From assembly GCA_003609755.1 (NCBI GenBank), contig AP017991.1, positions 4,141,001 through 4,205,000 on the forward strand: a DNA stretch of 64,000 nucleotides, given 5' to 3'. The notes under the pieces are model-generated. The model did no database searches. It worked only from the letters and a program-made list of their open reading frames with translations, and was not told where the DNA came from. The stretch is from Planktothrix agardhii NIES-204 (GTDB lineage: Bacteria; Cyanobacteriota; Cyanobacteriia; Cyanobacteriales; Microcoleaceae). Shown here piece after piece: positions 1 to 64,000 of the stretch. The number at the start of each line of letters is the position of its first letter. The stretch's first letter is position 1. A program made the position numbers and the translations under genes.

Positions 1-793
1 AATTACGGTATGATTTATTTGGGGATTATTGTAATACTTTTTATCAACAGGGAAAACTGTTAGGGAGTTATATTGTTGAATATGGAAACCCTAAAACAAA
101 TCTGAATCGAATTTTAATTGTATTTTATTTAACCGACGCTACCTCAGAAAAAATTAAGCCAATTTATTTTAATTTACCCCAATTCTTTCTATATTATCAT
201 AAAATAGCCTATACATTTGAATTTAGTCGTCAAGCTTATCAAGAAGCTGATGAGCTAACTCGCAACATTATTGAAGCAGAATTAAGAAAAATAATGAAAC
301 TTGACACGGAAGCAGAAACCTCTAATTTAGAGTTAGAAGGTTTAAAAAAACAACTGATCACCCTAATTAAAATCGCGCCTAAATATACCTTAAAATTAAG
401 AAACCTAGAACACGCATTGAACAAGCTAAAATTGACCAAGAAAAAGCAGACATACTCCGTCAGAGTGAAGAAGGCGAAAAAGACCGCGATAAATCTTTAG
501 AGCGTACTATTTCAACGTTAGGCGTTGGTTTAGCCGCCGGAGGTATTGCTTCATCAATTACCTCAGCATACATTGAAAAACCCCTACCCCTACCCTATCT
601 GGAAAAATCTCTATCCGTTCCTCCTTTTATTCTAGCATTTTTATTAAGTGTTGGAATAGCTTTTATCGCGGGTTTTATTACTTGGGGTTTTATTACTTGG
701 CAAATTACAAAAAAAACGGAAACAATCTCATTACAAGAACCACCACCAACAGCAGAGTGCATAAGCGAAGCGAACGCACCCCACGAAGAATAA
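1..793 (+). pseudogene. Frameshifted membrane protein gene, 5' end outside window
   Basis: An open frame enters from the left edge and runs to a TAG at 498-500. From about 383 a second frame (-1 relative) carries the more protein-like continuation: an acidic, charged helix, then a Gly/Ala-rich segment and a hydrophobic Phe/Ile/Trp-rich stretch of one or two membrane spans, ending at TAA 791-793. The frame change must fall between about 383 and 440. The upstream part is rich in aromatic and charged residues and probably ends in coiled coil. I do not recognise the family. Either a real frameshift or a sequencing error would explain it; no start codon is visible. Confidence 0.55.
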
Positions 794-865
794 AAAACCC
801 AACCCCAAGAAACCGGGTTTCTGAATTCTGATCAAGTTTTGGTGCGTGAGCGTTGCTTACTCACC

Positions 866-1315
866 CTACAGGTGGGAGATGGGTTTGTTAATATTAATAG
901 GATTAACAGAATAACCGTAAAAATTAATTTGATAATCTGTAATTTTAACGCCTGTTTGTTGTTCAACTTGGGCTAATAATTCTGGAGGTAATTCGATATG
1001 AATATCTAAAATTTGTTCGGTATCTAAACAATTAACATGGGAATGGGAATCACTAATATGTCCATATAAACGGCCGTCGGAACGTTCCACACACTCAATC
1101 ACATTTTCCCGGGATAGGGCTTCTAAATTTTGATAGACTGATGTATGACCAATAGCTTTACCCTGTTGATTTAATCGATCATAAATGTCCCGGGCTGATA
1201 AATGTTCTTGAACTTGCCAAAGCAATTCTAAAACTAAACGGCGCTGACGACTCAGCCGCATTCCTTTAGCTTGACAATAATTGATTGCATCTTCTAAAGA
1301 ACGAATTGGTTTCAC
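866..1315 (-). CDS. Fur-family regulator, FurC/PerR-like
   Basis: A 149-residue Fur-family DNA-binding repressor. The winged-helix half (about residues 15-85) holds the TSVYQNLEAL recognition region, followed by the dimerisation/metal half with HSHVNC at 91-96. The usual structural zinc CxxC is missing: the position reads CLDT, so only one Cys remains there. This arrangement and the N-terminal wording resemble the FurC (PerR) type of filamentous cyanobacteria as I remember it, which senses peroxide; the subtype is inference, the family is clear. It is monocistronic, with an AT-rich leader and a MITE lying upstream in 1428-1588. Confidence 0.85.
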   Translation of the reverse strand: MKPIRSLEDAINYCQAKGMRLSRQRRLVLELLWQVQEHLSARDIYDRLNQQGKAIGHTSVYQNLEALSRENVIECVERSDGRLYGHISDSHSHVNCLDTEQILDIHIELPPELLAQVEQQTGVKITDYQINFYGYSVNPININKPISHL

Positions 1316-1427
1316 TATTCTCGCCTCAGTTTATTTATGAAATTTCAATAGTTTTAGGATCACCGATCCCATACTTAGACTATACTTTCTATTGTATCTT
1401 AGGGATTTTATAGTAAACAGTGGTTTC

Positions 1428-1588
1428 TATAGCAATCCTAAATAGGTTGTAACATTTCAATACTGATATGAAACGGCTAGAAGTATTACCCCAGATCCCT
1501 CCCCCCGTGCACGGGGGGTTTGGGGGGGCTGTTCCGGTGTTCCCTTTTGATCAGGGATTTTAAACACAACTCAAATAGGATTGCTATA
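1428..1588. mobile_element. MITE-like element, TATAGCA family, copy 1
   Basis: A 161-bp non-coding element bounded by perfect 13-bp inverted repeats, TATAGCAATCCTA at 1428-1440 and TAGGATTGCTATA at 1576-1588. The interior holds a palindromic G/C box (CCCCCCGTGCACGGGGGG) followed by a G-run and GGCTGTTCCGGTGTTCCC. The same box lies inside 36621-36761, whose ends are TATAGCAG/CTGCTATA, and in part at 33333-33380. There is no ORF, so mobilisation would need a transposase elsewhere; TA-flanked ends suggest an IS630/Tc1-like source, which is inference. Confidence 0.7.
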
Positions 1589-1608
1589 TCTGCAAAGGTT
1601 GACATTGA

Positions 1609-2094
1609 ATGGCAATTATAATCAAGCTGAATTCTGAGCAAGTAAATCGTTTAGATCTGTCTCCTGTGCAAACGGTGATCGATTCCCTATCTAAAAATAA
1701 CGATATTACAGCCTATGAACAGCAGATTAGCTTCGAGATCGATTATCCCCGTGACCCGGAAGACCCCAGAGAAATTTCAGAAGTTCCTGAAATTCGCCTA
1801 TGGTTTATTCGCCTAGACGCCCAATATCCTTGGCTACCCTTGTTTCTGGACTGGAAATCTGGGGAATTAGCCCGTTATGTGGCGATGCTCGTCCCCCATC
1901 AATTCCATCGTACCGAAGGCATCCAATATAATCCGGAAGCCCTAGAAATCTTCTTAATGCAAAAGATCTTTATCCTTGACCACTGGTTCACCCAAAACAA
2001 CCTTCCCAGTAAATCCCGCCTCATGGCCATGGCTCAAATGCTAGGCTATGACCTTGATGATACCTTCTTTGAGACTTATACCCAAGGGTGTTAA
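1609..2094 (+). CDS. crr6: CRR6-like NDH-1 (NdhI) assembly factor
   Basis: A 161-residue soluble protein matching the CRR6 family (chlororespiratory reduction 6, formerly DUF1817). In chloroplasts CRR6 helps assemble the NdhI-containing subcomplex of NDH-1; cyanobacteria keep the gene for NDH-1 biogenesis. Family features visible are an acidic middle with PRDPEDPREISEVPEIRLWF, then a W-rich LDAQYPWLPLFLDW block and a helical C-terminus with HWF. Length fits the family. The start ATG directly follows the MITE, so any promoter probably lies in or beyond that element. A second NDH-1 factor gene, crr7, lies at 37530. Confidence 0.78.
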   Translation: MAIIIKLNSEQVNRLDLSPVQTVIDSLSKNNDITAYEQQISFEIDYPRDPEDPREISEVPEIRLWFIRLDAQYPWLPLFLDWKSGELARYVAMLVPHQFHRTEGIQYNPEALEIFLMQKIFILDHWFTQNNLPSKSRLMAMAQMLGYDLDDTFFETYTQGC

Positions 2095-2380
2095 TGGTTG
2101 GGAGGGCTGCTTCCCAGGGTTGTTTTAAAGTTGGGTGGGAAAAAATCAACAAGGGGCGATCGCTAACCATTAATAGCCAACACCCCAATCTTTCAACACC
2201 TCAACCCTAACGGTCAACACCCAATAAACATGGGTGCAAATAATGTGATAATGCTTATAGAAGGAAGATCGGGCTTGCCGTTATTCAATCGAGTGAGTCA
2301 GATGTTCAACTAAATTCAGTAGATTAACGGCTTCTTTGCCCAGTATTAAGTAACAATCACACAGACAAGCGGCGTCAGTT

Positions 2381-2920
2381 ATGACTCAAATTTCAGTAAC
2401 CTCCGATGCTCCGAGTATGGGGCGTCGTCAATTCATGAATTTACTGACCTTCGGTACAGTTACAGGCGTTGCTGTCGGGGCGCTGTATCCGGTGATCAAA
2501 TATTTTCTGCCCCCCTCTAGTGGTGCGGCTGGCGGTGGTGTAACGGCTAAAGATGCTCTGGGTAACGATGTTATCGTCAGTGAATTTTTATCCAGCCATA
2601 AACCCGGCGACCGGGTTTTAGCCCAAGGTTTAAAAGGCGACCCCACCTATATGGTGATTGAATCCGATTCTTCCTTAGCGGAATATGGAATCAATGCGGT
2701 TTGTACCCACTTAGGGTGCGTTGTCCCTTGGAATGCCAGCGAAAATAAATTTATGTGTCCCTGTCACGGCTCTCAATATAACTCCGAGGGCAAGGTTGTT
2801 CGTGGGCCAGCACCGTTATCCTTACCCCTGGTTCACGCCACGGTTGCGGATGATAGATTGAGCTTTACAACTTGGACAGAAACCGATTTCCGCACGGGTG
2901 AAAATCCCTGGTGGTCTTAA
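2381..2920 (+). CDS. petC: Cytochrome b6f Rieske iron-sulfur protein
   Basis: A 179-residue Rieske subunit that passes electrons from plastoquinol to cytochrome f in the thylakoid b6f complex. A single N-terminal membrane anchor spans about residues 20-42, followed by a Gly-rich hinge. The [2Fe-2S] ligands are C108 and H110 in CTHLGC and C126 and H129 in CPCHGS, with C113-C128 placed for the usual disulfide. Length is normal. petA follows 102 bp later on the same strand, the conserved cyanobacterial petC-petA operon. Confidence 0.98.
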
Positions 2921-3022
2921 TAAATTTTAAATTCTAGGATTTTAGATTTTAGATAAATACCTGAAATCTGAACTCTGCGATCATTGATTCTGTTGACTTT
3001 GACCAGAAATAGAACATTAGTA

Positions 3023-4006
3023 ATGCAACCAATTGATCAATTAGTAAAAATGCCTCGTTTGCGGGCTTGGAAAATCCTTTGGGTTGCCGTAGCAACGGTT
3101 GCTTTCTTCCTAACCAGTGATTTTGCCCTACCCCAGTCGGCGGCGGCCTATCCTTTTTGGGCGCAAGAAACCGCTCCCCTAACCCCCCGGGAAGCGACGG
3201 GACGGATTGTTTGTGCCAACTGTCACTTAGCGGCAAAATCTACGGAAATTGAAGTTCCCCAATCGGTTTTACCGGATACTGTTTTTAAAGCGGTTGTTAA
3301 AATTCCCTACGATACCAACGTTCAACAAGTCACGGCCGATGGTAGTAAAGGTGGTTTAAACGTCGGTGCGGTATTAATGCTGCCCGAAGGCTTTAAAATT
3401 GCTCCTGAAGATCGGATTCCTGAAGAATGGAAGGAAGAAATTGGTGATTTATACTTCCAACCCTATCGGGAAGATCAAGAAAATGTGGTGATTGTTGGGC
3501 CATTACCCGGAGAAGAAAATCAAGAAATTATCTTCCCTGTCTTGTCTCCTAACCCCGAAACGGATAAATCCGTTCACTATGGTAAATTTGCTATTCATGT
3601 CGGTGGAAACCGAGGTCGCGGTCAAGTCTATCCGGCCGGAAACTCTAGCAATAATACCGTTTATAAAGCCTCTGCTGCTGGAACCGTTACTCAGGTAACA
3701 ACGGACGCAGAATCAGGTTCTCAAGTGACCATTCAAAAGGCCGACGGTCAAACCGTTGTCGATGAAATTCCTCTTGGCCCTTCTGTGATGGTTTCTGAAG
3801 GTCAAACTGTTGCAGTAGGTGATGCTTTAACCGATAACCCCAATGTGGGTGGTTTTGGTCAGCATGATACTGAAATTGTTCTGCAAAGTTCCACTCGTGT
3901 TACTGGCTTAATTGCTTTTATCGCTTTGGTGATGTTAGCTCAAGTTATGCTGGTAATGAAGAAGAAACAAATTGAGAAAGTTCAAGCGGCTGAAATGAAT
4001 TTCTAA
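3023..4006 (+). CDS. petA: Apocytochrome f
   Basis: Cytochrome f of the b6f complex, which accepts electrons from the Rieske centre and reduces plastocyanin or cytochrome c6. The signal peptide ends in AAA before the mature YPFWAQ; its N-terminal Tyr is the axial haem ligand. The haem motif CANCH follows soon after. The C-terminal membrane helix ends in [16 protein letters not shown] chose the ATG at 3023 over an upstream TTG (2984) because the precursor then matches the usual length; ATG at 3050 is also possible. A perfect 32-bp hairpin follows the gene. Confidence 0.97.
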
Positions 4007-4035
4007 CTTTTGAGTCGTTTTGATGATTTCAACCC

Positions 4036-4067
4036 TTGTAGAGACGTTAAATTTAACGTCTCTACAA
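4036..4067 (+). terminator. petCA hairpin terminator
   Basis: A 32-bp perfect palindrome (16-bp arms, TTGTAGAGACGTTAAA and its complement) starts 29 bp after the petA stop and is followed by TTGTTTTTAAA. It fits a factor-independent terminator, though GTAGAGACGTT boxes also occur as dispersed repeats in cyanobacteria. Confidence 0.65.
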
Positions 4068-4080
4068 TTGTTTTTAAATA

Positions 4081-4170
4081 GGGAATGGGTAATGGGTAAT
4101 GGGTAATAAAAAGAGTTTACCTCCCCTGCTCCCCCTGTTCCCCCTGCCTCCCCTGCTCTCCCTGTTCCCT
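4081..4170. repeat. Heptamer and C-rich simple repeats
   Basis: About four GGGTAAT heptamers (4081-4107) are followed by a pyrimidine tract of CCCCTGCT/CCCTGTTCC units (4121-4170). The second part is the reverse complement in style of the G-rich block at 57434-57472. These are short tandem repeats of the kind common between cyanobacterial genes. Confidence 0.85.
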
Positions 4171-4178
4171 AATATATT

Positions 4179-5024
4179 ATGTCAATTACTAAAAACGAGA
4201 TTAAAGTCGGATCTTTAGATTGGTTTTACAGGGAAACAAATCCCGAAATTAATGATAAAATTCCAGTAGTATTTTTACATGGATTAGTTTCTCAGAGTTA
4301 TAGTTGGTTGGTGATTTTAGATGAATTAGAAAAACAAGGATATAAAGCGATCGCACCGGACTGGATAGGTTCTGGATATTCGGGAAAACCAGATAAACGG
4401 GATTTTAACTATACGCCTGATGCCTTTATTCAAGGTTTAGGAGAATTTTTAAAACAGTTAAAAATAGAAAAATTTTATTTAGTTGTTCAAGGATTTTTAG
4501 GCTCAATGGGATTACAATATGCCCTACGTTATCCTGAACAAATTGAAAAATTAATTATTCTGAATACTCCTATTTCCACATCGGTTAAACTCCCCTGGAA
4601 ATTACAACAAATGGCGTTACCGTTTGTGGGAGATATGATCACTCAAGATCCTTTATTAGTTGATAGAACTTTAGAAGTAGGTAGTAAATATGTGATTGAG
4701 GATAAGGTTTTAGAAGTGTATCGTAGTCCGTTTTTAAAGGCTTCTGCGGCTGGACGATCGCTCTTAGCAATCTTAAAAAATTTACGCTTAAAAGATGCTA
4801 TGATTGAAATAGAATCTGGCTTTAAAAATTGGCATCGCCCAACTCAAATTATTTGGGGATTAATTGATCCTTGGTTGAATTTTACCGATGTTGAAACCTT
4901 TGCAAAAGGGATTTCTGATATTGAAATTATCACCTTAGAAAAAGCCGGACATTATCCCCAAGAACATTGGCCTCAAGAAATTAGTCAGGCTTTAATATTA
5001 TTTTTGCGGAAAAAAGTAGTTTAA
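4179..5024 (+). CDS. Alpha/beta-hydrolase-fold protein lacking its nucleophile
   Basis: A 281-residue alpha/beta hydrolase fold most like haloalkane-dehalogenase/epoxide-hydrolase relatives. The oxyanion HG motif (HGLVSQSYSW), the acid region GLIDPWL and the C-terminal His in AGHYPQ are all visible. At the nucleophile elbow, where such enzymes have VVQDWGG or GxSxG, this protein reads VVQGFLGSMG: the nucleophile is Gly. It is therefore probably non-hydrolytic, a binding protein, or uses another residue. No signal peptide is seen. The substrate is unknown. Confidence 0.8.
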   Translation: MSITKNEIKVGSLDWFYRETNPEINDKIPVVFLHGLVSQSYSWLVILDELEKQGYKAIAPDWIGSGYSGKPDKRDFNYTPDAFIQGLGEFLKQLKIEKFYLVVQGFLGSMGLQYALRYPEQIEKLIILNTPISTSVKLPWKLQQMALPFVGDMITQDPLLVDRTLEVGSKYVIEDKVLEVYRSPFLKASAAGRSLLAILKNLRLKDAMIEIESGFKNWHRPTQIIWGLIDPWLNFTDVETFAKGISDIEIITLEKAGHYPQEHWPQEISQALILFLRKKVV

Positions 5025-5045
5025 GATTATCAACCCCAAAAACCC

Positions 5046-5095
5046 CCGTTGTTGGGCTTCAGCCCATCTTAAGAGGGGCTAAAGCCCAACAACGG
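5046..5095. repeat. REP-like hairpin (GTTGTTGGGCTT family), copy 1
   Basis: Perfect 14-bp arms (5046-5059 and 5082-5095) enclose a second, shorter complementarity (CAGCCC/GGGGCT). It sits between two convergent genes and may act as a two-way terminator. A related copy lies at 47822-47900. Confidence 0.7.
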
Positions 5096-5096
5096 A

Positions 5097-5366
5097 TTAC
5101 TGAGTAATTTTTTCGGCTTCTTCTGAATCAAGATGTCTGGCCAGCACTTGAGCCGTTGTATCCAACAGGCGTTCTGAAAAGGCTTTAGTTAAGTCTGTCC
5201 GCAAGCCTTGTCCTATATAAAACTTCAGCAACGCTTCTACAGACATATCTCGAATTGTCGCTATTTTTGTCAGTGATTCTAAAGTATCTATTGGGACTTC
5301 AATCGAGACTGTTTCCGTGATCCGTGGCCGCAATTGCAATTTTATTTCTGCTTCAGGATTGTTCAT
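5097..5366 (-). CDS. Antitoxin partner of BrnT-like toxin
   Basis: An 89-residue protein encoded downstream of and overlapping the BrnT-like toxin gene by 14 bp. Its N-terminal half contains VSIEVPIDTLESLTKIA, compatible with a ribbon-helix-helix type DNA-binding antitoxin, and the rest is helical and acidic. Position, size and overlap make it the antitoxin, which would neutralise the toxin and autorepress the operon. It is not a textbook BrnA sequence, so the subfamily is uncertain. Confidence 0.65.
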   Translation of the reverse strand: MNNPEAEIKLQLRPRITETVSIEVPIDTLESLTKIATIRDMSVEALLKFYIGQGLRTDLTKAFSERLLDTTAQVLARHLDSEEAEKITQ

Positions 5367-5646
5367 ATAATTTCCTTTCAGTGCGGGTAGCAGGACGGGA
5401 AGAAATGATGCGGATTCGCAGACTACGTTCTACATAAACTACGAGTAATAGGCGTTGAGAAAGGGAATAACCCAGTATAAAATCGCGCGGTTCCTGATTA
5501 GAAGTAGCGTCTCCCTCCTGATAGAATGGATCGAAGAAAACCTCTGCGGCTTCTTCAAAGCTAACGCCATGTTTTTCTAGGTTGCTCTCGGCTTTGTTTA
5601 TGTCCCATTCAAAGTCAACACCTTGTAGCCTGTACACACTATCCAT
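5353..5646 (-). CDS. brnT: BrnT-family ribonuclease toxin
   Basis: A 97-residue BrnT-type toxin (RelE-like fold) that would cleave RNA. Diagnostic features are FEWDINKAESNLEKHGVSFEEAAEVF near the N-terminus (residues about 12-37), the DPFY motif and the C-terminal RIISSRPATRTERKLYE, all typical of the family. It is the first gene of a two-gene toxin-antitoxin operon on the minus strand, with toxin before antitoxin as usual for BrnTA. The promoter would lie in the AT-rich 5647-5700 region. Confidence 0.88.
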   Translation of the reverse strand: MDSVYRLQGVDFEWDINKAESNLEKHGVSFEEAAEVFFDPFYQEGDATSNQEPRDFILGYSLSQRLLLVVYVERSLRIRIISSRPATRTERKLYEQS

Positions 5647-5839
5647 ACTTCGATATTAACATTATTTAGAGAAAAGCGAAAGTATCGGCGAAACTAAGAT
5701 TTTCTCTCTTCTGTGAAATTAAATACAGAATGCGATTATTAATCTATTATAAGTAAGTAGGCTCTATAAAACCTCCCTATGTAAACAATTGTTAATCAGT
5801 CTAACACTCTCTAATGGATGATCTAAGCCTTCAAACTCC

Positions 5840-6430
5840 ATGAAAAATACCTTTCCAACTAATCAAAAATGTTCCTGTCAGGGGAATTGTTCCCATTTGT
5901 TAAGTCGTCGTTGGTTTATGCGATCGATATTAACAACTATTGTTTCTATTCCTCTGTTAGAATTTGCTAAACCCGCTCTATCTGCAAATCATCACGCTAC
6001 AGCTTTAGTATTAAGTTGTATTGATTTTCGGTTTATGAACGCAGAACAGCAATTTCTCTCTAATATTTTACCTCAAAAATATGACTGGACAGCCCTAGCC
6101 GGATCTTCCTTAGCAATTTCTGGTTTTCCCCATAAAGCAGAAGCAACGGTTTTTTGGGATCAATTAGAGTTATCCTATAAACTCCATTCTATTGAAAAAG
6201 TGATCATTTTAGATCATGAAGATTGTGGAGCATACTCTAGTTTAATTAACCCTAACCTGCATCAAAATCCCGAACAAGAATATCAAGCCCATGCTGATTA
6301 TTTAAACCGAGCCTATACCAAGATTCGTCATCGTTATCCCAATCTGGATGTAGAACTATATTTTGTTACTTTAGAGTCGCAATTCCAAGCGGTGATACCT
6401 AAAAAAATTACCTTTCCTTGGTCTAGCTAA
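5840..6430 (+). CDS. Tat-exported carbonic-anhydrase-like protein
   Basis: A 196-residue protein with a twin-arginine signal (SRRWFMR at 22-28, hydrophobic core to about 47) followed by a beta-carbonic-anhydrase-like domain. Likely zinc ligands are C60 (in CIDFR with D62/R64), H126 and C129 (in DHEDCGAY). Two cysteine-rich motifs precede the Tat signal (CSCQGNC). The protein would act outside the cytoplasm, which is unusual for the beta class. Whether it hydrates CO2 is unproven; carbonic-anhydrase-like zinc enzymes with other substrates exist. Confidence 0.75.
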   Translation: MKNTFPTNQKCSCQGNCSHLLSRRWFMRSILTTIVSIPLLEFAKPALSANHHATALVLSCIDFRFMNAEQQFLSNILPQKYDWTALAGSSLAISGFPHKAEATVFWDQLELSYKLHSIEKVIILDHEDCGAYSSLINPNLHQNPEQEYQAHADYLNRAYTKIRHRYPNLDVELYFVTLESQFQAVIPKKITFPWSS

Positions 6431-6497
6431 AATCCTGAAGCGACAGAATAACTCCAGAAAGATATAATCAAGATATTCTGTTATTTTTATTAAAGCC

Positions 6498-6932
6498 ATG
6501 ATGAAACTTGATTCTACTCCATCCCAATCATCTTCGGGTTATCTAGGAAAAGGTGTAATTCTACTGACTATTTTAGCCGGAACTATGGCATTTACCAATC
6601 CTAAACGAGAAGAATATATTAATTATGCTTCTGATCAATTATCCACCGAAATTAAAAAATCCATTTGTAAAGAATCTCAAGTCCCTGAATTTTTAAAAGG
6701 ATTTTCTAGTGCGTTAGTGAATACCTGTAATACCTTAGTTGTTAATCAACGTAACTTAATTAAAGACACGGTAGATAAATCCACAACCCGACAAAATGCG
6801 ATTTTATTTAGTGTTTATACGACCGAAATCGCTGGATATAAATATCAAACATTAGGAGGATTTGGTAATTTTCTTACCTTTCCCACAAAAGAGCCTAATT
6901 CTGCTCAATCTACTTCTAAAGAATCAAGTTGA
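6498..6932 (+). CDS. DUF4359-like membrane-anchored protein
   Basis: A 144-residue protein with one N-terminal membrane segment (about residues 17-33), then TNPKREEYINYASDQL, a helical middle with conserved Cys residues, and the aromatic/glycine-rich YQTLGGFGNFLTF near the end. This pattern fits the DUF4359 family; no function is known. Its 3' end overlaps the 3' end of the convergent GTPase gene by 28 bp. Confidence 0.65.
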   Translation: MMKLDSTPSQSSSGYLGKGVILLTILAGTMAFTNPKREEYINYASDQLSTEIKKSICKESQVPEFLKGFSSALVNTCNTLVVNQRNLIKDTVDKSTTRQNAILFSVYTTEIAGYKYQTLGGFGNFLTFPTKEPNSAQSTSKESS

Positions 6933-8308
6933 GAATTTCGATCAATTTCCGACTTTAAACGGATAATAAAACTATCTCGGTTAACTTGATTTAAAATCTC
7001 TTGAATAGCGGTATCAATACCCTGTTCACCCCAGGTACAGCCTTTTTCTAAATATACTTGCGCCGCCTGACCAACGGTATAAGTTAGATAGGCAGAAATT
7101 GAGGCTTGAGTAATGGCAATTCCGGCATAATTAGCGAGATCTGTAGCTAACCCAGCCGCACTTTTCCCAAATCCTAATATCCAACCACTACCCATTTCAG
7201 CTAATAGTAATCCTCCCGAACTTAATAGAATTTTTTTCCATAATTTCCCCGCTTGATAACTGGTCATCGGTAAACCATATAAACGGGCCAAAGACCGAAT
7301 TAAAATTAAATCGCTAATTGTTGCACCCAAAACATCTAAAATAGCAATGGGATTTAAGGCTACCGCTATAGCTTTATAACGAGTAAATTTCCAGATTAAT
7401 TCCTCTGCTTCCGCCGATTGTAATTTAATACTTTGACGGGCGATAATTCTTTCTGCTTCTCGCCCTTGAACTAAAGCATTTAAAGCTAAAAGTGAGCGTC
7501 CTTCTCGATTTAATATCTTTAAAATAATCTGTTTTAATTCATCAATTTGAGATGATGGAGATTCCCATTCATAAGTTATTCGACCATCTGGCCATTCAAT
7601 TCTAAGTTGGATTGGTGCGGGTTCTGCTGATACTTTGACAATCTCAAATGGTTTAGATTTATTAGGAGATTCAACAATAGAAATATCTTGAGTGTGAGCT
7701 AGTTTTTGTAAATTTTGATAGATTTTTTCCTGTTCTATTTCTGTATACAAATCAATTTTATTAAAAACAATAATTAACGGTTTATGAGCATTTTGTAATT
7801 CTAATAAAGCCTCATATTCGGTTCTAGTTAAATCCCCCGATACCACAAATAAAATTAAATCCGCTTGGCGAGTGACTTCCTTTGCCATATCCCCCCGTAC
7901 CTGTCCGGCGACTTCATCTAATCCTGGGGTATCAATTAACTCAACTTGAATCGGATTTTGTTCGTCAATATTATCAATTCGATTCGGTTCTTCAATCTGA
8001 GATAAAGGTACACTCCAACGAATAGAACGGGGCCATTGGGTTACACCATTTAACGGCCCGGTTTGGAGAATTTTTTCCCCCAATAAGGCATTTAAAACCG
8101 CCGATTTTCCCCGACTAACTAATCCAAAGACGGCAATTCTAATAATTCCTTGTTCTAGTTTTTCTAAATTAGTTGATAGGATTTCTAACTGTTTTTGTAA
8201 TGTTGCTTGTAATTCAGGATGAGAACTCCTTCGCCCCCGTTGTAAGTGGTTATAACGGGATAAAGTTTGTTTTAAACTAGAACGAGCTTGATTAAAATGA
8301 GTATTCAT
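6905..8308 (-). CDS. Membrane-associated Era/dynamin-like GTPase
   Basis: A 467-residue GTPase of the Era/YcjX-DUF697 sort. The P-loop GLVSRGKS is at about 62-69, G3 is DTPGLDE and G4 is NKID. The C-terminal half has several hydrophobic segments (DUF697-like), suggesting membrane attachment. I start at the ATG at 8308 (MNTHFNQ): a longer frame to 8389 would begin inside repeat-like DNA (MVLVGCVRSAYTPK) and would overlap purK. Role unknown, possibly membrane or plastid-like stress functions. The 3' end overlaps the neighbouring DUF4359 gene. Confidence 0.85.
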   Translation of the reverse strand: MNTHFNQARSSLKQTLSRYNHLQRGRRSSHPELQATLQKQLEILSTNLEKLEQGIIRIAVFGLVSRGKSAVLNALLGEKILQTGPLNGVTQWPRSIRWSVPLSQIEEPNRIDNIDEQNPIQVELIDTPGLDEVAGQVRGDMAKEVTRQADLILFVVSGDLTRTEYEALLELQNAHKPLIIVFNKIDLYTEIEQEKIYQNLQKLAHTQDISIVESPNKSKPFEIVKVSAEPAPIQLRIEWPDGRITYEWESPSSQIDELKQIILKILNREGRSLLALNALVQGREAERIIARQSIKLQSAEAEELIWKFTRYKAIAVALNPIAILDVLGATISDLILIRSLARLYGLPMTSYQAGKLWKKILLSSGGLLLAEMGSGWILGFGKSAAGLATDLANYAGIAITQASISAYLTYTVGQAAQVYLEKGCTWGEQGIDTAIQEILNQVNRDSFIIRLKSEIDRNSQLDSLEVD

Positions 8309-8376
8309 TATTAATGGGTATAGACTGGCTTTTTTGGAATGATGGGGTTTTGGTGTGTATGCCGATCTTACGCACC

Positions 8377-9558
8377 CTACAAGTACCAAATTGATTCAAT
8401 TTGATCGGCGATCGCATTTGCTTCTTTTTCTATATTTTGATCGTTTTCTGTCTGAATTAATACCGTTACATGACCTAACTTTCTACCTGGACGAGATGCG
8501 GTTTTACCATACCAACGAATAAAGGAATTAGGAATTTCTGCGATCTTTTGACGCTTTTCTAAATATTCACTATTAGCAGTTTCAAACCCCAATAAATTCA
8601 CCATGATCGCCCCACTACATTTTAAAGCGGTATTACCTAATGGTAAACCACTCACCGCCCTTAAATGTTGTTTAAATTGGGAAGTTTCACAAGCATCTAA
8701 ACTAAAATGACCGGAATTATGGGTGCGCGGTGCGATTTCATTAACTAATAGTTTGCCTTCGGATGTTAAGAATAATTCTATCCCAAATACACCAATTACT
8801 TGTAAACTATTAAGTAAGGTTTTGGCGATCGCTTCTGCTGCTTCGGCTATAGTTTTATTAATATTAGCTGGAGCAATAACCCGATGACAAACTTGATTTT
8901 TCTGTACCGTTTCAACAATTGGATAAACTGCCACATCTCCTGCCACCGAACGGGCTGCAATTACCGCTAATTCCCGTTCAAACGGAACAAATTTTTGTAA
9001 TAACATCGGAGGATAGTTAAATTTCGCCCAAGTTTGAGATAATTCCTCGGCATTGTTAATAATAAAAGTTCCCTGTCCATCATATCCATAGCGACAGGCT
9101 TTTAAAACCACCGGATAACCCAAATTATGATTAAATATTTTACCATTTTCGGGGTTTAAAAGTTTAAATTCGGGAACAGGTAAACCAATTTTTTCTAAAT
9201 AACTGAGTTGATCATATTTATCTAATAATAAGGATAATGCTGACAAACGAGGACGAAAACAAACCCCCTGTTCTGCCAGTTTAGATAGGGCGTTTAAATC
9301 TACAAATTCATTCTCAAAAGTAATAACATCGCAATGATTTGCTAATTTTGCCGTGGCTGTGGCATCATCAATTTTGGCTAAAATTGTTTCGGTCGCAAAA
9401 GGTACGGCGGGGTCGTCAGTTTCGGGCGTTTGAACAAATAAAGAAATTCCTAAAGATGTGGCTTCCATTCCCATCATCCAAGCTAATTGTCCTCCTCCAA
9501 TTACACCAATTTTGCTTAGGGTTTGAGGTTGAATTGTGGGAGTAGATCGGGTGTTCAT
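8377..9558 (-). CDS. purK: N5-carboxyaminoimidazole ribonucleotide synthase
   Basis: A 393-residue PurK, the ATP-grasp enzyme that carboxylates AIR to N5-CAIR in purine synthesis. The N-terminal IGVIGGGQLAWMMGMEA, the ATP-grasp core with KACRYGYDGQGT and QKFVPFERELAV, and NEIAPRTHNSGHFSLDAC are all diagnostic. Length is standard. The gene is transcribed toward the GTPase gene with a 68-bp gap. Confidence 0.96.
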   Translation of the reverse strand: MNTRSTPTIQPQTLSKIGVIGGGQLAWMMGMEATSLGISLFVQTPETDDPAVPFATETILAKIDDATATAKLANHCDVITFENEFVDLNALSKLAEQGVCFRPRLSALSLLLDKYDQLSYLEKIGLPVPEFKLLNPENGKIFNHNLGYPVVLKACRYGYDGQGTFIINNAEELSQTWAKFNYPPMLLQKFVPFERELAVIAARSVAGDVAVYPIVETVQKNQVCHRVIAPANINKTIAEAAEAIAKTLLNSLQVIGVFGIELFLTSEGKLLVNEIAPRTHNSGHFSLDACETSQFKQHLRAVSGLPLGNTALKCSGAIMVNLLGFETANSEYLEKRQKIAEIPNSFIRWYGKTASRPGRKLGHVTVLIQTENDQNIEKEANAIADQIESIWYL

Positions 9559-9707
9559 TTTTTAGCAATAGTCTCAACTTTATTTATTTTAACTGAATAT
9601 AGCAATATTTATATTAAGCGTGATATTAATAGAAAATTGAGTTACATTGAAGGTGAAATGTGCTTCTGCTTCAACTGCATTAACAATCTCCTGGGACTTG
9701 GTTCACC

Positions 9708-10274
9708 ATGCCTGAAATGACCGTCAAAGACCTAGAACGTATTGAGTCCGTCTTCTGTGAAGCTGGCTTGGACTATCAAATTGAACTAGAACAGGGTAAT
9801 ATTACCATTATGGGGCCATCAGATATCGTCGCCAGTGAAGTCTCCTTAGAATTTGCTAGTCAACTTCGTAATTGGGTGAAACCTCGTGGTTTGGGTCGTG
9901 TTTTTGACTCCGCAGGTGGGTTTATTTTACCAAATAGTGACCTAAAAGCACCGGATGTTACTTTTGTTTTGCGCGATCGCTTGCTCAGAAGTGTGAGATA
10001 TTTTGCGACCCTAGTTCCCGATTTAGTCGTTGAAGTCAAATCTCAAAGCGATCGCCTGAAAAAACTGCGAGATAAAATCCAAGTTTATATCCAACAGGGA
10101 GTTAAAGTTGCGATTATGATTGACCCCGATACCTGTCAACTGGAAGTTTATCGACCGGATCAGCCTGTAATTATATTAGGAAATGGTGATATTTTAACTG
10201 TTAACGAACTGCTACCTGGATGGGAATTAATAGTTGAAGAAATCTGGCCTCCGGTATTTGACGAAGATGAATAA
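9708..10274 (+). CDS. Uma2-family (DUF820) putative endonuclease
   Basis: A 188-residue Uma2/DUF820 protein with a PD-(D/E)xK nuclease fold. Likely catalytic residues are D83 (KAPDVTFVLRD), D105, E109 and K111 (DLVVEVKS). These proteins are extremely numerous in cyanobacteria and often stand alone, as here; a biological role is not established. A second, divergent family member is at 36792. The start ATG lies 10 codons before the first conserved block. Confidence 0.88.
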   Translation: MPEMTVKDLERIESVFCEAGLDYQIELEQGNITIMGPSDIVASEVSLEFASQLRNWVKPRGLGRVFDSAGGFILPNSDLKAPDVTFVLRDRLLRSVRYFATLVPDLVVEVKSQSDRLKKLRDKIQVYIQQGVKVAIMIDPDTCQLEVYRPDQPVIILGNGDILTVNELLPGWELIVEEIWPPVFDEDE

Positions 10275-10404
10275 TCTGCTTTTGTATTTAAAATTACCAC
10301 AGAATTAGATAAAGTAAGTTCATCTTACAGCATTATATCTCGTCCTGCCCTAATGGGGCCTTGAATTAAATATAACGAAGCCAAGGTAAATATCTCCTGA
10401 TCAA

Positions 10405-10453
10405 GAGTTACACGCTAGTTAAGACTTAGAAAAGCCCAGTTAGCGTGTAACTC
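10405..10453 (-). terminator. Inverted repeat downstream of topA
   Basis: Thirteen-base perfect arms (GAGTTACACGCTA at 10405-10417 and its complement at 10441-10453) around a 23-nt loop, 23 bp after the topA stop. It fits a hairpin terminator or processing site, though no clear T-tract follows. Confidence 0.4.
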
Positions 10454-10475
10454 ACAATCTGGCTTTAAAACACAG

Positions 10476-13166
10476 CTACGAGCTTGTTTTTTTGCTAGTA
10501 GTTGAGGACTTTTTGGTTGTAGTTTTCGTGGTTTTAGCGGTGGTTTTCGAGGCTGTTTTAGTCGTTTTAGACTTACTCCGAGAACTCGAACCCGAATCCG
10601 CTTTTGCCGCCAACAATTCCAACCCTTGGGCTAAGGTAAACGCCTCTACCGCCGCATCCTTGGGTAAGGAAGCATTGATTTTTCCATGTTTAACATAGAG
10701 CCCATAACGACCATCATAAACATTCACAGGTTCACCATCGGCGGGATGGGTTCCTAACTCCCGTAAAGGCGGAATTTCTTTTTTACCCCGTCCTCCCCGA
10801 CCACTGGTTTTCGGTTGGGCCAACAGTTCTAACGCCCGTTCTAAACTAATGGTTAACACATCATCAGGGGCTTTCAGCGACCGATAATCCTTACCCAATG
10901 ACCCCTGGTCATGGACAACATAGGGCCCAAACGGCCCCAAGGCGGCTTTAATCTTAGCCTCGGTTTCAGGATGGGTTCCTAATAGTCGCGGTAGGGCTAA
11001 TAACCCTAAAGCCATTTCCACGGTGACGTTTTCCTTCTCAACACCTTTAGGAATAGATACCCGTTTCGGTTTTTTACTGTCTTCAGCTTCTAACCCCAAC
11101 TGCACATAGGGGCCATAGGGGCCAATTAATATATAGATAGTTTCTCCCGTTTCTGGGTGAACTCCTAATTTCTCTGGCCCTTCGGTTTTTTGTCCCACCA
11201 ACTCCCGAATTACCTCCGGGGTTAAATCCGCCGGAGTCAAATCCTGGGGAATGGAAGCGGTAATCATGTCCTCTCCAGTTCCCGCCTCAATATAGGGGCC
11301 AAACTTACCGATACAGACGCGATATTGAATCGGATCATCTTCATCTCCCAACTGTTCTAACTCAATAGTTCGGGCGACTTTAGTATCAATTTTACTGGCT
11401 TGGTCTTTAACCTGATTTTCCAGTCCAGCATCGCCTAAATAGAATTTTTCCAAATAGGGTAGCCAAGGAGCTTCTCCGGTAGCAATATCATCGAGGGTGT
11501 CTTCCATGCGGGCGGTAAATCGCAAATCGACCAAATCCGGGAAGTATGTTTCTAAGAGGTTGGTAACCGCAAAGGCCGTAAAAGTGGGAATCAGGGCGTT
11601 ATTTTTTAACTGAACATACCCCCGATCAATAATGGTTCCAATTACACTGGCGTAGGTACTAGGGCGACCAATACCTTCACTTTCTAGGGTCTTAACTAAG
11701 GAGGCTTCGGTAAATCGAGCCGGAGGTTGGGTTTCATGTCCAACTACATCTAACTTTTTGCAGTCAGGATGGTCGCCAACTTTCAGAGGGGGTAATAATA
11801 CCTCTTGGTCTTCCAAGGCTGCTTCTGGGTCGTCGGAACCCTCCACATAGGCCCGCAGGAACCCAGGAAAATCAATTCGTTTTCCGGTACTGCGGAATCC
11901 GGCATCCTCAACTTTTAGCTCAACGGTAATATTAGTTTGGCGAGAGTCAGCCATCTGGGAGGCTACGGTACGCTTCCAAATTAAATCATAGAGGTTGAGT
12001 TCGGCTCCACTTAGGGCCGTTTCTTGGGGGGTACGGAAAGAACTTCCCGCCGGACGGATGGCTTCGTGGGCTTCCTGCGCTCCTTTAGATTTAGTCGTAT
12101 ATTGCCGAGGTTTGGGACTGAGGTAATTTTTCCCATATTTCTGTTCCACACATTCCCGGGCGGCGGTAATCGCTTGCTCCGATAAATGCACGGAGTCGGT
12201 TCTCATATAGGTAATATATCCCCGCTCATACAAACTTTGGGCGGTTTGCATGGTCTGACGGGCACTTAACCGGAGTTTACGGTTAGATTCCTGTTGCAAG
12301 GTGGAGGTGGTAAACGGAGGAGAGGGTTTGCGAGTAACGGCTTTTTCCTCTAAGTTTGCCACCGTCCAGGGTTTACCCGATAACCTTTGTTTTAAAGCTA
12401 CTGAAGCGGCTTCATCCAGTAAAACCACCTTCCGACCCGCGGCAATTTTTCCAGTGGTTTCATCGAAATCGCTCCCAGTCGCCACTTTTACCCCGGCTAG
12501 ACTCACCAGTTTAGAATCAAATCGACTCTGGGTATGTTCCAAAAGGGCTTTTAAATCCCAATATCCCCCAGACCGGAAAGCCCGACGATCCCGTTCTCGA
12601 CTGACCAGTAAACGCACAGCCACGGACTGCACCCGTCCGGCGGATAATCCCTTAGCAATTTTTTTCCACAACAGGGGGGAAAGAGTATAACCATAGAGGC
12701 GGTCAAGGATGCGGCGGGTTTCTTGAGCATGAACCAGTTCTTCATCAACGGTGCGACAATTTTTTAGGGCTTCACGAATAGCCTCTTGGGTAATTTCGTG
12801 AAATACCATCCGTTTAATTGGGACTTTCGGTTTCAGAATTTGGAGTAGATGCCAACTAATACTCTCTCCCTCGCGGTCTTCGTCAGTAGCGAGAACGAGT
12901 TCGTCCGCTTCTTTGAGGGCGGCTTTGAGTTCCTTAACAATTTTTTGCTTATCTTTGGGGATAACGTAAATGGGTTCAAAGTTCCCTTCCACATTCACTC
13001 CTAGTTTTGCCCACGTTTCCCCCTTATATTCTTCGGGGATTTCCTCAGCAGAGGGGGGAAGGTCACGGACATGACCCATTGAGGCTTCTACCCGATAGCT
13101 CGATGGTAAGAAGTTGCGAATGGTACGGGCTTTGGTTGGAGATTCAACAATGACTAAAGTTGACAT
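10476..13166 (-). CDS. topA: DNA topoisomerase I
   Basis: An 896-residue type IA topoisomerase that relaxes negative supercoils. The TOPRIM domain begins [11 protein letters not shown] and holds DEDREGES at 95-102; the active-site Tyr is in YITYMRTDS near residue 320. The C-terminal part lacks zinc fingers and instead has four GxxGxYV-type repeats (for example [10 protein letters not shown] and [10 protein letters not shown]), then a Lys/Thr/Ser-rich basic tail of about 40 residues. This cyanobacterial arrangement is normal for the lineage. Confidence 0.97.
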
Positions 13167-13390
13167 AGCACCTTCTCAGGTTACAGCAAACACCGGACTT
13201 GGGGAATGAAGAAAAAGCGTTGGTAATTGCTTTTGTTGACAATATTAGCACTACATGAAACCCCCAAAACTTTTCACAAACCCTGAAAGGTTTAGGTGAG
13301 GGGATATTCACACACTCAGGATATGATTAAATTTTAGATGCCCAACTGAAGACCGTTGAAACTGGATCTAACCATAGCAAAAATTTATAT
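13167..13390. other. topA leader and spacer
   Basis: AT-rich non-coding DNA between topA and the hairpin repeat at 13391. No ORF or clear conserved RNA is visible. It should contain the topA promoter on the minus strand. Confidence 0.4.
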
Positions 13391-13499
13391 AGGACTTACG
13401 CATGGGGCCCGAGAAACCGGGTTTTTGAGAACATAAGTGGGTCACAACGCAGTATTTTCGGAAAAAACCCCGGTTTCTTTGGTTGGGTTCGTAAGTCCT
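13391..13499. repeat. MITE-like hairpin, AGGACTTACG ends
   Basis: A 109-bp element with 10-bp inverted ends (AGGACTTACG at 13391-13400, CGTAAGTCCT at 13490-13499). Inside, GAGAAACCGGGTTTTT (13411-13426) is matched by an inverted AAAAAACCCCGGTTTCTTT (13462-13480), so nearly the whole element can fold back. AAACCGGGTTTCT also occurs at 808-822. The start of a similar end (AGGACTTACAC) is seen at 36464. It is non-autonomous and has no ORF. Confidence 0.6.
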
Positions 13500-13528
13500 G
13501 TTCTAGTCAGTCCATCACCTAAATAACT

Positions 13529-13861
13529 ATGAGTAATCACCCTCTTGTCATTCAAGATTCAGAATTTGACTCGGAAGTTCTGAAAGCAGAACTGCCGGTT
13601 TTAGTCTATTTTTGGGCGGGTTGGTGTGGCCCTTGTCGGCTTGTGTCTCCTTCTATACAAGCGATCGCCACAACCTATAGCGATCGCTTAAAAGTTGTAA
13701 AAATGGAGATCGATCTCAATCCGATCACCGTTAAATCCTATAAAGTAGAAGGAGTTCCCGCTTTAAAATTATTTAAAGCCGGGGAAGTTGTCAAGTCCCA
13801 TGAAGGGGCTATCCCTAAACCTAAAATAATCGATTGGCTAGAAGCAAGTTTATCCGCTTGA
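13529..13861 (+). CDS. Thioredoxin
   Basis: A 110-residue thioredoxin with the active site WCGPC at 32-36 and the cis-Pro loop GVPAL at about 74-78. It reduces target disulfides using electrons from thioredoxin reductase. The missing loop residues and short N-terminus place it among the typical small cyanobacterial thioredoxins; which type (m-, x- or y-like) I cannot fix by eye. The hairpin at 13868-13888 right after the stop may end its transcript. Confidence 0.9.
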   Translation: MSNHPLVIQDSEFDSEVLKAELPVLVYFWAGWCGPCRLVSPSIQAIATTYSDRLKVVKMEIDLNPITVKSYKVEGVPALKLFKAGEVVKSHEGAIPKPKIIDWLEASLSA

Positions 13862-13867
13862 TATCCG

Positions 13868-13937
13868 CCCCGCCCGTTCAGGGCGGGGATTCCATCTATT
13901 GACACTCCCTGTGCCTGAAGGCGTGGGGATTCTTGGT
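13868..13937. repeat. Hairpin plus reversed IS200/IS605-type end remnant
   Basis: 13868-13888 is a perfect CCCCGCCC/GGGCGGGG hairpin. It is followed at 13899-13937 by TTGACACTCCC, a GCCTGAAGGC hairpin core and GGGGATTC. Read on the minus strand this has the same order (GAATCCCC, hairpin, GGGAGTGTCAA) as the right end of the IS at 15418-15459. It looks like a solo right end left by an element that lay in the other orientation. Confidence 0.55.
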
Positions 13938-14341
13938 TCAGCGAAACCACTTAATCAAATTACCTTGCAGTGCTTTAACCAGAGGTGGGATTATCCCCAA
14001 GCTAAAGAGCGGGTATGCCCCACCCTATTCGTATGAATGCGAGTTATTTTTTAAGAATCTTTTACCCACTACTGGGGAGAGGCTAAAACTGTGCAGTAGA
14101 ACCCTATAGATTCACTTGATAATCAATCCGAATCTATCCGGCGATAGTGACCCAAAATAAAATCTTCCGATAGCATCATTGTATAATGGGCCAAGGGTAG
14201 TTTTTTACAAAGCCAGGGTGGGATCGTGAAAGCCCACTGGCTTCAGCCGTGGGATGAAACGCGACGCAGGCACTTTTAAGTGCCGTCATCTACCAATTAA
14301 TTTGTACCCAGTTATTAGATATTTATGTTATCATATTTTCC

Positions 14342-14647
14342 ATGATCAAAGTAACTCGGACGATTAAATTAAAATTCGCAAAACTCAACCGTTGTAAAGC
14401 TCAAATGTTTGAGCAAATGACGGAAGAAAACACGCAGATTGCTAATAAGCTGTTGTCATTGCCAATTAAAGAACGGCGAAAAATGACAACAGCTAAAATC
14501 ATGTCCGAGTTAAAATCTGCTCTGGTCAATCAAGTTATTCGACATACCACATCCCCAACGGGTCGTAAAACCAAGCAATATAAAGTTCTTCCTGTAGAAG
14601 TTAACAATCAAAAGAGGAAACAATTCAAGGGGGTTCTTTTAAATTGA
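14342..14647 (+). CDS. tnpB: TnpB N-terminal part (frame 1 of split gene)
   Basis: A 101-residue frame encoding the N-terminal WED/REC-like part of an RNA-guided TnpB nuclease (starts MIKVTRTIKLKF). It ends at TGA 14645-14647 immediately after the heptamer T TTA AAT (14638-14644), which is in the correct phase for -1 ribosomal slippage. Slippage there would join it to the 264-residue frame that follows and give a 365-residue TnpB, the normal length. Alternatively one A was lost from a four-A run and the gene is dead. Confidence 0.75.
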   Translation: MIKVTRTIKLKFAKLNRCKAQMFEQMTEENTQIANKLLSLPIKERRKMTTAKIMSELKSALVNQVIRHTTSPTGRKTKQYKVLPVEVNNQKRKQFKGVLLN

Positions 14648-15438
14648 TTAAACATCGAAATAAGTGGTATGCCTATCTGTCGATAACAGAGGATGTTCCA
14701 GAAGTTGAGACAGAGAAAAGATTGGGATGTGACCGAGGGCAGAATAATTTAGCGGTAGTTGCACCAAAAGAAGGTTTCGGCAAGTTCTTTAATGGTCAAA
14801 GTGTTAAGCATCGAAGACGTTATTTTCAACAACGTAGAAAACAACTTCAAGAAGCTAAAAAGTTTCGAGCTTTAAAGAAATGGAACAAAAAAGAGCAACG
14901 ATGGATGGAAGCTATTAACCATACAGTCAGTCGCCGAATTGTTCGTTTTGCCCAATACCATAACGCCGATATTGTTATAGAGGATTTGGAAGGATGTCGT
15001 AAAACCATGAAACAGAGCCAGAAATCTCGTTCTGATTCTGGTCAATCTCGGCATAGTTGGTCTTATTATTCTTTGGAACAAAAACTTAATTATAAGTTGG
15101 CTCTTAAAGGATTGAAATTAATTAAAAGACCTGCGCCATATACCTCAAAATCTTGTTCAACTTGTGGTGTTATTGGCAAAAGAAATCGGCACGATTTTAA
15201 TTGCCCTAATGGTCACTACCACAATTCTGATTTTAATGCTGCACGAAATCTGTCTCAATGGGATGGTTTCGCTTGTGATTTAAACCTAAAGAGAGATGCT
15301 TCTGTAATGGATTCATCCGGTTTAAATTATGGGGTGTTTGGCGCACCCCCGAACTCGGTGAAAAACAATCAAAAAGAGTATATTCAACTGTCTTTATTTG
15401 ATTGGGCTAGATACGAGAATCCCACCCCTTTAGCGTAG
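14644..15438 (+). CDS. tnpB: TnpB C-terminal part, RuvC nuclease (frame 2 of split gene)
   Basis: The RuvC-like half of TnpB. The catalytic Asp is in GCDRGQNNLAVV (D30 of this frame), the Glu in VIEDLEG, and the last Asp in HNSDFNAARNL. A zinc ribbon starts CSTCG, and its second half reads CPNGH rather than CxxC, so one ligand may be His. All three catalytic acids are intact, so a slippage product could be active. The frame opens with TTG overlapping the upstream TGA (TTGA), so re-initiation is also possible. Confidence 0.8.
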   Translation: MIKHRNKWYAYLSITEDVPEVETEKRLGCDRGQNNLAVVAPKEGFGKFFNGQSVKHRRRYFQQRRKQLQEAKKFRALKKWNKKEQRWMEAINHTVSRRIVRFAQYHNADIVIEDLEGCRKTMKQSQKSRSDSGQSRHSWSYYSLEQKLNYKLALKGLKLIKRPAPYTSKSCSTCGVIGKRNRHDFNCPNGHYHNSDFNAARNLSQWDGFACDLNLKRDASVMDSSGLNYGVFGAPPNSVKNNQKEYIQLSLFDWARYENPTPLA

Positions 15439-15568
15439 CGTAGGGGTGGGAGTGTCAACTACAATAGAGGAAACCCGAAAAACTAATGGCAAGGATACGC
15501 ATTCACGCCATTAGAACTTGTAGAGTAATCTGTATATTTAACAGTTAAAACTGAAATTCACTATTAGC

Positions 15569-16570
15569 ATGACATCTGAACATATCCGCCAACGCTCCGA
15601 AATTCTCGGCACTCAAGTTATCACCCGTGACAGAGGTAGACGACTTGGAATCGTCAGCCAATTATGGGTAGACATAGATCAGCGTGAAATTGTAGCGATC
15701 GGAATCCGTAATAATATTCTAGCGATCGCTGGAATGCCAAAATTTATGTACCTGAGTAGTATCCGCGAAATCGGGGACGTAATTTTGGTGGATGATGATA
15801 CCGTCCTCGAAGAAGACGTGGATGTAGAAAACTACAGTACCCTGATCAACAGTGAGGTCATTACCGAAACCGGGGAACCCCTAGGACGGGTGCGGGGCTT
15901 CAAATTCGATACCCGGGATGGCAAACTAGAATCTTTGATTATTGCCTCCATCGGTCTGCCTCAAATTCCTGAACAGGTGATCAGCACATATCAATTGTCC
16001 ATTGAGGAAGTTGTTAGTAGTGGCCCGAATCGCTTAATTGTCTTTGAAGGGTCGGAAGATAGACTGCAACAGTTATCCGTCGGTCTGTTAGAACGTTTAG
16101 GTTTAGGAGAAGCACCTTGGGAAAAAGAAGATGAGGGAATATATTATCCCCCAACGGTAAAACCTGCTAACCAGTTAGGCACCGGACTACCCCAAACGGC
16201 TCCACAACGAGCGAATCGCGCCCCGGCGGTGGCTCAGGAAGCATCTTGGGATGAAAATGATGCCTGGGAAGAACATCCCGCCCCAGTTCAGCCTTTACGC
16301 CAACCCCAACCGATTTACGATGACTATGAAGAAGAAGATAATTGGGGCGATGTGGAACGGGATGAGGATGATCGTTATCGAGAACGGGAATTAGTTCCGA
16401 TTGACCCAACCCCCCGTAAAGAACAAAAGCTCTATGCCAGAGAGTTAGACTATGAATATGAAAATCAGGTAGATTCCGATGCTTGGGATGAGGGCGAAAA
16501 TCCCAAACCCTATCAACCTCCTCGAATTAATATTCCAGAAAAAACAAAAATTCCCGAATACGAGGAATAG
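15569..16570 (+). CDS. PRC-barrel domain protein
   Basis: A 333-residue protein with two PRC-barrel repeats, at about residues 8-85 (LGTQVITRDRGRRLGIVSQLWVD) and 90-160 (INSEVITETGEPLGRVRGFKFD). A long acidic, Pro/Glu/Tyr-rich disordered C-terminus follows (about 190-333). PRC barrels occur in RimM-like and photosynthetic-reaction-centre H-subunit proteins; this family is widespread in cyanobacteria and uncharacterised. It stands alone beside the IS element. Confidence 0.8.
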   Translation: MTSEHIRQRSEILGTQVITRDRGRRLGIVSQLWVDIDQREIVAIGIRNNILAIAGMPKFMYLSSIREIGDVILVDDDTVLEEDVDVENYSTLINSEVITETGEPLGRVRGFKFDTRDGKLESLIIASIGLPQIPEQVISTYQLSIEEVVSSGPNRLIVFEGSEDRLQQLSVGLLERLGLGEAPWEKEDEGIYYPPTVKPANQLGTGLPQTAPQRANRAPAVAQEASWDENDAWEEHPAPVQPLRQPQPIYDDYEEEDNWGDVERDEDDRYRERELVPIDPTPRKEQKLYARELDYEYENQVDSDAWDEGENPKPYQPPRINIPEKTKIPEYEE

Positions 16571-16607
16571 AAAATATCAACCTAACCCCAAAATAACCCC
16601 CGGCTAA

Positions 16608-16868
16608 ACACTAGATACCTATTCCGTTCATGGTATCGGCGGAACAGTTGGGGCTATTTTAACGGGAGTTTTTGCTACAAAAAGTGTCAATCCGGCTGGA
16701 TTTGATGGACTTTTGTATGGCAATCCAGGGCAATTAATTCCTCAAATTGTTGGGGTAGTTGCTACCTACGTTTTTGCTGGGGCTGGAACTTTTGTGATTA
16801 TCAAAATTCTCGGTTCCTTGATGGAATTGCGAGTTAGACCGATGGTCGAAGAACAAGTCACATCAAAT
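16608..16868 (+). pseudogene. C-terminal remnant of ammonium transporter (amt)
   Basis: The frame reads HGIGGTVGAILTGVFATK, then NPGQLIPQIVGVVATYVFAG and ILGSLMELRV, which are the last membrane helices of an Amt/AmtB ammonium channel. A stop at 16605-16607 precedes it and no N-terminal two-thirds is present, so the gene was 5'-deleted. The natural C-terminal tail is lost to a 162-bp insertion after 16868. Confidence 0.85.
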
Positions 16869-17030
16869 CAAAGGCGGTTGAAACCGCATCTACACAAACA
16901 AAACCCGCCGACGCGGGTTAAAGATTCTGGGGGCGGATTTTTCCTATCCACATACCATATAAGTCCGCGCAGGCGGACATCGTTTGTGTAGCCACGATTT
17001 CAATCGCCGAGGGCCTTATTATGAGGAATA
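16869..17030. mobile_element. MITE-like insertion in the amt remnant
   Basis: A 162-bp insert with long imperfect inverted ends: left GGCGGTTGAAACCGC...CTACACAAAC, right GTTTGTGTAGCCACGATTTCAATCGCC. Inside are CCCGCC/GGCGGG and GTCCGC/GCGGAC pairs, so it can fold almost completely. It is flanked by an 11-bp direct repeat TCACATCAAAT (16858-16868 and 17031-17041), which looks like a target-site duplication. This GGCGGTTGAAACCGC repeat style is familiar from other cyanobacteria. Confidence 0.7.
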
Positions 17031-17040
17031 TCACATCAAA

Positions 17041-17976
17041 TTAAAGTATTTTCATTGCTTCCACAACTTTTTGAGAAATAAAAGGTAAAATTTCCTCGTT
17101 CTTACTTTGGGCTTTTCCCTCCGTAAATACTACTAATAAATAAGATTGAGTCGAATTAAGTTCAATATAAGCCGCATCATGGCGAACTTGGCTAGTATGT
17201 CCGGCTTTTGACCAGAGTTTTGCCGTTTTAGGTAATCCACCTCCTAGAAAACCTGCGACTTGATTCTCTGGATTTTTCGCTAAATCTTTGGGGTCAAGAC
17301 TGCGTTGAATTAATGTCATCATCTGACCAGAAGCAATCGAAGAAACCGCCACCCCACCAATAATACTATGCAATAATCTCGCGGTGGCATTAGTGGTTAA
17401 CATATTGCGATTTTCCATTAATTCCCCTACAAAAATTCGTTCTCGACCATAGGCTCCATCACCCCAAGTTTTTTGATTCACATTAATTGATTCAAATTCC
17501 GGCCAGTTGAGGGTTTGTAAATAACGATTAACTAAATTGCGCTGACTTTTCCAGGTTTCAAACGGCCCTGTTGGTAATTCTGGGCCGCTTGTAGTTCCAG
17601 TTAATACATCAACTACTAAACTGGTAGCATCGTTACTAGAATCAATGATCATATCTCTAGTAGCTCTTTCTAATTCCGTGGTTGTCCGTAACATTCCCTT
17701 TTCTTTCCACTCAAAAACGGCCAGTAAATAAAATAATTTCACAATACTAGCCGGATAAATTTGTTCAATTCCCCGATAGTTAAATCCCCGCACGGGATAT
17801 TTCCCAAATTCCTCCGGGGTTAAGGCGCCCCCGGTATTAACAGAAATCGGTGGGTCATATACTAACCAAGTCATAGCCACTTGATTGGCAGCTAAACCTG
17901 GAAATTGTGCGCGAGTTGCATCTATAATGCCAGTGCCTTGGGTTTCTAATTGTTCATCGGAATGGAAAAAAGTCAT
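17041..17976 (-). CDS. Class A beta-lactamase-like serine hydrolase
   Basis: A 311-residue serine hydrolase of the penicillin-recognising fold. The SxxK motif is SIVK (S77-K80), the SDN-like motif is SND (114-116), and the KTG-box is KAG in WSKAGHTSQ near residue 250. No signal peptide is evident, unlike secreted beta-lactamases, so it may be cytoplasmic or cell-wall related. True antibiotic hydrolysis cannot be inferred. Its stop overlaps the duplicated 11-bp target site of the MITE. Confidence 0.85.
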   Translation of the reverse strand: MTFFHSDEQLETQGTGIIDATRAQFPGLAANQVAMTWLVYDPPISVNTGGALTPEEFGKYPVRGFNYRGIEQIYPASIVKLFYLLAVFEWKEKGMLRTTTELERATRDMIIDSSNDATSLVVDVLTGTTSGPELPTGPFETWKSQRNLVNRYLQTLNWPEFESINVNQKTWGDGAYGRERIFVGELMENRNMLTTNATARLLHSIIGGVAVSSIASGQMMTLIQRSLDPKDLAKNPENQVAGFLGGGLPKTAKLWSKAGHTSQVRHDAAYIELNSTQSYLLVVFTEGKAQSKNEEILPFISQKVVEAMKIL

Positions 17977-18065
17977 TTCAATTGTCAGTGTCGAGTGTCA
18001 AGTTTGCTAGTTTTGGCTAAGAGTCAATAGTCAACCCCCAACCGTCAACATCCATTAAATTAATT

Positions 18066-18791
18066 ATGATTGCCAAACCCTTATCAGATACGATTGAGTA
18101 TTGCTGTAGAGAGAATTTGGATCTCTATGATGGAGCCGACTGCCAAACTTTAGCAACGCAAGCGGCTGTATCTCGTCATTTACGTCTACTTCCCCAATCT
18201 AAAAATCACACTAATAATTCCCCTAATATTCTAGTTCAATTATGTGAAGATAATTATACCGCTTGGTTACTTGATTCGGATCAAAAGCATTTAGAGATTG
18301 CCACTCAGCCCTATCTCGCTCCGATTTGGTCAGAGGCTCAAATTCAAGCCGCAATTCCCCAGATTATTCAGTTTACTCAAGTCGCAATGGCAACCCCTAA
18401 TTACTATCTTTGGGGCGGGACGGTCAGCCCTAATTATGATTGTTCGGGTTTAATGCAAGCTGCCTTTGCTGACGCCGGAATTTGGATTCCCAGAGACGCC
18501 TATCAACAAGAAGCCTTTGCCAAACCCATCACTTTTAATCGAGAACAATTAGATTTTTCGATTCTTCTCCCTGGGGATTTAATATTTTTTGGAACTGTCG
18601 AAAAAGCGACTCATGTTGGATTATATCTCGGAGACAAAAAATATATTCATAGTTCGGGTAACGAACAGGGTCGTAACGGCATAAAGATTGATGTGTTATC
18701 ATTAGAAGGAGATACCTGTATTCAGTATTACTTTAAACGGTTACGGGGGGCAGGACGAATAATTTATAGTTATCAACTGCTTCCTAAGTAA
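18066..18791 (+). CDS. NlpC/P60 cysteine peptidase (cell-wall endopeptidase)
   Basis: A 241-residue C40-family peptidase. A bacterial SH3-like N-terminal domain (about 1-90) precedes the NlpC/P60 domain with catalytic C126 (YDCSGLM), H183 (THVGLYLG) and H195 in the third position. This domain order matches the cyanobacterial gamma-D-glutamyl-L-diamino acid endopeptidases that cleave peptidoglycan stem peptides or recycle muropeptides. No secretion signal is obvious, which suits the recycling role. It is divergent from the serine hydrolase at 17041. Confidence 0.9.
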   Translation: MIAKPLSDTIEYCCRENLDLYDGADCQTLATQAAVSRHLRLLPQSKNHTNNSPNILVQLCEDNYTAWLLDSDQKHLEIATQPYLAPIWSEAQIQAAIPQIIQFTQVAMATPNYYLWGGTVSPNYDCSGLMQAAFADAGIWIPRDAYQQEAFAKPITFNREQLDFSILLPGDLIFFGTVEKATHVGLYLGDKKYIHSSGNEQGRNGIKIDVLSLEGDTCIQYYFKRLRGAGRIIYSYQLLPK

Positions 18792-18894
18792 AGTCATGTC
18801 TTGCTTAACGGGTGGAGTCTGTTAATATGGCTTGGGATTAAGATTGGGTATCCTTAAATTATTATATATATCAACTTTGTTTTGGAGACTGGCA

Positions 18895-19971
18895 ATGCGT
18901 CAATTTTGGTTTCTATTCTCCATCGGTATTTTGGCAGTTGGGTTAGGGGGATGCGGTTCTAAACCTGAAGAAACTGCCACCACTCCGAGTCCAACTACTT
19001 CTCCATCGGCCGTGGCTTCGCCGAATCCCAATGCGACCCCGACCCCGGGGCAAACACCCCCGTTTAAAGATCCGTTAGTCAAAGAACAGTCGAACGTGGG
19101 TGCGGGTGAGGGTTTGATTCAATCGACCAATTCAGAAGAACGGTTACGTCTCCTGGGTAAACCTTCGACGGCAACTTCTACTGCACCGTTAACAACAACG
19201 GCTCCCTCTGCGGTGAGTATCGATCCTTTTGCAGTTTTACCTCCATCCATTGTCCAAGTTGCTCCTGAAGTGGGCAAAGCACCAACTGTACCGGAACAGA
19301 CAACTCGGGCTGTGCCTGAATTACCTAAATTAGCGGTAAGTGAAGCCCCCATTCGCTGGGTCTCTACTAGCACCAATCTTCTACCTCCTAAAACCCCTGG
19401 AGCCATTGGAACTCCTGGAGCCATTGGAACTCCTGGAACCATTGGAACTCCTGGAACCATTGGAACCCCTGGAACCCAACCGGGGAATGGAGTGACAACA
19501 TTCACACCTCAAATTACTAGGTCTGTAAGAGGCGTACCCACTTTACCGAGTTTACCCATTGCCCAAGTCCCCGATTTACCGGCAATTCCCAATATACCGA
19601 CACCCCAATCCTGGCGTGATCCTAATCCCCCGCCACCGCGTCCGGTTGCTACCCAACCTTTTGTTCCTCCGCCTCCATCTACAGACTTAGCTCGAGGGAT
19701 GGAAGTGACCGGGGTATTGCAAGTGGGAAATCAAACTAAGATTATTCTTAAGGCTCCCGCAGAACCGACCAGTCGTTATGTGAACGTGGGACAGCGTGTG
19801 TCTAATGGTCAAGTTCTGGTTAAACGAGTCAAGTTTGATACTGGTGGTGAACCTGTTGTTATTTTTGAGCAAAATGGGATTGAGATTGCTAAATCTGTAG
19901 GTGCTATTCCACCGGCTGATCCCAAGGTTAATAATATTAGTTTGCGATCTTCGGGAGTTCACTCTGGTTGA
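18895..19971 (+). CDS. Pro/Thr-rich lipoprotein with C-terminal PilP/GspC-like domain
   Basis: A 358-residue putative lipoprotein. Starting at the ATG at 18895 gives a signal peptide with lipobox LGGC (the Cys near residue 20); the longer frame from 18832 would bury it. The middle is a low-complexity linker rich in Pro, Thr, Ala and Ser with four PG(A/T)IGT hexapeptides. The last about 70 residues form a compact domain (GVLQVGNQTKIILKAP...NVGQRVSNGQVLV), faintly like PilP/GspC secretion-pilus domains. That match is tentative. Confidence 0.65.
   Translation: MRQFWFLFSIGILAVGLGGCGSKPEETATTPSPTTSPSAVASPNPNATPTPGQTPPFKDPLVKEQSNVGAGEGLIQSTNSEERLRLLGKPSTATSTAPLTTTAPSAVSIDPFAVLPPSIVQVAPEVGKAPTVPEQTTRAVPELPKLAVSEAPIRWVSTSTNLLPPKTPGAIGTPGAIGTPGTIGTPGTIGTPGTQPGNGVTTFTPQITRSVRGVPTLPSLPIAQVPDLPAIPNIPTPQSWRDPNPPPPRPVATQPFVPPPPSTDLARGMEVTGVLQVGNQTKIILKAPAEPTSRYVNVGQRVSNGQVLVKRVKFDTGGEPVVIFEQNGIEIAKSVGAIPPADPKVNNISLRSSGVHSG
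19396..19476 (+). repeat. 18-bp in-frame tandem repeat (PGAIGT)
   Basis: Four and a partial fifth copy of CCTGGA(G/A)CCATTGGAACT inside the lipoprotein gene, encoding PGAIGT/PGTIGT. The nearly identical codons suggest recent slippage and possible length variation between strains. Confidence 0.9.
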
Positions 19972-20035
19972 ATAGGATAGATCTAATCTGGAGAAATTTG
20001 TATGTTTTTTTCATAAGAAAAAGTTGGGAGTAACC

Positions 20036-20764
20036 ATGGTTTATTCAATCCGAAAACGGAGTTTTTTGACACTAACTCTATGGAGTTTAGCGGTTGTTAT
20101 TGGTATTAGTCATCCTCTACCTTCTTTTGCACAAAAAGCTGACGGCAAGCAGCCTCCAGTCTGTGAAGGACAGTTACCGACGGGAATGGTCAAGTGTAAC
20201 TATGAGGGAGGAGATAACTATAAGGGAAGTTTTGTTAATGGTAAACCGGACGGTCAAGGGATTATGGTTTATGCAAACCGCGATCGCTATGAAGGACAGT
20301 TTCGCAATGGTTTACCGAATGGACAAGGAGTATTTATCTTTGCTAATGACGACCGGATCGTTGGGGCATTTAAAGATGGCAATATTACCCAGGGGACGGT
20401 GATTTTTGCTAATGGCGATCGCTATATTGGAACTTTTAAACTGGTGCGAGAAGTTGGGGGCGGAACGGTTAGTAGTCAACCCAGTGGTCGCGGACAGTTT
20501 ATCTATTCCAATGGCGATCGCTATGAAGGCGAATTCTTTGCTGGATCTCCCTTTGGTCAAGGGGTGTTTACCCGAATTAATGGCACTCGCTGTCAGGGAC
20601 AGTTTTTTAATCAACAACTTGATGGTAAGGGAACCTGCACTTTTGCCAACGGAACTCGCTTTGAAGGTGAATTTCGCGGTGGGGTTCCCCATGGCCAAGG
20701 AACGATTATTGATGCCAAAGGAAAACGCTTTCCAGGTAGTTTCCGTGATGGCCAGAAAGTATAG
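20036..20764 (+). CDS. Secreted MORN-repeat protein
   Basis: A 242-residue protein with a signal peptide (hydrophobic core to about residue 28, ending SFAQKA) and about eight MORN-type repeats of the form G(D)xYxGxFxNGxxxGQG, in order from about residue 52 to 235. MORN motifs bind membranes or stack as beta sheets; bacterial ones are often periplasmic and uncharacterised. The start is the ATG at 20036, preceded by GGGAG at 20026-20030; a TTG at 20024 is less likely. A heptamer repeat tract follows directly. Confidence 0.85.
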   Translation: MVYSIRKRSFLTLTLWSLAVVIGISHPLPSFAQKADGKQPPVCEGQLPTGMVKCNYEGGDNYKGSFVNGKPDGQGIMVYANRDRYEGQFRNGLPNGQGVFIFANDDRIVGAFKDGNITQGTVIFANGDRYIGTFKLVREVGGGTVSSQPSGRGQFIYSNGDRYEGEFFAGSPFGQGVFTRINGTRCQGQFFNQQLDGKGTCTFANGTRFEGEFRGGVPHGQGTIIDAKGKRFPGSFRDGQKV

Positions 20765-20765
20765 G

Positions 20766-20816
20766 ATGGAATGGGTAATGGGTAATGGGTAATGGGTAAT
20801 GGGTAATGGGGAATAG
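20766..20816. repeat. GGGTAAT heptamer tract
   Basis: Six tandem heptamers (AATGGGT phase) between the MORN gene and psaE, the longest such tract in the window. Short tandem heptamers also lie at 4081, 24752, 33301, 43622 and 57479. Confidence 0.9.
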
Positions 20817-20972
20817 AAAGAATGCACCTTATATGTGTCTTTCCAGGGGAAAATGGCTGGGTCAGCAACAAAACTTAAAGAGTTAAATTAACCTAGACAG
20901 CCAATCCAGTAGTACCCTGAGTTTATTGAATGTCTTTATTCGTTTTTTGATTGAAAAGGGGAAGAAAAACCA

Positions 20973-21206
20973 ATGGTTCAACGTGGTTCTAAAGTTCGTG
21001 TCCTACGCAAAGAGTCCTACTGGTATCAAGAAGTAGGTACAGTTGCTTCTGTAGACGCCAGTGGCATCAAATATGCTGCGATTGTTCGCTTTGATAAAGT
21101 GAACTACTCCGGTATCAATACCAACAACTTTGCCGTGAGCGAACTGTTGGAAGTGGAAGCTCCCAAAGCTACCGCTAAAAAATCCGCACCTGCTGCTAAA
21201 AAATAG
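20973..21206 (+). CDS. psaE: Photosystem I subunit IV (PsaE)
   Basis: A 77-residue PsaE, the SH3-like stromal subunit that helps ferredoxin dock on photosystem I. The core [20 protein letters not shown] is canonical, as is [17 protein letters not shown]; a short Ala/Lys tail follows. A Shine-Dalgarno-like GGGGAAG lies just before the ATG. mutM starts only 3 nt after its stop codon, so the two are likely co-transcribed. Confidence 0.98.
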
Positions 21207-21209
21207 CCT

Positions 21210-22064
21210 GTGCCGGAATTACCGGAAGTTGAAACCGTTAGGCAAGGTCTAAATCAAGTGACCTTGAACCAAACAATTGTGGGCGGTGAAGTGTTGCTTC
21301 AGCGCACTCTCGCCTACCCCTTTTCCGTGGATGAATTTTTGCAGGGTTTAACTGGAGTGGCGATCGCATCCTGGCATCGCCGAGGAAAATATTTACTGGC
21401 GGAATTGGTTAAATTAGACGCCCAGAGAACGTCTGGAGGCTGGTTAGGGGTTCATTTACGCATGACAGGTCAATTATTATGGGTTAATCCCCAAGACCCC
21501 TTACAAAAGCACACTCGGATTCGTTTATTTTTTGCGGAAAATCGAGAATTGAGATTTGTTGATCAACGCACTTTTGGTAAAATTTGGTGGGCGCCACCCG
21601 GTCAGGAAGTTTCTAGTATTATTACCGGATTAAATAATTTAGGCCCAGAACCTTTCACTTCAGAATTTTCCGTTGAATATTTACAAGAACAATTTAAAAA
21701 ACGTCAACGCCCAATTAAATCTGCCCTTTTGGATCAAAGTTTAGTGGCCGGAGTCGGAAATATTTATGCGGATGAGTCTTTATTTTTAAGCGGAATTTCC
21801 CCAACCACTCCCTGTAGTGCCTTAACTCGTCCCCAACTCGAACAGTTACATCGCCATATTATTCAGGTGTTGAAAACCAGTATTGAAGTGGGCGGAACAA
21901 CGATTCGTAACTTCCTGAATGTTCAAGGGGTGAATGGTAACTATGGCGGCACAGCTTGGGTTTACAACCGTACTGGAGAACCCTGTCGAGTCTGTGGAAC
22001 CCCAATTGAACGTTTGAAACTTGCCGGGCGGTCGGCTCATTTTTGCCCGAAATGTCAGTATTAG
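21210..22064 (+). CDS. mutM: Formamidopyrimidine-DNA glycosylase
   Basis: A 284-residue Fpg/MutM, which removes 8-oxoguanine and other oxidised bases and cuts the strand. It starts with GTG: after Met removal the catalytic Pro-Glu (PELPEVETVRQGL) leads. The C-terminal zinc finger is CRVCGTPIERLKLAGRSAHFCPKC, and the Lys of the HRRGKYLL loop is present. Pairing with psaE (3-nt gap) links an oxidative-damage repair enzyme to a photosystem subunit. Confidence 0.97.
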   Translation: MPELPEVETVRQGLNQVTLNQTIVGGEVLLQRTLAYPFSVDEFLQGLTGVAIASWHRRGKYLLAELVKLDAQRTSGGWLGVHLRMTGQLLWVNPQDPLQKHTRIRLFFAENRELRFVDQRTFGKIWWAPPGQEVSSIITGLNNLGPEPFTSEFSVEYLQEQFKKRQRPIKSALLDQSLVAGVGNIYADESLFLSGISPTTPCSALTRPQLEQLHRHIIQVLKTSIEVGGTTIRNFLNVQGVNGNYGGTAWVYNRTGEPCRVCGTPIERLKLAGRSAHFCPKCQY

Positions 22065-22112
22065 GGGCAATATTTTGGTGGGATATAGATTAAAAATTAA
22101 ACCTATTTTATC

Positions 22113-22147
22113 AGGCGTGAACGCCTCGTTACGAGGGTTTCACGCCT
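22113..22147. terminator. Hairpin between mutM and ilvD
   Basis: AGGCGTGAA (22113-22121) pairs with TTCACGCCT (22139-22147), with an inner CCTCG/CGAGG stem. It lies between convergent genes and could stop transcription both ways; no strong T-tract is present. Confidence 0.5.
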
Positions 22148-22162
22148 AGAATTAAATGGGGT

Positions 22163-23848
22163 TTAACCTAAGTTTAAATCCGTGACAGCACCAACACTAC
22201 TCGATGAAACTAATTTCGCATATTTGGCTAAAACTCCTTTAGTATAACGGGGTTTTGGAGCTTGCCAATTTTGCCGACGTTGGGCTAATTCTTCCTCGGA
22301 AATATTCACTTGCAGTAACCGTTGATGGGCGTCAATAGTAATACTATCTCCCTCTTGAATTAAACCAATATTCCCACCGACAGCCGCTTCTGGGGCGACG
22401 TGACCCACAACCATTCCATAGGTGCCTCCAGAGAAACGACCATCGGTAATTAATCCGACTTTATCCCCTAAACCTGCCCCAATAATTGCCGCAGTTGGTG
22501 CTAACATTTCCCGCATTCCTGGCCCGCCTTTCGGCCCTTCATAACGGATAACAATGATATCGCCAGCGCTAATTTTTCCGGCTAAAATTGCATCCAAACA
22601 TTCTTCTTCCGATTCAAAAACTCGCCCTGGGCCATTAATAACTGGATTTTTAACACCCGTGATTTTAGCAACCGCACCTTCCGTGGCTAAATTGCCTTTT
22701 AAAATCGCTAAATGCCCTTGAACATACATAGGATTATTCCAAGGACGAATTACATCTTGGTCGGGACTGGGTTCGGAGGGAACATCGGCTAATTGTTCAG
22801 CAACAGTTTTCCCAGTTATTGTTAAGGCATCCCCATGAATTAACCCTTTTTCTAATAACATTTTCATCACTAACGGAATACCACCAGCCTTGTGTAAATC
22901 CGTGGCAACATAACGACCACTGGGTTTTAAATCACATAGCACCGGAACCTTAGCCCGAATAGCTTCAAAATCATCAATAGTTAGTTCAACTCCGATGGCA
23001 TTAGCAATAGCTAATAGGTGTAAAACCGAATTAGTTGAACCGCCCACAGCCATAATTACAGCGATCGCATTTTCAAAGGCTTTTCTGGTTATAATTTGAC
23101 GGGGAAGAATCTGATTTTTAATTGCTTCTCGTAATACATAAGCCGACTGTTCTGTACTTTCGGCTTTTTCCGCATCTTCTGCCGCCATGGTTGAGGAATA
23201 CATTAAACTCATTCCCATCGCTTCAATCGCAGAAGACATGGTATTTGCTGTGAACATTCCCCCACAGGAACCCGCCCCCGGACAGGCGCGACGTTCGACT
23301 TCAATTAATTCTGTTTCGTCAATTGTTCCAGCACTATATTGTCCGACGGCTTCAAAAGCGCTAACAACAGTTAAATCTTTACCATTATAATGTCCGGGTT
23401 TAATGGTTCCACCATACACAAAAATGGACGGAATATTCATTCTAGCAATCGCAATCATCGCCCCCGGCATATTTTTATCACAGCCACCAATTGCTAAAAC
23501 CGCATCCATACTTTGGGCGTTACAAGCGGTTTCAATCGAGTCAGCAATTACCTCTCTTGAAACCAAGGAATATTTCATCCCTTCAGTCCCCATAGAAATG
23601 CCATCGCTGACCGTAATTGTTCCGAACATTTGCGGCATCGCCCCCGCTTGTTTTAGGGCAGCTTCAGCGCGTAATGCTAGGGCGTTAATGCCCATATTGC
23701 AAGGGGTGATGGTGCTGTAACCGTTGGCAATTCCAACGATGGGTTTGGTAAAATCTTGATCTCCAAATCCCACAGCCCTTAACATGGCACGGTTGGGGGT
23801 GCGTTGGGTTCCTTGGGTAATGGCTTGACTTCTCAGGTTATCGGACAT
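22163..23848 (-). CDS. ilvD: Dihydroxy-acid dehydratase
   Basis: IlvD, the iron-sulfur dehydratase of valine, leucine and isoleucine synthesis. Core motifs are present: [32 protein letters not shown] and [16 protein letters not shown] begin at the ATG at 23848 because GAGGAAC precedes it and the 561-residue protein matches the normal cyanobacterial length; a frame from 23890 adds 14 unlike residues. Confidence 0.97.
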
Positions 23849-23947
23849 TAATTGTTCCTCTTGTGTGCGGGTTGTGTTCCAACGGTTCAACGACGTTTTT
23901 TGTATTGTTGTTACTCGCTGATCTAACCCATTTTTTATATCGTTACT

Positions 23948-24018
23948 ATTATCTCAGAAAATGTGATAAATTATTAACGTCATTATTATCTCAGAAAATG
24001 TGATAAATTATTAACGTC
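23948..24018. repeat. Two 34-bp direct repeats upstream of ilvD
   Basis: Two identical 34-bp copies (23948-23981 and 23985-24018) that begin ATTATCTCAG and end TTATTAACGTC, separated by 3 nt. They lie in the ilvD promoter region and could be paired operator sites or a simple duplication. Confidence 0.9.
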
Positions 24019-24051
24019 TTTAGAAATTGATGGGTTTGACTCAATAATACC

Positions 24052-24762
24052 TTGATAAATTTTAGTTCTGAATCTGTAAAAATTTCAATCATTATTCCGG
24101 TTTTAAATGAAGCCGAAAATATTGGGTTGGTAATTTCTACGATTCAACGGGTAGAAAATATAGAAATTATTATTGTTGATGGGGGAAGTCAGGATAATAC
24201 CGTTCAAATAGCTCAAAATTTGGGGGTAAAAGTGATATTTACCCATCGAGGACGGGCGCTACAAATGAATGCGGGGGCAAAAATAGCAACGGGGGAGATT
24301 TTATTATTCTTGCATGGGGATACCCAATTACCCCTAGGATTTGAAACAGAAATCCGAAAAACATTTATTAATTATAACATAATTGCCGGAGCGTTTCAAT
24401 TAAAAATTAATGGGGATCAATTGAGTTTAAGGTTAATTGAAAAAACCGTATTCTGGCGTTCAAAATATTTACAAATGCCCTACGGAGATCAAGCTATTTT
24501 TATCAAGGCTACCACTTTTGGGGAGATAGGTGGATTTCCTGAACAACCGATTATGGAGGATTTTGAATTAATCCGTCGTTTAAATCATTTAGGAAAAATT
24601 GAGATTTTATCAAGTTCTGTAATCACATCGGGACGACGGTGGCAAAAGTTAGGCGTATTCAAAACTACATTAATTAATCAGTTAATTGTTATCGGATATT
24701 ACCTAGGAATTTCCCCAACAAAATTATCTCAATGGTATCGGAGGAAGGCGGGGAATAGGTAA
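24052..24762 (+). CDS. Family 2 glycosyltransferase, arsenosugar type (TIGR04283)
   Basis: A 236-residue GT2 enzyme. It starts ISIIIPVLNEAENIGLVIST, has the nucleotide-binding VDGGSQDNT, the metal-binding FLHGDTQLP (a variant DxD), and RALQMNAGA, the mark of the TIGR04283 group annotated as arsenosugar biosynthesis glycosyltransferase. A C-terminal membrane-associated helix is present. The start is TTG at 24052, as no in-frame ATG precedes the first motif. No arsenosugar methyltransferase gene lies nearby, so the substrate is open. Confidence 0.78.
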   Translation: MINFSSESVKISIIIPVLNEAENIGLVISTIQRVENIEIIIVDGGSQDNTVQIAQNLGVKVIFTHRGRALQMNAGAKIATGEILLFLHGDTQLPLGFETEIRKTFINYNIIAGAFQLKINGDQLSLRLIEKTVFWRSKYLQMPYGDQAIFIKATTFGEIGGFPEQPIMEDFELIRRLNHLGKIEILSSSVITSGRRWQKLGVFKTTLINQLIVIGYYLGISPTKLSQWYRRKAGNR

Positions 24763-24782
24763 TGGGTAATGGGTAATGGGTA
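24752..24782. repeat. GGGTAAT heptamer tract
   Basis: Three to four heptamers that begin in the last codons and stop of the glycosyltransferase gene. The repeat may have spread into the coding end. Confidence 0.8.
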
Positions 24783-24818
24783 TATAAAATCAGTTTTTGC
24801 CATTGTCCTGAAAGAATG

Positions 24819-24848
24819 TTGACAATTGAGATCGGGTTTTGCTACAAT
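24819..24848 (+). promoter_or_regulatory. Sigma-70-type promoter of tRNA-Thr
   Basis: TTGACA at 24819-24824, 18-nt spacer, TACAAT at 24843-24848, placing the start near 24855, about 20 nt before the tRNA. Confidence 0.7.
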
Positions 24849-24875
24849 ATGACATCGTGCGAATATAAGTTCGTT

Positions 24876-24947
24876 GCTGCTTTAGCTCAGTTGGTAGAGC
24901 GGTTCACTCGTAATGAACAGGCCGTCGGTTCAAGTCCGATAAGCAGC
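24876..24947 (+). tRNA. tRNA-Thr (anticodon CGT)
   Basis: A 72-nt cloverleaf. The acceptor stem is GCTGCTT/AAGCAGC, the D arm GCTC..GAGC, the anticodon stem GTTCA/TGAAC with loop CTCGTAA (anticodon CGT, Thr), and the T arm GTCGG TTCAAGT CCGAT. The 3' CCA is not encoded; a T-run follows as a terminator. Confidence 0.95.
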
Positions 24948-25063
24948 TTTTTGATTTCAAATCCTTGCACAGCCATACTTAGGGCTTAATCCCCTAAACC
25001 TAAGACTAATAAATTTAATCTTTTGTTATTGGTGTTAGGTTTTGCTGCTAAGTCTAGGGAAGA

Positions 25064-25079
25064 AAGCCCTGAAGGGCTT
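25064..25079. repeat. AAGCCCTGAAGGGCTT palindrome
   Basis: A short hairpin of the AGTAAGCCCTTCAGGGCTTACT family. Other copies lie at 26289-26312, 27316-27336, 27367-27382 (variant) and 59320-59343. Confidence 0.8.
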
Positions 25080-25102
25080 ACTACTGATTACCCCAAAATT
25101 TC

Positions 25103-25297
25103 CTAGTCTACGGTATGACCGACGGCGGCGATCGCTTCTTTAATCTCGGTTTCAGAAGGTGTACCGTTAATATTAACTATCTTTGTCTCTAAATTAATTT
25201 TAATATCAGCCTCAGCATCCAAAGATTTAATCGCCTTAGTAACAGTATTGGCACAGGCTTGACAAACCATAGAAGTAACTTTGATTTCAACGGTCAT
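25103..25297 (-). CDS. Heavy-metal-binding chaperone, Atx1-like
   Basis: A 64-residue HMA domain, a cytosolic copper chaperone of the Atx1/CopZ type. The metal site is MVCQAC, a variant of MxCxxC, with TSM before it as in the usual start. Length and the C-terminal AIAAVGHTVD fit cyanobacterial Atx1, which passes Cu(I) to CtaA and PacS ATPases for delivery to plastocyanin. No copper ATPase gene lies in the window. Confidence 0.88.
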   Translation of the reverse strand: MTVEIKVTSMVCQACANTVTKAIKSLDAEADIKINLETKIVNINGTPSETEIKEAIAAVGHTVD

Positions 25298-25497
25298 GGG
25301 TTTTGGTAGTAATCGACAATTCTAATGATTAACTTGCTTTACCACAAAAAAGATTAAATGTCAAGTCAATTCGGGATAATCGTTAGTGATCGGTTGTTGG
25401 TTAACACCTCAACACCTAAGACATGAGTGTTAATTGTTAAAATCTATTAAGATAGAGACAGGATAATATTGTTTCAGAAGTTAAGCGTAACCCTTCT

Positions 25498-26061
25498 ATG
25501 ACCTCACAAGTTTTAGTTGAAAAGAAAAAGTTAGAAAAACCTCCCTTTCAGATTCACTATTTGGGCGATCGCGCCTTGAGAACCCCAGCTAAACGAGTTT
25601 CCCGCATTGATGATGAAATTCGTCAACTGGTGCGGGAGATGTTACAAACCATGTATAGTGCTGACGGTATTGGTTTAGCCGCGCCCCAAGTTGGCGTGAA
25701 TAAACAAGTGATTGTAATTGACTGCGAACCCGATAACGCGGCTAACCCCCCTTTAGTCTTGATTAATCCGACTATTATTAAATCCAGTACGGAAATTTCA
25801 CCGTTTCAAGAAGGGTGTTTGAGTATTCCAGGGGTTTATATGGATGTGACTCGCCCGGAAGTGGTGGAAGTGTCTTTTAAAGATGAAAATGGCAGACCGC
25901 GCACCCTGAAAGCGACGGAATTATTAGGTCGTGCAATTCAACATGAAATGGATCATTTGCATGGGGTTTTATTTGTAGATCGAGTGGAGAATAAATTGGC
26001 TTTAAATGAAGAATTAGCCAAACATAAATTTTCACCCAAAGCTGTTAAATCCGTTAAATAA
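25498..26061 (+). CDS. def: Peptide deformylase
   Basis: A 187-residue peptide deformylase, the metal enzyme that removes the formyl group from new proteins. All three motifs are intact: GIGLAAPQVG, EGCLSIPG and QHEMDHLHG (metal ligands Cys, His, His). A short membrane-protein gene follows 16 nt later and is probably co-transcribed. Confidence 0.97.
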   Translation: MTSQVLVEKKKLEKPPFQIHYLGDRALRTPAKRVSRIDDEIRQLVREMLQTMYSADGIGLAAPQVGVNKQVIVIDCEPDNAANPPLVLINPTIIKSSTEISPFQEGCLSIPGVYMDVTRPEVVEVSFKDENGRPRTLKATELLGRAIQHEMDHLHGVLFVDRVENKLALNEELAKHKFSPKAVKSVK

Positions 26062-26077
26062 TATAGGATAATTCAAG

Positions 26078-26281
26078 ATGGTCGGTACTCCAAAAAGCAT
26101 GGTTTTATTATTAGGTTCTTGTATAGCTGCGATCGCCTCTGTCGGTTCGGTTTTTGAACTATCTTCAGGAAATCCAGAACTAGGAAGTTTAACCACCAGT
26201 GTAATTTTAGCCTTGAGTATTCCTTTAAGTGTGTTTCTGTTTTTTGCCGCCGTTAAAGATGCTCAAATGAATCAAGAATAA
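26078..26281 (+). CDS. Small two-helix membrane protein
   Basis: A 67-residue protein with two hydrophobic segments (about residues 8-25 and 36-58) around a short polar loop (SSGNPELGSL). It ends in a charged DAQMNQE tail. I do not recognise the family, but the size and neighbouring def suggest a real cyanobacterial gene. It follows def closely. Confidence 0.6.
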   Translation: MVGTPKSMVLLLGSCIAAIASVGSVFELSSGNPELGSLTTSVILALSIPLSVFLFFAAVKDAQMNQE

Positions 26282-26288
26282 AACTCTA

Positions 26289-26312
26289 GTAGTGAGCCCT
26301 TCAGGGCTTACT
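26289..26312. repeat. AGCCCTTCAGGGCT palindrome
   Basis: TAGTGAGCCCTTCAGGGCTTACTA, starting 8 nt after a stop codon, where it could act as a transcript end signal. Confidence 0.85.
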
Positions 26313-26379
26313 ATAGGAGTCGTGGCTAACGGATGGGGGGGATATCAAAATTAGGATTGTTGACAATAGGTATAGGTAA

Positions 26380-27318
26380 ATGCAGATTACATTTTTAGGT
26401 ACTAGCTCGGGGGTTCCCACGCGATCGCGCAATGTTTCTAGCATAGCTTTGCGTTTACCGCAACGGGCTGAAATTTGGCTATTTGATTGTGGAGAGGGGA
26501 CGCAGCATCAATTCCTTCGTAGTGATTTAAAAATCAGTCAAATTAGTCGAATTTTTGTTACCCATCTACACGGCGATCATATTTTTGGGTTAATGGGGTT
26601 ATTAGCTAGTTGTGGGTTAGCGGGAAATCCCAAACGGATTGATATTTATGGGCCATCGGGATTATCTGAATATTTACAGGGCTGTGTGCGCTATTCCCAA
26701 ACCCATTTTTCTTATCCGGTTAAAGTCCATACTATTGAGCCCGGAATCATTTTTGAAGATGAGGAATATCAAGTGGTTTGTGGGCCGTTAAAACATCGAG
26801 TCCCAGCCTTTGGTTATCGAATTATAGAAAAGGATAAACCCGGACGATTTGACGTGGAAACAGCCCAAAAATTAGGGATTCCCCCTGGGCCAATTTATGC
26901 TCAACTGAAACAGGGACAGACCGTAACCCTGGCTAATGGTCAGATAATTCGGGGTAAGGAATTATGTGGCGAAGCTCAAGTAGGTCGTAAATTCGTCTAT
27001 TGTACCGATACGGTATTTTGTGATGGGGCGGTAGAATTAGCGGAAAATGCAGATGTATTAGTTCATGAAGCCACCTTCTCCCATCAAGATGCAGAAATGG
27101 CTTTTCAAAGATTACATTCTACCTCAACAATGGCGGCACAGGTAGCACTAGCCGCCGGAGTCAAACAATTAATTATGACTCATTTTAGCCCCCGTTACGC
27201 CCCCGGAAATTCAATTATTTTAGAGGATTTATTAACAGAAGCTAGAAGCATTTTTCAAAATACAGACATGGCTTATGATTTCCTCACCCATGAAATTCCC
27301 CGTCGTCCCTCCCCGTAG
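26380..27318 (+). CDS. rnz: Ribonuclease Z
   Basis: A 312-residue tRNase Z of the metallo-beta-lactamase fold, which trims tRNA 3' ends. The zinc-binding [14 protein letters not shown], the CTDTVFCD region and THFSPRYA are all typical. Because the tRNA at 24876 lacks an encoded CCA, this enzyme would create its 3' end before CCA addition. Confidence 0.97.
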
Positions 27319-27382
27319 TAAGCCCTTCAGGGCTATCTTTATTTCTCTAGTTTTTGGAATCAGAATGAGTCCTGAAGGACTC
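27316..27382. repeat. Two palindromic repeats after rnz
   Basis: AGTAAGCCCTTCAGGGCT (27317-27334) overlaps the rnz stop codon, and a variant GAGTCCTGAAGGACTC follows at 27367-27382. Two members of one palindrome family lie within 70 bp. Confidence 0.8.
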
Positions 27383-27571
27383 ACTATGGGACTCACTACA
27401 AAATACTGAACTTTTCTATCCTTTTTGATCTTAACTGCCGCCAAATAGGTTTTATTCAGTCATAGAGAAGGTTTCAGAACTCCTGAACTTATCCCTATCG
27501 ACAGTTTAACTGATATCGAACACACTTGAACTATAGATAGATGATATAGGGTTTCCCCAAGAGGTAAGACC

Positions 27572-27976
27572 ATGATGAGAACTATTTTAGTTGTTGAAGA
27601 TAATATCGTTAACTGGAAAGTCTTTGAACGGATTTTAACCAGACGTGGCGGGTTAATGGCAAAACATACCGAAGATGTGGAAACCGTAATGCAAATGGCG
27701 GCAAACAAACAAGCGGATCTAATCTTAATGGATGTGTCTTTAACCAATAGTTATTATGGCGGTAAAGCCGTTGATGGGATTGAAATTACCCAAATGTTAA
27801 AAGCGAATCCCGCCACTGCTAAACTTCCAGTTATTTTAGTTACTGCCCATGCGAACACAGGCGATCGGGAAAACTTTTTAGCGCGTAGTGGAGCCGATGG
27901 TTATATTCCTAAACCCGTCGTTGATCATAAGGATTTTGTTGCACAAATTAAATCCAAATTACCCGCAGATGAATAA
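27572..27976 (+). CDS. Receiver-domain response regulator
   Basis: A 134-residue single CheY-like receiver domain with no output domain. The acidic pocket includes E9/D10, the phospho-acceptor is D54 (LILMDVS), the Thr is in VTAH and the Lys in PKP. A short insert after the Asp (TNSYYGGKAVDG) is typical of cyanobacterial phytochrome-linked or Rcp1-type receivers. It has no partner kinase in the window. Confidence 0.9.
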   Translation: MMRTILVVEDNIVNWKVFERILTRRGGLMAKHTEDVETVMQMAANKQADLILMDVSLTNSYYGGKAVDGIEITQMLKANPATAKLPVILVTAHANTGDRENFLARSGADGYIPKPVVDHKDFVAQIKSKLPADE

Positions 27977-28050
27977 AAAAAACTTTAATATTATAGAATC
28001 AACCTTGGTCGAAAATTATGATTTTACCAGAGTGCATTATTCTGCAATAA

Positions 28051-28320
28051 GAAGGCGCCAACCCAAATACCCCAAAAGAAACCTTAATCGAGTTACTCAA
28101 TGAGTTTCCTAAACCTGTTTTGAGTAATCCGCAATTTCGGGTTTTATGTTTGAATTATCCCCAACTTCTCCATCAAATTCCCATTGCGACTCTGCGCCTC
28201 TTGGTTCAGTTTAATACAGCCCCAAAAAGTTTTCTGCACTGGGTTGAAAATAATTCTGAATCTGATGTTTTAGCAGGGTTTAATTATTCTACTAATCCTG
28301 AAGTCTCCAGTTATAAATAA
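28051..28320 (+). pseudogene. 5'-truncated remnant of LRV/HEAT-like repeat protein
   Basis: A frame open from 28051 to TAA 28318-28320 reads GANPNTPKETLIELL..., then FPKPVLSNPQFRVL. The NPNTP spacing is typical of variant leucine-rich (LRV) or HEAT-like repeat proteins. A stop at 28048 precedes it and no start codon fits, so the gene appears 5'-deleted. The next in-frame initiation would be TTG at 28120. Confidence 0.5.
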
Positions 28321-28365
28321 GATAAAATGGCATGATATCGCAAATTTTTATCAAAAAATCGATCT

Positions 28366-29652
28366 TTAAATTATAGGCTGTATCAGAGGCGCGATCGCAC
28401 CAACAAATACCTTTAGCAAAACTTCCTTAACAATAAACTCCACCACATTAATACTAACAGAATTTCCTAATTGATAATAAGCCTTATCATCATGATAATG
28501 TAGACAAAAATGGTCAGGAAACCCTTGTAAACGAGCAGCTTCCCTGGGAGTAATGCGACGAACACGATAATTATGATAAACCCCTAACTTATTCGCATCA
28601 CTAGCCACTAAAGTCACCGCAATTGATTCAGGATCTAAGAATTTATACACCTCAAAGGAAAAATTACCACTCACAGGTTTATATTGATGATTAATAACTT
28701 TAAGATATTTTTTATTGACTAATGACTGAAGAAGATCATCCAAATCAGGAGGATTAAAAAATGTAGCTATTTGATTTTTAGTTAAAAGTTTTCCATCTTG
28801 TTCCTCGCCAAACTCTTTATTTCGTCTTTTCAAAATAAAACGATTCATTAACTCAATTTCCTGCGGACTACATTCTCCTTTTAAACCCAATTCCCAAGAG
28901 TGTATGGAGTTTCCCCCGCGATAATCAATTAATCTTTTTCCATGTAGCCTTTGTAAATCACCTTTCAAATGTTTTTTTAACTGTTCAATAAAAATAGGTG
29001 AACAATCATATTTAGGATCGGGATTATCTTCTAAAATTGTTTTAACACATGAAAATTGATGCTGTTGAAATAGAGAAAGTTGCTGCATATAAGAATGAGA
29101 ATCCTGTGGCCCTGTATCAGAGATAATATTGAATTTTGGAGATTGTCCTAAGACAGCAATCATATAAGCTCTTAATCTATTTTGAGGTAAGCCAAAATTG
29201 CAGCTATTTAATAAAAATATTTGAAAACTATAGCCTCTTTTTTTGATTTCATATTCTATCGTTTGAATGGTTTTCCCTTGATCATTAGTTTGGATTCCTC
29301 GCACATTCTCCAATATTAAAATTTGAGGTTTATTTGTATCTATTAATCTCATAATTTCAAAAAATAATGTTCCCCTCGTATCTCCAAATCCTTCTTTCTT
29401 ACCTGCGTAAGAAAATGATTGACAGGGGAAGCCCGCCAGTAAAACATCATGTTCTGGTAATTTTTCGATTGTCTTAATATCACCTAAAGCATTGTCTTTA
29501 AAGTTAGCTTGATAAACCCATCTGGAATCTTGATTAATCTCGCTACTCAGCAAACATTGAGGTTTAAACTCTAATCCTAAAGCTGCTTTTTCAAAAGCAA
29601 GTCTGATTCCTCCAATTCCGGCAAACAAATCAATAAATTTAATCGTTTTCAT
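28366..29652 (-). CDS. C5-cytosine DNA methyltransferase
   Basis: A 428-residue Dcm-type methyltransferase. Motif I DLFAGIGGIRLAF, motif IV PCQSFS (catalytic C77), motif VI ENVRG, motif VIII QNRLRAY and motif X GNSVSINVVEF are all complete. The target recognition region (about 190-340) includes a long Lys-rich insertion. A decayed ORF end lies directly upstream (29660-29794), which suggests a restriction partner has been lost. The sequence specificity cannot be read from this. Confidence 0.95.
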   Translation of the reverse strand: MKTIKFIDLFAGIGGIRLAFEKAALGLEFKPQCLLSSEINQDSRWVYQANFKDNALGDIKTIEKLPEHDVLLAGFPCQSFSYAGKKEGFGDTRGTLFFEIMRLIDTNKPQILILENVRGIQTNDQGKTIQTIEYEIKKRGYSFQIFLLNSCNFGLPQNRLRAYMIAVLGQSPKFNIISDTGPQDSHSYMQQLSLFQQHQFSCVKTILEDNPDPKYDCSPIFIEQLKKHLKGDLQRLHGKRLIDYRGGNSIHSWELGLKGECSPQEIELMNRFILKRRNKEFGEEQDGKLLTKNQIATFFNPPDLDDLLQSLVNKKYLKVINHQYKPVSGNFSFEVYKFLDPESIAVTLVASDANKLGVYHNYRVRRITPREAARLQGFPDHFCLHYHDDKAYYQLGNSVSINVVEFIVKEVLLKVFVGAIAPLIQPII

Positions 29653-29659
29653 TGTAATA

Positions 29660-29794
29660 TTATGAATTTTCTCTAATAAATTTGGCTAATAGCTGAATTT
29701 CTTCTTTTGAGAAGGCTACAGTACAATCACTATAAAGACAAATTGTACTGACTGCATTTTTTCTAATGTTAATATTTCCGGCTCCATCTATTTG
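29660..29794 (-). pseudogene. Decayed ORF end, possible restriction endonuclease remnant
   Basis: A 44-codon frame ends in TAA at 29660-29662, 8 nt before the methyltransferase ATG: it reads QIDGAGNINIRKNAVSTICL, then YSDCTVAFSKEEIQLLAKFI and a short tail. A stop at 29795-29797 cuts it off. The Cys and mixed charges look like the C-terminus of a real protein. Position, strand and spacing suggest the cognate endonuclease of a type II system, but the family is not identified. Confidence 0.5.
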
Positions 29795-29802
29795 TCAAAG
29801 GT

Positions 29803-29910
29803 TTAGATTAGTTTGTCAATTTTTAAGTGCATTTTCAAAAACTTCCCTAACAACTCAACTCCCCAACGAAGCCGATAAATTTCCCAAATTTCAGCATCAG
29901 TAACACCCGC
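29803..29910 (-). pseudogene. IS4-type transposase fragment
   Basis: A 35-residue frame, TDAEIWEIYRLRW then GVELLGKFLKMHLKIDK, matches the conserved EIYRLRWxIELLxKxLK segment near the end of IS4-family transposases. Both ends are cut by stops. It is a relic only and marks past transposition next to the decayed restriction remnant. Confidence 0.7.
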
Positions 29911-30080
29911 TTATCCATCGGGATGTAATTGATACTCTCATCGTCTGAAGACAGGCTCAATTCTGCGGACAGAATTAAATCACTTTAATTCTTGCTACGA
30001 CCGCCGGGCAAAACTGATCAAAAGTGTGGTATCCTAAGTGATTGTGGAAATTTACGGATCATCTCTGAGATTCAACAACT

Positions 30081-30350
30081 ATGGCTCTCACACAGCAGCG
30101 TAAACAAGAAATCATGTCCGAGCACCAAACCCATGAAACCGATACCGGTTCCTGCGAGGTGCAAGTGGCTATGCTGACGGAACGGATTAGCAAACTCAGC
30201 GAACACTTAAAAATCAATAAAAAAGATCACGCTTCTCGCCGTGGACTTTTACAAATGATTAGTCGTCGTAAAAGCCTGTTAGGTTTTTTACAACGCCTAG
30301 ACAAACCACGCTACCAAGCGTTAATCGCTCGTTTAGGAATTCGGGGTTAG
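30081..30350 (+). CDS. rpsO: 30S ribosomal protein S15
   Basis: An 89-residue S15, a primary 16S rRNA binder. The motifs TGSCEVQVAMLTERI, HLKINKKDHASRRGL and LGFLQRLDKPRY are canonical. A PAM68-family gene follows at 87 nt, a pairing common in cyanobacteria. The leader 29990-30080 may hold an autoregulatory structure, as S15 often controls its own mRNA, but I see no clear motif. Confidence 0.98.
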   Translation: MALTQQRKQEIMSEHQTHETDTGSCEVQVAMLTERISKLSEHLKINKKDHASRRGLLQMISRRKSLLGFLQRLDKPRYQALIARLGIRG

Positions 30351-30437
30351 GGTTTTTCAGGCCTTCTGTAAATCCCTCTATCTTGATTCCCGACCTCAAG
30401 CTTTCCTCCTGCATTTCCAGACCCCTTTTCTGAACCT

Positions 30438-30974
30438 ATGTCCTCTGAACGTCCGACCGCACGGCCCGCCTTTGAACCCAAGAAAAATCGCAAAAAAACC
30501 GATAAAGCGACTTCTAATCCCCCAGAAAAGGCGATTTCAGACCCTAAACCCAAAAAAACCAATCAGAAAGTTAAGGCAACTCCTAAGTCTCCTAAGCCTG
30601 AACCCAAAACTCAGAAGGAGACTAAACGCACCTACACCCGGGAAGAAACAGCAATTCCAGAGAAAGTTAGTCAACGGATGCTCTCTCGGATGGTGGTTTT
30701 AGCTGGAATTCCTTTGCTCCTGGGTTTGGGAAGCTTCATCGGCAGTTACTTCATCATTACTCAAGATTTACTTGTCCTTCCCAATACGGCTATTGTAATT
30801 TTGAGTATGGGATGTTTTGGGTTAAGTGTCCTGGGGTTAAGCTATGGGGTGCTTTCTGCATCCTGGGATGAGGAAGCGCCGGGTAGTATATTGGGTTGGC
30901 AGGAATTCAAACTGAATTTAGGGCGAATGCAGGATGGATGGAAAGCTGCAAGGCAAAAAAAGCAGAAAAATTAA
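30438..30974 (+). CDS. PAM68-family photosystem II assembly factor
   Basis: A 178-residue protein with a long Lys/Pro-rich, disordered N-terminus (1-70), then two membrane segments (about 82-103 and 113-135) and a basic C-terminal helix with GWQEFKLNLGRMQDGWKAAR. This is the layout of PAM68 (DUF3464), which helps D1 processing and early photosystem II assembly. It follows rpsO, a conserved neighbour. Confidence 0.88.
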   Translation: MSSERPTARPAFEPKKNRKKTDKATSNPPEKAISDPKPKKTNQKVKATPKSPKPEPKTQKETKRTYTREETAIPEKVSQRMLSRMVVLAGIPLLLGLGSFIGSYFIITQDLLVLPNTAIVILSMGCFGLSVLGLSYGVLSASWDEEAPGSILGWQEFKLNLGRMQDGWKAARQKKQKN

Positions 30975-31067
30975 GATTTCAAAAGTTGATGTCCAAAACT
31001 GAATTGTTATACGTTAAATTGGCTTTAAATCGGGCTGTATTTTCTTAGACAATTTCAGCTTTTTAAA

Positions 31068-31085
31068 TTTGATCGATCGATCAAA
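31068..31085. promoter_or_regulatory. 18-bp palindrome upstream of DAHP synthase
   Basis: TTTGATCGATCGATCAAA ends 9 nt before the ATG at 31095. It is a perfect palindrome, so it may be an operator, or a structure affecting the ribosome site. Confidence 0.45.
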
Positions 31086-31094
31086 ACAGGATAA

Positions 31095-32156
31095 ATGATT
31101 ATAGTAATGAAAGTCGGCACACCAGAAGCCGAAATTGCACGTTTAAGTGAAGATCTCACAACCACTTGGGGTTTATCACCGGAGAAAATTGTCGGTAAAC
31201 ACAAAGTTGTGATTGGGTTAGTCGGTGAAACTGTCGATCTCGACCCTTTACAACTGCGGGAAATGAGTCCTTTTATTGAGGACGTCATGCGGGTAGAAAA
31301 ACCCTATAAACGGGTAAGTCGTGCCTACCGTCAGGGCGAAGCCAGTGAAGTCACTGTTCCCACTCCCGCCGGGAATGTTACCTTCAGCGAACATCATCCC
31401 CTAGTCGTTGTGGCTGGGCCTTGCTCGGTGGAAAACGAGGAGATGATTGTCGAAACCGCAAAACGAGTTAAAGCCGCTGGAGCTAAATTCCTGCGGGGGG
31501 GAGCTTTCAAACCTCGGACGTCTCCTTATGCGTTTCAAGGACATGGTGAAAGTGCATTAGGGTTATTAGCTGCGGCCCGTGATGCAACGGGATTAGGTAT
31601 TATTACGGAGTTAATGGATGCCGAAGACCTGGAAAAATTAGGGGAAGTTGCCGATATTATTCAAATTGGCGCTCGCAATATGCAGAACTTTTCCCTCTTG
31701 AAAAAAGTGGGAGCCCAAAATAAACCCGTATTACTCAAACGGGGAATGGCTGCGACCATCGAAGAATGGTTAATGGCGGCGGAATATATCCTAGCGGGTG
31801 GTAATCCTAACGTGATTTTGTGTGAACGGGGAATTCGCACCTTTGATCGTCAGTATGCCCGTAATACCTTGGATTTATCCGTTTTACCTGTATTGCGATC
31901 GCTCACCCACCTACCGATTATGATCGATCCCAGTCATGGCGTCGGTGTGGCGGAATACGTTCCCTCAATGGCCATGGCTGCCATTGCCGCCGGAACAGAT
32001 TCCCTGATGATTGAAGTCCATCCCAACCCGGCTAAAGCCCTCTCCGATGGCCCCCAATCACTGACTCCAGAACGGTTTGACCGCTTAATGCAAGAACTAT
32101 CTGTGATCGGGAAAGCCGTAGGTCGTTGGCCGAAAGAACTGGCTGTCGTCGGTTAA
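31095..32156 (+). CDS. aroF: DAHP synthase (3-deoxy-7-phosphoheptulonate synthase)
   Basis: A 353-residue DAHP synthase, the first step of aromatic amino acid synthesis, joining PEP and erythrose 4-phosphate. It has the N-terminal ferredoxin-like regulatory domain (MKVGTPEAEIARLSEDL) of the Thermotoga/Bacillus type, then the TIM barrel with GPCSVEN, KPRTSPYAFQG, LLKRGMAATIEEW and the metal-binding DPSHGVG. A clear terminator follows. ATG at 31095 or 31110 could be the start. Confidence 0.95.
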   Translation: MIIVMKVGTPEAEIARLSEDLTTTWGLSPEKIVGKHKVVIGLVGETVDLDPLQLREMSPFIEDVMRVEKPYKRVSRAYRQGEASEVTVPTPAGNVTFSEHHPLVVVAGPCSVENEEMIVETAKRVKAAGAKFLRGGAFKPRTSPYAFQGHGESALGLLAAARDATGLGIITELMDAEDLEKLGEVADIIQIGARNMQNFSLLKKVGAQNKPVLLKRGMAATIEEWLMAAEYILAGGNPNVILCERGIRTFDRQYARNTLDLSVLPVLRSLTHLPIMIDPSHGVGVAEYVPSMAMAAIAAGTDSLMIEVHPNPAKALSDGPQSLTPERFDRLMQELSVIGKAVGRWPKELAVVG

Positions 32157-32185
32157 ATTAGTCTCAAAAATTTGGAACTTGATCA

Positions 32186-32212
32186 AGGCGTTTGTGGTAA
32201 ACGCCTTTTTTT
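32186..32212 (+). terminator. Rho-independent terminator of aroF
   Basis: AGGCGTTT, a GTGGT loop, AAACGCCT, then a run of seven Ts. A classic intrinsic terminator 30 nt past the stop codon. Confidence 0.92.
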
Positions 32213-32315
32213 GATATCTATTTTGATGGTGTTGTTGATATCCTAATTACCTGAGTAAAGGATATATAATGACTTGGGTGAAGTCTCGACGAAAATTTGA
32301 GGAGTGAACTTGCAA

Positions 32316-33269
32316 ATGTCTAATCTGTACAAAATTGTTTTTTTAGGGACTGCGATCGCCTTAACCCTGAATGGGGGTGAACTTCTTGCTCAAGAACTTT
32401 CCTCGGAATCTTCCTTAGAAAATATTGTGGCATCTTCCGTAGGAATTGCCTCTCAAACTATATTAGAAACACCGAATTTTAACCCAGAGCAGATTTTTGC
32501 TCAAACTTCAGAGCTTAATTCCTCCCTAGAAATAGCTTCTCAAACCACCTTAGAAACATCGGATTTCAACCCAGAGCAGTTATCTGTTCAACCTCCAGAA
32601 ATAGAGCCGTCAGCCGAAATTATTCAACAGCAACCCCAAACTTTATCCGAAGCTCAAAATGCTTTTCCTTCCACCCAAGCAGCCGATTTAAGTAATAATT
32701 GGATGGAGCGAGTGGAATGGAGTGTTGCTCAAAATCCAGATCAATCTTTACCCGTTGCCCAACAACAAAACAAATCAGAAAAACCGGAAGATCCCCGTAA
32801 AGCCGCCGATGCCAATGGCCGTCGTTTAAGTAATAACTTTAATTATATTGGTCTTGGGGGTAATATTGGAATTGCCGGAGATGGATCGGGTTTAGGGGGA
32901 GGAGGTTTAATGACCCTCTCAAAAACCGGGTTTTCAGAAAATTTTTCCTTACATTCTAGTGGAATTCTAATTGGAAGTGATAGTGCGAGTCTAACGCACT
33001 TGACCGCAGAATTTCCCGTCAGAAGCGAAACCAATGCAGTACGTTTTTCCCCCTTTGTAGGAGCCGGAATTATCTACAAAGATTTATTTAATAGTGACCT
33101 TAGTTTGGGCCCTTCAGCGACCGTTGGAATTGATATTCCCATTTCCTACAGTTTCTTAATTACTGGACGTGCCAGTGTCGGATATATTCGAGAAGAAACG
33201 GATTTTGGGATTCAAATTGGTTTTAGTTATATCTACACGAAAGGGTTACTGGGTTTGATTTTTAAATAA
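32316..33269 (+). CDS. Secreted protein with C-terminal outer-membrane beta-barrel-like domain
   Basis: A 317-residue protein with a signal peptide ending near LLAQ (about residue 26), a Ser/Glu/Gln-rich spacer holding a duplicated segment (ASQTxLETxxFNPEQ), and a C-terminal half of alternating Gly-rich strands such as GLGGNIGIAGDGSGLGGGG and FVGAGIIYKDLF. The last strands look like an outer-membrane barrel. I start at the ATG at 32316; TTG at 32310 and GTG at 32304 are alternatives, given a GAGGAG box at 32298-32303. Family unknown. Confidence 0.6.
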   Translation: MSNLYKIVFLGTAIALTLNGGELLAQELSSESSLENIVASSVGIASQTILETPNFNPEQIFAQTSELNSSLEIASQTTLETSDFNPEQLSVQPPEIEPSAEIIQQQPQTLSEAQNAFPSTQAADLSNNWMERVEWSVAQNPDQSLPVAQQQNKSEKPEDPRKAADANGRRLSNNFNYIGLGGNIGIAGDGSGLGGGGLMTLSKTGFSENFSLHSSGILIGSDSASLTHLTAEFPVRSETNAVRFSPFVGAGIIYKDLFNSDLSLGPSATVGIDIPISYSFLITGRASVGYIREETDFGIQIGFSYIYTKGLLGLIFK

Positions 33270-33300
33270 TTTTACCCAAAAGGAATATTGTGGCAATAAT

Positions 33301-33380
33301 ATTCCCTATTCCCTATTCCCTATTCCCCATTCCCTCCCCCCGTGCACGCAGGGTTGGGGGGGCTGTTCCCTAGTGCTATA
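33301..33380. repeat. TTCCCTA heptamers and partial TATAGCA-MITE
   Basis: Four to five TTCCCTA heptamers (33301-33335) run into a degenerate copy of the G/C box (CCCCCCGTGCACGCAGGG) and end with GTGCTATA. The right portion matches the MITE at 1428-1588 and 36621-36761; the left end is missing. Confidence 0.6.
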
Positions 33381-33392
33381 ACTGAAAAAGAC

Positions 33393-34532
33393 CTATTCCT
33401 TATCGTGACTTTTTTCAATTAAAGCATCAGATTCTTCAACCATGGTTTTTAAGAGTTGATTCAGTAATACTAAATTCTCAGAAGATAGGGGCGTTATTGC
33501 CAGACGAGTGTTCAGTTCACTTAGTTTGTTTTGGAGTTGCTGCGTCAGTCGTAGAGCATCTAAACTTAATTTAGATAACTGTTGTTTTTGATAAAACTTT
33601 AAAGCAGCCCCGCGTAAAACCTGTAGGTTAGCTTCTTCTCCCAAGGGTGCTGGATTAATTCTTAAACGTAGTAACAGATGAGTATTTTCATAAAGCCTTT
33701 CCATTTCAACTTGTCGCGGTTTATCTACAGGAATTAATGGTAGTTCTACTAACAGTTTTAATTCATTAATAACCCCTTTAAATTGCTGATCATCTAGCCC
33801 GGTAACAACGGATTGTAAAACGCCATCTTGACTCCACAAAATTCGGCTTAAATTAGCCTCTTGACGTTCAAAATAAAGCCTTCCAATACCTCCCATTAAA
33901 ACTCGTCCTAACAGTTCTTGTAATAATTCATGGGGAGATAACATCGATAAAACTTCTACCGGACTTTCTAAATAAGTCGTTTTTACCTCTAAAACCGATA
34001 GTGCTTTTGAAGAACTTGTGGATATTGATTCTACAGATTCAGGTAAAAAATTTTCGATTTTTGAGGTTGATAAATTTGAATTTACTGGTGCTAAAGAAAT
34101 AACTGGCTCTATTTCCACAACTTTTGGAGAGGGAACAGAAGTCGAGACCTCAAAACTTGAAACAGGAGTTGGTGATGAGTTTTTCTGTTCAGAAAATTGG
34201 GTGATTGTTTCCATATCTATTGTCAAAGATTCATCGGTTTTAGCCTGTTGTGTATGATAGAGATAGGCTGATAAAATAGAACGTTGCTCCTTCGAAGAAA
34301 TCACCTGACTGATGATGGAGCAATTCATGTAGGATACGATCTTCTGCACATATTCTAAGGCTGATTGATCTTCTGAATCAACCACACCTAAATATAAATG
34401 ATGATCTTTGAGACAAAGAGGTAAAATTTGGTAATGCAGGCAAACTTCTAGCGGTAAGATACTGTCAATTAAGGCAAAAATTTGCTGCGATTCCAGTGTA
34501 ACTGTCCCAGTTGCTTCAGATTTAGCTAACAT
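33393..34532 (-). CDS. GspE/PilB N-terminal-like domain protein without ATPase
   Basis: A 379-residue protein whose first about 95 residues resemble the N-terminal MshEN domain of PilB/GspE ATPases (the LPLCLKDHHLYLGVVDSED pattern), a domain that can bind cyclic-di-GMP. A Ser/Thr/Glu-rich linker (about 100-180) leads to a helical C-terminal region with no Walker motifs. Such truncated relatives may regulate pili or act as adaptors. Assignment rests on the N-domain pattern only. Confidence 0.6.
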   Translation of the reverse strand: MLAKSEATGTVTLESQQIFALIDSILPLEVCLHYQILPLCLKDHHLYLGVVDSEDQSALEYVQKIVSYMNCSIISQVISSKEQRSILSAYLYHTQQAKTDESLTIDMETITQFSEQKNSSPTPVSSFEVSTSVPSPKVVEIEPVISLAPVNSNLSTSKIENFLPESVESISTSSSKALSVLEVKTTYLESPVEVLSMLSPHELLQELLGRVLMGGIGRLYFERQEANLSRILWSQDGVLQSVVTGLDDQQFKGVINELKLLVELPLIPVDKPRQVEMERLYENTHLLLRLRINPAPLGEEANLQVLRGAALKFYQKQQLSKLSLDALRLTQQLQNKLSELNTRLAITPLSSENLVLLNQLLKTMVEESDALIEKSHDKE

Positions 34533-34846
34533 CTTTATAATTTTAATTTAGTGTCTTAGTCCAATATTCTTAGATTTAGAGCTAAGTTCAGCATGAATTA
34601 GCTCACTCACGAAGGCACCCCGGCTTAAATCAAATATCTACAACCGTTGAGGAATAAAGACAAGGGGATTAGTAATGCTCCTCTATTTGATTTAAGTTTA
34701 ACAGCCTTTGCGGAAATCAGCTATAAAATGTAAGTGAAAATGGCTAAACTGCGGGAGCCGGAAATTAGCGATCGCTCCTTGCCATCCCTAGGTTATGATC
34801 ATGGATCATGCTATGTTGGATTAAGCTGATCGCCACTAGGGAAAAT
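34533..34846. other. Intergenic region with 13-bp inverted repeat
   Basis: No ORF of note. CTTAAATCAAATA (34624-34636) and TATTTGATTTAAG (34684-34696) are perfect 13-bp inverted arms around 47 nt, a possible RNA stem or element. A HIP1 site (GCGATCGC) lies near 34770. The rest is AT-rich spacer between two minus-strand genes. Confidence 0.4.
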
Positions 34847-35680
34847 TCAAACCCCTGATTTCCTATCTTTAATCGGGTTAGTTGTTAAATTCATTCCTTC
34901 CCGTCTGACTCTGAGATCATAATAAATAACCCCAGCAATTGATTGCCAAAATGGAAGAAATAAAGCCCCGATAATAATATTTATAGCCACGGAAAATAAA
35001 TTCACAATCAGTTTATAAGTAGATGAATCGGGGTTAACTATAATTCCAAAAGCCAGTGGCAAAAAGACGATAATCAATATAACTAAAATTGAAACAGGTA
35101 AGATAATTAAAAATCCCAAAAACAGAATTCCTTGAATCCGTAATACTGCTCCTTTGGTTAGTTTCCAACTGCGACTAATTCCTGCTGTTGCGGTCATATT
35201 ATCTTCAACGGCTAAGGGTAAAGCCGCAATGTACATTCGAGAAGCTAGTCCAATATAGGCACATAAAACACCAATAAAAATCCCAAAACCAATTAAGTAT
35301 ATGAGCGGATTATTTTGTCCTAACAAATAAACTAAGATAGCTAGGGAAATTACCCCAACTAAAATTAATCCCAAAAGTCCCCCGATTAAAATTAAGCCGA
35401 CCAGAATTCCTTGTCCTAAAAAACTCCACATTCTGCGCTCGACACGACTACGAGCTTCTGAAATTACTTCGGGCTGTTCTAAGGTTTCATAATAAGCTAA
35501 ACGACCAATTAGTGCAGAAAGTGCGGAAAATTTAGCCCAGCCATAAATCGGAATAATTGACCAGCAATAGGCTTGCAGAGCTATATTAAAATAGGATCTG
35601 AAATGATCTCGATAGATGCGTAACCCGGCACTAATGACACCAATTATGCTCAGAGGGCTAATGGTTTGATTTTTAGTCAT
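34847..35680 (-). CDS. Polytopic membrane protein (cyanobacterial, uncharacterised)
   Basis: A 277-residue protein with about six membrane segments. It begins with SPLSIIGVISAGLRIYRDHFRSYFNIAL, a pattern I associate with a cyanobacterial family of unknown function related to DUF975/GlpQ-membrane-domain proteins. The middle is long and Gly/Leu/Ile-rich. The C-terminus has VRREGMNL after the last helix. Function unknown. Confidence 0.6.
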   Translation of the reverse strand: MTKNQTISPLSIIGVISAGLRIYRDHFRSYFNIALQAYCWSIIPIYGWAKFSALSALIGRLAYYETLEQPEVISEARSRVERRMWSFLGQGILVGLILIGGLLGLILVGVISLAILVYLLGQNNPLIYLIGFGIFIGVLCAYIGLASRMYIAALPLAVEDNMTATAGISRSWKLTKGAVLRIQGILFLGFLIILPVSILVILIIVFLPLAFGIIVNPDSSTYKLIVNLFSVAINIIIGALFLPFWQSIAGVIYYDLRVRREGMNLTTNPIKDRKSGV

Positions 35681-35806
35681 AATCGTAAGATGATGTTATA
35701 AATAAGCAGATTTTCCCATGATCTTAAACCAAAATCCTCAAAATTCCAAAAATTCTATAAATATTAAACTTTGGGGAGGAAGACGAGAAAAACACGGGAA
35801 ACAATA

Positions 35807-36457
35807 ATGAATCAATCCGTCAAAGTCAATAAAAACAGTGCCATGGTTAGAGTAAAAAGTTTTCAAAAATATTTGACAGCAGTTATATTAGGAACAACTG
35901 TACTGTTCGGAGGAGTAACAAAACAGAGTCCAGCCCTATCAATTCAGCCCCAAAACCCGATTCTCCTGGCTCCATCCCCAGTTAAATTCCTGACTCCCCA
36001 CACCCCCAAATTTGCCACTTCTAATTTATTTCCCCCACCCAATAATCAACTTAATGACTCGATTGAAAATAATTTGAGAGTGGTGATTAAATTAAATCAA
36101 CGTCGGGTTTATCTCTATCAAAATCAACAACTCCAAAGCAGTTATCCTATCGCTGTTGGTCGAGAAGGTTGGGAAACTCCTGTGGGTGAGTATAAAGTGA
36201 TTGAGATGATTTCCCAGCCCACTTGGGAACATCCCTTTACCGGAGAAATTATCCCTCCAGGGCCAGATAATCCTTTAGGAGAGCGTTGGATTGGGTTTTG
36301 GACAGACGGAAAAAACTATATTGGTTTCCATGGAACTCCTAATACTGAAACCGTTGGACAAGCCGCTTCCCACGGTTGTATTCGGATGTTTAATCAAGAT
36401 GTTCTGGCTCTATTTCAGAGGGTAAAAATCGGAACTCCCGTAATAGTTGAACCTTAA
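35807..36457 (+). CDS. L,D-transpeptidase (YkuD)
   Basis: A 216-residue periplasmic L,D-transpeptidase, which makes 3-3 peptidoglycan cross-links or attaches proteins to it. The N-terminus is a signal/anchor (hydrophobic about 20-43); the YkuD domain contains the catalytic HGTPN...SHGCIRMFNQD, with the Cys in SHGCIRM. I start at the ATG at 35807 rather than 35771 because the earlier residues (MGRKTRKTRETI) look like leader sequence. Confidence 0.92.
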   Translation: MNQSVKVNKNSAMVRVKSFQKYLTAVILGTTVLFGGVTKQSPALSIQPQNPILLAPSPVKFLTPHTPKFATSNLFPPPNNQLNDSIENNLRVVIKLNQRRVYLYQNQQLQSSYPIAVGREGWETPVGEYKVIEMISQPTWEHPFTGEIIPPGPDNPLGERWIGFWTDGKNYIGFHGTPNTETVGQAASHGCIRMFNQDVLALFQRVKIGTPVIVEP

Positions 36458-36620
36458 ATAAACAGGACTTACACAATTACGCTATATATAGCCCATAGAA
36501 AATCTGGTGATTTTCGTTGATTTGGCTCAGATAATTAACTCATCAAGTTATTACTTTTTCATTCCTTATAATTTACTTAAAGGTTCTGGACTTGTTTCTA
36601 TATATAATAGAACTTAGAGA

Positions 36621-36761
36621 TATAGCAGTCGCCAGACCTATTAGGACAAAGAGTGATGCAGCAAAGCTAGACGGTGAAGTCTTTTCCTCCGGTGTTCCCT
36701 CCCCCCAAGCCCCCCGTGCACGGGGGGTTTGGGGGGGGCTGTTCCGGTGTTCCCTGCTATA
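36621..36761. mobile_element. MITE-like element, TATAGCA family, copy 2
   Basis: TATAGCAG at 36621-36628 and CTGCTATA at 36754-36761 bound a 141-bp element. Its core holds the G/C palindrome CCCCCCGTGCACGGGGGG and GGCTGTTCCGGTGTTCCC shared with 1428-1588. CCGGTGTTCCC occurs twice. It lies upstream of the Uma2 gene, whose ATG is 31 nt beyond the right end. The ATG-led frame in 36592-36795 across the element is spurious. Confidence 0.65.
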
Positions 36762-36791
36762 TAATTTATTTATCGGTAATTCTCAAAACCT

Positions 36792-37412
36792 ATGACTCAA
36801 ACTTTACCCAAACTCGTAAGCTTTGAAGAATTTGTGGAGTGGCTGCCAGAAAATTCAGCGGTACGCTACGAACTGCATAATGGAGATATTGTTGAGATGG
36901 CACAACCAGTAGGCGAACACGAGGAAGTTATCAGTTTTCTTGGTATCAAAATTTCCGTTCAAATAGATCGTCTGGGATTACCCTACGGTATCCCCCGCCA
37001 AGTAATAGTTAGACCTCCTGAAAAAGATTGTGGTTATTTCCCTGATATTTTGGTACTCGATCGCGCAAATCTGGCGAACGAAACATTATGGCAAAAACAA
37101 TCTACCCTCAGTTTAGGTGCATCTATCCCTTTGTTAATTGAGGTTGTATCAACTAATTGGCGAGATGATTACCATTCTAAATATGCCGATTATGAGGAGA
37201 TGGGTATCCCAGAATATTGGATTGTCGATTATGCTGCTTTGGGGGGACGCAATTTGATTGGAAATCCCAAACAACCGACAATTTCTATCTGTAACTTGGT
37301 TGACGGTGAATATCAAATCGTCAAGTTTCGAGAGAATGATCGCATTGTGTCGCAAACTTTTCCAGATTTGAACCTCACAGCAAACCAAATTTTTCAAGCG
37401 GGTGTAGTTTAG
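36792..37412 (+). CDS. Uma2-family (DUF820) putative endonuclease
   Basis: A 206-residue Uma2 protein with the PD-(D/E)xK fold. Likely catalytic positions are in FPDILVLDR (Asp), LIEVVSTNWRDDYHSKYADYEE and PEYWIVDY. It diverges from the copy at 9708, so they are not recent duplicates. Directly after a MITE, it may depend on promoter sequence in that element. No partner gene is seen. Confidence 0.9.
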   Translation: MTQTLPKLVSFEEFVEWLPENSAVRYELHNGDIVEMAQPVGEHEEVISFLGIKISVQIDRLGLPYGIPRQVIVRPPEKDCGYFPDILVLDRANLANETLWQKQSTLSLGASIPLLIEVVSTNWRDDYHSKYADYEEMGIPEYWIVDYAALGGRNLIGNPKQPTISICNLVDGEYQIVKFRENDRIVSQTFPDLNLTANQIFQAGVV

Positions 37413-37529
37413 TTTGTTCTAATACCACTTTTAAATTGAAGATTTCTGAACTAATCTAAATTATGGATAATACAAGCAGTTGTTAAAATAGAAGCCCCCA
37501 CTTATATAATATTTTGCGAGAAAATCATT

Positions 37530-37787
37530 ATGCCAGATGCGATGATGTACGATGAGGATACCTTTCTGGTGTTAGAAACCCATGAACCAGAACAGTTTAT
37601 GAATGTTACGGAACTCCTCGAAAAACTCAAGTCCGTTTTATCTGAACATCAAGACAATCTACCCCAGGATTTACAACGCTTTAATACTCTTGAAACCCAA
37701 GCTCAATATCTCTTAAATACAGGTTGCGATCTCAACCTAAGTCCGGGTCAATATTTACAATGGTATGCTGTTAGACTGGAGAAATAG
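37530..37787 (+). CDS. crr7: CRR7-like NDH-1 assembly factor
   Basis: An 85-residue protein whose sequence pattern (MYxxDTFLVLE at the start, EHQDNLPQDLQRFNTLETQA in the middle and GQYLQWYAVRLEK at the end) fits the CRR7/DUF3571 family, required for chloroplast NDH-1 assembly. With crr6 at 1609 the window holds two NDH-1 factors, unlinked. It is monocistronic and glgA2 converges on it. Confidence 0.72.
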   Translation: MPDAMMYDEDTFLVLETHEPEQFMNVTELLEKLKSVLSEHQDNLPQDLQRFNTLETQAQYLLNTGCDLNLSPGQYLQWYAVRLEK

Positions 37788-37848
37788 GGTGAACTGTTAC
37801 GGATTTATCAGCTATTATTTTTAGCCGTTTAAATCCGTAGCAACTCAA

Positions 37849-39324
37849 TTATTTGTGTCTAATGAATTCGTAAATTGCTAAATAATCAGTTCCAGGTTGG
37901 TTCCAAGAATAGTCATAATTCATGCCTTGAATTCTCAATTTTTCAAATTCATCAGGATAGTAATTATACAAGCCAATAGCTCGATCCATTGCGGATTCTA
38001 ACCCTTGAAAATCGGTTTGATTGAAGACATAACCGTTGCGTTTTTCTGGTTCATGATATTCATCATAATCCCGATCAAAAACGGTATTAACTAAACCTCC
38101 AACCCCTCGAACAACCGGAACCGCACCATATTTTAACCCAATCATTTGAGTTAACCCGCAGGGTTCATAATTGCTCGGAACCACAATAATATCCGCCGCT
38201 GCATAAATTAAATGGGATAATTCCTCATTAAAACCTAGTTCTAAATGACAATCGGGGTTATTATTTAAAAAGTTCTTTTCATGCCAAAACCAAGAATTAA
38301 TACTGGGTTCGGTTGCTGAACCTAATAACACAAACTGCGCTTGTCGATGCAGGGCATAATAAATAGCATGATGAACCAGATGTACACCTTTTTGATCATC
38401 TAAACGACCAATATAACAAACAAGAGGTTTATCATCATGACTTAACCATAATCTTTCCCGTAGGGCTTTTTTATTCTTTTCCTTTCCTGCTAAATCTTCG
38501 GAACTATAGGGGTAGGGAATAAATGAATCAATTTCAGGATTCCAAACCGCATAATCGATCCCGTTTAATATTCCACCAAATTTATGTTGATGCAGTTCTA
38601 AAGTATGTCCTAAACCATAACCAAATTCTCCATAATGGGCTTCCCAAGCATGGTTAGGAGATACGGTTGTAACAAAGTTAGAGTAGACAATTCCCCCCTT
38701 CATAGAATTTAATCCAAATGGGTTAAAATTATCGCGTAAACGGTCATATTCAAAATAGTAGGATTCTCGGTTTAATCCCGTTGCCCAAAGGATATTTGTC
38801 CCCGCAATTCCTTGATGTTTGAAATTATGAACAGTATAACAAACCCGGATATTTTCCATTCCGTGATATTTGTACATTTCATACAACATCACAGGAGCTA
38901 AACCCGTTTGCCAATCATGACAATGGAGAATATCGGGACGTTTATCAGTTCTCAGTAAAAACTCTAATGCGGCTTTACTAAAAAAGGCAAATCGTAAATG
39001 GTCATCTACACAACCATAATAACAACCTCGGTTGAAGAAATTATCTTCGGAGTGAGGTTCAATAAAAAAGCATAAGCTTCCATGAACCCAACCACAAAAG
39101 ACAGTGCAGTGTATTGCACCATCAAACCAGGGAACAGATAAATCTTGATAGGCTTCATGAAGTCCCCAAATTTGGTCATACCTCATGCAGTCGTACTTGG
39201 GCAAAATAATTTCAATGGTATGACCCCGTAGTTCTAACTCCCTACTGAGTCCGTACACAACATCGCCTAAGCCTCCCGCTTTGATGACTGGGGCGCATTC
39301 AGAGGCAATTTGTACGATGTACAT
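37849..39324 (-). CDS. glgA: Glycogen synthase, GlgA2 type
   Basis: A 491-residue ADP-glucose-dependent GT5 glucan synthase. The N-terminal ADP-glucose loop is KAGGLGDVVYGLSREL; the C-terminal lobe has GRLDDQKGVHLV, VPSNYEPCGLTQMIGLKYG and VRGVGGLVNTV. Length and the MYIVQIASECAPVIKAGG start match the GlgA2 type of cyanobacteria, related to plant starch synthase III/IV, rather than GlgA1 (KVGG). No glgB or glgC lies nearby. Confidence 0.93.
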   Translation of the reverse strand: MYIVQIASECAPVIKAGGLGDVVYGLSRELELRGHTIEIILPKYDCMRYDQIWGLHEAYQDLSVPWFDGAIHCTVFCGWVHGSLCFFIEPHSEDNFFNRGCYYGCVDDHLRFAFFSKAALEFLLRTDKRPDILHCHDWQTGLAPVMLYEMYKYHGMENIRVCYTVHNFKHQGIAGTNILWATGLNRESYYFEYDRLRDNFNPFGLNSMKGGIVYSNFVTTVSPNHAWEAHYGEFGYGLGHTLELHQHKFGGILNGIDYAVWNPEIDSFIPYPYSSEDLAGKEKNKKALRERLWLSHDDKPLVCYIGRLDDQKGVHLVHHAIYYALHRQAQFVLLGSATEPSINSWFWHEKNFLNNNPDCHLELGFNEELSHLIYAAADIIVVPSNYEPCGLTQMIGLKYGAVPVVRGVGGLVNTVFDRDYDEYHEPEKRNGYVFNQTDFQGLESAMDRAIGLYNYYPDEFEKLRIQGMNYDYSWNQPGTDYLAIYEFIRHK

Positions 39325-39426
39325 CCTGTTTACTCACTCCAAACCGTGATGTTTTGTCTTCCCCATAGTAATCATGTTGGTTGCAATAGTAAAGTCCTAA
39401 AGTATGATTTTTTTTACCAATTGAAT

Positions 39427-39444
39427 CAATTCTGATCAGAATTG
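39427..39444. promoter_or_regulatory. 18-bp palindrome between divergent glgA and unknown gene
   Basis: CAATTCTGATCAGAATTG is a perfect palindrome about 100 nt upstream of glgA and 68 nt before the gene at 39512. Wider TTGAATCA/TGATTCA arms flank it. It could be an operator shared by both genes. Confidence 0.45.
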
Positions 39445-39511
39445 CCTGGTTTAGTTGGGGGATTGATTCAGTTTGATTTCCTGTTTGTGATGATTAAATT
39501 ATAGTTTGAAT

Positions 39512-40069
39512 ATGGTTGAAAGATTTAATACTGTTAAAACAGAAGTTATAAAGTGGAGAGATTTTACACTAAATAGTGAAATTTACGATTTATCACATCT
39601 AAACGCCCATTCGGTTGAATATCTTGATAATAGGGACGAAAATAACCTAATTCCATACAAATTTATAGTAACCTATGGCCTACATTGCTTCACTAAAGAA
39701 TTACAAGAGCTTACAAAGGAAGAATCACAATTATTGATGTACAATGCGCCAAGAGAGTCCAGACCCTTTAATTTTGAGAGATATTACCTATCAAAGCAGT
39801 TACCTGAAATTATCAAGGCACTTGGTCAGAGTACAACCTTAGTCTGTCATGCTGGATACGGAAATTATGCAATTGTGAAAGTTGTGGACTCAGAGGGCGT
39901 TGAAGTTGATTATTTTGTTGTTTTTCGAGTATTCAAGGAAACTAAAAAGCTAAGACTCCATGTAACAAGTGCCTATCCCAAAGACGAAGGTATAGGGAAA
40001 ATAAAGAAAGTCAATTTCTTCGTCATAGCTAAGAACTTATTGAATAATAAGAAACTACCTAAGCCTTAA
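39512..40069 (+). CDS. Hypothetical protein, possible small nuclease-like domain
   Basis: A 185-residue soluble protein. A positively charged N-terminus with EVIKWRDFTLNSEIYDLSHLN is followed by RYYLSKQLPEIIKAL and a C-terminal block (YFVVFRVFKETKKLRLHVTSAY, then KVNFFVIAKNLLNNKKLP). The ending recalls single-domain nucleases or toxin C-termini in layout only. ATG at 39512 is chosen over TTG at 39506. It faces a strong promoter/small RNA that converges on its 3' end. Family not recognised. Confidence 0.5.
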   Translation: MVERFNTVKTEVIKWRDFTLNSEIYDLSHLNAHSVEYLDNRDENNLIPYKFIVTYGLHCFTKELQELTKEESQLLMYNAPRESRPFNFERYYLSKQLPEIIKALGQSTTLVCHAGYGNYAIVKVVDSEGVEVDYFVVFRVFKETKKLRLHVTSAYPKDEGIGKIKKVNFFVIAKNLLNNKKLPKP

Positions 40070-40209
40070 ATAACAAAGGCTCCTTCAGGAGCCTTCGCCA
40101 AAAACTTGTTTATATTTTTGGTATTCAGAACGTCTTTACCGGACTTGCCTCGACCCTAAAGGGTAACGGGATGTCATGATTATCTCATGTCTGCTGCATC
40201 CATACTTCT
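40068..40209 (-). ncRNA. Candidate structured small RNA
   Basis: The minus strand carries a consensus sigma-70 promoter (TTGACA, 17 nt, TATACT) with a predicted start near 40209, and ends in a terminator hairpin (GGCTCC-TGAA-GGAGCC) plus a T-rich TTTGTTATTT at 40080-40068. Between them, from 5' to 3', are a CATGA/TCATG hairpin flanked by GATG/CATC arms (about 40200-40170), CGTTACC pairing with GGTAAAGACG around CCCTTTAGGGT (40168-40131), and CCAAAAA/TTTTTGG (40121-40098). No good ORF is present. About 142 nt. Confidence 0.6.
40076..40095 (-). terminator. Terminator hairpin of candidate small RNA
   Basis: AAGGCTCC/GGAGCCTT with a 4-nt loop. A T-rich tail follows on the minus strand (TTTGTTATTT); on the plus strand the following bases are CGCCAAAA, so it fits the minus-strand RNA better, though it may also end the gene at 39512. 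Confidence 0.75.
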
Positions 40210-40215
40210 ACTTCT

Positions 40216-40244
40216 AGTATAGAGGGTGGTTTTAATCCTGTCAA
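40216..40244 (-). promoter_or_regulatory. Consensus sigma-70 promoter
   Basis: On the minus strand TTGACA (40244-40239), a 17-nt spacer and TATACT (40221-40216): near-perfect boxes and ideal spacing. It is the strongest promoter sequence I see in this window, and no protein gene follows it. Confidence 0.85.
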
Positions 40245-40257
40245 GTCCTGCCTCTAA

Positions 40258-40575
40258 ACAACTGCCACTACTCGAAAAATACACATTTCAACCGTAGCGC
40301 AAAAATTAGACTTATTTAGATCTTCTCCTGTTTTTGAAGAGGTTTGGAATGCTGAAACATCTTCTGAGGAAATGCTTTTTGAAGCATTGAAAAAATTTGA
40401 TCGTCCAGATGAAAAAATAGATGTTTTTTCTGGATTGGAAGAAGATGAAGATGACTTTTTGGAAAGTTAGTATAATAGTGGGGAAGGTTGGAGTTCTTGG
40501 TATAATGAGGAGGAAAGTCAGTGGTATTTTGGAGAATGCCCTGAGTGCAATATTCCAGATAGAGATAGAGATTGA
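40258..40575 (+). pseudogene. Short acidic protein gene with in-frame amber stop
   Basis: A frame without start codon, open from 40258 after TAA, carries an acidic sequence (VAQKLDLFRSSPVFEEVW, then GLEEDEDDFLES) to TAG 40468-40470. The same frame continues past the stop with protein-like composition (YNSGEGWSSWYNEEESQWYF, then GECPECNIPDRDRD) to TGA 40573-40575. So a coding sequence of about 105 codons seems to be cut by one amber and to have lost its 5' end. Family unknown. Confidence 0.5.
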
Positions 40576-40638
40576 TTTGAATTGGTAACAGCGATAATTA
40601 AGATTGGGATGATTACAGTATCATCATTCCTCTCGAAT

Positions 40639-41826
40639 TTATGGATTAGCAAAAGTATTAATTTCCCCCCCGCCAATATAACGACCTGGAACACGATTAG
40701 GAACTGAAAAATTAGGTTGAGTTTGACCGATTTGACCCTGTTGAATGTTGGGATTAATATTACCCGGGGTTATGTAGTTATTCGGTTGAACGGTGCTGTT
40801 AATACCCATGTTAGGTGTAACTGAATAGGAGGGAACGGTATTATTTAACGGTAAGGAATTGAAGTTGGAATACCCCGAATTGGGGACAGTTCCAGGTGTA
40901 ACCGTTGGCACGGTAGGAACCACCGGAGGTAGGGTAACGTTAGTTTGATAGGGATTAATCGGAGGCAGGGGAACTGTACCGACAGCCGAATTGGGATTAT
41001 CTCTGGGAACACTCCAACTGGGTTGATTAACCTGTCCTGTAAGCGTTGGGGTTCCAGTAAAAGGTGTGACACCAACTGCTGTTCCTGGGCTGGGATTTAA
41101 GGCGGAATTGGAATTGGTGAGACTATTGGGAGGGTTATTGGCGGAATTTGTATCGGTGATTAATGAGTTTTTTGAAGTATCATTTGTATTAGAGGGTGCA
41201 GCCGAATCTGTGTTTTCTGTTTCCTGGGTTTGCAGATAGTTCTGCATGGCTTGTTGTAGGGAGGTTTTTGCCGTTTCGGGATTTGTGGTTTCCGTTACAG
41301 GGGAACCTAAACCCTTTAGACCCAAGTTAGAATTAGTAGTAGTAGGAGAATTTTCAGAAACCGGATTTGGCAGATTGGAGGTTTTTGGGGAATTTTCCTC
41401 TACAGGGGGTTGATTTGTGGAATTAGATGGGGGAAATAAACTATCCAATAAAGGATTAGATCGAGGACTCGGTTCAAGTTTTTTATCTGTATTTTGAGTT
41501 TGTTTAAGTAAATCTTTATTAACCTCACTATTAAAATTTAAAGGCGAAATTAAGGAATTATTACTCCCTAATGCCTCTAATAAAACCTTAGAGTTATCAA
41601 TATCCGCAGCAATCGCTTGTTGTTCTGGGGTGAGTTGACTGCCTGAATTGCTAGGATTTAGGGTTGATTCTGCGTCTAAACTAAACCATTCGGGGTTTTC
41701 GGAAAATTGCCAAAAGAAAATCCCCACCACGGCCAGAACGCTGACGGAACCCCAAATACGAGGTTGTAGGAGAAACCGCAATTCCTCCCCTACGGCACGA
41801 ATAGATTCAGGAATTCGGTGTGACAT
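40639..41826 (-). CDS. Membrane-anchored low-complexity protein
   Basis: A 395-residue protein with one N-terminal membrane segment (about residues 26-44, SVLAVVGIFFWQF), then a long extracytoplasmic region rich in Asn, Pro, Thr and Ser (about 60-395). It ends in a Gly-rich RVPGRYIGGGEINTFANP. The start is the ATG at 41826; three residues upstream a TTG begins a slightly longer frame. Its role may be in the envelope, but no domain is recognisable. Confidence 0.6.
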   Translation of the reverse strand: MSHRIPESIRAVGEELRFLLQPRIWGSVSVLAVVGIFFWQFSENPEWFSLDAESTLNPSNSGSQLTPEQQAIAADIDNSKVLLEALGSNNSLISPLNFNSEVNKDLLKQTQNTDKKLEPSPRSNPLLDSLFPPSNSTNQPPVEENSPKTSNLPNPVSENSPTTTNSNLGLKGLGSPVTETTNPETAKTSLQQAMQNYLQTQETENTDSAAPSNTNDTSKNSLITDTNSANNPPNSLTNSNSALNPSPGTAVGVTPFTGTPTLTGQVNQPSWSVPRDNPNSAVGTVPLPPINPYQTNVTLPPVVPTVPTVTPGTVPNSGYSNFNSLPLNNTVPSYSVTPNMGINSTVQPNNYITPGNINPNIQQGQIGQTQPNFSVPNRVPGRYIGGGEINTFANP

Positions 41827-41981
41827 AACTGACAAACAGCCGATTGCTGGGTTGAAAGGAACAGGGGTAGATAGTCAAATAAATACTAGGTTTTGTGTCT
41901 CAACCGCTAACGAGCAAAACCCTCTATGATTATTATAGCCTGTAAATTCAATGTAGAAATTCATCTTGTGAGGCTATCCCA

Positions 41982-42716
41982 GTGGAAAAAAATATAGAAA
42001 TTTTAGCGAATCGAGAGGAACTCATTGATCGAGCTTTAGAAATCCTTCTGGCTAAAATCACAGAAGCAATTGAAACTCGGAATCAATTTACGATCGCCTT
42101 AGCCGGAGGGAGTACCCCAAAACCCCTATATGAAGCCCTAGCCCAACAACCTTTACCCTGGGATAAAATTCATGTATTTTGGGGAGATGAACGCTATGTG
42201 GAACCGGATCACCCCGATAGTAACCAAAAAATGGCAGCGCAGGCTTGGCTGGATCGGGTAAATTTCCCCGCCACTAATATTCATCCGATGCCAACTTTAG
42301 CCAATAATCCCATTGCCGATGCAGAACAATACAATAGGGAGTTAGTACAATTCTTTGCGCTCAATGCCGGAGAGTTCCCCGCTTTTGATGTGGTTTTATT
42401 AGGGATGGGAGATGATGCTCACACCGCATCTTTATTTCCCCATACCGATGCCTTAACCGTTGAGGATCGCTTAATTACCGTTGGCAATAAGGATGGCCAG
42501 CCCCGAATTACCTTTACAGTTCCTTTGATTAATCATGCCCGTTGTGTCCTGTTTCTGGTCACCGGGTCGAATAAACAAGAACCGTTAGCCCAGGTGTTCG
42601 CCACCGAGGGGGATGCCATCACCTATCCCAGCCGCCTAATTCAACCCGTGGGAGAACTTTGGTGGTTATTGGATCAAGAAGCGGGAGCCAAACTCGCTGA
42701 AAATTTGCCAAATTAA
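41982..42716 (+). CDS. pgl: 6-phosphogluconolactonase
   Basis: A 244-residue Pgl, which hydrolyses 6-phosphogluconolactone in the oxidative pentose phosphate pathway. The sugar-phosphate isomerase-like start (IALAGGSTPKPLYEAL), WGDERYVEPDHPDSN and LLGMGDDAHTASLFP are diagnostic. It starts with GTG at 41982. The two FHA-domain genes follow on the same strand. Confidence 0.95.
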   Translation: MEKNIEILANREELIDRALEILLAKITEAIETRNQFTIALAGGSTPKPLYEALAQQPLPWDKIHVFWGDERYVEPDHPDSNQKMAAQAWLDRVNFPATNIHPMPTLANNPIADAEQYNRELVQFFALNAGEFPAFDVVLLGMGDDAHTASLFPHTDALTVEDRLITVGNKDGQPRITFTVPLINHARCVLFLVTGSNKQEPLAQVFATEGDAITYPSRLIQPVGELWWLLDQEAGAKLAENLPN

Positions 42717-42765
42717 GCATCTGAAACCCTAATTCTACTCAAGTTTGCTTATCCAAATTAATAAT

Positions 42766-43488
42766 ATGGTTGTTTGTCCGAATTGTAGTCATCAAAACCC
42801 AGAAGGCGCGACCCAATGTGAAGCCTGTTATACGCCTTTACCCACCACTACCAGTTGTCCCCATTGTGGGGCAACGATACAAACGGATGCGTCTTTCTGT
42901 GGTCAGTGTGGGTCAAATTTACAACCCGCTACGGTCAGTAATGAGGAGGAAATCCAAGGGGTAATTCCGACGGTGGTTTCGCCTCCGAATGAACCCACAC
43001 CGGAAGTGGCGGTGAGTTCGGGGTTGAATTTGGAGAAATCTCCCCTTCCTGTAGCGATGGCAACGACTCCCCCAGAAGTTCCGGTGGTGATTCCTGAACC
43101 GCCTCCGATCCCGATGAATCTGGGTTCCCAAAGTTCTGCTACCCAGTTACAGCAACAGACAGCTAAGTTAATTCATGTCCAAACCAGTACGGATCTGGAA
43201 TTACCTCAAAATGTGTCGGTGATTCATTTGGGAAAACCGAATGATTTAGTCCCCCCCGATGTGGATGTTTCGGGATTCCCGAATTCGGAAATTGTGTCTC
43301 GTAGCCATGCCGATATTCGCATTGAGGGAGATGCGTATTATATTGAAGATGTGGGCAGTTCCAATGGCACTTATATTAATAACACGGCTCTGCCCAAGGG
43401 GAATCGTCATCGGTTAAAACCAGGCGATCGGATTTCTTTAGGAAAAGGGGATTTGGTTTCGTTTATTTTTCAACTTTCCAAGGGTTAG
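42766..43488 (+). CDS. Zinc-ribbon and FHA-domain protein
   Basis: A 240-residue protein with two zinc ribbons near the N-terminus (CPNCSHQN...CEAC at about 4-23, then CPHCG...FCGQCG at 33-53), a Pro/Val-rich linker and a C-terminal FHA domain (SRSHADIRI...GSSNGTYIN). FHA domains bind phosphothreonine. I start at the ATG at 42766; an upstream TTG (42745) would add 7 residues. It may sense or pass on kinase signals; no kinase is nearby. Confidence 0.85.
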   Translation: MVVCPNCSHQNPEGATQCEACYTPLPTTTSCPHCGATIQTDASFCGQCGSNLQPATVSNEEEIQGVIPTVVSPPNEPTPEVAVSSGLNLEKSPLPVAMATTPPEVPVVIPEPPPIPMNLGSQSSATQLQQQTAKLIHVQTSTDLELPQNVSVIHLGKPNDLVPPDVDVSGFPNSEIVSRSHADIRIEGDAYYIEDVGSSNGTYINNTALPKGNRHRLKPGDRISLGKGDLVSFIFQLSKG

Positions 43489-43711
43489 GAGGGCTGAGAA
43501 AAAAGCGGGTTTTCCTGTTTTCAAATCGGGTGAAGCATGGGATTAGATCATTAATAGCTGATTGAAGGGAATTAGGAAATCTAACCCCTATTAAACCCCA
43601 AAATTGAGGAAATTTTTGATTCTATTCCCTATTCCCTAAATACCAAGAATTCAAAATTTCCGATTAAAAATAGGTTCATGACATAGCTGTTGATTGTTGG
43701 ATTGTCCCAAT
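43489..43711. other. Intergenic spacer between FHA genes
   Basis: Non-coding DNA with two TTCCCTA heptamers at 43622-43638. No ORF or RNA is recognised. Confidence 0.4.
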
Positions 43712-44209
43712 GTGATTAGACTAACGTTATTACATCCTCTCCAATCTATTCCTGTCCGCAGTTGGGTATTTGACAAGGACAATATGATTCGGATTGGGCG
43801 ATCGCTCAAGAATGATGTTGTCCTCTATAGTGCGGTCGTTTCCCGTCATCATGTCGAGATTTGTCGTGTTGGAAAAAATTGGCTGGTCGTAAATCTAGGA
43901 ACCAATGGAACCTATATCAATGGACAGGCGGTTAAACAAATTCTTTTAGTAGATGGACAGGTGATTCACTTGGCAATCTCTGGCCCTAGAATACTCTTAA
44001 ATATTTTACCCGATCCGACGGAAATGGTATTAAATGGAGGAATCGACCTCAATCGACCGGAACAGCAGAAGGAAGTAGAAACCCTATATTCTGGGGAAGT
44101 TAGGTCTTATGAATCTACTGCTGAACCTCTATTTTCCCATCCCAACGATGAGATAACCAAGGTTGATAAGTATAAACACTTGAAACTTCCTACCAATCAT
44201 TCGGTTTAA
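43712..44209 (+). CDS. FHA-domain protein
   Basis: A 165-residue protein dominated by one FHA domain: IRIGRSLKNDVVL, SRHHVEI and LGTNGTYING are the phosphothreonine-binding landmarks. I start at GTG 43712 (IRLTLLHPLQSIPVRSW) because that is the usual N-terminus of this cyanobacterial type; a TTG at 43694 would add six residues. The 3' end overlaps the convergent membrane-protein gene by 20 bp. Confidence 0.85.
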   Translation: MIRLTLLHPLQSIPVRSWVFDKDNMIRIGRSLKNDVVLYSAVVSRHHVEICRVGKNWLVVNLGTNGTYINGQAVKQILLVDGQVIHLAISGPRILLNILPDPTEMVLNGGIDLNRPEQQKEVETLYSGEVRSYESTAEPLFSHPNDEITKVDKYKHLKLPTNHSV

Positions 44210-44798
44210 TCGGATACCACAATAACCGAGTCAGTGCTATTCCATTCAACGCCGCGACAATTATCCAAACTAGGACTAACCCTAAAACGTCTCCGAGAAA
44301 GAAGCTTGTCCCCTGACGCATCATTCCTCCAAATATCCAACCGATGGGTAAGGCTACTCCCCAAGAGATGATACTGGCTACTATCCACCGCCAGGCGTGA
44401 AATACTTCGGTGCGTAAGACCAACCATTGTCCTAGGCTTAAACATAGTCCTAATTTCACTCCTTCTATCAACCCGTAGACAATTCTAGGGGTAAGATTTA
44501 AGGTGCGCGGAGCCACCCAACCCAAGAGTCCGAGGGGAGTTAAGGCGATGATACTGAATATGAAAACATGAACAAAAATCCATCGCCAACTTTGGGAAAT
44601 ATATTGTTTTAAAATAAACCATTGGGCTAGACTGATAATTAATCCGCCAATGGCTCCTTCTAAGGCTCCTAAATCCGGTTTTTCTCCAATTTCTATCCAA
44701 ATTAAACTAACTACAAATCCAACCAAAGTTACAAACATCCACTGTAGAATAAATACTAAATCTGTTTGTAAATCTAAATTATCACATACCCATTTCAT
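44190..44798 (-). CDS. Polytopic membrane protein after thiO
   Basis: A 202-residue protein with about five membrane segments, Trp-rich, with repeated GGLIISLAQW and LCLSLGQWLVL patterns, suggesting an internal duplication of the same helix pair. Its ATG overlaps the thiO stop region by 4 bp (ATGA), so it is translated with thiO. The family is unknown. It overlaps the FHA gene convergently. Confidence 0.65.
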   Translation of the reverse strand: MKWVCDNLDLQTDLVFILQWMFVTLVGFVVSLIWIEIGEKPDLGALEGAIGGLIISLAQWFILKQYISQSWRWIFVHVFIFSIIALTPLGLLGWVAPRTLNLTPRIVYGLIEGVKLGLCLSLGQWLVLRTEVFHAWRWIVASIISWGVALPIGWIFGGMMRQGTSFFLGDVLGLVLVWIIVAALNGIALTRLLWYPIKPNDW

Positions 44799-45892
44799 AA
44801 TAATTGAAAGCGGTCGCCTTTAAAATAATTTAATAACGGATCATATTGTTGATATAATACCAAATTAGAAATTAATTGAGCCGTAATCGGAGCTAATAGA
44901 ATCCCATTGCGATAATGACCCGTTGCTAAAGTTAAGTTTTGCCAAGAACTAGGCCCTAATATTGGGCATAAATCAGGGGTTTCCGGTCGAAATCCCCACC
45001 AAAATTCCTGAATTTCAAACTCTTTTAATCCTGGGTATAATCGAATAGCTCCTGAGAGTAAATTTTCAATTCCATTCGGGGTTAAACCGGAGGTAAAACC
45101 CACCTGTTCGGATGTGGCTCCAATCACAATTAAACCATCTCGACGCGGTACAATATAAATATCTGAACCGAATAAAACCTGTTTTAAAGGTAATGGTTTA
45201 ATATTATCTGGAACCCGCACTGATAACATTTGTCCCTTTCGGGGATATACGGGAATTGATAATAATTTTCCCGACCAAGCACCCGCCGTTAAAATATAAT
45301 GATCTGCTCTAAATTTACCTTGATTTGTCTGAACTTCTGTGATAATTTGATTAGGAAAAATAACTAATTTTTCTACCGTAACTCCCTCAACTATTTTAAC
45401 CCCTAATTCCTGAGCCGCCCTTTGCAATATTTTGATTAACCCCCGACGATTATCAACTTGACCATCCTGGGGAAACCACCAACCCCCGACAATATCATCC
45501 CCTAACCCGGGTTGTTGTTGTAAAATGGCTTCGGGCTCTAACCAATAGCTGGGGGTGTCTGGAGTAGCATCTAAACTGGTACAGTGGGGACGTTCATAAA
45601 CCGGAGCCAAGATCCCACAGGGCCAATATCCCGTATCTAACCCGGTGATTTCCTCCAGTTTGCGCGTCCAGTCATTGTAAAGGGCGCGACTGCGTAAACA
45701 CAATTCTAGCATAGGGCCAGGGGGAATTTGTTCGGATTGGGGTGCTAACATTCCCGCTCCGACTAAACCCGCCGATTCTTGGACGTCCCGACTCAAAACC
45801 GTTACCGTGGCTCCTTTGCATTTTAACTCGACGGCGAGGGATAAGCCAATTAAACCGCCACCGATTAGAATAATTTCACTATGTTGTTGCAT
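44795..45892 (-). CDS. thiO: Glycine oxidase ThiO
   Basis: A 365-residue FAD-dependent glycine oxidase that supplies dehydroglycine for the thiazole of thiamine. It starts with the dinucleotide-binding IILIGGGLIGLSLAVELKCKG; WWGFRPETPDLCPILG and ATGHYRNGILLAP are typical of the DAO/ThiO family. In several cyanobacteria thiO is fused to thiG; here it is separate. The 4-bp overlap with the downstream membrane gene implies translational coupling. Confidence 0.9.
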   Translation of the reverse strand: MQQHSEIILIGGGLIGLSLAVELKCKGATVTVLSRDVQESAGLVGAGMLAPQSEQIPPGPMLELCLRSRALYNDWTRKLEEITGLDTGYWPCGILAPVYERPHCTSLDATPDTPSYWLEPEAILQQQPGLGDDIVGGWWFPQDGQVDNRRGLIKILQRAAQELGVKIVEGVTVEKLVIFPNQIITEVQTNQGKFRADHYILTAGAWSGKLLSIPVYPRKGQMLSVRVPDNIKPLPLKQVLFGSDIYIVPRRDGLIVIGATSEQVGFTSGLTPNGIENLLSGAIRLYPGLKEFEIQEFWWGFRPETPDLCPILGPSSWQNLTLATGHYRNGILLAPITAQLISNLVLYQQYDPLLNYFKGDRFQLL

Positions 45893-45971
45893 AAAATTTA
45901 AAAGTTCATCTTAGGAATTGAATCTGTTTTCTATTTTAAACTTTTAGGGTTTGTTTTTCTATAGGTTAACA

Positions 45972-46343
45972 ATGATTAAACGATTTTTTACTAATACTGT
46001 CTCCGCCCTGTGTTATTCTTTAATTGATTATCGGTTTAAATCCTCTCCAATTCCCCAGCATTTTCCTAATAATTCTGTGGTTAATTTTGTCATAAAACAA
46101 CAGAATAGAATGCCAGATTATCTGCGATTTCCCTTGTTTATATTAACATTAATTTTTGATATTTGGGGGCTGCTGCGTACAGGTTTATTCTTTCATGCTC
46201 AATCACCATCTGTGCGTCAACAGCAAATTCAAGCCTGGAAAAGTTCCCCATTGCAAATTTGTCGGGATTTGATCAGGTTTTATGAAAGTTTAGTGGTATT
46301 ATATTGGCAATCTGATCATATAAAATTCTCGAATTATATCTAA
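45972..46343 (+). CDS. Small protein preceding GMC oxidoreductase
   Basis: A 123-residue protein with conserved-looking QNRMPDYLRFPLFILTLIFD and SPLQICRDLIRFYESLVVLYW segments. Only 8 nt separate its stop from the GMC gene. It has no clear signal peptide, but the middle is hydrophobic. It may be an accessory subunit, as small proteins often accompany GMC or gluconate-dehydrogenase-like flavoproteins. I take the ATG at 45972 rather than the TTG at 45951. Confidence 0.65.
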   Translation: MIKRFFTNTVSALCYSLIDYRFKSSPIPQHFPNNSVVNFVIKQQNRMPDYLRFPLFILTLIFDIWGLLRTGLFFHAQSPSVRQQQIQAWKSSPLQICRDLIRFYESLVVLYWQSDHIKFSNYI

Positions 46344-46351
46344 TAATTATC

Positions 46352-47821
46352 ATGTCTGAATTTAACCTGATTTCCCCATCTGAATCTCCTTTAAAAGTTG
46401 AAATTGCCGTGATTGGTTCTGGCCCAGGAGGAGCGATTACCGCCTGTTTATTGGCTGAAGCTGGACGGAATGTTTTATTAATTGAAGAAGGAGCCTATTT
46501 ATCCTTAGAATCCTGTCAGCCATTTTCCGTTGAAGAAATGGTGCAAAAATATCGTAATGGCGGTATAACAGCAGCCTTTGGTCAACCTAAAATTCAATAT
46601 GTGGAAGGTAAATGTGTGGGGGGAGGAAGTGAAATTAATAGCGGATTATATCATCGGACACCCCCTAATATTTTAGCACAATGGAGTCAAGAATTTCAAG
46701 TAGAATCTTTAACAGAAGCCGATTTAATTCCACATTTTGAAGCCTGCGAACAAGCGGTTAATGTCTGTTATTTACCCGGAAAAGCTCCCACTGCTTCCTT
46801 GAAATTACACGAAGGCGCAACCCGTTTAAATTGGCAATCTTTAGAAGTTCCTCGCTGGTTTCGTTATCAAGAATTAGATGAAACCGCAATTCCTAAAGGA
46901 ACTCGACAATCCATGACGGAAACCTTTATTCCCAGAGCTTTAAAAGCTGGGTGTAAACTATTAGTAAATACTAGAATTAAAAAAATTAATCAAAGCGATA
47001 AAAACTGGGTTTTAACAGGTTATTATCAAGCGAATAATTCTGATCAACAACCGGTCAAAATTCAAGCAGAAACAGTATTTGTTTGCTGTGGTGCAATTCA
47101 AACCCCAGCGTTATTAAGAAGAAGTGGAATTAAAAATAATATTGGTAATGCTTTAAGAATGCACCCAACTGTTAAAATAATTGCTCAATTTGATCAAGAT
47201 ATTAACACCTTGGATATGGGAGTTCCCGTCCATCAAGTTAAAGAATTTTCCCCTAAATTTAGTTTTGGTTGTTCAATTAGTTCTCCCCCCTATTTATCCG
47301 TGGGAATGACTGACCATCCTAATTATACTCAAGAAGTGCAAAAAAATTGGCATAAAATGGCAATTTATTATGCTATGATTGTAGGGGAAGGTTATGGTAC
47401 AGTGAGAAATATTCCCTTTTGTCGTGATCCTTTAGTTAGTTATAAATTAACATCTCAAGACTTAAAAGACTTATCAGAAGCATTAAAAAAATTAGCCCAA
47501 TTATTATTTGAAGTAGATGCTAAAATTCTCTATCCTAGTATTTCCAATAGTTTCCTCTTGACCCATCCCAAAGATTTAGATAAAATCCCGGAACAACTTC
47601 CTATAAAACAAACTAATTTAATGACAGTTCACGTTTTTTCCTCCTGTCCAATGGGAGAAAATTTACAAAAATGTGCGGTTAATTCCTTTGGTAAAGTTCA
47701 TGGATTTAATAATTTATATATTGCTGATGCCAGTTTACTTTGTACCGCTCCTGGAGTCAATCCCCAAGGTACAATTATGGCGATCGCGCGTCGAAATGCG
47801 TTAAAATTCCTAAATCCCTAA
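46352..47821 (+). CDS. GMC-family FAD oxidoreductase
   Basis: A 489-residue flavoprotein of the glucose-methanol-choline type. FAD-binding GSGPGG is at 22-27, with VEGKCVGGGSEINSGLYHRTP and the C-terminal SSCPMGENLQ...ADASLLCTAPGVNPQGTIMA. Such enzymes oxidise alcohols, sugars or sterols. It opens the 45.9-52.9 kb cluster of epimerases, a broken glycosyltransferase and a UbiA enzyme, so a polyprenyl-linked sugar or lipid alcohol is a possible substrate (inference). Confidence 0.9.
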   Translation: MSEFNLISPSESPLKVEIAVIGSGPGGAITACLLAEAGRNVLLIEEGAYLSLESCQPFSVEEMVQKYRNGGITAAFGQPKIQYVEGKCVGGGSEINSGLYHRTPPNILAQWSQEFQVESLTEADLIPHFEACEQAVNVCYLPGKAPTASLKLHEGATRLNWQSLEVPRWFRYQELDETAIPKGTRQSMTETFIPRALKAGCKLLVNTRIKKINQSDKNWVLTGYYQANNSDQQPVKIQAETVFVCCGAIQTPALLRRSGIKNNIGNALRMHPTVKIIAQFDQDINTLDMGVPVHQVKEFSPKFSFGCSISSPPYLSVGMTDHPNYTQEVQKNWHKMAIYYAMIVGEGYGTVRNIPFCRDPLVSYKLTSQDLKDLSEALKKLAQLLFEVDAKILYPSISNSFLLTHPKDLDKIPEQLPIKQTNLMTVHVFSSCPMGENLQKCAVNSFGKVHGFNNLYIADASLLCTAPGVNPQGTIMAIARRNALKFLNP

Positions 47822-47900
47822 GTTGTTGCGCTTAAGCGCATCTTATCAACATAAGATGGTGCTAAAGCACAACAACTGTAATTGTGCTGAAGCACAACAA
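47822..47900. repeat. REP-like hairpin (GTTGTTGCGCTT family), copy 2
   Basis: An imperfect long stem (47822-47846 with 47851-47876) and a second TTGTGCT/AGCACAA hairpin (47882-47897). The core GTTGTTG.GCTT.AGC.CATCTTA is shared with 5046-5095. It lies between two cluster genes and may soften read-through or stabilise mRNA. Confidence 0.7.
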
Positions 47901-47911
47901 CAAATAAAATT

Positions 47912-48979
47912 ATGATAGAATTCAACACAAATTTAGTTTTAATAACTGGTGCATTAGGTTGGTTAGGAATTAATTTAGTCGAATCTTTAGTCAAAGGATT
48001 AGCAGATTTTGAACCCCTAAGTCAACCTCAAAATAATTTAAAAATTCGCTGTTTAATTTTACCAGATCAAAACCCAAAAGTATTAAATAAAATATCAGAT
48101 CAGATTGAAATTTATCAAGGAGATTTAAGAAATCCCCAAGATTGCGATCGCTTTTGTGAAAATGCCGAAAATGCTATTTTATTTCATACCGCCGGAATTA
48201 TTCATCCTCAAAAAGTTTCTGACTTTTATCAAATTAATGTCGAAGGAACAAAAAATCTCTTAAATTCTGCGGTTTCTGCTAAGATAAAACGAGCCATTAT
48301 TGTATCTTCAAATTCTCCCTGTGGTTGTAATCCCCATCCCGATCATTTATTTGATGAAACCTCACCCTATCATCCCTATATGAACTATGGCCGCTCAAAA
48401 ATGTTAATGGAATTAGCCGTAAATAGCTATCAGCAACAGGGTAAAATTGAAACAGTTATTATTCGTCCTCCTTGGTTTTATGGCCCCCATCAACCCCAAC
48501 GTCAAACCCTATTTTTTAAGATGATTAGAGATGGGAAAGGGCCAATTGTTGGAGATGGGAATAATTTACGATCTATGGCCTATGTGGATAATATTTGTCA
48601 AGGATTGATATTAGCAGCTATCACCGAAAAAGCTAACGGAGAAACCTACTGGATAGCCGATGAACAACCCTACTCAATGAATGATATTATTAATACAATC
48701 GAACATTTATTGGAAACAGAATTTCAGCAATCCTGCACCCATAAACGCTTAAAATTACCAGGGTTAGCCAGTGAAATTGCTTTAGTTGTTGATGGAACAT
48801 TACAAAGTTTAGGATTTTATCATCAAAAAATTCATGTTCTCTCAGAAATGAATAAAACTATTGCTTGCTCTATTGCGAAAGCTCAACGCGAATTAGGTTA
48901 TAATCCGACAATTGCTTTAGAAGAAGGAATGCGAAGAAGTTTAAAATGGATCTTTGAGAATTATGGGGGATTAGATTAA
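47912..48979 (+). CDS. NAD-dependent epimerase/dehydratase, first copy
   Basis: A 355-residue extended SDR. The Rossmann motif is near the start (TGALGWLG at about 12-19) and the YxxxK pair is Y-GRSK (NYGRSKMLM). HTAGIIHP and PPWFYGPHQ are typical. It would reduce or epimerise a nucleotide- or lipid-linked sugar, or act as a 3-beta-hydroxysteroid-type dehydrogenase. It is only about 21% like the second SDR at 50373 by eye, so they are not a recent pair. Confidence 0.85.
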   Translation: MIEFNTNLVLITGALGWLGINLVESLVKGLADFEPLSQPQNNLKIRCLILPDQNPKVLNKISDQIEIYQGDLRNPQDCDRFCENAENAILFHTAGIIHPQKVSDFYQINVEGTKNLLNSAVSAKIKRAIIVSSNSPCGCNPHPDHLFDETSPYHPYMNYGRSKMLMELAVNSYQQQGKIETVIIRPPWFYGPHQPQRQTLFFKMIRDGKGPIVGDGNNLRSMAYVDNICQGLILAAITEKANGETYWIADEQPYSMNDIINTIEHLLETEFQQSCTHKRLKLPGLASEIALVVDGTLQSLGFYHQKIHVLSEMNKTIACSIAKAQRELGYNPTIALEEGMRRSLKWIFENYGGLD

Positions 48980-48981
48980 TT

Positions 48982-49527
48982 ATGGTTAGCCATATTGTCG
49001 TGACAGAAGGATTGGTTTTTAGAGAAGACTTTGCCCAAAATTATTTTTTATCGAATTATTTTGAAGCGGTTTTAAAACAAGTTTTAAAGCAGGTTTCTGA
49101 AAATGAAAAAGTGTATATTTCTCCAGGGAATTGTTTTGGTTGTCCAGAATCAGAAGAAGATTATGCGGCAAAATATCTCCTAAATCATCGTCCCGAACTC
49201 CAGATTTTTGTTCCTGAAAACGTTAAAGACCGCCCCTATTTGGATACTTTTGATAATGCTAGATTATTAAGAAAATGGTTAGAAAAACAGGAACAATGGC
49301 CCTTAGAAGAAGTAATTTTATATTGTAATAAACCCCATGCACTTAGGAGTAAGTTAATGTTTAAACTCTGTGGTTATAAGGTTCAACAGGTGATTACTTC
49401 TTATCCTGAACTGGCGAATCGAACAATGCCACTACGTCTTGTATTTTATCATTATTTACCTGCTCATTTACTTTACGAATGGGGAGCTTTGGTGTATGAT
49501 TTAATTAGATTTTATCAATATAAATAA
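48982..49527 (+). CDS. DUF218/YdcF-like protein
   Basis: A 181-residue protein whose central pattern (ISPGNCFGCPESEEDYAAKYLL, then NARLLRKWLE and VILYCNKPHALRSKLMF) is like the DUF218 domain of YdcF/SanA/ElyC proteins. ElyC is tied to undecaprenyl-phosphate metabolism in E. coli. No N-terminal membrane anchor is seen. It begins 2 nt after the SDR stop, so the two are co-translated. A C-terminal relic that may belong to such a protein lies at 50296-50376. Confidence 0.6.
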   Translation: MVSHIVVTEGLVFREDFAQNYFLSNYFEAVLKQVLKQVSENEKVYISPGNCFGCPESEEDYAAKYLLNHRPELQIFVPENVKDRPYLDTFDNARLLRKWLEKQEQWPLEEVILYCNKPHALRSKLMFKLCGYKVQQVITSYPELANRTMPLRLVFYHYLPAHLLYEWGALVYDLIRFYQYK

Positions 49528-49531
49528 AAAA

Positions 49532-50225
49532 ATGCTCAAACAAACTATGATTAAAAATCGGCACGGATTGGGAACTTTAATTTTATATATTCTCCTTAGT
49601 CTTATTATTTACTCGACGATTATCAATTCTTTTTTTCTGGCTGATGATTTTACCTGGGTTTATCAAATTAAAACCAGAGGAATATTTGGGGTCTGGACAA
49701 CTGCGCCCGATGTTTTTTTTAGACCAATAATTTCCATACTTTTATTTTTAGATTATCAAATTTGGGGGCTAAATCCTGTCGGCTATCATCTCACTAACAT
49801 TATTTTTCATGGATTCTGTTGCTTTTTTGTGTATTTTATTTCCTCTCAGCTATTAATACATAGTCATTTATCTACAAAACTGAGTCAATCCATTTCTATG
49901 ATTGCAGGTTTTTTTGTTTTTAGTTTTACCCAGTCATGTAGAAGCAGTTACTTGGATTTCGGGTCGTTCTGATGTAGTAGCAACTTGTTTTTTTCTAGCG
50001 GCTTTTAGTAGTTATTTACATTACAAAAATAACTCTAATAAGTTATGGATATTCAGTTCTTATATCTTATTTGTATTCGCTTTATTGTCCAAAGAATCAG
50101 TAATTATCTATCCCGGCTTAATTTTAGGCTATGAAATTTATAGATTTTTCCAAGACAAACAACCCCTTAATCAGCTTTATAATTCGATTTTAAAACTTAT
50201 CAATCTTATCAAATTAAAATACTGA
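49532..50225 (+). pseudogene. Frameshifted, truncated PMT/ArnT-type glycosyltransferase
   Basis: The first frame (from 49532) encodes a membrane helix with FFLADDFTWVY, the acidic loop of PMT-type transferases, FRPIISILLF and GYHLTNIIFH. At the T7 run 49909-49915 the frame is lost; dropping one T rejoins it to a second frame (from 49902) reading LPSHVEAVTWISGRSDVVA and LLSKESVIIYPG, which are conserved in this family. It then ends at 50225, long before the usual C-terminus. Normal members use polyprenyl-phosphate sugars. Confidence 0.85.
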
Positions 50226-50295
50226 ACGCAAATCCGATTGATCAAATTTTCTATTATTCTCAGGGTCAACTTCTACCTGTTTCCCACCGCAAGTT

Positions 50296-50376
50296 AAGTT
50301 AAACCTTTACGAATGGGTAACTTTTGTTTATGATACAAGGAAACAAGTGGTGTCGAGGAAAAACAGAAATTTATGA
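50296..50376 (+). pseudogene. Short coding relic ahead of second SDR
   Basis: A frame ending in TGA at 50374-50376 (overlapping the next ATG as ATGA) reads KLNLYEWVTFVYDTRKQVV. Its LYEW..VYD resembles the end of the DUF218 protein at 48982 (LLYEWGALVYD). It could be the tail of a deleted DUF218-like gene once coupled to the epimerase at 50373. Evidence is short and weak. Confidence 0.3.
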
Positions 50377-51398
50377 AGCACTTAATTACGGGAGGATCGG
50401 GATTTTTAGGCAATTTAATTGCACGACGATTATATCAAAGGGGGGAAGAAGTTAGAATTTTAGATATTTGGGAAGATCCTACCCGTCCCCCAGAGATTGA
50501 ATTTATTAACTGTGATATTTGCGATCGCAACGGGGTCGAAAAAGCCATGAAAGATATTGATATTGTCCATCATAATGTAGCTTTAGTTCCCTTAACAAAA
50601 TCCGGTAATAAATTCTGGGAAGTCAACGTAGAAGGCAGTAAAATCGCCGCCGAAGCAGCAGTAAAAGCCGGAGTTAAAAGCTTTATTCACATGAGTTCTA
50701 GCGCCCTATTTGGGGATGCTGAATGTCCGATTACAAACGATACCCCCACTAAAGCGGTTGAAATTTATGGACGGGCAAAATTAGCCGGGGAATTAGCAGT
50801 TAGAAATATCTGTGATCAAACTGGTTTACCATTAATTGTCATTCGTCCCCGAACTATTTTAGGAGAAGGAAGATTAGGAATTTTTCAGATATTATTTGAA
50901 TGGATTCAAGAAGGAAAAAACGTTTATGTGATTGGGAGTGGTGACGTTCAATTTCAATTTGTCCATGCCCATGATTTGATGGACGCCTATCTTTTAGCTC
51001 TGGATTTAGGTCAACCAGGGATCTATAATGTGGGAAGCGATCGCTTTGGTACATTACGAGAAGGATTAGAACATTTAATTGATTATGCAGGAACAGATTC
51101 TCAGGTTAAAAGTTTACCTACAGGATTAACAATTGGCAGCTTACAACTATTAGACTGGATGGGATTAAGTCCCCTCGCTCCTTGGCATTATTTAACCTAT
51201 CATAAAGAATTTTATTTTGATGTCGATCCTCTGCTAAAATTAGGCTGGAAACCCAAATATTCCAATGATGAAATGTTCCGAGAAAGTTATGATTGGTTCA
51301 AAAACAACTATAATCAACTACAAGCGGAAAAAGCCGGATCTGCCCATCGCCGCCCCGTGAAAGAAAAACTACTCTGGGTATTAAAACAACTATCTTAA
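50373..51398 (+). CDS. NAD-dependent epimerase/dehydratase, second copy
   Basis: A 341-residue extended SDR with TGGSGFLGNLIARRL at 6-20, the active-site SSSALFGDAE and YGRAKLAGE (YxxxK). Such proteins include nucleotide-sugar epimerases and hopanoid-associated HpnA. It is followed by the small transporter at 51408 after 9 nt, and the UbiA gene comes next, so these three likely share a transcript. Confidence 0.88.
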   Translation: MKHLITGGSGFLGNLIARRLYQRGEEVRILDIWEDPTRPPEIEFINCDICDRNGVEKAMKDIDIVHHNVALVPLTKSGNKFWEVNVEGSKIAAEAAVKAGVKSFIHMSSSALFGDAECPITNDTPTKAVEIYGRAKLAGELAVRNICDQTGLPLIVIRPRTILGEGRLGIFQILFEWIQEGKNVYVIGSGDVQFQFVHAHDLMDAYLLALDLGQPGIYNVGSDRFGTLREGLEHLIDYAGTDSQVKSLPTGLTIGSLQLLDWMGLSPLAPWHYLTYHKEFYFDVDPLLKLGWKPKYSNDEMFRESYDWFKNNYNQLQAEKAGSAHRRPVKEKLLWVLKQLS

Positions 51399-51407
51399 TT
51401 ATACACT

Positions 51408-51770
51408 GTGAATAACATTAACTCAATCAACTGGATTTCCTGGAGTTTAGTTTTAATCGCCGCTATTAATAGTGGAATCGGTAACTTATTACTAAAAAAA
51501 TCTCGAATAGAAGCTGCCGATCCGGGTTTATTAACCCTGTTATTATCTCCTTGGTTTCTGGCAGCAATTTTAGTCTATGGAATTAATTTAATTGTTTTTG
51601 CTAAAGCTCTTGATAGTTTACCTGTTTCTGTTGCTTATCCAGTGTTTGCTGCCATTGGTTTTAGCTTAGTTGCCTTGATGGGAAACCTATTTTTAGGAGA
51701 GCGTTTTGGATTAAATCAAATCATAGGATTAAGTTTAATTATTGCTGGAATTATTATTATGTCTCGTTAA
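51408..51770 (+). CDS. SMR/EamA-type small transporter
   Basis: A 120-residue protein with four membrane helices (about 8-30, 45-63, 70-90, 98-118), the size and pattern (SLPVSVAYPVFAAIGFSLVAL, GERFGLNQIIGL) of SMR or ArnE/ArnF-like half-transporters. ArnE/F flip undecaprenyl-phosphate-aminoarabinose, which fits the neighbouring genes. It starts with GTG at 51408. The exact substrate is inference. Confidence 0.72.
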   Translation: MNNINSINWISWSLVLIAAINSGIGNLLLKKSRIEAADPGLLTLLLSPWFLAAILVYGINLIVFAKALDSLPVSVAYPVFAAIGFSLVALMGNLFLGERFGLNQIIGLSLIIAGIIIMSR

Positions 51771-51798
51771 AATATTAACATTTTTTTAGGAAATTGCA

Positions 51799-52884
51799 AT
51801 GATTATGGAAAAACCAGATCAAGACCATTATTTGGGTGATTCTAAATCTATATTAGAAACCAATGATAATTCAACTGATCCCGTATTTGTAGCCGTTAAA
51901 TCCTCAAATTTGCCCCCCCTAATTAAACTTCTTCGTCCCCACCAATGGACAAAAAATCTATTTTGTTTGGCGGGACTTTTATTTGGGGGGAGACTATTAG
52001 AACCCCAGTCTATTCTATTATCAATATTAACGGTGATTTTTTTCTCGGCTATGGCTTCGGCAATTTATATTTTTAATGATATTCAAGATCGCGAACGCGA
52101 TCGCCAGCATCCGAAAAAAAAGTATCGTCCGATTGCCAGTCGTCAAGTTTCTATTAAAACCGGATTAGCGATCGCATTCTGTTTAATAACGGTTTCCCTT
52201 CTAGGTGCTTATAGCTTAGGAATAGCCACATTTATTTGTGTTTTACTATATGCTATTAACAATATTATTTATTCTCTAAAACTCAAAAATTTACCCCTAC
52301 TTGATGTTAGTTGTATTGCTTTTGGTTTTGTTCTCAGACTGTTAGCAGGAATTTATGCTTTAGGAGATATGCCGACGGCTTGGATTGTTTTATGTACCTT
52401 TTTCCTAACTTTATTTTTAGGCTTTTCTAAACGACGTTCGGAATTATTATCCTTGTTACATCTTCAAAATAATCAAGAGACTTTTTATTCTGAAACATCC
52501 CTACAACCCGATCTAAAATCACCTAACTCAGAACCTTCTTATTTAGAGTTATTCTATCAACGGGGAAGCAAAAATCAACAGCGTCCAGTTCTCTCCCAAT
52601 ATACCTTACCCTATTTAGATTCTCTCCTAAATAGCACCGCAACTATGACGATTATGTGCTATGCTTTGTTCACAATCCAATCGGGTAAAAATCCCTCTTT
52701 AGTGATTACGGTTCCCATTGTTTATTATGCGGTGATGCACTACAAATGGTTAGTGACGGTTTTAGCCGATGGGGAAGAACCCAGCCGAATTTTAATTCAA
52801 GATCCGACAATTAAATTAAGTTTGATAATCTGGCTAATTTTTTATTTAGTAATTTTGTATTTTAATATTCATTTATTTGATTAA
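51799..52884 (+). CDS. UbiA-type prenyltransferase, decaprenyl-phosphate phosphoribosyltransferase-like
   Basis: A 361-residue membrane UbiA-superfamily enzyme. The core LRPHQWTKNLFCLAGLLFGG and YIFNDIQDRERDRQHPKKKYRPIASRQ hold the NDxxDxxxD metal motif; TKN and the HPKK(x)RPIA box match DPPR synthases, which join PRPP to decaprenyl-phosphate. A second cluster SKRRSELLSL is typical. If correct, it starts a polyprenyl-phosphate-ribose pathway. The long soluble insert near 225-260 is unusual. Confidence 0.85.
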   Translation: MIMEKPDQDHYLGDSKSILETNDNSTDPVFVAVKSSNLPPLIKLLRPHQWTKNLFCLAGLLFGGRLLEPQSILLSILTVIFFSAMASAIYIFNDIQDRERDRQHPKKKYRPIASRQVSIKTGLAIAFCLITVSLLGAYSLGIATFICVLLYAINNIIYSLKLKNLPLLDVSCIAFGFVLRLLAGIYALGDMPTAWIVLCTFFLTLFLGFSKRRSELLSLLHLQNNQETFYSETSLQPDLKSPNSEPSYLELFYQRGSKNQQRPVLSQYTLPYLDSLLNSTATMTIMCYALFTIQSGKNPSLVITVPIVYYAVMHYKWLVTVLADGEEPSRILIQDPTIKLSLIIWLIFYLVILYFNIHLFD

Positions 52885-53044
52885 TTTATTCTTCAATAAA
52901 AATAAACCACAAAGGCACAAAGACACGAAGAAAGCAATTTCCAATACTTCCGAGGCAATTTCTTCGGGAATTTTATAATTATCACCGATTAATGATTTAT
53001 GATTTAATTAGAGTAGATTAGCTAGAACTTTTAGGACTTAGACA

Positions 53045-55840
53045 ATGGTATCTCCCGAATCCTCATCAATGTTTTCTGATTCAACCTTAGCACCCTTCAA
53101 AACCTGGCATACCTTGAGTGCGGATCAAACTCTCCAGATCCTTGATACAGATAGTGAAACCGGGTTAACGTCAGAACAAGTGATTGGGCGTCAACAACAG
53201 TATGGTCTGAATGAATTAAAAGAAGTTCCTGGTCGCAGTACCTTGGAAATTTTATGGGATCAGTTCACTAATATTATGCTGGTGATGCTGATTGCTGTAG
53301 CCATTGTATCCGCCGTGATTGATTTTCGCAAAGGCAACTTCCCCAAGGACGCCGTTGCCATTTTTTCAATTGTGATTTTGAATGGGATGTTGGGCTATTT
53401 CCAAGAAAGCCGGGCAGAACAGGCTCTAGCTGCCCTGAAACGAATGTCTTCCCCTAGAGTTCGGGTGGTGCGGGACGGCAAAATGCAAGAACTGGCAGCG
53501 AAAGAACTGGTTCCGGGGGATATCATGTTTCTGGAGGCTGGAGTCCAAATTCCGACCGATGGTCGCCTAGTTGAAGCCCAAAATTTGCAGGTGCGTGAGG
53601 CGGCCTTAACCGGGGAAGCAGAAGCGGTAATTAAAAAACCGAGTATGGAGTTGACCGAAGATGCTCCTCTAGGCGATCGCCTGAATATGGTATTTATGGG
53701 GACGGAAGTGATCCAGGGACGGGGACAAGTGATCGTCACCAATACCGGAATGACCACGGAACTCGGACGCATCGCCGAAATGATCCAGGGGGTAGAAACC
53801 GAACCCACGCCCCTCCAGCAACGGATGACCCAGTTAGGGAATGTGCTAGTTAGTGGGTCTTTAGCCTTGGTTGCCCTAATTGTGGTGGGTGGCGTGATCA
53901 AAACGGGCAGTTTTCATAGTTTAGAAGATTTATTAGAAGTATCCCTAAGTATGGCGGTGGCGGTAGTTCCAGAAGGTTTACCTGCGGTGGTAACAGTTAC
54001 TCTGGCTATTGGTACACAAAGAATGGTCAAACGCCATGCTTTAATTCGGAAACTCCCGGCGGTGGAAACCTTGGGTTCTGTGACGACTATTTGTTCGGAT
54101 AAAACCGGAACTCTCACCCAAAATAAAATGGTGGTGCAATCGGTTCAAACCTTTGATCAAGTGTTTCAAGTCACCGGAGAAGGGTATGATCCAGTAGGGG
54201 AATTACAACTGATAACCTCGGAACAAAATAACACAATTTCCTCGGATTCTGAAGTTTTAGAACCGATTTTAACCGCTTGTGTTTTGTGCAATGATGCTCA
54301 ATTACAACAAGATGACAATAAATGGCATATTTTGGGAGATCCCACGGAAGGGGCGTTATTATCCTTAGCTGGAAAAGTAGGTTTATTTAGAGATATTCAC
54401 AATCACAAAAATCCTCGTCTTGCTGAAATTCCTTTCTCCTCAGAACGGAAGCGGATGAGTGTTATTTGTCAACTTCAAGACCATGAAAATCCAGAATGTG
54501 TGATGTTTACTAAAGGATCACCGGAGTTGATTCTAGCTCAATGTACTTCGGTTCTTGTGGGTAATCAAAATGTTTTGTTAGCAGAAGCAGACCGTCAAAT
54601 AATTCTCGAACAAAATAATGCCATGGCTGGTAAAGGTTTACGGGTTTTAGGATTTGCCACTCGCCCTTTAACAATATTACCACCAGAAGGCGAGGAAGAA
54701 AGTGCCGAACAGGAATTAGTTTGGTTAGGATTAGTAGGAATGTTAGACGCGCCTCGTCCTGAAGTTCGAGAAGCGGTTAAACTATGTCGAGAAGCGGGGA
54801 TTCGTCCAGTAATGATTACTGGAGATCATCAATTAACTGCAAAGGTAATCGCTCAAGATTTAGGCATTGCCGAATTAGATTCTTTAAGTTTAACAGGTCA
54901 GGAATTACAGAAATTAACTCAAACGGAATTAGAACAAAAAGTTGAAGATGTGAGTGTTTACGCCCGGGTTTCTCCTGAACATAAACTACGGATTGTTCAA
55001 GCCTTACAAAAAAATGGTGAATTTGTAGCAATGACTGGGGATGGTGTTAATGATGCTCCGGCTTTGAAACAGGCAGATATTGGGATTGCGATGGGAATTA
55101 CCGGAACTGATGTTAGCAAAGAAGCCAGTGATATGATTTTATTGGATGATAACTTTGCTACCATTGTCGCCGCTACAGAAGAAGGGCGAGTTGTTTATAG
55201 TAATATTCGCCGTTTTATTAAATATATTCTCGGTAGTAATATTGGGGAAGTGTTAGTGATTGCGGCTTCTCCCCTTTTAGGCGGGGGTGTGCCGTTAATC
55301 CCGTTACAAATTTTATGGATGAACCTTGTTACCGATGGTTTACCCGCTTTAGCATTAGCAATGGAACCTGCTGAACCTGCGGTAATGCAACGTCCACCTT
55401 ATAATCCCCGCGAAAGTATTTTTGCGCGAGGATTAGGGTTATATATGGTGAGAATTGGGATTGTTTTTGCCATTTTAACAATTGTTTTGATGGTTTGGGC
55501 TTACAACTATACTCAAGGCACTCCTAACCCTGAACGTTGGAAAACCATGGTGTTTACAACCTTATGTTTAGCCCAAATGGGTCATGCTTTAGCAGTTCGT
55601 TCCGATACTCAATTGACCATCCAAATGAATCCTAAAACCAACCCCTATTTGTGGGGTGCTGTTGCATTAACTACGGTTCTTCAGTTACTATTAATTTATT
55701 TTCCTCCCTTGAGAAATTTCTTTGGAACTCACTTTTTAAGCTTCACTGAATTATCAATTTGTTTAGGTTTTAGTGCATTAATGTTTATCTGGATTGAAAT
55801 GGAAAAAGTGGTTTATAAGTGGTTTATCAATCGTCGCTAA
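53045..55840 (+). CDS. P2A-type calcium-transporting ATPase
   Basis: A 931-residue P-type ATPase. The N-terminal cation-ATPase domain, the phosphorylation site [13 protein letters not shown] (Asp at about 352), the PEGLP of helix 4 and the hinge [11 protein letters not shown] are intact. The layout resembles PacL-type Ca2+ ATPases. It lies after the cluster with a 160-nt gap holding no gene, so is probably independent. Confidence 0.93.
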
Positions 55841-55965
55841 TTGATATTGAAAATAGAACCAGTATTTATCCAGATTGACGTTTAACAGCGTTAATGGTAG
55901 CTTTGCACAAGAACAAAAGCCAAACGAAATTAGAATACAATCAATAAATCCTTCAAAAACCACTT

Positions 55966-57432
55966 ATGACTTACCTGAATCTTATTTCATTTTTGGGAAT
56001 TTTTGGCCTTTGCTTTATTGCTTGGTTATTTTCAGAAAATAGACGAGTTGTCCCCTGGCGAACCATGGGTTTAGGGATTAGCCTACAATTAGTTTTAGCC
56101 TTTCTAGTCTTTCTATTTCCGCCTACAAGAACAGGCTTAGAATGGTTTAGCAGTCTGCTTGATAGTTTGTTTTATGCTGCTGATACTGGCGCTAGATTTG
56201 TCTTTGGAAAAAATATTGTTCCCCTTCCTGGAACAACCCCCGATGTTAATTTAGGTTATATTTTTGCCTTTAGAGCATTACCAACGGTGATCTTTTTCTC
56301 CGGTTTAATGGCACTATTATATAACTTAGGTGTGATTCAAATTGTAACGAATGTTTTTGCCAAGTTATTCTATAAAACCATGCGCTTAAGTGGGGCAGAA
56401 GCCTTAAGCGGGGCGGCGAATATTTTTGTCGGAATTGAAGCCGCTATTGTGGTCAAGCCTTACTTAGAAAAAATGACCCGTTCCGAATTATGTGCAGTTT
56501 TAACCTGTTGTTTTGGAACCGCAGCTTCATCGACTCTAGCGATTTATGTTAGTTTTCTAAAACCAGTTTTTCCTAATATTTTAGGACATTTAGTTTCGGC
56601 TTCAATTATGGCAATTCCCGCCTGTTTTGTGATTTCTAAAATATTAGTTCCTGAAACCGAAAGACCCCTAACATTAGGGATGCTGCCCGAAGAAAAAGCC
56701 GAAGACAACTTAATTACGCATGAAGATGGAACCCATGAATTACAAACCATTGGTGGAGAATTAATTGATCAAATTAGCCCCTTAGATTCAGCAATTATTG
56801 GAGCATTAGATGGCGTAAAAATGTCCGTTGCCATTGCTGCAATTTTAATCTTAATTTTGGGATTACTCTCTTTGGTTAATCAATTCTCAGCTTGGTTGGG
56901 TTTATTACCAAGTCCAGCAGGAGACTTTTTTCAAGTTGTCACCTTAGCGAATATTTTGGGATTTATTTTTTATCCCGTAACCATTTTAACTGGAGTTCCC
57001 TTTGAGGATTCTTGGACAGCCTCAGTAATTATTGGTCGTCGTTTATTAGAAACAGCCATTCCCCCCTATCAAGCCTTAGCAGAAGCCGCCAAAGCCGGGT
57101 CAATTACCCCAAGAACCGTATTAATTGTTAGTTATGCTTTATCGGGTTTTGCCCATGTTGCTTCCGTGGGAATTTTTGTCGGCGGAATGGTCGGTTTAGT
57201 CCCATCACGCCGGAAAGACATTTCCGAATTGGGTTGGAAAGCCCTATTGGGGGGAACCTTAGCCACGCTGATGATTGCCTGTTTAGCCGGATTCTATGAT
57301 AATGGAAATCCCAGTATTATGGGCGAACCCGCGGCCACTCCTCCGGCCATCAGTACCCCAGCCGCCCCTAATACAACGGTTTCACCCGCCCCAACTCCAG
57401 CACCCAAGGTCAGTCCTTCTCCTAAATCTTAA
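55966..57432 (+). CDS. CNT-family nucleoside transporter (NupC-like)
   Basis: A 488-residue concentrative nucleoside transporter with about ten helices. NIFVGIEAAIVVKPYLEKMTRSEL and SGFAHVASVGIFVGGM are the family's conserved sites. A Pro/Ala/Ser/Thr-rich C-terminal tail (about 455-488) is an extra. It imports nucleosides with H+ or Na+. A charged insert (about 227-275) sits between helices. Confidence 0.9.
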   Translation: MTYLNLISFLGIFGLCFIAWLFSENRRVVPWRTMGLGISLQLVLAFLVFLFPPTRTGLEWFSSLLDSLFYAADTGARFVFGKNIVPLPGTTPDVNLGYIFAFRALPTVIFFSGLMALLYNLGVIQIVTNVFAKLFYKTMRLSGAEALSGAANIFVGIEAAIVVKPYLEKMTRSELCAVLTCCFGTAASSTLAIYVSFLKPVFPNILGHLVSASIMAIPACFVISKILVPETERPLTLGMLPEEKAEDNLITHEDGTHELQTIGGELIDQISPLDSAIIGALDGVKMSVAIAAILILILGLLSLVNQFSAWLGLLPSPAGDFFQVVTLANILGFIFYPVTILTGVPFEDSWTASVIIGRRLLETAIPPYQALAEAAKAGSITPRTVLIVSYALSGFAHVASVGIFVGGMVGLVPSRRKDISELGWKALLGGTLATLMIACLAGFYDNGNPSIMGEPAATPPAISTPAAPNTTVSPAPTPAPKVSPSPKS

Positions 57433-57433
57433 T

Positions 57434-57515
57434 AGAGCAGGGGGAGCAGGGGAGGCAGGGGGAGCAGGGGAGGTCAACTATTACCCATTACCCATTACCT
57501 ATTACCTATTACCTG
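57434..57515. repeat. G-rich and TTACCCA heptamer repeats
   Basis: GGGGGAGCAGGGGAGGCA units (57434-57472), then four TTACCTA/TTACCCA heptamers (57479-57515). The same two repeat types occur together at 4081-4170, in the opposite orientation. Confidence 0.85.
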
Positions 57516-57526
57516 ATTTCACTTAC

Positions 57527-59320
57527 ATGACGAACATTGTTCTAACCCTTAGTATTGTTATTCTAGCCTTAATTGCCTTCATTTTTGAGTGGCTTCCTGT
57601 CGATTTAACGGCGCTTACCGTTACCGTTGTTTTAATGCTTTTGAAGTTAGTCACACCCGAAGAAGGCATATCAGGGTTTGGCAACTCCGCCACTATTACA
57701 GTCATGGCAATGTTTATTTTAAGTGCTGGAATTACAAAAACAGGAGTTGTACAAACTGTTCGAGATTGGTTACTGAAATGGGGAGGAACAACGGCCAGCC
57801 AACAAATTTTAGTTATGGGATTAATTGTTGGGCCGATTACCGCTTTTATTAATAATACAGCCGTTGTTGCTATTTTCTTACCCATTGTAGAAGATTGGTG
57901 TCGCAAACAAAAAATTTCTCCCTCTAAATTATTAATTCCCCTATCTTATGCGACGGTTTTGGGAGGAATGATTACGGTTATTGGTACTTCAACCAATGTT
58001 TTAGCCAGTGGAATTTCTAAACAACTGGGATACGGGGAATTTCAGTTATTTCAGTTTACTCGATTAGGAATTATTACCTTTATTATTGGGATTATTTATT
58101 TAGCTGTTGTTGCCCCTCGACTTTTACCCGACCGCAAACCAGCAAATTTTGACCTTATGCAAACAGAATATGGGTTAAAAGATTATGTCAGCGAACTGGT
58201 AATTACTCCCCGTTCTAGCTTAGTGGGACAAACCCTTAAAGAAAGTGAAATTCAACGCAAATTTGACTTAGATGTGTTAGAATTAATTCAAAATAATATG
58301 CGTTTTGCTCAACCTTTAGCCGATAAATTATTAGCTGCTGGAGATATTTTAATTGTTAGAAGTAGTCGAGAGGATTTACTAAAAATTAGAGATGAAAAAG
58401 GCTTAGATATTCTTCCCGATATTAAGTTTAAACAAGAATCTTTAGAAACTATTTTGAGTTCTGGACAAGAAAAAATAGCCGAAGTTTTGATTTTATCCAA
58501 TTCTCGGTTAATCGGAACCACTTTAAAAGATTTAAGATTCCGTCAACGCTACAACGCCACGGTTTTAGCCATTCGTCGCGGTTCAGAATTAGTTCAAGGT
58601 CGATTAGGAAAAGTTACCCTACGATTTGGGGATTTATTATTACTTCAAGGGCCAAAACAAAGTTTTATTGGGTTACAAACAACCAGGGAACTTCTGGTTT
58701 TAGAAGAAAGAGATGTAGAAACACTCAGACAGGATAAAGCTTGGATTGCCTTGGCGATTGTTTTAGGTGTTATTATTCTCGCAGCCTTTGAAATTATGCC
58801 AATTTTAGTTAGTGCTTTAGCGGGTGTAATTTTAATGGTAATTACCGGATGTCTCAAACCCGGAGAAATCTATGGTTCTGTGCGTTGGGATGTGATATTT
58901 CTATTAGCAGGATTAATTCCTTTAGGAATAGCAATGGATAAATCCGGTGCAACCCAATGGTTAGCCGATACTTTAGTCGGTTTTGGTGGTCATTTATCCG
59001 GTTATTGGATTTTATTATGCTTCTATATTGCCACATCTATCCTAACAGAAGTTCTTTCTAATAATGCAACAGTTGTATTGATGATTCCCATTGCCGTAAA
59101 AGTTTCCGTAGCATTAGGTTTAAATCCCTTTGCTTTTATGTATGCGGTGACTTTTGCTGCTTCTAATAGTTATATGACCCCGATTGGTTATCAGACTAAT
59201 ACAATGGTTTATAGCCCCGGAGGATATAAATTTTTCGACTTCACCCGGGTAGGCGCTCCTTTAAGTTTAATCTTAGCAATAGTTACCCCCTTATTAATTA
59301 TTTGGCTATATGGATTATAG
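57527..59320 (+). CDS. SLC13/ArsB-type permease with RCK_C (TrkA-C) domains
   Basis: A 597-residue anion permease of the DASS/SLC13 class. Two halves of membrane helices carry GFGNSATITVMAMFILSAG, FINNTAVVAIFLP and TVIGTSTNV; the second half repeats NNATVVLMIPIA and TPIGYQTNTMVY. Between them two RCK_C domains (about 195-385) form a cytoplasmic regulatory part. The frame opens at 57296, but the ATG at 57527 follows the repeat tract and fits the family start. Confidence 0.9.
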   Translation: MTNIVLTLSIVILALIAFIFEWLPVDLTALTVTVVLMLLKLVTPEEGISGFGNSATITVMAMFILSAGITKTGVVQTVRDWLLKWGGTTASQQILVMGLIVGPITAFINNTAVVAIFLPIVEDWCRKQKISPSKLLIPLSYATVLGGMITVIGTSTNVLASGISKQLGYGEFQLFQFTRLGIITFIIGIIYLAVVAPRLLPDRKPANFDLMQTEYGLKDYVSELVITPRSSLVGQTLKESEIQRKFDLDVLELIQNNMRFAQPLADKLLAAGDILIVRSSREDLLKIRDEKGLDILPDIKFKQESLETILSSGQEKIAEVLILSNSRLIGTTLKDLRFRQRYNATVLAIRRGSELVQGRLGKVTLRFGDLLLLQGPKQSFIGLQTTRELLVLEERDVETLRQDKAWIALAIVLGVIILAAFEIMPILVSALAGVILMVITGCLKPGEIYGSVRWDVIFLLAGLIPLGIAMDKSGATQWLADTLVGFGGHLSGYWILLCFYIATSILTEVLSNNATVVLMIPIAVKVSVALGLNPFAFMYAVTFAASNSYMTPIGYQTNTMVYSPGGYKFFDFTRVGAPLSLILAIVTPLLIIWLYGL

Positions 59321-59343
59321 TAGTAAGCCCTTCAGGTCTTACT
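59320..59343. repeat. AGTAAGCCCTTCAGGTCTTACT palindrome (variant)
   Basis: A slightly degenerate member of the palindrome family at 25064, 26289 and 27316, immediately after a stop codon. Confidence 0.75.
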
Positions 59344-59398
59344 CTTTTCTCTATTGCCTTTTAAGTCTAAATTAGGATTACTATAAAAGGATTTTAAT

Positions 59399-60334
59399 AT
59401 GAAAAAATCAGCAATTTTATCAGGTTTAATCGGGGTTTGTGTGGGGGATGCTTTGGGTGTTCCGGTGGAATTTACCAGCCGCCAAGAACGTCTAAAAAAC
59501 CCCATCACAACAATGACGGGCTATGGAACCCATCGACAACCCCCCGGTACTTGGTCGGATGATAGTTCCTTGATGTTATGTTTAGCTGATAGTCTTTGTC
59601 AGGGCTATAATTTAAACGCGATCGCAGCATCTTTTTGTCGTTGGCGCTATCATCAAGAATGGACAGCCCATGGGGTTGTATTTGATATTGGAGGAACCAC
59701 CCATAACGCCATTCAAAACCTACAAAATGGGGTTAATCCCGTGGAAGCTGGAGAAACCAATGAACGCAGCAATGGCAATGGTTCTTTGATGCGAATTTTG
59801 CCCATGGCTTATTTATATTCTTCCGTGTCATTCTATCAATTAATCCAGTGGGTGCATGAATGTTCCTGTTTAACCCATGGTCATCTTCGTTCCCAAATTG
59901 CCTGCGGGATTTATATTAGTATTGCGGTTAAATTACTCCAAGGATTAGACCTAAAATCCGCCTATATTCAAGGTATAGAAGCCGTAAAACCGATGTATTA
60001 TCATCCTAGTTTAACCGTAGAATCTTCTCGATTTGACCGCATTTTTAGGGGTAATATTGATCAGTTGTCAATTGATGAAATTCAATCGAGCGGTTATGTA
60101 ATTCATACTTTAGAAGCCTGTTTATGGTGTTTATTAACGACATCTTCATACCCAGAAGCTATTCTTAAAGCCGTTAATTTAGGAGAAGATACAGACACCA
60201 CTGCCGCGGTCACAGGAGGTTTAGCCGGAATTTATTATGGGTTTAACACTATTCCTTCAGAATGGGTTGAACAAATAGCCCGAAAAGATGATATTATTGC
60301 CTTAGCTGATCGATTAGAACAAACAATTGAGTGA
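59399..60334 (+). CDS. ADP-ribosylglycohydrolase family protein
   Basis: A 311-residue DraG-like ADP-ribosylglycohydrolase. GVCVGDALGVPVEFTSRQ, TWSDDSSLMLCLADSL (metal-binding Asp cluster), NGNGSLMRILP and GEDTDTTAAVTGGLAG are the family's four motifs, all intact. It removes ADP-ribose from proteins or acts on other ADP-ribose compounds. It precedes nadD and an NrtR-like regulator, so ADP-ribose may connect these three (inference). Confidence 0.93.
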   Translation: MKKSAILSGLIGVCVGDALGVPVEFTSRQERLKNPITTMTGYGTHRQPPGTWSDDSSLMLCLADSLCQGYNLNAIAASFCRWRYHQEWTAHGVVFDIGGTTHNAIQNLQNGVNPVEAGETNERSNGNGSLMRILPMAYLYSSVSFYQLIQWVHECSCLTHGHLRSQIACGIYISIAVKLLQGLDLKSAYIQGIEAVKPMYYHPSLTVESSRFDRIFRGNIDQLSIDEIQSSGYVIHTLEACLWCLLTTSSYPEAILKAVNLGEDTDTTAAVTGGLAGIYYGFNTIPSEWVEQIARKDDIIALADRLEQTIE

Positions 60335-60365
60335 TTATCTTAAATAATATTAACTCCGATTAAAA

Positions 60366-60929
60366 ATGACTCAAATCGCCCTCTTTGGAACCAGTGCAGA
60401 TCCTCCCACTTCAGGACATCAAGCGATTCTGCTTTGGTTGTCTCAACGATTTGATAAAGTCGTGGTTTGGGCATCGGATAATCCCTTTAAAACCCACCAA
60501 ACTTTATTAGAACATCGGATGGCGATGCTATCATTATTAATAGAGGAAATTAACGCCCAAAAAGCAAATATTGCTTTGCATCCTGAACTCAGTAGTCGCC
60601 GAACCTTGGAAACTTTAAAAAGGGCTAAAAACTATTGGTCTGATGCGGACTATACTTTAGTAGTTGGTTCGGATTTAGTTCAACAAATTCCCCAGTGGTA
60701 TCAGATAGAAACCCTATTAAAACAGGTAGAATTATTAATTATTCCGCGACCGGGTTATCAGGTGGTAGAAATGGATTTAGATCACCTAAAAAAATTAGGT
60801 GCGACCTTAACTATTGCTACGGTTACGGGTTTACCCGTTTCCTCAAGTCACTATCGTCAAACAGGGAATACAGAGGTTTTAACGACCCGGGTACAAGATT
60901 ATATTAACCGAGAAAAATTATATGAATAA
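60366..60929 (+). CDS. nadD: Nicotinate-nucleotide adenylyltransferase
   Basis: A 187-residue NadD, joining nicotinate mononucleotide with ATP in NAD synthesis. The nucleotidyltransferase motif GTSADPPTSGHQ opens the protein, and the C-terminal VSSSHYRQTG is the ISSTxIR-like region. The start of the regulator gene overlaps by 8 bp, so the two are translationally coupled. Confidence 0.9.
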   Translation: MTQIALFGTSADPPTSGHQAILLWLSQRFDKVVVWASDNPFKTHQTLLEHRMAMLSLLIEEINAQKANIALHPELSSRRTLETLKRAKNYWSDADYTLVVGSDLVQQIPQWYQIETLLKQVELLIIPRPGYQVVEMDLDHLKKLGATLTIATVTGLPVSSSHYRQTGNTEVLTTRVQDYINREKLYE

Positions 60930-61635
60930 AACTTTGATCCTAGAAGATTTTAAAGTGGGTGTTGATAATGTAATTTTTTCAGTCGATACCGAACAAAATC
61001 GTCTATTGGTTTTATTGGTTAAGCGAAAAGAAGAACCTTTTATCAATACTTGGAGTTTACCCGGAACTTTAGTTCAAAAAGGAGAATCTTTAGAAGATGC
61101 AGCCTATAGAATTTTAGCAGAAAAAATTCTAGTTGAGAATTTATATTTGGAACAATTATATAGCTTTGGGGAGCCAGAACGTGACCCCAGAGAAGCCCCA
61201 GATTCCTATAATATTCGTTATTTATCCGTAAGTTATTTTGCCATAGTTCGGTTTGAAGAAGCGGAATTAATTACCGATAGAGTAACTGGAATTGCTTGGT
61301 ATCCCATTGATCAAATTCCTGATTTAGCCTTTGATCATAATCAAATTTTAGACTATGGTTATCGTCGATTAAAAAACAAATTAGAATATAGTCCCGTCGC
61401 TTTTGATGTTTTACCCGAATTATTTACATTAGGGGATTTATACCAATTTTATACTACTATTTTAGGAGAAGGATTTTCCGATTATTCTAATTTTAGAACC
61501 CGTTTACTCAAGTTAGGATTTCTCTATGATACCGGGGTAAAAACATCCAGAGGTGCGGGTAGACCTGCAAGTTTATATCGATTTGATGCGGAAGCTTTTG
61601 CCCCCTTAAAAGATAAACCCTTAGTATTTGTTTGA
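60922..61635 (+). CDS. nrtR: NrtR-like Nudix-domain transcriptional regulator
   Basis: A 237-residue Nudix domain (about 1-150) plus winged-helix C-terminus (about 155-237, DLYQFYTTILGEGFSDYSNF and AGRPASLYRFD). The Nudix box is degenerate: the REUxEE core reads RILAEK, so hydrolysis is probably lost, as in NrtR regulators that bind ADP-ribose. It overlaps nadD by 8 bp. I expect it to control NAD genes; no operator is identified. Confidence 0.85.
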   Translation: MNKTLILEDFKVGVDNVIFSVDTEQNRLLVLLVKRKEEPFINTWSLPGTLVQKGESLEDAAYRILAEKILVENLYLEQLYSFGEPERDPREAPDSYNIRYLSVSYFAIVRFEEAELITDRVTGIAWYPIDQIPDLAFDHNQILDYGYRRLKNKLEYSPVAFDVLPELFTLGDLYQFYTTILGEGFSDYSNFRTRLLKLGFLYDTGVKTSRGAGRPASLYRFDAEAFAPLKDKPLVFV

Positions 61636-61675
61636 TCTTTGTCTCTAACTCCCTATTCGTTAAAGTCATACCCTA

Positions 61676-61791
61676 TTAAGCCCAATTTTCTAATAATAAG
61701 TTAGGAATTCGAGAGAATTCTTTTAAATTACTGATTGATGGTTTTTCTTGATGATGTAGATACAAATATTGGTGTCTAATAAATATTTCAT
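61676..61791 (-). pseudogene. VapC toxin with internal deletion
   Basis: MKYLLDTNICIYIIKKNHQSVI is the PIN-domain start with the first catalytic Asp, beginning 2 nt after the antitoxin stop. A stop follows; in another frame KEFSRIPNLLLENWA* is the normal VapC ending. So about 90 codons of the middle are gone, including the other acidic residues, and the toxin is dead. Confidence 0.85.
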
Positions 61792-61793
61792 TC

Positions 61794-62021
61794 CTAGAAT
61801 TCCTCTCTGATTTCAAGAGCAGGCTGTTCTCTGGATTCCATAAAATCTTCAGAAAATAGATTTAAACTTTCAAATAAAGATTGCCAAGGATTATCTTTAG
61901 GAATTAAAATTAAAACATTCCCAATTTTCTTTAGATAAACTTCATCCCCAGAAAATTGATATTCTTCGGGTAAGACTAGAGTTTGTTCATTACTATTTTT
62001 TAAAAGTTTAGCAGTATCCAT
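61794..62021 (-). CDS. vapB: VapB-type antitoxin
   Basis: A 75-residue AbrB/SpoVT-type antitoxin. MDTAKLLKNSNEQTLVLPEEYQF is the swapped-hairpin DNA-binding start, and the C-terminal FESLNLFSEDFMESREQPALE is the toxin-binding tail. The frame is intact although its partner vapC is deleted, so it is an orphan antitoxin. Confidence 0.85.
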   Translation of the reverse strand: MDTAKLLKNSNEQTLVLPEEYQFSGDEVYLKKIGNVLILIPKDNPWQSLFESLNLFSEDFMESREQPALEIREEF

Positions 62022-62205
62022 CGCTTTAATGTTGTCGAAGGTGGGTTAATATTATTATATCAAAATAAGGGTTTAATTTACCTAGCATCAAACAGTTGTG
62101 GAGTCAGAGTCAGGACAAGGAATAGACAATTTCGTTCACAACGGGTAAATTAAGGTATACTCATGTCTGAATTTCATTCCATGATCGCAAAATCCCTTAA
62201 AGCCC

Positions 62206-63600
62206 ATGACCACCCTAAACACTATTTGGCAACAATTTACCCTGCAAAATCTATTACTCTACCAATGGCGTAATAGTAGTTTTCTCTACCAGGTCACGGG
62301 ATTATTACACCAATGGCGACAGGGCAGTTGGTTATTGCAGTGGGGAGAACCCTTGGGGGCATTATTAATCACTATTGTATTTTGTTTAGCTCCTTTTGTG
62401 GGAACAGCATTAATCGGGGTTTTATTAATCGCTTGTGCCGGATGGTGGCTATTATTAACCCTAACGGATGAACCCTCACAAACTGCCTTTACTCCCATAC
62501 ATTTAATCGTTTTATTATATTGGGGAATTGCCACCATTGCCACGGCTTTATCTCCCGTTAAAATAGCTGCCTTTAGTGGCTGGACGAAATTAACTCTCTA
62601 TTTAATTTTATTCGCTTTAATGTCAAGAATCTTGCGATCGCCTAAAATTCGCTCGATTTTTATTACCCTATTTTTACACACGGCTTTATTCGTAAGTGTC
62701 TATGGTTTAAGACAGTGGTTTTATGGAGCAAAAGCTTTAGCGACTTGGGTTGATCCCACCTCCCCCCAATCTAAATTAACCCGGGTTTATAGTTATTTAG
62801 ATAACCCGAATTTATTAGCCGCCTATTTATTACCCGCAGTCGGTTTAAGTTTAGCTGCATTCTTTGTTTGGAAAGGTATTTTACCGAAAGCTTTAGCATT
62901 AACAATGATCGTTGTTAATTCATCCTGTTTAGTCTTAACCTTTAGTCGAGGAGGATGGATTGGATTAGTCTTATTAACGTTTACTTTTTGCGTCTTATTA
63001 TTATATTGGTTAAGTATTAGTTTTCCTCCCTTTTGGCGACAGTGGGCTTTACCAATCGGATTAACAGGATTAACCCTTTTTCTTGTCTTAGCAGTAGTAT
63101 TTGTTCCCGCTATCCGCGATCGGGTGGCGAGTATGTTTGTCGGACGAGGAGATAGTAGTAATAATTTTAGAATTAATGTTTGGATGACAGTCATTGAAAT
63201 GATTAAAGATCGTCCGATCTTAGGAATCGGCCCTGGAAACGTCGCTTTCAATAAGATTTATCCCCTTTATATGCAGCCTCGCTATACGGCTTTGAGTGCC
63301 TATTCCGTGATGTTAGAAGTGGCAGTTGAAACCGGAATTATCGGTTTAAGTTGTTTTATCTGGTTATTAATCGTAAGTTTTAATCAAGGATGGGTGCAAT
63401 TAAAACAACTCAGAGCTTTAGGAAATACCCAAGGATTTTGGTTGATCGCAGCCATTTCTGTCTTAATAGGACTGATAGGTCATGGTTTTGTTGATACGGT
63501 TTTATACCGTCCCCAAGTGAATACTTTATGGTGGTTAATGATTGCTTTAATTGCCAGCTATTATCAACCCAAGCCTCGGATTTTAGCCGATCAAGTTTAA
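62206..63600 (+). CDS. ictB: IctB-family membrane protein
   Basis: A 464-residue protein with about ten membrane helices of the O-antigen ligase superfamily. DNPNLLAAYLLP and FSRGGWIGL are typical, as is the W/Q-rich N-terminus (QWRNSSFLYQ) and the IGPGN...YPLYM loop. IctB was first linked to bicarbonate accumulation, though the mechanism is disputed. It appears monocistronic. Confidence 0.92.
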   Translation: MTTLNTIWQQFTLQNLLLYQWRNSSFLYQVTGLLHQWRQGSWLLQWGEPLGALLITIVFCLAPFVGTALIGVLLIACAGWWLLLTLTDEPSQTAFTPIHLIVLLYWGIATIATALSPVKIAAFSGWTKLTLYLILFALMSRILRSPKIRSIFITLFLHTALFVSVYGLRQWFYGAKALATWVDPTSPQSKLTRVYSYLDNPNLLAAYLLPAVGLSLAAFFVWKGILPKALALTMIVVNSSCLVLTFSRGGWIGLVLLTFTFCVLLLYWLSISFPPFWRQWALPIGLTGLTLFLVLAVVFVPAIRDRVASMFVGRGDSSNNFRINVWMTVIEMIKDRPILGIGPGNVAFNKIYPLYMQPRYTALSAYSVMLEVAVETGIIGLSCFIWLLIVSFNQGWVQLKQLRALGNTQGFWLIAAISVLIGLIGHGFVDTVLYRPQVNTLWWLMIALIASYYQPKPRILADQV

Positions 63601-63991
63601 AAGAATCATCAATCAATTGAGCCCATCGGGGCTGAGGCAGTCACGGGACATAGGGACAACCCCTGAGAAAAAAGGCTGTAAGATTTAAAGCCCTGGACAT
63701 CCGCAAATTTACGATGACAGAGAAACCGCGATCGCAAAAAATCCCAGTATTTTCCCTAGGGGATCTTCCATTTTTTTAAAAAACCTGTATTATGTGTAAG
63801 ATGAACAATGGGAAATTTTAAATTTGCCTTAACTGCTCAGGAAAGTCGTGTTTTCTTCAGGGTATAGAAATCAAAAGTCTGCAACGGAATCACTCAAACT
63901 GAGTTGAAACTGTGGCGGTGCAAACTTGAATAGTTAAAATCTCTATTCTGGTTTAATTTCTAACTTACCATTTAGGAGCATTCCTGGGATT
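63601..63991. other. Intergenic region upstream of next gene
   Basis: About 390 bp without a gene. A GGCT/AGCC pair lies near 63673-63692, a HIP1-like CGCGATCGC near 63730, and a poly-T/A stretch near 63772. The last 60 bp are probably a leader, with AGGAG at 63974-63978. Confidence 0.4.
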
Positions 63992-64000
63992 ATGGTACAT
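63992..64000 (+). CDS. Start of a gene cut by the window end
   Basis: ATGGTACAT (M-V-H) 13 nt after an AGGAG ribosome-binding-like site. Only three codons are present, so nothing can be said about its product, and even its being a gene is uncertain. Confidence 0.3.

Follow-up and report, generated by a model that had tools for sequence, protein, structure and literature searches.

A gene row in Planktothrix agardhii that may make, modify and export a pentose carried on polyprenyl phosphate

The window, a stretch of 64,000 nucleotides of contig AP017991.1 from the cyanobacterium Planktothrix agardhii NIES-204, raises the question of whether a compact row of eight genes serves a single pathway, and if so, on what substrate. 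The first-pass annotation had read the row as a cluster for making and exporting a sugar linked to polyprenyl phosphate, by analogy with the mycobacterial decaprenyl-phosphoarabinose pathway.

The gene row and its recurrence

All eight genes were found on the + strand in the order that had been given:

45972..46343, +, small protein, 123 aa from the ATG at 45972 (open reading frame 45951-46343, from the TTG at 45951)
46352..47821, +, GMC flavoprotein, 489 aa (PF00732, PF05199)
47912..48979, +, SDR1, extended SDR, 355 aa (PF01370, PF01073)
48982..49527, +, DUF218 (ElyC/SanA/YdcF-type) protein, 181 aa (PF02698)
49532..50225, +, broken gene of a polytopic membrane protein, candidate transferase remnant, pieces at 49532-49972 and 49902-50225
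50373..51398, +, SDR2, extended SDR, 341 aa (PF01370)
51408..51770, +, SMR transporter, candidate flippase, 120 aa (PF00893)
51799..52884, +, UbiA-family putative polyprenyl-phosphate phosphoribosyltransferase, 361 aa (NF008977)

The intergenic gaps along the row measure 8, 90, 2, 4, 147, 9 and 28 nt, so the earlier remark that spacing is tight at several joints is correct, with 2, 4, 8, 9 and 28 nt standing beside 90 and 147 nt. Scans for promoters (34, versus 28.7 in shuffled sequence) and terminators (6 versus 5.5) gave no excess over shuffled sequence.

The gene row is real and not a chance neighbourhood. Among the best 80 of 494 loci, ranked by GMC similarity and including many MAG contigs, at least two of SDR1, SDR2 and UbiA occur at 61 of 80, in 11 named phyla. 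In most of these nearest relatives the genes are together, and the scattering that had been named beforehand as adverse did not appear. At the 46 of these loci where 8 kb of flanking sequence is present on either side, all three partners were found at 31, two at eight, one at six and none at one. SDR1, told apart from SDR2 across loci by best BLAST match, is the next gene downstream of GMC in 39 of the 43 operons that have both, in a table that omits 9 of the 80 loci, where the GMC frame was displaced by a longer shadow frame. SDR1 also shows the strongest correlation of divergence with GMC (Spearman coefficient 0.74, where SDR2 reaches 0.48 and UbiA 0.35; the pairs are not independent). In all four Verrucomicrobia in which GMC and UbiA have no adjacent SDR, SDR1 and SDR2 lie elsewhere in the genome. 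Among ten genomes searched, SDR1 was absent from six and SDR2 from three. The matching set is also carried by rhizobial symbiosis plasmids such as pNGR234a. Around distant GMC relatives the partner genes do not recur as they do around the nearest ones, and at 12 cyanobacterial UbiA loci used as controls neither GMC nor SDR1 was matched at 1e-8, two of the 12 having an SDR2 match at 30-32%. Joint function, as first proposed, is supported by the recurrence of the same families near the closest GMC relatives and by the retention of the SDRs where the set is split.

The set is rare and patchy in cyanobacteria, where GMC at 86% identity or more was found in 4 of 386 genomes, all of one genus, and in the congener G157 it is divided between two contigs. 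The SMR, DUF218 and membrane proteins are variably present among related loci. To call the pathway perhaps undescribed in a cyanobacterium was consequently too narrow, given its 11 named phyla; no account of this cluster was found in the literature that could be searched, and a search on the rhizobial gene names returned unrelated papers only.

Enzymes and accessory proteins

The resemblance of the UbiA enzyme to decaprenyl-phosphate phosphoribosyltransferases, noted at first reading, holds. It passes NCBIfam NF008977 (236 bits, cut-off 234) and stays under the cut-off of NF008978 (187 bits, cut-off 207), and its top PDB match is the mycobacterial DPPRS 8j8j (3.5e-28). When aligned to the PDB relative, five of the seven substrate-binding residues of Rv3806c, whose roles in contacting PRPP and lipid phosphate are given in the available text of PMC10994848, are identical, namely Lys28 (K52), Tyr70 (Y90), Asn73 (N93), Asp77 (D97) and Lys191 (K211); the departures are Gln135 to Asn and Tyr157 to Phe. 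The protein carries the motifs NDIQDRERDRQHPKKKYRP and KRRSEL, and the strict motif is matched by 34 of 45 cluster UbiA proteins, the others being rhizobial ones and fragments. In the tree it stands apart from the five other UbiA proteins of its own genome (support 94), and the outcome named beforehand as adverse, a grouping with chlorophyll, quinone or haem enzymes, did not occur; such an identity is ruled out by the curated-model scores and the tree. Assignment as a DPPRS-type polyprenyl-phosphate phosphoribosyltransferase is well supported as a prediction from sequence. UbiA relatives in two other cyanobacteria (L063, L072) adjoin homologues of DprE1 and DprE2.

The GMC protein exceeds the Pfam cut-offs of both PF00732 and PF05199, and its closest PDB relatives are cholesterol oxidases. 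The FAD-binding glycines and the putative catalytic residues His427 and Asn470, with roles as in choline oxidase and cholesterol oxidase, are conserved in 25 of 25 aligned relatives. It is probably an oxidase or dehydrogenase of a lipid-linked pentose. The small protein upstream has a single hydrophobic stretch (19-residue mean 1.77), no Pfam match and no credible PDB match; its alignment gave chance-level matches only against PDB and Pfam, e.g. Gluconate_2-dh3 at E 0.16 in one of 19 members. In Verrucomicrobia, longer GMC proteins begin with a relative of the small protein; the first 140 residues of three of them (L091, L098, L115) align with it at 38, 41 and 42%. It probably tethers the GMC enzyme to the membrane. 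The count of 41 small proteins among the best 80 of 494 loci merges two sequence families, of 26 and 13 loci, and the rhizobial family is tied to the Planktothrix one by place and size only.

An FAD oxidase followed by an SDR, as in mycobacteria, holds as an analogy of role and fails as one of descent, since the FAD enzyme is a GMC protein with its own small protein and the SDRs are of the extended type. Kinship of GMC with DprE1 is ruled out by its GMC domains and by its own genome, which has no DprE1 and where a DprE1-like protein was matched weakly, at 5.6e-6 or worse. Among 386 cyanobacterial genomes, 15 have DprE1, and none of the four GMC genomes, all of one genus, is among them. At 1e-30, 40 of 49 GMC genomes have no DprE1 match and nine have DprE1-like genes. 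At two Bacillus loci GMC, UbiA, DprE1-like and DprE2-like genes lie side by side without SDR1 or SDR2; the two Dpr-like calls fall short in NCBIfam (450 bits where 500 are required, and 153 where 250 are), and the DprE2-like protein is of the classical short-chain type (adh_short). GMC is therefore not everywhere the DprE1 of these clusters.

SDR1 matches PF01370 and PF01073, has the motifs TGALGWLG and YGRSK, and is probably the partner reductase or epimerase of GMC. SDR2 matches PF01370 at 145 bits, has the motifs TGGSGFLG and YGRAK, and is 42-44% identical to its rhizobial counterparts; its best PDB relative is a sterol-4-alpha-carboxylate dehydrogenase. HpnA (TIGR03466) is its top curated model at 97 bits, and SDR1 scores 78 bits on the same model, neither passing the cut-off of 367.65.

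The SMR protein matches PF00893 at 49.7 bits, under all NCBIfam SMR cut-offs listed, and shares 46-50% identity with its counterpart in the rhizobial clusters. The likeness to the ArnE and ArnF flippases that had been drawn proved weak, at family level only, with 36 and 26.5 bits where the models require 92 and 99. The DUF218 protein is narrowly above the cut-off of PF02698 (30.4 bits, cut-off 27.6) and retains DTxxNA, PHA and YEW, with candidate T/H/E residues located without alignment to SanA; it shares a family-level resemblance only with ElyC and SanA. Matched at 11 of the best 80 of 494 loci, it may be an accessory to the cluster. A role in replacing the HAD phosphatase was rejected: it co-occurs both with short UbiA and with a 487-aa UbiA (L138, L155), and is absent from several short-UbiA clusters.

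The glycosyltransferase gene that had been called broken is so indeed, the frame being interrupted near 49.9 kb and the C-terminal part missing; its two pieces align with a single intact protein of 543 aa in a congener, at residues 1-127 and 127-219 (L054:10164-11795; intact also in L081). Another genome of the species (L053) has a 230-aa form, in frame yet truncated, and the homologue was not found in G157, L078, L079 or L080. The label 'PMT-type' did not survive, as an identity with GT39/PMT_2 finds no Pfam family in either piece or in the intact homologue (E 0.01 for the latter), which has no PDB match at E 1 either. Among the candidate membrane proteins scanned, a Pfam transferase was found above the cut-off in L094 and below it in L122, the others giving none or TPR. 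The count of membrane proteins, 22 of 41 operons, is too high, because its four rows for L077-L080 stand for genes that lie beyond the downstream end of the cluster, and the row for L093 is presumably another enzyme. The Planktothrix gene is a candidate transferase remnant.

A proposed pathway and its alternatives

On balance, the probable task of the cluster is to assemble a pentose on polyprenyl phosphate, remodel it and send it across the membrane. In the first step, well supported by family and residues, UbiA would move 5-phosphoribose from PRPP onto polyprenyl phosphate. A phosphatase would then remove the 5'-phosphate. An N-terminal HAD motif is present in 25 of 49 cluster UbiA proteins (PF12710 in L098), so that about half of related clusters carry the domain fused to UbiA; scans with Pfam and NCBIfam recognised no phosphatase gene within the Planktothrix cluster, where this step would therefore have to use another gene. 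The membrane-held GMC enzyme might next oxidise a hydroxyl of the lipid-linked ribose, as context and co-variation suggest, and SDR1 might reduce the keto group from the other face, the two forming a pair of other descent that would work by analogy with DprE1 and DprE2, which oxidise and then reduce polyprenyl-P-ribose at C2. SDR2 may carry out a further epimerisation or reduction, comparable to the conversion of undP-Ribf to undP-Xylf in Citrobacter, after which the SMR protein would flip the product and a membrane glycosyltransferase, varying between clusters, would pass the sugar to an outer acceptor. As the local candidate is dead in Planktothrix, another gene may serve or the final step may have been lost.

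The available text of PMC11127046 describes pentose remodelling by the DprE1/DprE2 pair and by a single-SDR epimerase only, and its main text has no occurrence of GMC. It is tentatively suggested, with somewhat less than even confidence, that a membrane-tethered GMC enzyme with two extended SDRs forms a third, DprE1-independent route for diversifying pentoses, transferred over many phyla and kept on rhizobial symbiosis plasmids. Two successive inversions could yield a furanose new to bacterial glycans, e.g. lyxofuranose.

It is unlikely, though worth serious thought, that only polyprenyl-phosphate-ribose or -arabinose is made, with SDR2 as a one-enzyme epimerase and GMC with its small protein doing a side job, such as oxidation at the primary 5-hydroxyl towards a pentose of an unusual kind (oxidised, branched or of the L-series). 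This would accord with GMC lying beside DprE1-like and DprE2-like genes in Bacillus, with DprE1 in nine of 49 genomes, with the lack of SDR1 at some GMC loci, and with Citrobacter, where one extended SDR is enough to turn undP-Ribf into undP-Xylf (available text of PMC11127046). An oxidase-reductase pair fits better, however, because SDR1 directly follows GMC in 39 of 43 operons and shows the strongest co-variation. A hopanoid or sterol pathway, with GMC akin to cholesterol oxidase, the SDRs to 3-beta-HSD, HpnA or sterol decarboxylases, and ribose placed on a hopanoid side chain, is very improbable: the PDB relatives of GMC and SDR2, the HpnA model and a squalene-hopene cyclase in the own genome all lean towards it, but the curated scores are all far under cut-off, polyprenyl phosphate is the substrate of this UbiA type, and the cyclase is unmatched at 0.001 in 19 of 49 GMC genomes, including the complete chromosome of Arthrospira PCC 9108, on which ground the pathway was rejected as a general explanation. 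That unrelated genes merely share an envelope-glycan island, as cyanobacterial rarity, the split set of G157 and the inconstant SMR, DUF218 and membrane proteins might suggest, is hardly credible against the recurrence in 11 named phyla, the co-variation, the GMC-SDR1 adjacency, the SDRs kept in split genomes and the different surroundings of far GMC relatives and the 12 control loci.

Comparison with known systems

Lipid-linked pentofuranoses are a tuberculosis drug target and a source of surface-antigen variety. If the preferred pathway is correct, it would be a DprE1-free variant of a known route, built around a second kind of flavoprotein and present in 11 named phyla. The making of lipid-linked pentoses would gain a new enzyme pair, and genes without a known function on the well-studied symbiosis plasmids of rhizobia would gain a use; the pathway would also point to surface sugars so far not looked for in bloom-forming Planktothrix, Verrucomicrobia and rhizobia.

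The cluster resembles the three-component systems of Citrobacter youngae O1/O2, which, in the available text of PMC11127046, encode a UbiA or HAD-UbiA phosphoribose synthase together with a flippase, a membrane transferase and an extended SDR whose substrate is undP-ribofuranose. Unlike these, Planktothrix adds GMC and the small protein, has two SDRs and an SMR protein rather than MATE as candidate flippase, and for the GT136-type transferase has a broken candidate, whose intact homologue is without Pfam or PDB match. With the mycobacterial pathway (Rv3806c, Rv3807c, DprE1, DprE2, Rv3789), in which an SMR protein is proposed as the flippase for decaprenyl-phospho-arabinose (available text of PMC11127046), it shares an Rv3806c-type UbiA, a flavoprotein followed by an SDR, and an SMR protein. 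It differs in the GMC fold against the FAD_binding_4/ALO fold of DprE1-like proteins, in having two SDRs that are extended rather than classical, and in the lack of a DUF212/PAP2-type phosphatase gene within the cluster.

A further counterpart is the locus of pNGR234a and its rhizobial kin, where an SDR, SMR, small protein, GMC, membrane protein, SDR and HAD-UbiA lie within about 8 kb. On pNGR234a these are NGR_RS31055-31085, which we take to be y4nG-y4nM. That locus differs in being split into two gene groups that diverge, in the HAD domain on UbiA and in lacking DUF218; its membrane protein is unrelated to the Planktothrix one by BLAST, and the small proteins have no BLAST match. Identity between the two is 50% for SDR1, 46% for SMR, 42% for SDR2, 39% for GMC and 27% for UbiA.

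Gene row and its surroundings

The eight genes that the first-pass annotation had read as a cluster that may make and export a polyprenyl-phosphate-linked sugar indeed lie at the positions it gave, on one strand, and are separated by gaps of 8, 90, 2, 4, 147, 9 and 28 nt.

44795-45892, minus strand, divergent: ThiO-like gene, bordering the cluster on one side
45972-46343, cluster strand: small protein
46352-47821, cluster strand: GMC flavoprotein
47912-48979, cluster strand: SDR1
48982-49527, cluster strand: DUF218 protein
49532-50225, cluster strand: membrane-protein remnant
50373-51398, cluster strand: SDR2
51408-51770, cluster strand: SMR small transporter
51799-52884, cluster strand: UbiA protein
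53045-55840: cation ATPase gene, bordering the cluster on the other side

The upstream stretch 43694-45892 holds what we take to be an FHA-like protein (43694-44209) and, encoded on the minus strand, a membrane protein and the ThiO-like FAD oxidoreductase; these neighbours are retained next to the cluster in congeners. In one congener genome (G157; loci L055 and L056), the cluster is divided between two contigs, of which one carries the small protein and GMC and the other carries SDR1, DUF218, SDR2, SMR and UbiA. The 90-nt GMC-SDR1 gap (47822-47911) contains short motifs, repeated and inverted (GCGCTTAAGCGC, AGCACAACAAC), and a 21-base piece of it occurs only once in the window; at two other loci (L054 and L086), this gap is occupied by a gene for a membrane protein of 711-719 aa.

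The UbiA enzyme

The window UbiA narrowly passes the decaprenyl-phosphate phosphoribosyltransferase model NF008977 (236 bits, cut-off 234) and misses the identically named NF008978 (187 bits, cut-off 207). Against the PDB it matches 8j8j, the mycobacterial enzyme, best (3.5e-28), ahead of a general prenyltransferase (1.4e-6). Along the 8j8j alignment, Lys28, Tyr70, Asn73, Asp77 and Lys191 of the mycobacterial Rv3806c are conserved, while Gln135 is replaced by Asn and Tyr157 by Phe; Phe at the latter position occurs in some mycobacteria too. The residue roles follow PMC10994848. The genome encodes six UbiA proteins in all. A quick tree separates the other five (support 94, which falls short of the starred level) from the window protein, which joins the cluster UbiA of Oscillatoriales, Arthrospira and Oscillatoria (support 99). 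Two further cyanobacteria have a related UbiA next to homologues of DprE1 and DprE2, the FAD oxidase and SDR of the mycobacterial decaprenyl-phosphoarabinose pathway (41-49% to Peribacillus counterparts), and one of these UbiA proteins (L063) passes NF008978 with 257 bits.

An N-terminal HAD motif is found in 25 of 49 cluster UbiA proteins, as in Citrobacter ORF15, whose HAD domain takes off the 5'-phosphate according to the main text of PMC11127046. The window UbiA is without this motif, and no phosphatase was recognised next to it.

The GMC flavoprotein, its partners and their distribution

Both GMC domains are present in the window protein, and His427 and Asn470, presumably catalytic by comparison with choline and cholesterol oxidase, are kept in 25/25 aligned relatives. 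The small protein, which has a single hydrophobic stretch, corresponds to the N-terminal portion of longer GMC proteins in Verrucomicrobia (20 of 79 GMC proteins reach at least 560 aa), and is read as a tether to the membrane, the site of the polyprenyl-linked substrate. TGxxGxxG and YxxxK are both present in SDR1 and SDR2; as searched, YxxxK occurs in 58/62 SDR1 and 51/65 SDR2 family sequences. GMC and SDR1 are the likeliest enzyme pair, because their pairwise identities correlate most strongly (0.74, or 0.71 for pairs below 80% GMC identity, versus 0.48 for SDR2 and 0.35 for UbiA, shared ancestry being left in throughout). SDR1 directly follows GMC in 39 of the 43 operons with both.

Among 386 cyanobacterial genomes, GMC occurs at 86% identity or more in four, all of the window's genus, and seven more hold relatives at only 26-30%. 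A GMC-alignment scan with one genome per species gave 494 relatives. Within the best 80 of these 494 loci, SDR2 was found in 65, SDR1 in 62, UbiA in 53, SMR in 27 and DUF218 in 11 (E 1e-6), and raising the threshold to 100 bits left 61/80 with two or more of SDR1, SDR2 and UbiA, across 11 named phyla. Where at least 8 kb was available on both sides of GMC (n=46), 31 loci had all three of these partners, eight had two, six had one and one had none. UbiA lies elsewhere in the genome in 11 of 16 genomes lacking it nearby. Four Verrucomicrobia with GMC and UbiA and no adjacent SDR carry SDR1 (73-78%) and SDR2 (46-68%) elsewhere, no more than 3 kb apart in three of the four; SDR1, sought in ten genomes, was absent from six, both Bacillus included.

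By tblastn against a plasmid collection, the nine best records came from Sinorhizobium, Rhizobium and Mesorhizobium and were either symbiosis plasmids or large ones (GMC 37-39%), whose neighbourhoods hold SDR, SMR, small protein, GMC, membrane protein, SDR and a UbiA with an N-terminal HAD region, the set being partly broken up in some of the plasmids examined. Compared with the window by BLASTP, the rhizobial counterparts show 48-50% (SDR1), 42-44% (SDR2), 46-50% (SMR), 38-39% (GMC) and 27-29% (UbiA) identity, and their small proteins gave no match. In the GMC tree, the window protein groups with Planktothrix, and 14 cyanobacterial rows, two Bacillota rows and the window protein form one set (99), which is compatible with transfer between phyla without proving it.

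One result against the proposed reading is that DprE1-like genes coexist with GMC in 9 of 49 GMC genomes (two Bacillus, one gammaproteobacterial MAG, and six rhizobia and bradyrhizobia).

L097:9604-16054 (and L100), Peribacillus and Metabacillus: Bacillus row with small protein, GMC, UbiA, DprE1-like, DprE2-like, LPG_synthase_TM and DUF212 (PAP2-like) genes

These rows, with GMC, DprE1-like and DprE2-like genes together, link GMC with the pathway of DprE1, yet show that it can work alongside DprE1. The rows themselves look like a decaprenyl-phospho-arabinose-type pathway in Bacillus, linked with the GMC family. Bradyrhizobium algeriense has genes of the DprE1-like and DprE2-like kinds (L139:7-1790) at a distance of ~6 kb upstream from its rhizobial GMC row.

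Membrane proteins and comparison with known systems

Of the window membrane gene only a remnant is left, in two pieces that align to residues 1-127 and 127-219 of an intact 543-aa congener protein; in a same-species genome the protein is truncated to 230 aa, and the gene was not found in the clusters of G157, L078, L079 and L080. Of ten candidate membrane proteins, one passed PMT_2 in a Pfam scan and one other fell below the cut-off; among six further ones, five had no match and one had TPR repeats. Such proteins are weak candidates for a transferase. In Scytonema and Brasilonema (L087:2140-5370 and L116), genes for a standalone HAD protein and for a membrane protein of 1076 aa that matches no Pfam family are inserted between a UbiA gene and the genes for the small protein and GMC. 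Also against the proposed reading, the SMR protein passed none of the curated models.

The earlier interpretation was right in outline and wrong on the kinship of the oxidase, and its transferase and flippase roles are unproven. No description of the cluster was found in the open-licence papers searched. Whichever sugar is concerned, the gene set probably builds a pentose on polyprenyl phosphate and alters it in the proposed manner.

According to the main text of PMC11127046, polyprenyl-P-ribose is the shared entry point of pentofuranose pathways, arabinofuranose goes with DprE1/DprE2 homologues and xylofuranose with one extended SDR, and a MATE or SMR protein is put forward as the flippase; that main text makes no mention of GMC. 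On this comparison, the window cluster looks like a variant of such pentofuranose systems, with GMC in a different oxidoreductase set.
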